Source: Cynocephalus volans (Eukaryota > Chordata > Mammalia > Dermoptera > Cynocephalidae). Taken from it: a stretch of 64,000 nt of DNA. Below the pieces are notes generated by a model that searched no databases, was not told the DNA's origin, and worked only from the letters and a program-made list of their open reading frames with translations. Location of the stretch: the NCBI RefSeq assembly GCF_027409185.1, contig NC_084462.1, forward strand, positions 21,551,577 to 21,615,576, written 5' to 3'. Numbering within the stretch: position 1 is the first letter of the stretch; every line of letters starts with the position of its first letter. Both the position numbers and the translations under genes were made by a program. Positions 1 to 64,000 of the stretch are shown here, in pieces.

Positions 1-1271
1 GTGCTCTTCTGAGCATTGCATTCATTCACGCATTAACTGTGGGGTCCTCCGTATGAGAAAGTGTGCACATCAGGGAGAGAAGAAGGATGGATCAGTTAGA
101 CTTGGAGTCTTTGCACTATCAGGTGAGGAGTGGAGAAGGGTGTTGAGACCTGGGAAAGGTGAGCAGCAAAGAGCCAGGTGTAATGGGAGCTGGGATTGGA
201 CGCAGATGGAACAGCAGTTGCCTTGTGGGGGTAGGGTGTGAAGTGCCTAGTGGCTAACTCAGCCTGGAAAAATATGCAAGGGTAAGGCTGGACAAAAGAG
301 TAAGACCAAAGGAGACACTCTCTCCCAGCCTCAGTTTCTCTGGTCTGAGTAATGTTCTTTAGTGTTTGGCAGGTAGAATCCAGCCTCTTAGGAACAAAGC
401 TGAAAACATCAGGGTTAGCAAGACAAAATACTAACAAGGACTAAAAGTTACTGAAAGGATATAATGGACCAAGTACCGCTTCTATGTGACTTATATACTA
501 ACAACCTACAAACAGCTTGGGAGTTAGGTACCATTAATAATTCCTCTTTACTGTTAGGAAAAAGAGGCAGGAGGTTAAGTAACTATGTTACACATCCATA
601 CAAATCCACAATTGCTGGACACCCCAAAATATTTCCAACTGCTTACCAACTTCTCCTCCAACAGCTCTGAATATGTGGACTGAGATACGACGAAAAGCTA
701 GGGGGACAAATGAATGTGCGTGCCCTAAGGTGGAGATCTCTGAGAGAAAGTCAGTAAACAAAACAAGTTGTAGAACAATACATAAAATAGCGTACTGTAA
801 GACAACACAACCCCAAATGATACGTATTTTCTGTGAGGACGTGTGTGTTTGTGTATATATCAATATATTATCCATTTATATATACGGGGTTTTAAGTATA
901 TATTATTGGGGTTGTGTGTTTATTAAAATATATGTGTAGATATATAAATATGTGTATACAAATATATATTTATGTGCATACATATACGTATACATTTTAT
1001 ATATTTGCACATATGTATACATATCTGCATATATTTATACACACGTTCCCACAAAAAATACTTATTATTTGGAGTTTGTAATTCGACTGTCTCTCGGTAT
1101 GCTGTTTTACGTATTGTTCTGCAACTTGCTGATGAATACTACATGTGTGTGAATGTTGACAAATATATAAGACAGGAGGTCACTCAGTTGATAAGATGCT
1201 TACTTCTGGGAAGAAGAGAAAGACCAAGATTGGATGTAACAGTCAACAGGGACTTTAGGCTTTTTCAAGAA
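1..1271. other. 5' flank, no gene seen
   Basis: No coding exon, RNA gene or clear repeat recognised, apart from the AT-rich stretch at 830-1045. The neighbouring human gene on this side (USP42) is tens of kb away. Confidence 0.5.
830..1045. repeat. AT/TG-rich low-complexity tract
   Basis: Alternating ta/tg/ca dinucleotides with many TATATA and ATACAT runs; degenerate, not a clean microsatellite. Confidence 0.8.
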
Positions 1272-1735
1272 CAGCGGGAGCGAAGCCGGGTCCGACGGGG
1301 CGTGGCGGACACCGAGCCCCACCGCAGACCTCCACCTCGACGATCCACGGGCCGCAGCCCCAGGACGAGCCCACGTTGACGCATGCGCCAGGATGCGCCC
1401 CTGAGGGACGAGCCCCTCCTTCCCTCCCGGAAGGGGGAAGGGGCGGGGCCTGCGGCAGGGCCCGCCCGTGGCCGGGGCGGATCTTCCGGCGAGCTAGGGG
1501 CTACTTCCGGATCGGGCAGTGGTCGTTGTGGCCTGCTTGTGAAGCTGGCTGGGCGACCCTGCGGGCTGCGCTGCGGCCCGCGCGCGGCTGGCGATCCTGG
1601 AGGGCAGCTGTGGGGCCCGCAACCGCGAAGCTGAGGGCGACCGGGCGGGGGCTGAGGCTGCGCCGCCCCCCACCGACTTCCCCGCCGGAGGCCCAGACCC
1701 CGAGTATGATGGTGAGGGACCGGGATGGGGATGTA
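1272..1735 (+). pseudogene. Diverged duplicate of EIF2AK1 promoter and exon 1, start codon lost
   Basis: Aligns without a break in order to 10364-10830. The copy of the coding exon is 1594-1711: exactly 118 nt, no indel against the real exon, about 20 mismatches by hand count. The initiator is ATC (1594-1596). The rest of the frame is open and ends FPAGGPDPEYD, followed by the same donor, gtgagg, at 1712. GC-rich upstream sequence and ETS-like sites (an acttccgg near 1503) are shared. It could be a dead tandem copy, or still act as an alternative first exon that splices to exon 2. No in-frame ATG replaces the lost one in the exon copy. Confidence 0.85.
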
Positions 1736-2034
1736 GGTAGTTGGAACGGCAGCTTGCTGTCCAAGAGAAGGGTGTTGGAGAATGTGTGTCCAGCTCGCCT
1801 CAGTTAGCCTTTGAAAAGAAAAGCCACTACCGACAGGAGATTCTCTAGCTGAAAAGCGGGAGAGTAAGGGATGTCAGAGGAAGACGCCCGCCCGAGCCCA
1901 GAGTTCCTCTGATCTGAAAGAGGACAATGGGTGCACGTCGGGTAGAGTCGAATCTCCTGGGAGCCAAGACTAGCCAACGAAAATAAAGTTCTAATAAGTA
2001 ACAGTTACGGAGAGCTTGCCGTAAATATGTCAAT

Positions 2035-2150
2035 TTATTTAATCCTTACAGCCGTCCTGTAAATTAGATGGTATTAGAATATCTTCATAAACGAGGAACT
2101 GAGGCTCAGGTTAATTTGTTTAAAATCACAGCCTCGTAGTGTCAGGATTC
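2035..2150 (-). repeat. MIR SINE fragment
   Basis: Core-like sequence in reverse orientation: aatcctta, then gaggaactgaggctcag and aaaatcacagc, as in the MIR 3' half. Confidence 0.7.
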
Positions 2151-2439
2151 CCTGTAAACATTAAACTGAGTACTGATGTTATTTTTCAAGTTTGAAATGT
2201 TGGAAACACCTAATTCTCATTCAGCTGGGAAAATGGCTACATTTACTATGGAGCATCCAGTTATGAAATACTGTGCTATACTAACATGGAAAGTTCCCCA
2301 CCACATATTTTGGAGCCAATACAAAAACTCAAGTTGCAGGAAAATAACTATTCAGTAATCCTTTTACACGAAAAACAACCCCCTCCAAACAATACTGTTT
2401 TTCTGTGGTATATACTTAACTGAGTGAGTAGAAAAAGAA

Positions 2440-2640
2440 TAGATGTCGCATAACAACGTTTGGGTCAGTGACAGACCACATACATGATGGTGGTCCCATG
2501 AGACTATAATGGAGCTGGAGGTTGTAGTAGCCTGTACCATCAAGGTATGTGTAGTAAGTACACTGATGTTCGAACAGTGTTGAAATTGCCTAGCGACAGA
2601 GGGTATCACCTCCGTTGTAGAGCGACGCATGTCTGTATAC
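2440..2640. repeat. Old interspersed repeat, probably a DNA-transposon fossil
   Basis: Ends read gtcgcataacaacg and cgacgcatgtctgta, resembling the two ends of a known middle-repetitive mammalian element with an internal deletion. Family not assigned. Confidence 0.5.
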
Positions 2641-3559
2641 CCGTGTTATGTTCTTTATATAATAAAAATTAATTTTGAAACGACTAAAAATCGTATTTTT
2701 ATCGTTTGAGCACCCACCCTGCTATAAATGGCATTTGCATACTTCCAAAAATCCACCACTAAGGGGTGAAGATTTGAAGCTTATGAGAATATGAACAAAA
2801 ATAAAAATATTCTTAGGGAATCCCAAAAGAGAACTTTAAAAGTAATTTTAAACATAAGTCCAATATTTCATTGTTTCATCCCAAGGAACTTTAAAAAGAA
2901 TGAATATTTCCTGCAACTCCTCTAGGTTTACATTTTATAGCTCATTTGATGGTAACTGAGAGGCGCTAAGTAGTATTAAGTAATTTTTCAAATGTGACTC
3001 CTGATATTTTTAGTTGAGATATTTTATAACATAACTTTGTAAAATTTTATTACTATAAAGTTTTTTATTTTTTATAAAATTATTAAATCTTTGCCCAAAT
3101 CTTATACCTGACAATTTGGTAATCCTACATAAAAATTGTTAAAAACAAACAAAAAATCGTTAATGTCTCTTTTGTACGTTGCGCCGGGGTTGAGGCATTA
3201 AAACTAAAAGGGATAAGTCCAGAGATTGAGGTGGGAGAGATCCACTCTATTTGGCAATAAACACTGGAAAGTGCCATTTAAAATATGTCATTTGACCTAA
3301 GGAATATCAAGAACCAATTTTGGTTTGAGGATCATTTAGTTATTCACCTTATTTGGGGAAGTAAAGTAGAAAGCAGAAGTAGATGTGCCTACCTGACAAG
3401 TCCCTCTTTATCTGGGACTTCCCAATCATGGATGGCAAGACCCTGATAAGTGAGAGTTCTAATCCTGATGACATCATAACTGTCGCTTCGTAGCCAGCCA
3501 GATCAACAGAATTTTTGAATGGCCTTGACTTAGGGCATTCCTCACCCTTAGAAGATGCT

Positions 3560-4055
3560 TGAAATCTTTTTTACAGTGTATTAATTATTGCAACAAATTA
3601 CCCCCAAACAAACGTATTCTCCCACAGTTTCTGAAGGTCAGGAATCAGAATAGAGTGGCTGTTGGTTCTGACTCAGTCTTTCTTGGGGTTGCAGTCAAAC
3701 AGTTTTCCAGGGCTCCAAGTCATTTCAGGGTCCTACTGGGACTGAAGAATGTACTGCAAGCTCACTTCCTTACTGTTCGCAGGCCTCACATCCTCACAAT
3801 GGGGGCCTGGCTATAAGGTTGCTCACAACATGGCAGCTTGCTTCCCCAGAGCAAGAAATGAGAGAGGGAAAAAGCAAGACAGAAGCCACAGTGTCTTTTG
3901 AAGTAATCTTGGAAGTCACATACCACTAATTCTCTGTATGCTAACAATCACACAGGCCAACCTTAGTGCAGTGTGAGAGGGAAATTGACAAGGGTGTGAG
4001 GACCAAGAAGTGGAGATCATTGGGGGCCATCTTGAAGGCAAGCTAGCATACAGTC
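3560..4055. repeat. Unclassified ancient interspersed repeat
   Basis: Wording such as ctcccacagtttctgaaggtc and cacatcctcacaatg recalls a common mammalian LTR-type element. No family name is supported. Confidence 0.35.
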
Positions 4056-4337
4056 GTACCATTTCCCAAACACTCATTCTCACTCATTATTACTAGATAC
4101 CTACAGAATGACTAGAGCTATGAAGAAATGAAGGAATTAGAGACACTGTGGAAACAAATTGGGTCCCAGTGCTATACATGTGCAACTAACGTCCGATGAA
4201 TAAGTACACAGGAAAGATGATAAAACGTATACAACTGCAGTCATATATCTAAACACATTATTAGTTACCTTACGTAATATGAAATATTTGTTTATTGATC
4301 CAACCAGTTGAGCCAGTGTTTTTGTTTGTTTTCGTTT

Positions 4338-4424
4338 GGTGCCTGGCTGGTACAGGTATCAAACCATGGACCTTGGTGTTATCAGCACCATGCTCTAACC
4401 AACTTAGCTAACTGGCCAGTCTGA
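4338..4424 (-). repeat. CYN SINE monomer (tRNA-Ile derived)
   Basis: Reverse complement reads gccagttagctaagttggtt, then gtgctgataacaccaagg and a B-box region; degenerate. Confidence 0.8.
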
Positions 4425-4800
4425 GGTGGTATCTCTGTGCCATATGGATAAGAAATTTCTACCTCTTTCCATCTCATTACTTCCAAACATGTACGGATGG
4501 ATATACCATTAATTTTGTACTATTGGAAGTTTATGGCACTTGCCATCTGCAGGGTGAACATAATTAAATATTCATGTAATCATGATGATTAATAAAGGTA
4601 GCCAGTGGGGGTTTCCTTTGATGGTATTGAGCTTTCCCCCAATTGAGAAAGCTGACTTTGAAGTCCATGTGGATGTTGATGGAAAGGCCTCACAGTAGGG
4701 AGCTTGGTGATGGAAGGAGGTATGGGAGAGTAGGTAGGCAATTCATGTATACACACATGCACACAAGGACAGATAGACACACATAGACATACACACAAAC

Positions 4801-4888
4801 ATGAGGGTACTTCAAAATGTTCATGGAAAGATTTTTTTTTTTGTATTCTAGTTCTATTTTTCCACGAACTTTTCGAAGTACCCTTGTA
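4801..4888. mobile_element. Palindromic mariner-type MITE (MADE2/Hsmar2-like)
   Basis: Inverted ends gagggtacttcaaaatgttc and gaacttttcgaagtaccctt flank a short AT core. A second copy lies at 44441. Confidence 0.65.
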
Positions 4889-5309
4889 TACACAGATACA
4901 TAACTATACTGCTTTAGAGAGTTTGTCTTTGCTTCACCGTGAGGGAAAAGCTGTACTGTATGTGCGGTATAGGTGGAGAAGGTAGGTGAGGGCCACCTAT
5001 ACAGCCAATGGCCAACAATTATTCAGTTGGTCACCTAGATTTCTGTCCTACTTCTGGGCAACTCTGTCCCTTCTCCAGAGGCTGTGACCTGGAGAACAAT
5101 TCCCACCTCTGCTCTGGCCCTCTCATGAATGCTTAAGTTGTGAGTCTTACTTTTATGTTCATTTGTCAGTGTGATCCCATAGACCACCATGAGTGTGGCA
5201 GAAGCAGAGACTGGCAAGAAAAGAAGAGGCAGCTCTTGAAAGGCCCTGTAGGCAATGGGGGAGGAGTCTGCATTTTAGTCTAAGTGCTGTAGAAAGGCTG
5301 ACTCACCAG

Positions 5310-5530
5310 AAGGCCTAACTGGCCTTCCTGCTTCCACTCCTGCCTTCCTCTCCTGGCCTCTTTCTTAGACATACACCTAAGCACATTCCCCCCCCAGAGC
5401 CCTCGCACTTTCTTTCTGTTTGGGACATCTTCCCTCAGGTCTTGGCACAGATGATGCCTTCTTATATTTCAAGTTACAGCTCAAAAGAGGCCTTCTTAGA
5501 CAGATCTTCTTTGGTCATACAATCTGATGT
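5310..5530 (+). repeat. L2 LINE 3' fragment
   Basis: Tracts such as gacatcttccctcaggtc and aagaggccttcttagac fit the pyrimidine-rich 3' part of L2. Confidence 0.5.
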
Positions 5531-5582
5531 GTGTCCTCACCACCTCCCCTCCTCCTCCCTGCCTATGTCAGCATCTCTCTGT

Positions 5583-6140
5583 GATGGTTAATTTTATGTG
5601 TCAACTTGCTGGGCCCCAGATATTTGGTCCAACATTATTCTGGATGTTTCTTTGCCAGTGTTCTTGGATGAGATTAACATTTAAATCCGTGGACTTAAAG
5701 CAGATTGTCCTCCATAATGTGGGTGGGCCTCATCCAATCATTTGAAGGCCTGAATAGAACAAAAAGACTGACCTCTTTGAGCAAGAACTAATTCTGCCAG
5801 AAGACAGCTTTCGAACCTGAACTGCAGCACTGACTCTTCTCTGAGTCTCCAGCCTGCTGGCCCACCCTGCAGATTCAGGACTTGCCAGCTTCCATGACAC
5901 CATGAGTCAATCCTTAAAATAAACCTTTCTCTCTGGGCCGGCCCGTGGCTCACTCGGGAGAGTGTGGTGCTGAGAACACCAAGGCCCCGGGTTCGGATCC
6001 CATATACGGATGGCCGGCAACACCAAGTCAAGGGTTAAGATCCCCTTACCGGTCATCTTTTAAAAAAAAAAAAAAAAAAACCTTTCTCTCTATGTGCACA
6101 TTCTATTGGTTCTCTTTCTCTGGAGAACCCTAACTAATAA
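5583..6140 (+). repeat. Ancient repeat interrupted by a CYN SINE
   Basis: Starts gtgatggttaattttatgtg and ends ctggagaaccctaactaat, both well-known ends of a common mammalian repeat. The CYN dimer at 5935 split it. Confidence 0.6.
5935..6080 (+). repeat. CYN SINE dimer with target-site duplication
   Basis: Two fused tRNA-Ile-like units, the second shortened, with an A tail. Flanked by a direct repeat cctttctctct (5924-5934 and 6081-6091). Confidence 0.9.
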
Positions 6141-6554
6141 ACTTGCTTTCTTGAGAAAGAAGAAAAAGAAACACTTCAAACATATAAAAAGGTACAAAGA
6201 ACAATGTAAAGAAATACCAATGTTTCCACAACCAAATTTAATCACCACTGATGTTAGGCTATATTTGCTTGAGAATTGCTTTTCTTAAAGAAATAACATT
6301 TACAAATATAGCTAAATTCCAATTGTAACCCTTTTTCTTCCCACTGCCCCCTCTCTCTCTTAAGAGGTAATCACTCTCTTAAAGTCAGGTATCATTCCTA
6401 CCTATATTTTAGCATTTTTACTACAAATGTATGTGTCCATAAATAATGTACATTTTTTTATATATAAAAAAATTTACATACATGGAATCATACTGTAGGA
6501 GGCTGAATTTAGAGCCAAAGTGCCTGGATTTAAATTCTGTCTGTCACGGATCTC

Positions 6555-6710
6555 TTTTTGGGGTCATGAAAGTGTCTAAAATTACATAGTGGTGATGGTC
6601 ACAGAATTCTCTGTGCTAAAAACTACTGAATTCTACACTTTCAAAGTGAATTTAATGCTATGTAATTTTATGGCATATAATTATCTCTCAGTAAAGCTGT
6701 TATAAAAATA
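6555..6710 (+). repeat. Old L1 3' UTR end
   Basis: ttacatagtggtgatggtc, then actactgaattctacacttt and ctcagtaaagctgttataaa: the conserved tail of L1M-type elements. Confidence 0.65.
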
Positions 6711-6724
6711 TAGATCACAATGAA

Positions 6725-6905
6725 AGGTGATGTATAAGTAAAAATTCTGGCTACGTTATCTGTTATAAGTTGTGTGACCTTGGACAAGGTATTTAAAAAG
6801 CTTTCTTTGCCTCCATGTTCTCATCTATAAAATAGGATAATTATGTCATCTAGCTGGCAAGTTTGCTATGAGGATTGATTGAATTAATACTTGTAAAAAC
6901 ACTCA
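6725..6905 (+). repeat. MIR SINE
   Basis: Core ttgtgtgaccttggacaagg followed by ctcatctataaaataggat, close to the MIR consensus. Confidence 0.8.
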
Positions 6906-6934
6906 GAACAAGGTGGGAAGAGTAAACATTAGCA

Positions 6935-6976
6935 ATTATTATTATTATTAATATTATTATTATTATTATTATTATT
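6935..6976 (+). repeat. (ATT)n microsatellite
   Basis: About 14 ATT units with one interruption (ttaat). Confidence 0.95.
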
Positions 6977-7299
6977 GCAATTTAGGGTTTTTACTGTGTT
7001 GATTTCAATGTCTCTGATGATATATGTGGATTAGTTGATTCATTCTAACTGTTCTACAATATTCACTTGCATACAAAATACGTTTATTTAATCTGTTTCC
7101 CTATTGATGGATGTTAGGTGATTTCCAAATTTGTTATTACAGTGTTGCAATGAACATCCTTACACACGTATCCTTAGGCATATGTAAGGGTATCAAAAGG
7201 GAACCTGGAGGGAATTACTGGATCTTGGGTATGCAAATATTAAAGAAAAAAATTATTTATGACACTTGTTAAAGATGGTAAGGCTGACTTTATTCAAGG

Positions 7300-7395
7300 G
7301 GGGCTACTCTCAGTTGGTTAGAGAGTAGTGCTGATAACACAAAGGTTCTGGGTTTGATCCCTGTACCAAACAGCAAATAAAACAAAATAAACAAG
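7300..7395 (+). repeat. CYN SINE monomer
   Basis: ctcagttggttagagagtag, gctgataacacaaagg and gggtttgatccc give A and B boxes; A-rich tail. Confidence 0.8.
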
Positions 7396-8024
7396 GGGGG
7401 GGTCCAAAATGGTGTTTTGTTCTAGGGGAGGAGGTCACATTTACCTCTGAATACAACGAGGAAAAGTGGGAACTTAAAGCCAAGGAGCAGAGTGTGTGCA
7501 TCTGAGAGGGGTGCCAATGGATGGAAAATTACTAAGGAAACATCAGGGATAAGGGGATTTCTGGCTGACCCGACCTAACAGGATTCTTGCTGAAGGCAGG
7601 CTAGGGTGATCAGACATCACCTGCGGCATGGTAGGGGAACAGGAACCCAGTCAGATATTGAGAATAATCAGACATTGAGGATGGGGGATGCTGCCTAAAG
7701 TGACTTACCAGGATTCTTGCTAAAATTGGACAATGCAGAGATGAACATGGAAACCCCCAAATCAAGGCCTATTTGAAAAAGGAGTTCAGAGGAGCCTGAC
7801 AAAAGTTAGGTCAAGGAGAGAATCTTTGTTAACCATTTGACTTTATTCAATGTTACTAAATTTGTAGGCAGTCTAGATATATTCTGGATATGGAACAAAG
7901 GTTGACTCTCAGGTTTTAGGCTTGGACAAATGTGTGGATTGTGTGCCATTCACATGGATAAAGAGTGGTAATGGAAAACAAATTTTAAGAAGATCAAGAG
8001 TTGTTTTATCACCGCAACAGCCAG

Positions 8025-8089
<65 letters not shown>
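8025..8089 (+). repeat. (CA)n microsatellite
   Basis: About 32 uninterrupted CA units; the poly-His and poly-Cys/Val readings across it are artefacts. Confidence 0.97.
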
Positions 8090-8093
<4 letters not shown>

Positions 8094-9455
8094 AGAGCTC
8101 TTTTAGACAAATTTGAGATGCTTTTGCATCAGCCAAGAGAACAAGTCTGTGCTGTAGATATACTTTTGGGAGTTGTTAGCTTATAGATGGTATTTAAAGT
8201 GATAGCAATGCTCATAGTTATCTCCTGAGAGAATTTGGAGAGAGATGGCAAGTGATCTACAGAGTTTATTCATTTGGAGAAGGCAGATTCAGTAATGGAT
8301 ACAGAGATGTAGGACCAATAAAATAGAGAAAAACCAGAAGAGTGTTTTTACTGAACCCAAGTCCAGCTGCCCTCTGCCCAAAGACTCAAAAGTCAAATGT
8401 TGGTGATAAGGGAAGCCAGCTTTACTCAGGATTGGTAACCTGAAGGATATGGTAGACAAACCTATCTCAAAGGCTCAGATTTACTGTGGGCTTTTTAAAG
8501 AGGGGGATGAGGGAAAGGAACATGGAAGTGAAAAGCAGGAGGGAGGTAGACATGTAAGGGGCCAGGTGCAAAGTTTTGCCAAAGCTCTGTCTGGCTTCTG
8601 TTCTCGTCCTTTTCATTTTCTTAGGGTCCTGCAAGACTGTGATTTGCTTTGGGTGGAATCAGCATAGCTTTATTAATGTCTTCCTTGGTTTCTCAGGGTC
8701 TGGATAGTATGTGTCTTGTGTAAGTTTGCAACTCCAGGCTGACTGGAAAACAACTTCACATTTATGTAAATAATGTCATCTTACCCCATAATCAAGGTTC
8801 AAAATATTGAATAACCACGGGAAAAGAGGGAACTCAGAGAAATGCATGCTAAGAAAAAAAACTCTGTCCTTTTTTCCCCTCTAAAGCCCATGTAGTTTTA
8901 GGTTCCGACATGACTTCAGTACTGCTCACTCCAACAGTGTGATATCATGGAAGCTAGAGAGGAACATGAAGCTTTTTCAATTTGTGTAATAGCTGCACAA
9001 GCTTTAATTGCATGGATGTACCCTAATTGCTCTTCTATTTGGATTCAGATGTATTTCATCACTTTTCTATTATAAACTACACTTAAACGAACATTCTTAT
9101 AGATTCATCTTTTTTTTTTTCCCTCTCTGATTATTTCCTTTGTATATACTTCTATATGTAGGTCAAAAGGAATGCCTATTCAAAAGTTTTTGCTCTAAGT
9201 TGCTCATCATCTTCTAGAAAGTTTGCTTTGATTTGTATACCTATCAGAATGAGTTGCCTTTTCCTCCATACTCATTAATACTGGGCATTTCCAGTGATGG
9301 TGGAAAAGTAGTGAGAAACACATATTACATATCAACATTTTTAATGCCTGCAAAGTGTGCCATTGTGTGGATGTTCATAATTCATTTAGTCAATTGTCTA
9401 AGTAATTGTCTTCTTCTTTGGGCATCATAACCGGTGTTGCAATTAATAGCTTTTT

Positions 9456-9530
9456 TGGGGGGGGTGGCTGGCCAGTATGGGGATTCGAACCCTTGATCTT
9501 GGTGTTATAATACTGCATTGTTTTTAACTA
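9456..9530 (-). repeat. CYN SINE fragment
   Basis: T/G-rich start, then gctggccagtatggggattc and cttgatcttggtgttat: reverse CYN, cut before its A box. Confidence 0.65.
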
Positions 9531-10193
9531 TATATTTTTGCTCATTCTTAACCTTTTCCTTAGGATAAATTGCTGAAACTGAAATTGTTGTGTCAAAGGC
9601 ATTTGCATTTTTAAAGCTGTGGATACATATATATAACTCACTTTCTGAAAGGTGTACTTCCAGAGCATCAGCAAGGCATGGGAAGGGACATCCCTAATCT
9701 TTGGAAGCTATCTGGACAGAACTACATCCTTAATAGCCTCTATCAGGGTGAATGCGTCCAATATGACTACATATAGAAAACATGTTAAAATTCTTAAACA
9801 ATACCACTTTTGCACATCACGCGGGGGTTGAGGGCCAAAATCTGAGAATTTTATTCCAGCCATATTATCTAATCCATGATCTCCTAAAGATTGTTTTCAA
9901 CAGCACTGAGTTGGCAACCAAGTCATCAGGACCATCTCCAGAGGGCAGAGGATGGATTTTTTTACGCTGAGGGCTTGAAAGCACAGTCGATCCAGTGTGG
10001 CCAGGAGGTCATCTGGAAAAGACTCTAAGGTTTGAAAACATTTCAATTGTAAATTCGGTCTCAAAAACAGCGGAATTTCTGTTAGGTTGGATTCACTATG
10101 GAATCTAGTTGGTATCTCCCATTTTGTTGTGGTTTAACGGTTGACCATAACAGATTTAGTTCTCATTGTGACAGGTCTTGTACATGCTTTTGA

Positions 10194-10216
10194 TTTTTTT
10201 TTTTTTTTTTTTTTTT
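10194..10216 (-). repeat. Poly(T) run
   Basis: 23 T just upstream of the EIF2AK1 CpG island; no element body recognised beside it. Confidence 0.8.
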
Positions 10217-10363
10217 GGAAAACAAATGACAGAGTCATTGTTTCCGCAAAAGGTAAACATTTGCATTAGTCTCTGCAGACATCTGATTCTTACATTGATA
10301 CCTGAGTCTTGGCACGAGATATGAGTATGACTCGTCTGCAGATGCTCTGGACACTCGGAAAGG

Positions 10364-10696
10364 GCAGACGGAAGCGAGGCCGGAGTCGGCCGGGACGTGG
10401 CAAGCACCCGGACCGCCACCGTCCTCGCTCCGGAAGCCCCGCAGACCTCAGCCCGAGGACGAGCCCACCTTGACGCGAGTGCCGGGGGTGCGCCCTGGCC
10501 GGACCAGCCCATCCTTTCCTCCCGGAAGGAGGAAGGGGAGGAGCCTGCGGCAGGGCCCGCCCCCGACAGCGGCGCGCGCGTGGCTGGGGCGGGTCTTCCG
10601 GCGGGAGAGTGGCTAACTTCCTGACCGGGTCGCGATCGCTGTGGAGGCGGTGCTGGGCTAGCGGCGGGTTGGTCAGCTGCCTGCGCGCCGCCGGCG
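10364..10696 (+). promoter_or_regulatory. EIF2AK1: EIF2AK1 CpG-island promoter and 5' UTR
   Basis: Very CpG-rich sequence continuing through exon 1 to about 11000. It has ETS-like cores (cccggaagg, cttccggcg), a GC box (ggggcggg near 10585) and no TATA box. The transcription start is not resolved. It is homologous to about 1272-1593. Confidence 0.8.
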
Positions 10697-42583
<31,887 letters not shown>

Positions 42584-43515
42584 CCTTAATTAGGCTGTAT
42601 CAGTAATATGAAATTGTACTCAAACTCTTAAAATAGCCAACTGGAATGTAAAATTTCAATCTTTATAGGGTATAGATGGTATAATTCTTAATTGTACTTA
42701 GTAAGCCTGTACAAGACTTCTTAAAGTTGTAAATGTACTCCCAAACTGCTTTTTCCTTAAGTAGTTCTCTCATGATCTAGCATCTTGAACTTAAGACTGC
42801 TCTAAATTAAACCTATTTGGCTCTCTCTCCTGTCCTACAAGGTCCTATTCCTGAAATTTCTACTTAAATATTACCATCCATCCAGTCTCTGAAACTAAAA
42901 ACCTAGATATCACCTCAATTATTCTTTCTCTTAAACTCTGCCTGTTGACCATCTAATCCTCCTTTAGAAGGTTCTACTGCAGAAATTGAAGTGTGGTCCC
43001 CACTCCTATCACTGTCTAAGATCAGGCCTGCACACTAACTGGACTGTTTCAGTTTTGACAGCTGCCAGTCTTCCCAACCCTTTCACACTGCTGTTAATTA
43101 CCAGAAAGGCACCTGACAGTTCGTTCCTTTGCTCAAAAACTTCCGCTGGCTCTGCTGCCTCTAAGATAAAAGTTCAATTAGCACCAACCTCCAACATTTC
43201 TTTTCTCCCCACCTTTACCTTTGCATCACTCCAAAACCATGCCCCTGCAAAGCTTTGTATTTCTTGACCCCAAAATGATCTCAGAGCAGCTCAGATATCA
43301 TCTTTCCTGTCTTTGCCCTGCACTGTTCTCATGGTACTTTTTCCTTTATATAGCACTCAAGTCCCCAACCAATCTGTACATTCCTCAAAGGTAGCAATCT
43401 GATATATTCATTTTTGTGTCCCACAAAGTGCCTGCCACATAGTTGTCAGTCATGATGGTATATTGCACATGATTTTGCTGAATTTTAAATAAAATGAAAC
43501 TAAAAAGTATGTGAT
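42584..43515 (+). other. EIF2AK1: EIF2AK1 3' UTR
   Basis: Non-coding sequence after the stop, ending near an AATAAA at 43488-43493; a second AATAAA lies at 43545-43550. 43080-43440 resembles an old L2. The extent is inferred from the signals only. Confidence 0.6.
43488..43493 (+). terminator. EIF2AK1: Poly(A) signal of EIF2AK1
   Basis: AATAAA about 0.9 kb after the stop codon, the first canonical signal I see in the 3' UTR. A second one at 43545 would lengthen the transcript into the AIMP2 3' UTR. Confidence 0.65.
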
Positions 43516-43518
43516 ATA

Positions 43519-43524
43519 TTTATT
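43519..43524 (-). terminator. AIMP2: Poly(A) signal of AIMP2
   Basis: TTTATT on +, read as AATAAA on -, 120 nt after the AIMP2 stop. The predicted cleavage site falls near 43500, so the 3' end meets or slightly overlaps that of EIF2AK1. Confidence 0.6.
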
Positions 43525-43643
43525 GATACTTGACAATTGGCCTAAATAAAAAGACTGATTCTAGCACAAGTCCCTTTACTGACAATAGGCATGAAACAGC
43601 ACCATTCTTAAAATCTAAACTCTTTAAACTCTGTTACTGAAGT

Positions 43644-51052
<7,409 letters not shown>

Positions 51053-51394
51053 CGCTGGAACCCAAGGAAGGAAGGCAGCGGGCGACGGACGCCAAAGCTC
51101 AGAAACCGTCCTAGGCCACGACGGACTACGCACACTGCCTTCCTGACCCTGTTGAGGGCGTTCGGGAAAACGCAGCCCGTGCTCTCTAATTGGCCCGGAC
51201 TCTCTGACGTCACGGACTCAACCTTTGACACAACCAATCAGCGAGAAGGAGATGTGGGAAGCGTTTGCCGCCCCGCCGGGAAAGGGCGGGACACAGTGTC
51301 AAAAGCAGCCAATGGGCAGCCGGAAGGCGGGGCCCCTGTGGGAGCCCGGGCGGGAATTCTCCCGCAGAGGAGGAGGCGGGTCGGGTTCGCATCC
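51053..51394. promoter_or_regulatory. Bidirectional AIMP2-PMS2 promoter
   Basis: 342 bp between the two divergent start codons, within a CpG-rich block from about 50740 to 51700. It holds a perfect CRE (TGACGTCA, 51205-51212), CCAAT boxes at 51234-51238 and 51309-51313, and an inverted one (ATTGG) at 51189-51193; there is no TATA box. CCAAT and CRE elements in this spacing are typical of divergent housekeeping promoters. Confidence 0.85.
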
Positions 51395-61694
<10,300 letters not shown>

Positions 61695-62294
61695 TAAATA
61701 GCTAGTACAACTTTTAACTATTGTGATACTTTCTTTATTGTTTCCAAAGTAAAGATTTTTTGACATGAAACAAAATCTCCTCTTAGAGAGGATGTGTCAC
61801 ACTGGTAAGTATGTAGCTGCAGATTTAAGGACACCTGTTAAAAAGAGCATGAGTGACCACATTTAGCACACACTGAAATATGCAATGATGTCTTTCTTGG
61901 GCCATAATGGTCTCTCAAGTTTTTCTAAATTGTAAGACTTAAGATGAACAGATGTCTACAAGCCTGTGCATTCTTCTCAACTGCCTTGTCATTTCTTTTA
62001 CTATGTATTTTTAAGTTATGATATTCTTGGTCATCCTGGAGATTACAATTAATCTAGCAATCTAATTCAGATTAATACCAAGTTAATATCAATAGTATAC
62101 AAAAACTTTGCTCCTATATAGCTCCATTCCTCCCTGTTATTGTCATATAAATTGCATCTTTACATCTTTATACAGTGTATGCCTGTCACTACACAGTAAA
62201 TTGCAGATTTGTGATTTTTTATTTATGCAGTTGTTTTTTAAATCAGATAGGAGAAAAAAGAAACAGAAACAAAAAATACATTTATGCTGTCTCT

Positions 62295-62451
62295 CTTTTT
62301 TTTTTTTTTTTGACCAGTAAGGGGATCATAACCCTGGCGCGGTGTGGTCCACACCACACTCAGCCAGTGAGCGCACCGGCCATCTGTATATAGGATCCGA
62401 ACCCATGGCCTCGGGTGCCACACTCCCCCGAGTGAGCCATGGGGCCAGCCC
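62295..62451 (-). repeat. CYN SINE dimer with target-site duplication
   Basis: gaccagtaaggggatcataa through gagccatggggccagcc. Direct repeat tatgctgtctct at 62283-62294 and 62452-62463. Confidence 0.93.
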
Positions 62452-62464
62452 TATGCTGTCTCTT

Positions 62465-64000
62465 ATATTTACCTATGTAGTTACCTTTACAGTGCTCTTA
62501 ATTTCCTCATGTGGAGTTGGGTTACTGTCTAGTGTCCTTTCGTTTCATCCTGAAGGATTCCCTTTACTATTTCTTGTAGGCAGCTCTGCAGTGAGGAATC
62601 TTCTCAGCCTTAGTATCTCTTCATTTTTGTGAAGGAGAGTTTTGTTGGAAATAGAATTCTTGGTCAATAATCTTTTCCTTACAGTATATTCAGTTGAATA
62701 TGTCATCTAAATGCTTTCTGGCCTACATGATTTCTGATAAGAAATGGTTGGTTAATCTTACTGAGGATCCCTTGTATGTGATGAGTCACTTCTTGCTGCT
62801 TTCAAGATTCTCTCTTTGTCTTTGTCTTTTGACAGTTTGATTATGATGCATCTGGGTACAGAGAGATTTTCTTGATTTTATCCTACTTGGAGTCCAGTGA
62901 GTTTCTTAGATTCATGCCTCATTAAATTTGGGGAGTTTTTGGACATTATTTTTTCAAATAATCTTTCTGCCCTTTTGTCTCTCTTCTCCTAGAACACCCA
63001 CTATGTGATGTTGGTATGTTTGATGGTATCCCACAGGTCTCTGAGGCTCAGTTCATTTTCCTTCAGTTTTCCTTTCTGTTCCTCTAACTGGATAATTTCA
63101 ATTATCCTATCTACAAGTTTGCTGATTTTTTTCTTCTGCCTATGGACATCTGCTGTTGAGCCCTTCTAGTGAACTTTTCATTTCAGTTATTATACTTTTA
63201 TTTTTTATAATTTCTCTCTATTGATATTTTTATTTGGTAGGATATTATTTTTATACTTTCCTTTAGTTCTTTAGAAATTGTTTCCTTTAGCTCTTTGAAC
63301 ATGTTTAAAATAGCTGATTTAATATCTTCTTCTAGTTAAGTCCACCATATGGGCTTCTTCAGGGACAGTTTCCATTGACTGCTTTTTTTCCCTGTGTATG
63401 GGCACACTTTCTTTTTTCTTTACATGTCTCATAATTTTTTTCTTGGGGAAAGTGGACATTTTAAATAATAGAATGTGACAACTTTGGAAATGAGATTCTA
63501 TCCCCTTCCCAGGGTTTGTTTTTGTTGTTTTTTATTGTTTGTTTATTGACTCTTCTGAAAAAAAACTCTGCAAAGTTTCTATTTTGTGTTGTGTGTGGCT
63601 ACTGAAGTCTCTGTTCTGATAGCTTAGTGGTCAGCCAGTTATTAGACAGAGATGTCCTTAAATGGCTGGAATCAGTAAATCTCTCAGTCTTTGCTAAGGG
63701 GTTCTGTGGGCCTACTGGGGTCAACATTCAACACTTAGCCAGGCAGTTGACAACTCTGCCTTAGCCTTCACTTCTTGCTGTAACTGAGCATCAAGGTCAG
63801 CTAGAGGTGAGAGCTTCAGGCCTTCTCAGGTCTTTCCTGGGCATGCAAGTGGCCATCTAGATACCTAGGTTTAAGAAGGAGCTTTTCAAAGCCCCTATGG
63901 ACATCTCATTCATTCCCAGGCTTTTTCTTTTAAACTTTTGGGTTAGTCTGTTATTTGCCCAACTGTTATCCAGTGCCTCAAGCTGTGAAGTTAAACAATT
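62465..64000 (-). mobile_element. Old L1, antisense, 5' region
   Basis: ttctgataagaaatggttgg, tttgattatgatgcatctgg, gagtttcttagattcatgcc and tcccacaggtctctgaggct are familiar from the reverse strand of L1M 5' sequence. The last few hundred bases are less clear. Confidence 0.65.

Follow-up and report, generated by a model that had tools for sequence, protein, structure and literature searches.

The analysed window is a 64,000-nucleotide stretch of forward-strand DNA (C3:21551577-21615576), and searches of its own genome covered 2.81 Gb in 130 contigs. When the window was searched by tblastn with the human HRI protein, the EIF2AK1 (HRI) exons were matched one after another on the + strand, from 10697 to 42574. 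A structure search with an HRI stretch found no match among solved structures. Upstream of the gene lies a second copy of its promoter and first coding exon, followed by a flank, here called flank X, that has a GC content of 0.41 and no match to EIF2AK1 (Table 1).

SINE-like sequences of at least 61 bases occupy 16 places in the window after merging, and we take them to be similar to colugo dimeric tRNA-Ile SINEs. ARAGORN called four tRNAs in the window (two tRNA-Ile and two tRNA-Val), some of which fall on SINE places, and the head of the Alu element had no match in the window with up to three mismatches. A CpG-rich SINE variant at 60901-61401, which reaches up to 21 CpGs per 500 bp and adjoins an older SINE, suggests a younger subfamily. 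The window also holds a CpG island at 50500-52000, which from synteny we presume to be the shared promoter of AIMP2 and PMS2. Within EIF2AK1, a full-length match to Rfam snoU89 (85 bits; gathering threshold, 44) lies on the - strand of intron 1 at 12729-12986 and is perhaps a retroposed small RNA, and a compound AC-repeat array with higher units of 93 and 158 bases occupies part of an intron at 29478-30038. Just 5' of the promoter copy is a 365-base imperfect palindrome (764-1128), whose 41-base end arms are 83% complementary and which looks like a small DNA transposon; the segment from 776 to 1274 contains nine CpGs (observed/expected ratio [o/e], 0.76) within AT-rich DNA.

Table 1. Features of the promoter copy, its downstream flank and the parental EIF2AK1 locus (window coordinates)
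Feature	Position	Strand	Basis and remarks
Copy block, from EIF2AK1 promoter and 5'UTR through exon 1 into the start of intron 1	1269..1725	+	Alignment to 10363-10828; own-genome search
NRF1-like core GCATGCGC, sole one in window	1381..1388	+	Motif scan
ETS site CCGGAAG, kept at aligned parent place 10522	1427..1433	+	Alignment and motif scan
GC box GGGGCGGGG, sole one in window	1440..1448	+	Motif scan
ETS site CTTCCGG, kept at aligned parent place 10595	1483..1489	-	Alignment and motif scan
ACTTCCGG, ETS on - strand; C10 homology begins here; candidate (inferred) transcription start region	1503..1510	+	Motif scan; C10 alignment
Copy exon 1 (118 nt): open frame lacking an AUG start; 21 differences from parent without indels	1594..1711	+	Alignment to 10697-10814
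ATC where EIF2AK1 has its start ATG	1594..1596	+	Alignment; C10 relative has ATG here
CTG codon 2, A at -3, G at +4; hypothetical candidate non-AUG start	1597..1599	+	Sequence context
Kept splice donor GTGAGG	1712..1717	+	Alignment
Flank X, 3' of copy	1726..2446	+	No other match in window; 1762-2446 common to C10, 74.7%
Insert	2441..2640		Limits by eye; not seen in C10
Parental EIF2AK1 promoter block	10363..10828	+	Alignment to copy
EIF2AK1 coding exon 1 (parent)	10697..10814	+	tblastn
EIF2AK1 exon 2, acceptor TTTTTAG before exon	17164..17322	+	tblastn; one match in own-genome search

The initial annotation had described the upstream block as duplicating the promoter and first coding exon of EIF2AK1 and had proposed pairwise alignment as a check of that homology. 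Both the description and the check held: local alignment joined 1275-1723 to 10369-10826 (E = 4.1e-78), with a score of 211, where none of 300 dinucleotide-preserving shuffles exceeded 25. Global alignment of 1269-1725 with 10363-10828 yielded 443 ungapped columns (349 identical, 94 different) and 37 gap columns. The GC-rich upstream part, for which homology had been claimed over about 320 bp, is identical in 239 of 305 columns over 1275-1593. Identity is 0.743 at 1275-1390, 0.867 at 1391-1480, 0.755 at 1481-1593 and 0.822 in the exon; the evidence for higher conservation at 1391-1480 is weak (p = 0.04, uncorrected), and about two identity runs of at least 16 bases are expected at the identity of copy and parent. 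All 12 intron bases at 1712-1723 agree with the parent. Homology that reaches into the promoter (1275-1593) and into the intron (1712-1723) marks the copy as an unprocessed duplicate.

An origin as a processed retrocopy is out, given the promoter and intron bases of the copy and the lack of an exon 2 nearby; its edges carry only a 6-base repeat, as opposed to the target-site duplication expected of a retrocopy. Outside the block, the copy and parent loci had no blastn match at an E threshold of 0.001 apart from SINE-like repeats. Neither blastn nor tblastn found a further EIF2AK1 exon between the two, and the 60 kb upstream (390 bases of which read N) yielded matches at SINE-like places only and no HRI exon. 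The event was therefore a local duplication of about 457 bp, and a larger tandem duplication is out; of the tandem duplication that had been proposed, the duplication stands and "tandem" is only loosely right. Searched against its own genome, the 457-base block returned two matches, itself and the parent. This search scores just the best candidates of its first pass and misses diverged relatives, such as a decayed one on contig C10, described below, which was reached only via the downstream flank. The Kimura two-parameter distance between copy and parent is 0.21 at non-CpG columns and 0.25 at all columns; at between 1.2 and 3e-9 substitutions per year, it corresponds to a rough range of 35 to 105 million years, so that the duplication is probably tens of millions of years old.

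The exon of the copy had been reported to match the length of its parent without indel and with about 20 mismatches, to have kept an open frame and its splice donor, and to have changed ATG to ATC, all of which alignment confirmed. The accompanying statement that only the start codon was clearly lost understates the change, since 10 of 39 residues differ. Compared with human, mouse and rabbit, eight of these differences are copy-specific, meaning that the parental state occurs in at least one of the three species and the state of the copy in none; one is the reverse and one is split. Residue changes are thus shifted to the copy. The kept frame and donor had further been offered as signs of function, a use that we reject on chance survival. 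When 21 random substitutions were put into the parental exon, 69.5% of 20,000 simulated exons stayed open, and a 9-base donor survives by chance with a probability of 0.36 on the copy lineage alone or 0.12 over both lineages.

Copy and parent exons differ by 11 nonsynonymous changes in 87.2 sites (0.126) and 10 synonymous changes in 29.8 sites (0.335), corresponding to a Ka of 0.14 and a Ks of 0.44. The nonsynonymous rate per site is below the synonymous rate (p = 0.024) and, with p = 0.067, below that of the upstream noncoding sequence. The upstream noncoding value is 0.216; a neutral copy beside a frozen parent would show half of this, about 0.11, which is close to the nonsynonymous value that we observed. 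Parental constraint can thus explain the low nonsynonymous rate, and mild constraint on the copy would also be possible. With 11 nonsynonymous beside 10 synonymous differences and eight of the 10 residue changes on the copy side, a protein function of the copy exon is unlikely.

We then considered the CpG richness of the block, which the initial annotation had put forward as an argument that the copy may still be transcribed. The copy has 53 CpGs (o/e, 0.84) and the parent 57 (o/e, 0.91), compared with an o/e of 0.28 for the whole window. In ungapped columns, nine parental CpGs have become TG or CA in the copy, and six have done so in the reverse direction. CpG decay was simulated with a sequence-context model, calibrated on the distances observed (1000 runs per setting). 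At copy CpG rates of 1, 2, 3, 5, 10 and 15, the mean numbers of CpGs left were 55.2, 50.9, 47.6, 41.5, 29.8 and 21.6, and the fractions of runs reaching the observed 53 were 0.751, 0.345, 0.122, 0.004, 0 and 0, respectively. When 10-fold methylation was confined to the last half of the history, a fraction of 0.002 reached 53 CpGs, and when it was confined to the last quarter, a fraction of 0.065 did. Because 53 CpGs are almost never reached at 5- to 15-fold rates, we reject strong methylation throughout the history; the observed number is compatible with methylation that was weak (2-fold, P = 0.345; 3-fold, P = 0.122) or late (last quarter, P = 0.065).

As a local yardstick we used six dimeric SINEs, hand-picked from the 16 places and assumed to be methylated; single-unit SINEs and the dimers at 53799-53900 and 62296-62451, which by eye belong to another variant, were excluded. 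At five consensus CpG sites, 14 of 30 cells now read TG or CA, compared with 4.3% for non-CpG transitions, which implies a CpG rate of about 7.4-fold. The copy lost nine of 53 CpGs (1.8-fold; the parent, 1.1-fold), and CpG decay in the SINEs of the window is about four times faster than in the copy (copy versus SINEs, Fisher p = 0.005). CpG richness runs on downstream of both blocks. On the copy side, 500 bp at the start of the flank (1724-2223) contain 16 CpGs, more than any of 385 segments from 11.5 to 50 kb (mean, 2.9; maximum, 10), but four of 577 control segments drawn from the whole window outside islands reach at least 16, all of them around one CpG-rich SINE. In the parent, 28 CpGs lie in 10827-11326.

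A search of 1726-2300 against the genome returned the query itself and C10:39985539-39986098 at 75% identity. This match belongs to a third, CpG-depleted relative of the copy exon and its downstream flank at C10:39985315-39986437. The local match covers 1762-2446 (74.7%; E = 6e-128), and a further 33 of 35 bases agree at 2647-2681; at 2447-2646 and beyond 2681, likeness to C10 was no better than that of shuffles. The insert at 2441-2640 of the window resembles what we take to be a Tigger-type DNA transposon. On C10, a decayed EIF2AK1 exon 1 is recognizable, with the ATG and the donor GT kept and a 31-base gap within the exon. Likeness starts at copy position 1503 and parent position 10616, 91 and 81 bases before codon 1, respectively; the left part scores 20.8 and 21.3, barely above the maxima of 19.2 and 19.4 in 200 shuffles, and the exact left edge of the relative is therefore uncertain. 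Flank X has no match in the parental intron, so that the copy and the C10 sequence have a common history separate from that of the present parent. Within the block, 19 sites of the C10 sequence agree with the parent, 16 with the copy and 47 plus 8 with neither, numbers that leave the branching order unsettled.

It is the CpG comparison with C10 that carries our main reading, as this sister lost nearly all of its CpGs and the copy, together with its foreign flank, kept them. Over the shared span, the parent has 26 CpGs (213 bp), the copy 25 (223 bp) and the C10 relative one (210 bp). Fifteen CpGs are common to parent and copy; 11 of these are aligned in C10, where none is kept and six now read CA or TG. 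Across 1762-2446, 16 CpGs (o/e, 0.57) occur in the window compared with three (o/e, 0.15) in C10. In a longer flank alignment, none of the 17 CpGs of the window (two of them at gaps) is a CpG in C10, and nine are CA or TG; conversely, none of the four C10 CpGs is a CpG in the window, where two read CA. The block and its flank have thus been protected from CpG loss relative to their decayed relative. The argument from CpG richness holds, with simulation, SINE yardstick and C10 comparison all supporting protection, and taken together they show that the copy was long protected, largely, from germline methylation. By this measure, CpGs kept despite methylation-driven decay, the copy would count as a germline-unmethylated CpG island.

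The promoter motifs that may underlie this state are listed in Table 1. The 12-base NRF1 consensus with up to two mismatches is absent from the copy, and the parent has one weak match to it at 10719. The explanation that we favor, and consider probable from the sequence comparisons, is that the copy is a duplicated CpG-island promoter, still open in the germline, from which a non-coding RNA of local extent or an alternative first exon for EIF2AK1 would be transcribed. In this view, about 457 bp of the CpG-island promoter of EIF2AK1, including exon 1 together with its donor, were duplicated in the same orientation to a place 9.1 kb upstream. The protein reading of the copy would then have changed freely or nearly so, by the loss of the ATG and the mostly copy-specific residue changes, and the copy stayed largely unmethylated in the germline. 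The kept ETS sites and the GC box may be what keeps this CpG-island promoter open. RNA starting near 1500 would read across the old donor into flank X and be non-coding, and part of it might join EIF2AK1 exon 2. What we infer here is promoter activity, the start site and the fate of the RNA.

An extension of this explanation, which we regard as rather unlikely, is that the copy is a functioning promoter and gave rise to a separate non-coding gene, one of whose RNAs, running unspliced from about 1503 into flank X, was reverse-transcribed long ago and inserted on C10, where its CpGs were lost. The C10 relative, which contains exon 1 and flank X, starts close to the transcription start that we place from the length of the human EIF2AK1 5'UTR; it would therefore be a fossil of the RNA of the copy. 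Within the mismatch limits set, no target-site duplication of at least 8 bases was found around the C10 relative, and its retroposition is therefore unproven.

CpG protection can occur without transcription, and an unlikely though credible alternative is that the copy is unmethylated yet silent, with CpG density alone keeping it clear through the recruitment of CXXC proteins, so that a dead exon would lie in an orphan CpG island. The same CpG retention data fit this, as does the concentration of residue changes on the copy; against it, CpGs are kept in flank X as well, despite the GC content of that flank and its lack of any EIF2AK1 match, and the copy contains ETS sites and a GC box.

Less probable, and overlapping our favored explanation, is that the copy serves EIF2AK1 as an alternative first exon, with splicing from 1711 to 17164 past the parental first exon; translation would start at the CUG of codon 2, or the mRNA would be regulatory and poorly translated. 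The donor and the acceptor of exon 2 are intact and the joined frame is open, though without an AUG, a weak point in its favor since such survival is not unusual by chance. The five AGs in 10600-10697 are preceded by at most 57% pyrimidines, and therefore no strong acceptor lies there before the parental start codon. The initial annotation had called this exon non-initiating; the AUG is indeed lost, but the context of the CTG makes it a possible non-AUG start. Out-of-frame ATGs at 1706 (gained) and 1709 (with a parental counterpart at 10812) stand against efficient use of that codon, and the eight copy-specific residue changes also weigh against the alternative exon. In own-genome searches, which can miss diverged relatives, exon 2 had one match, and no retrocopy or fossil of an mRNA joining the copy exon to exon 2 was found.

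More doubtful still is a plain dead duplicate whose CpGs survive since methylation began only recently. Methylation confined to the last quarter of the history fits the simulation at the 10-fold rate (P = 0.065), but the coincidence of a recent silencing would be required, and the C10 relative displays the appearance of a long-decayed copy. It is very improbable that the roles are reversed, with the original first exon of EIF2AK1 in the upstream block and today's exon 1 as a later copy that took over: flank X is common to the C10 relative and the upstream block, and by the block alone C10 is about equally near both, but the parent keeps residues shared with other mammals, and its CpG richness beyond the block fits an upstream fragment, although the flank of the copy is CpG-rich too.

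Whether duplicated promoters keep an open state by sequence alone is a question worth testing, and in this genome three relatives of one block can be compared for it directly, namely the working parent, the copy that kept its CpGs and the CpG-depleted sister. If transcribed, the copy could affect HRI, the heme and mitochondrial stress kinase, via promoter competition or as a second first exon. In the titles and abstract openings of the open-access literature on EIF2AK1 alternative promoters, duplicated first exons and pseudogenes, no such copy is described. A human EIF2AK1 retrocopy in ATR, retro_hsap_2713 (PMC8071448), resembles the window copy as EIF2AK1-derived sequence outside the gene and differs from it in being RNA-derived, the window copy having promoter and intron bases.

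Like an unprocessed pseudogene fragment, the copy is a DNA-level duplicate of promoter, exon and intron start that has lost its start codon and carries most of the residue changes; unlike such a fragment, it has kept its promoter CpGs near the parental level, which the C10 relative has not. Duplicated promoters and first exons are themselves a known kind. In UGT1A and the clustered protocadherins, alternative first exons arose by duplication, and the likeness lies in a repeated promoter and first exon with its donor, 5' of shared downstream exons; in contrast, a single extra copy was found for EIF2AK1, its start codon is lost and splicing to exon 2 is hypothetical. Orphan CpG islands and duplicated CpG-island promoters can drive lncRNAs, and the copy resembles these in being CpG-rich, largely unmethylated by sequence evidence and unlikely to yield a protein. 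It differs from them in that its origin is known and a CpG-depleted sister is available as a control.
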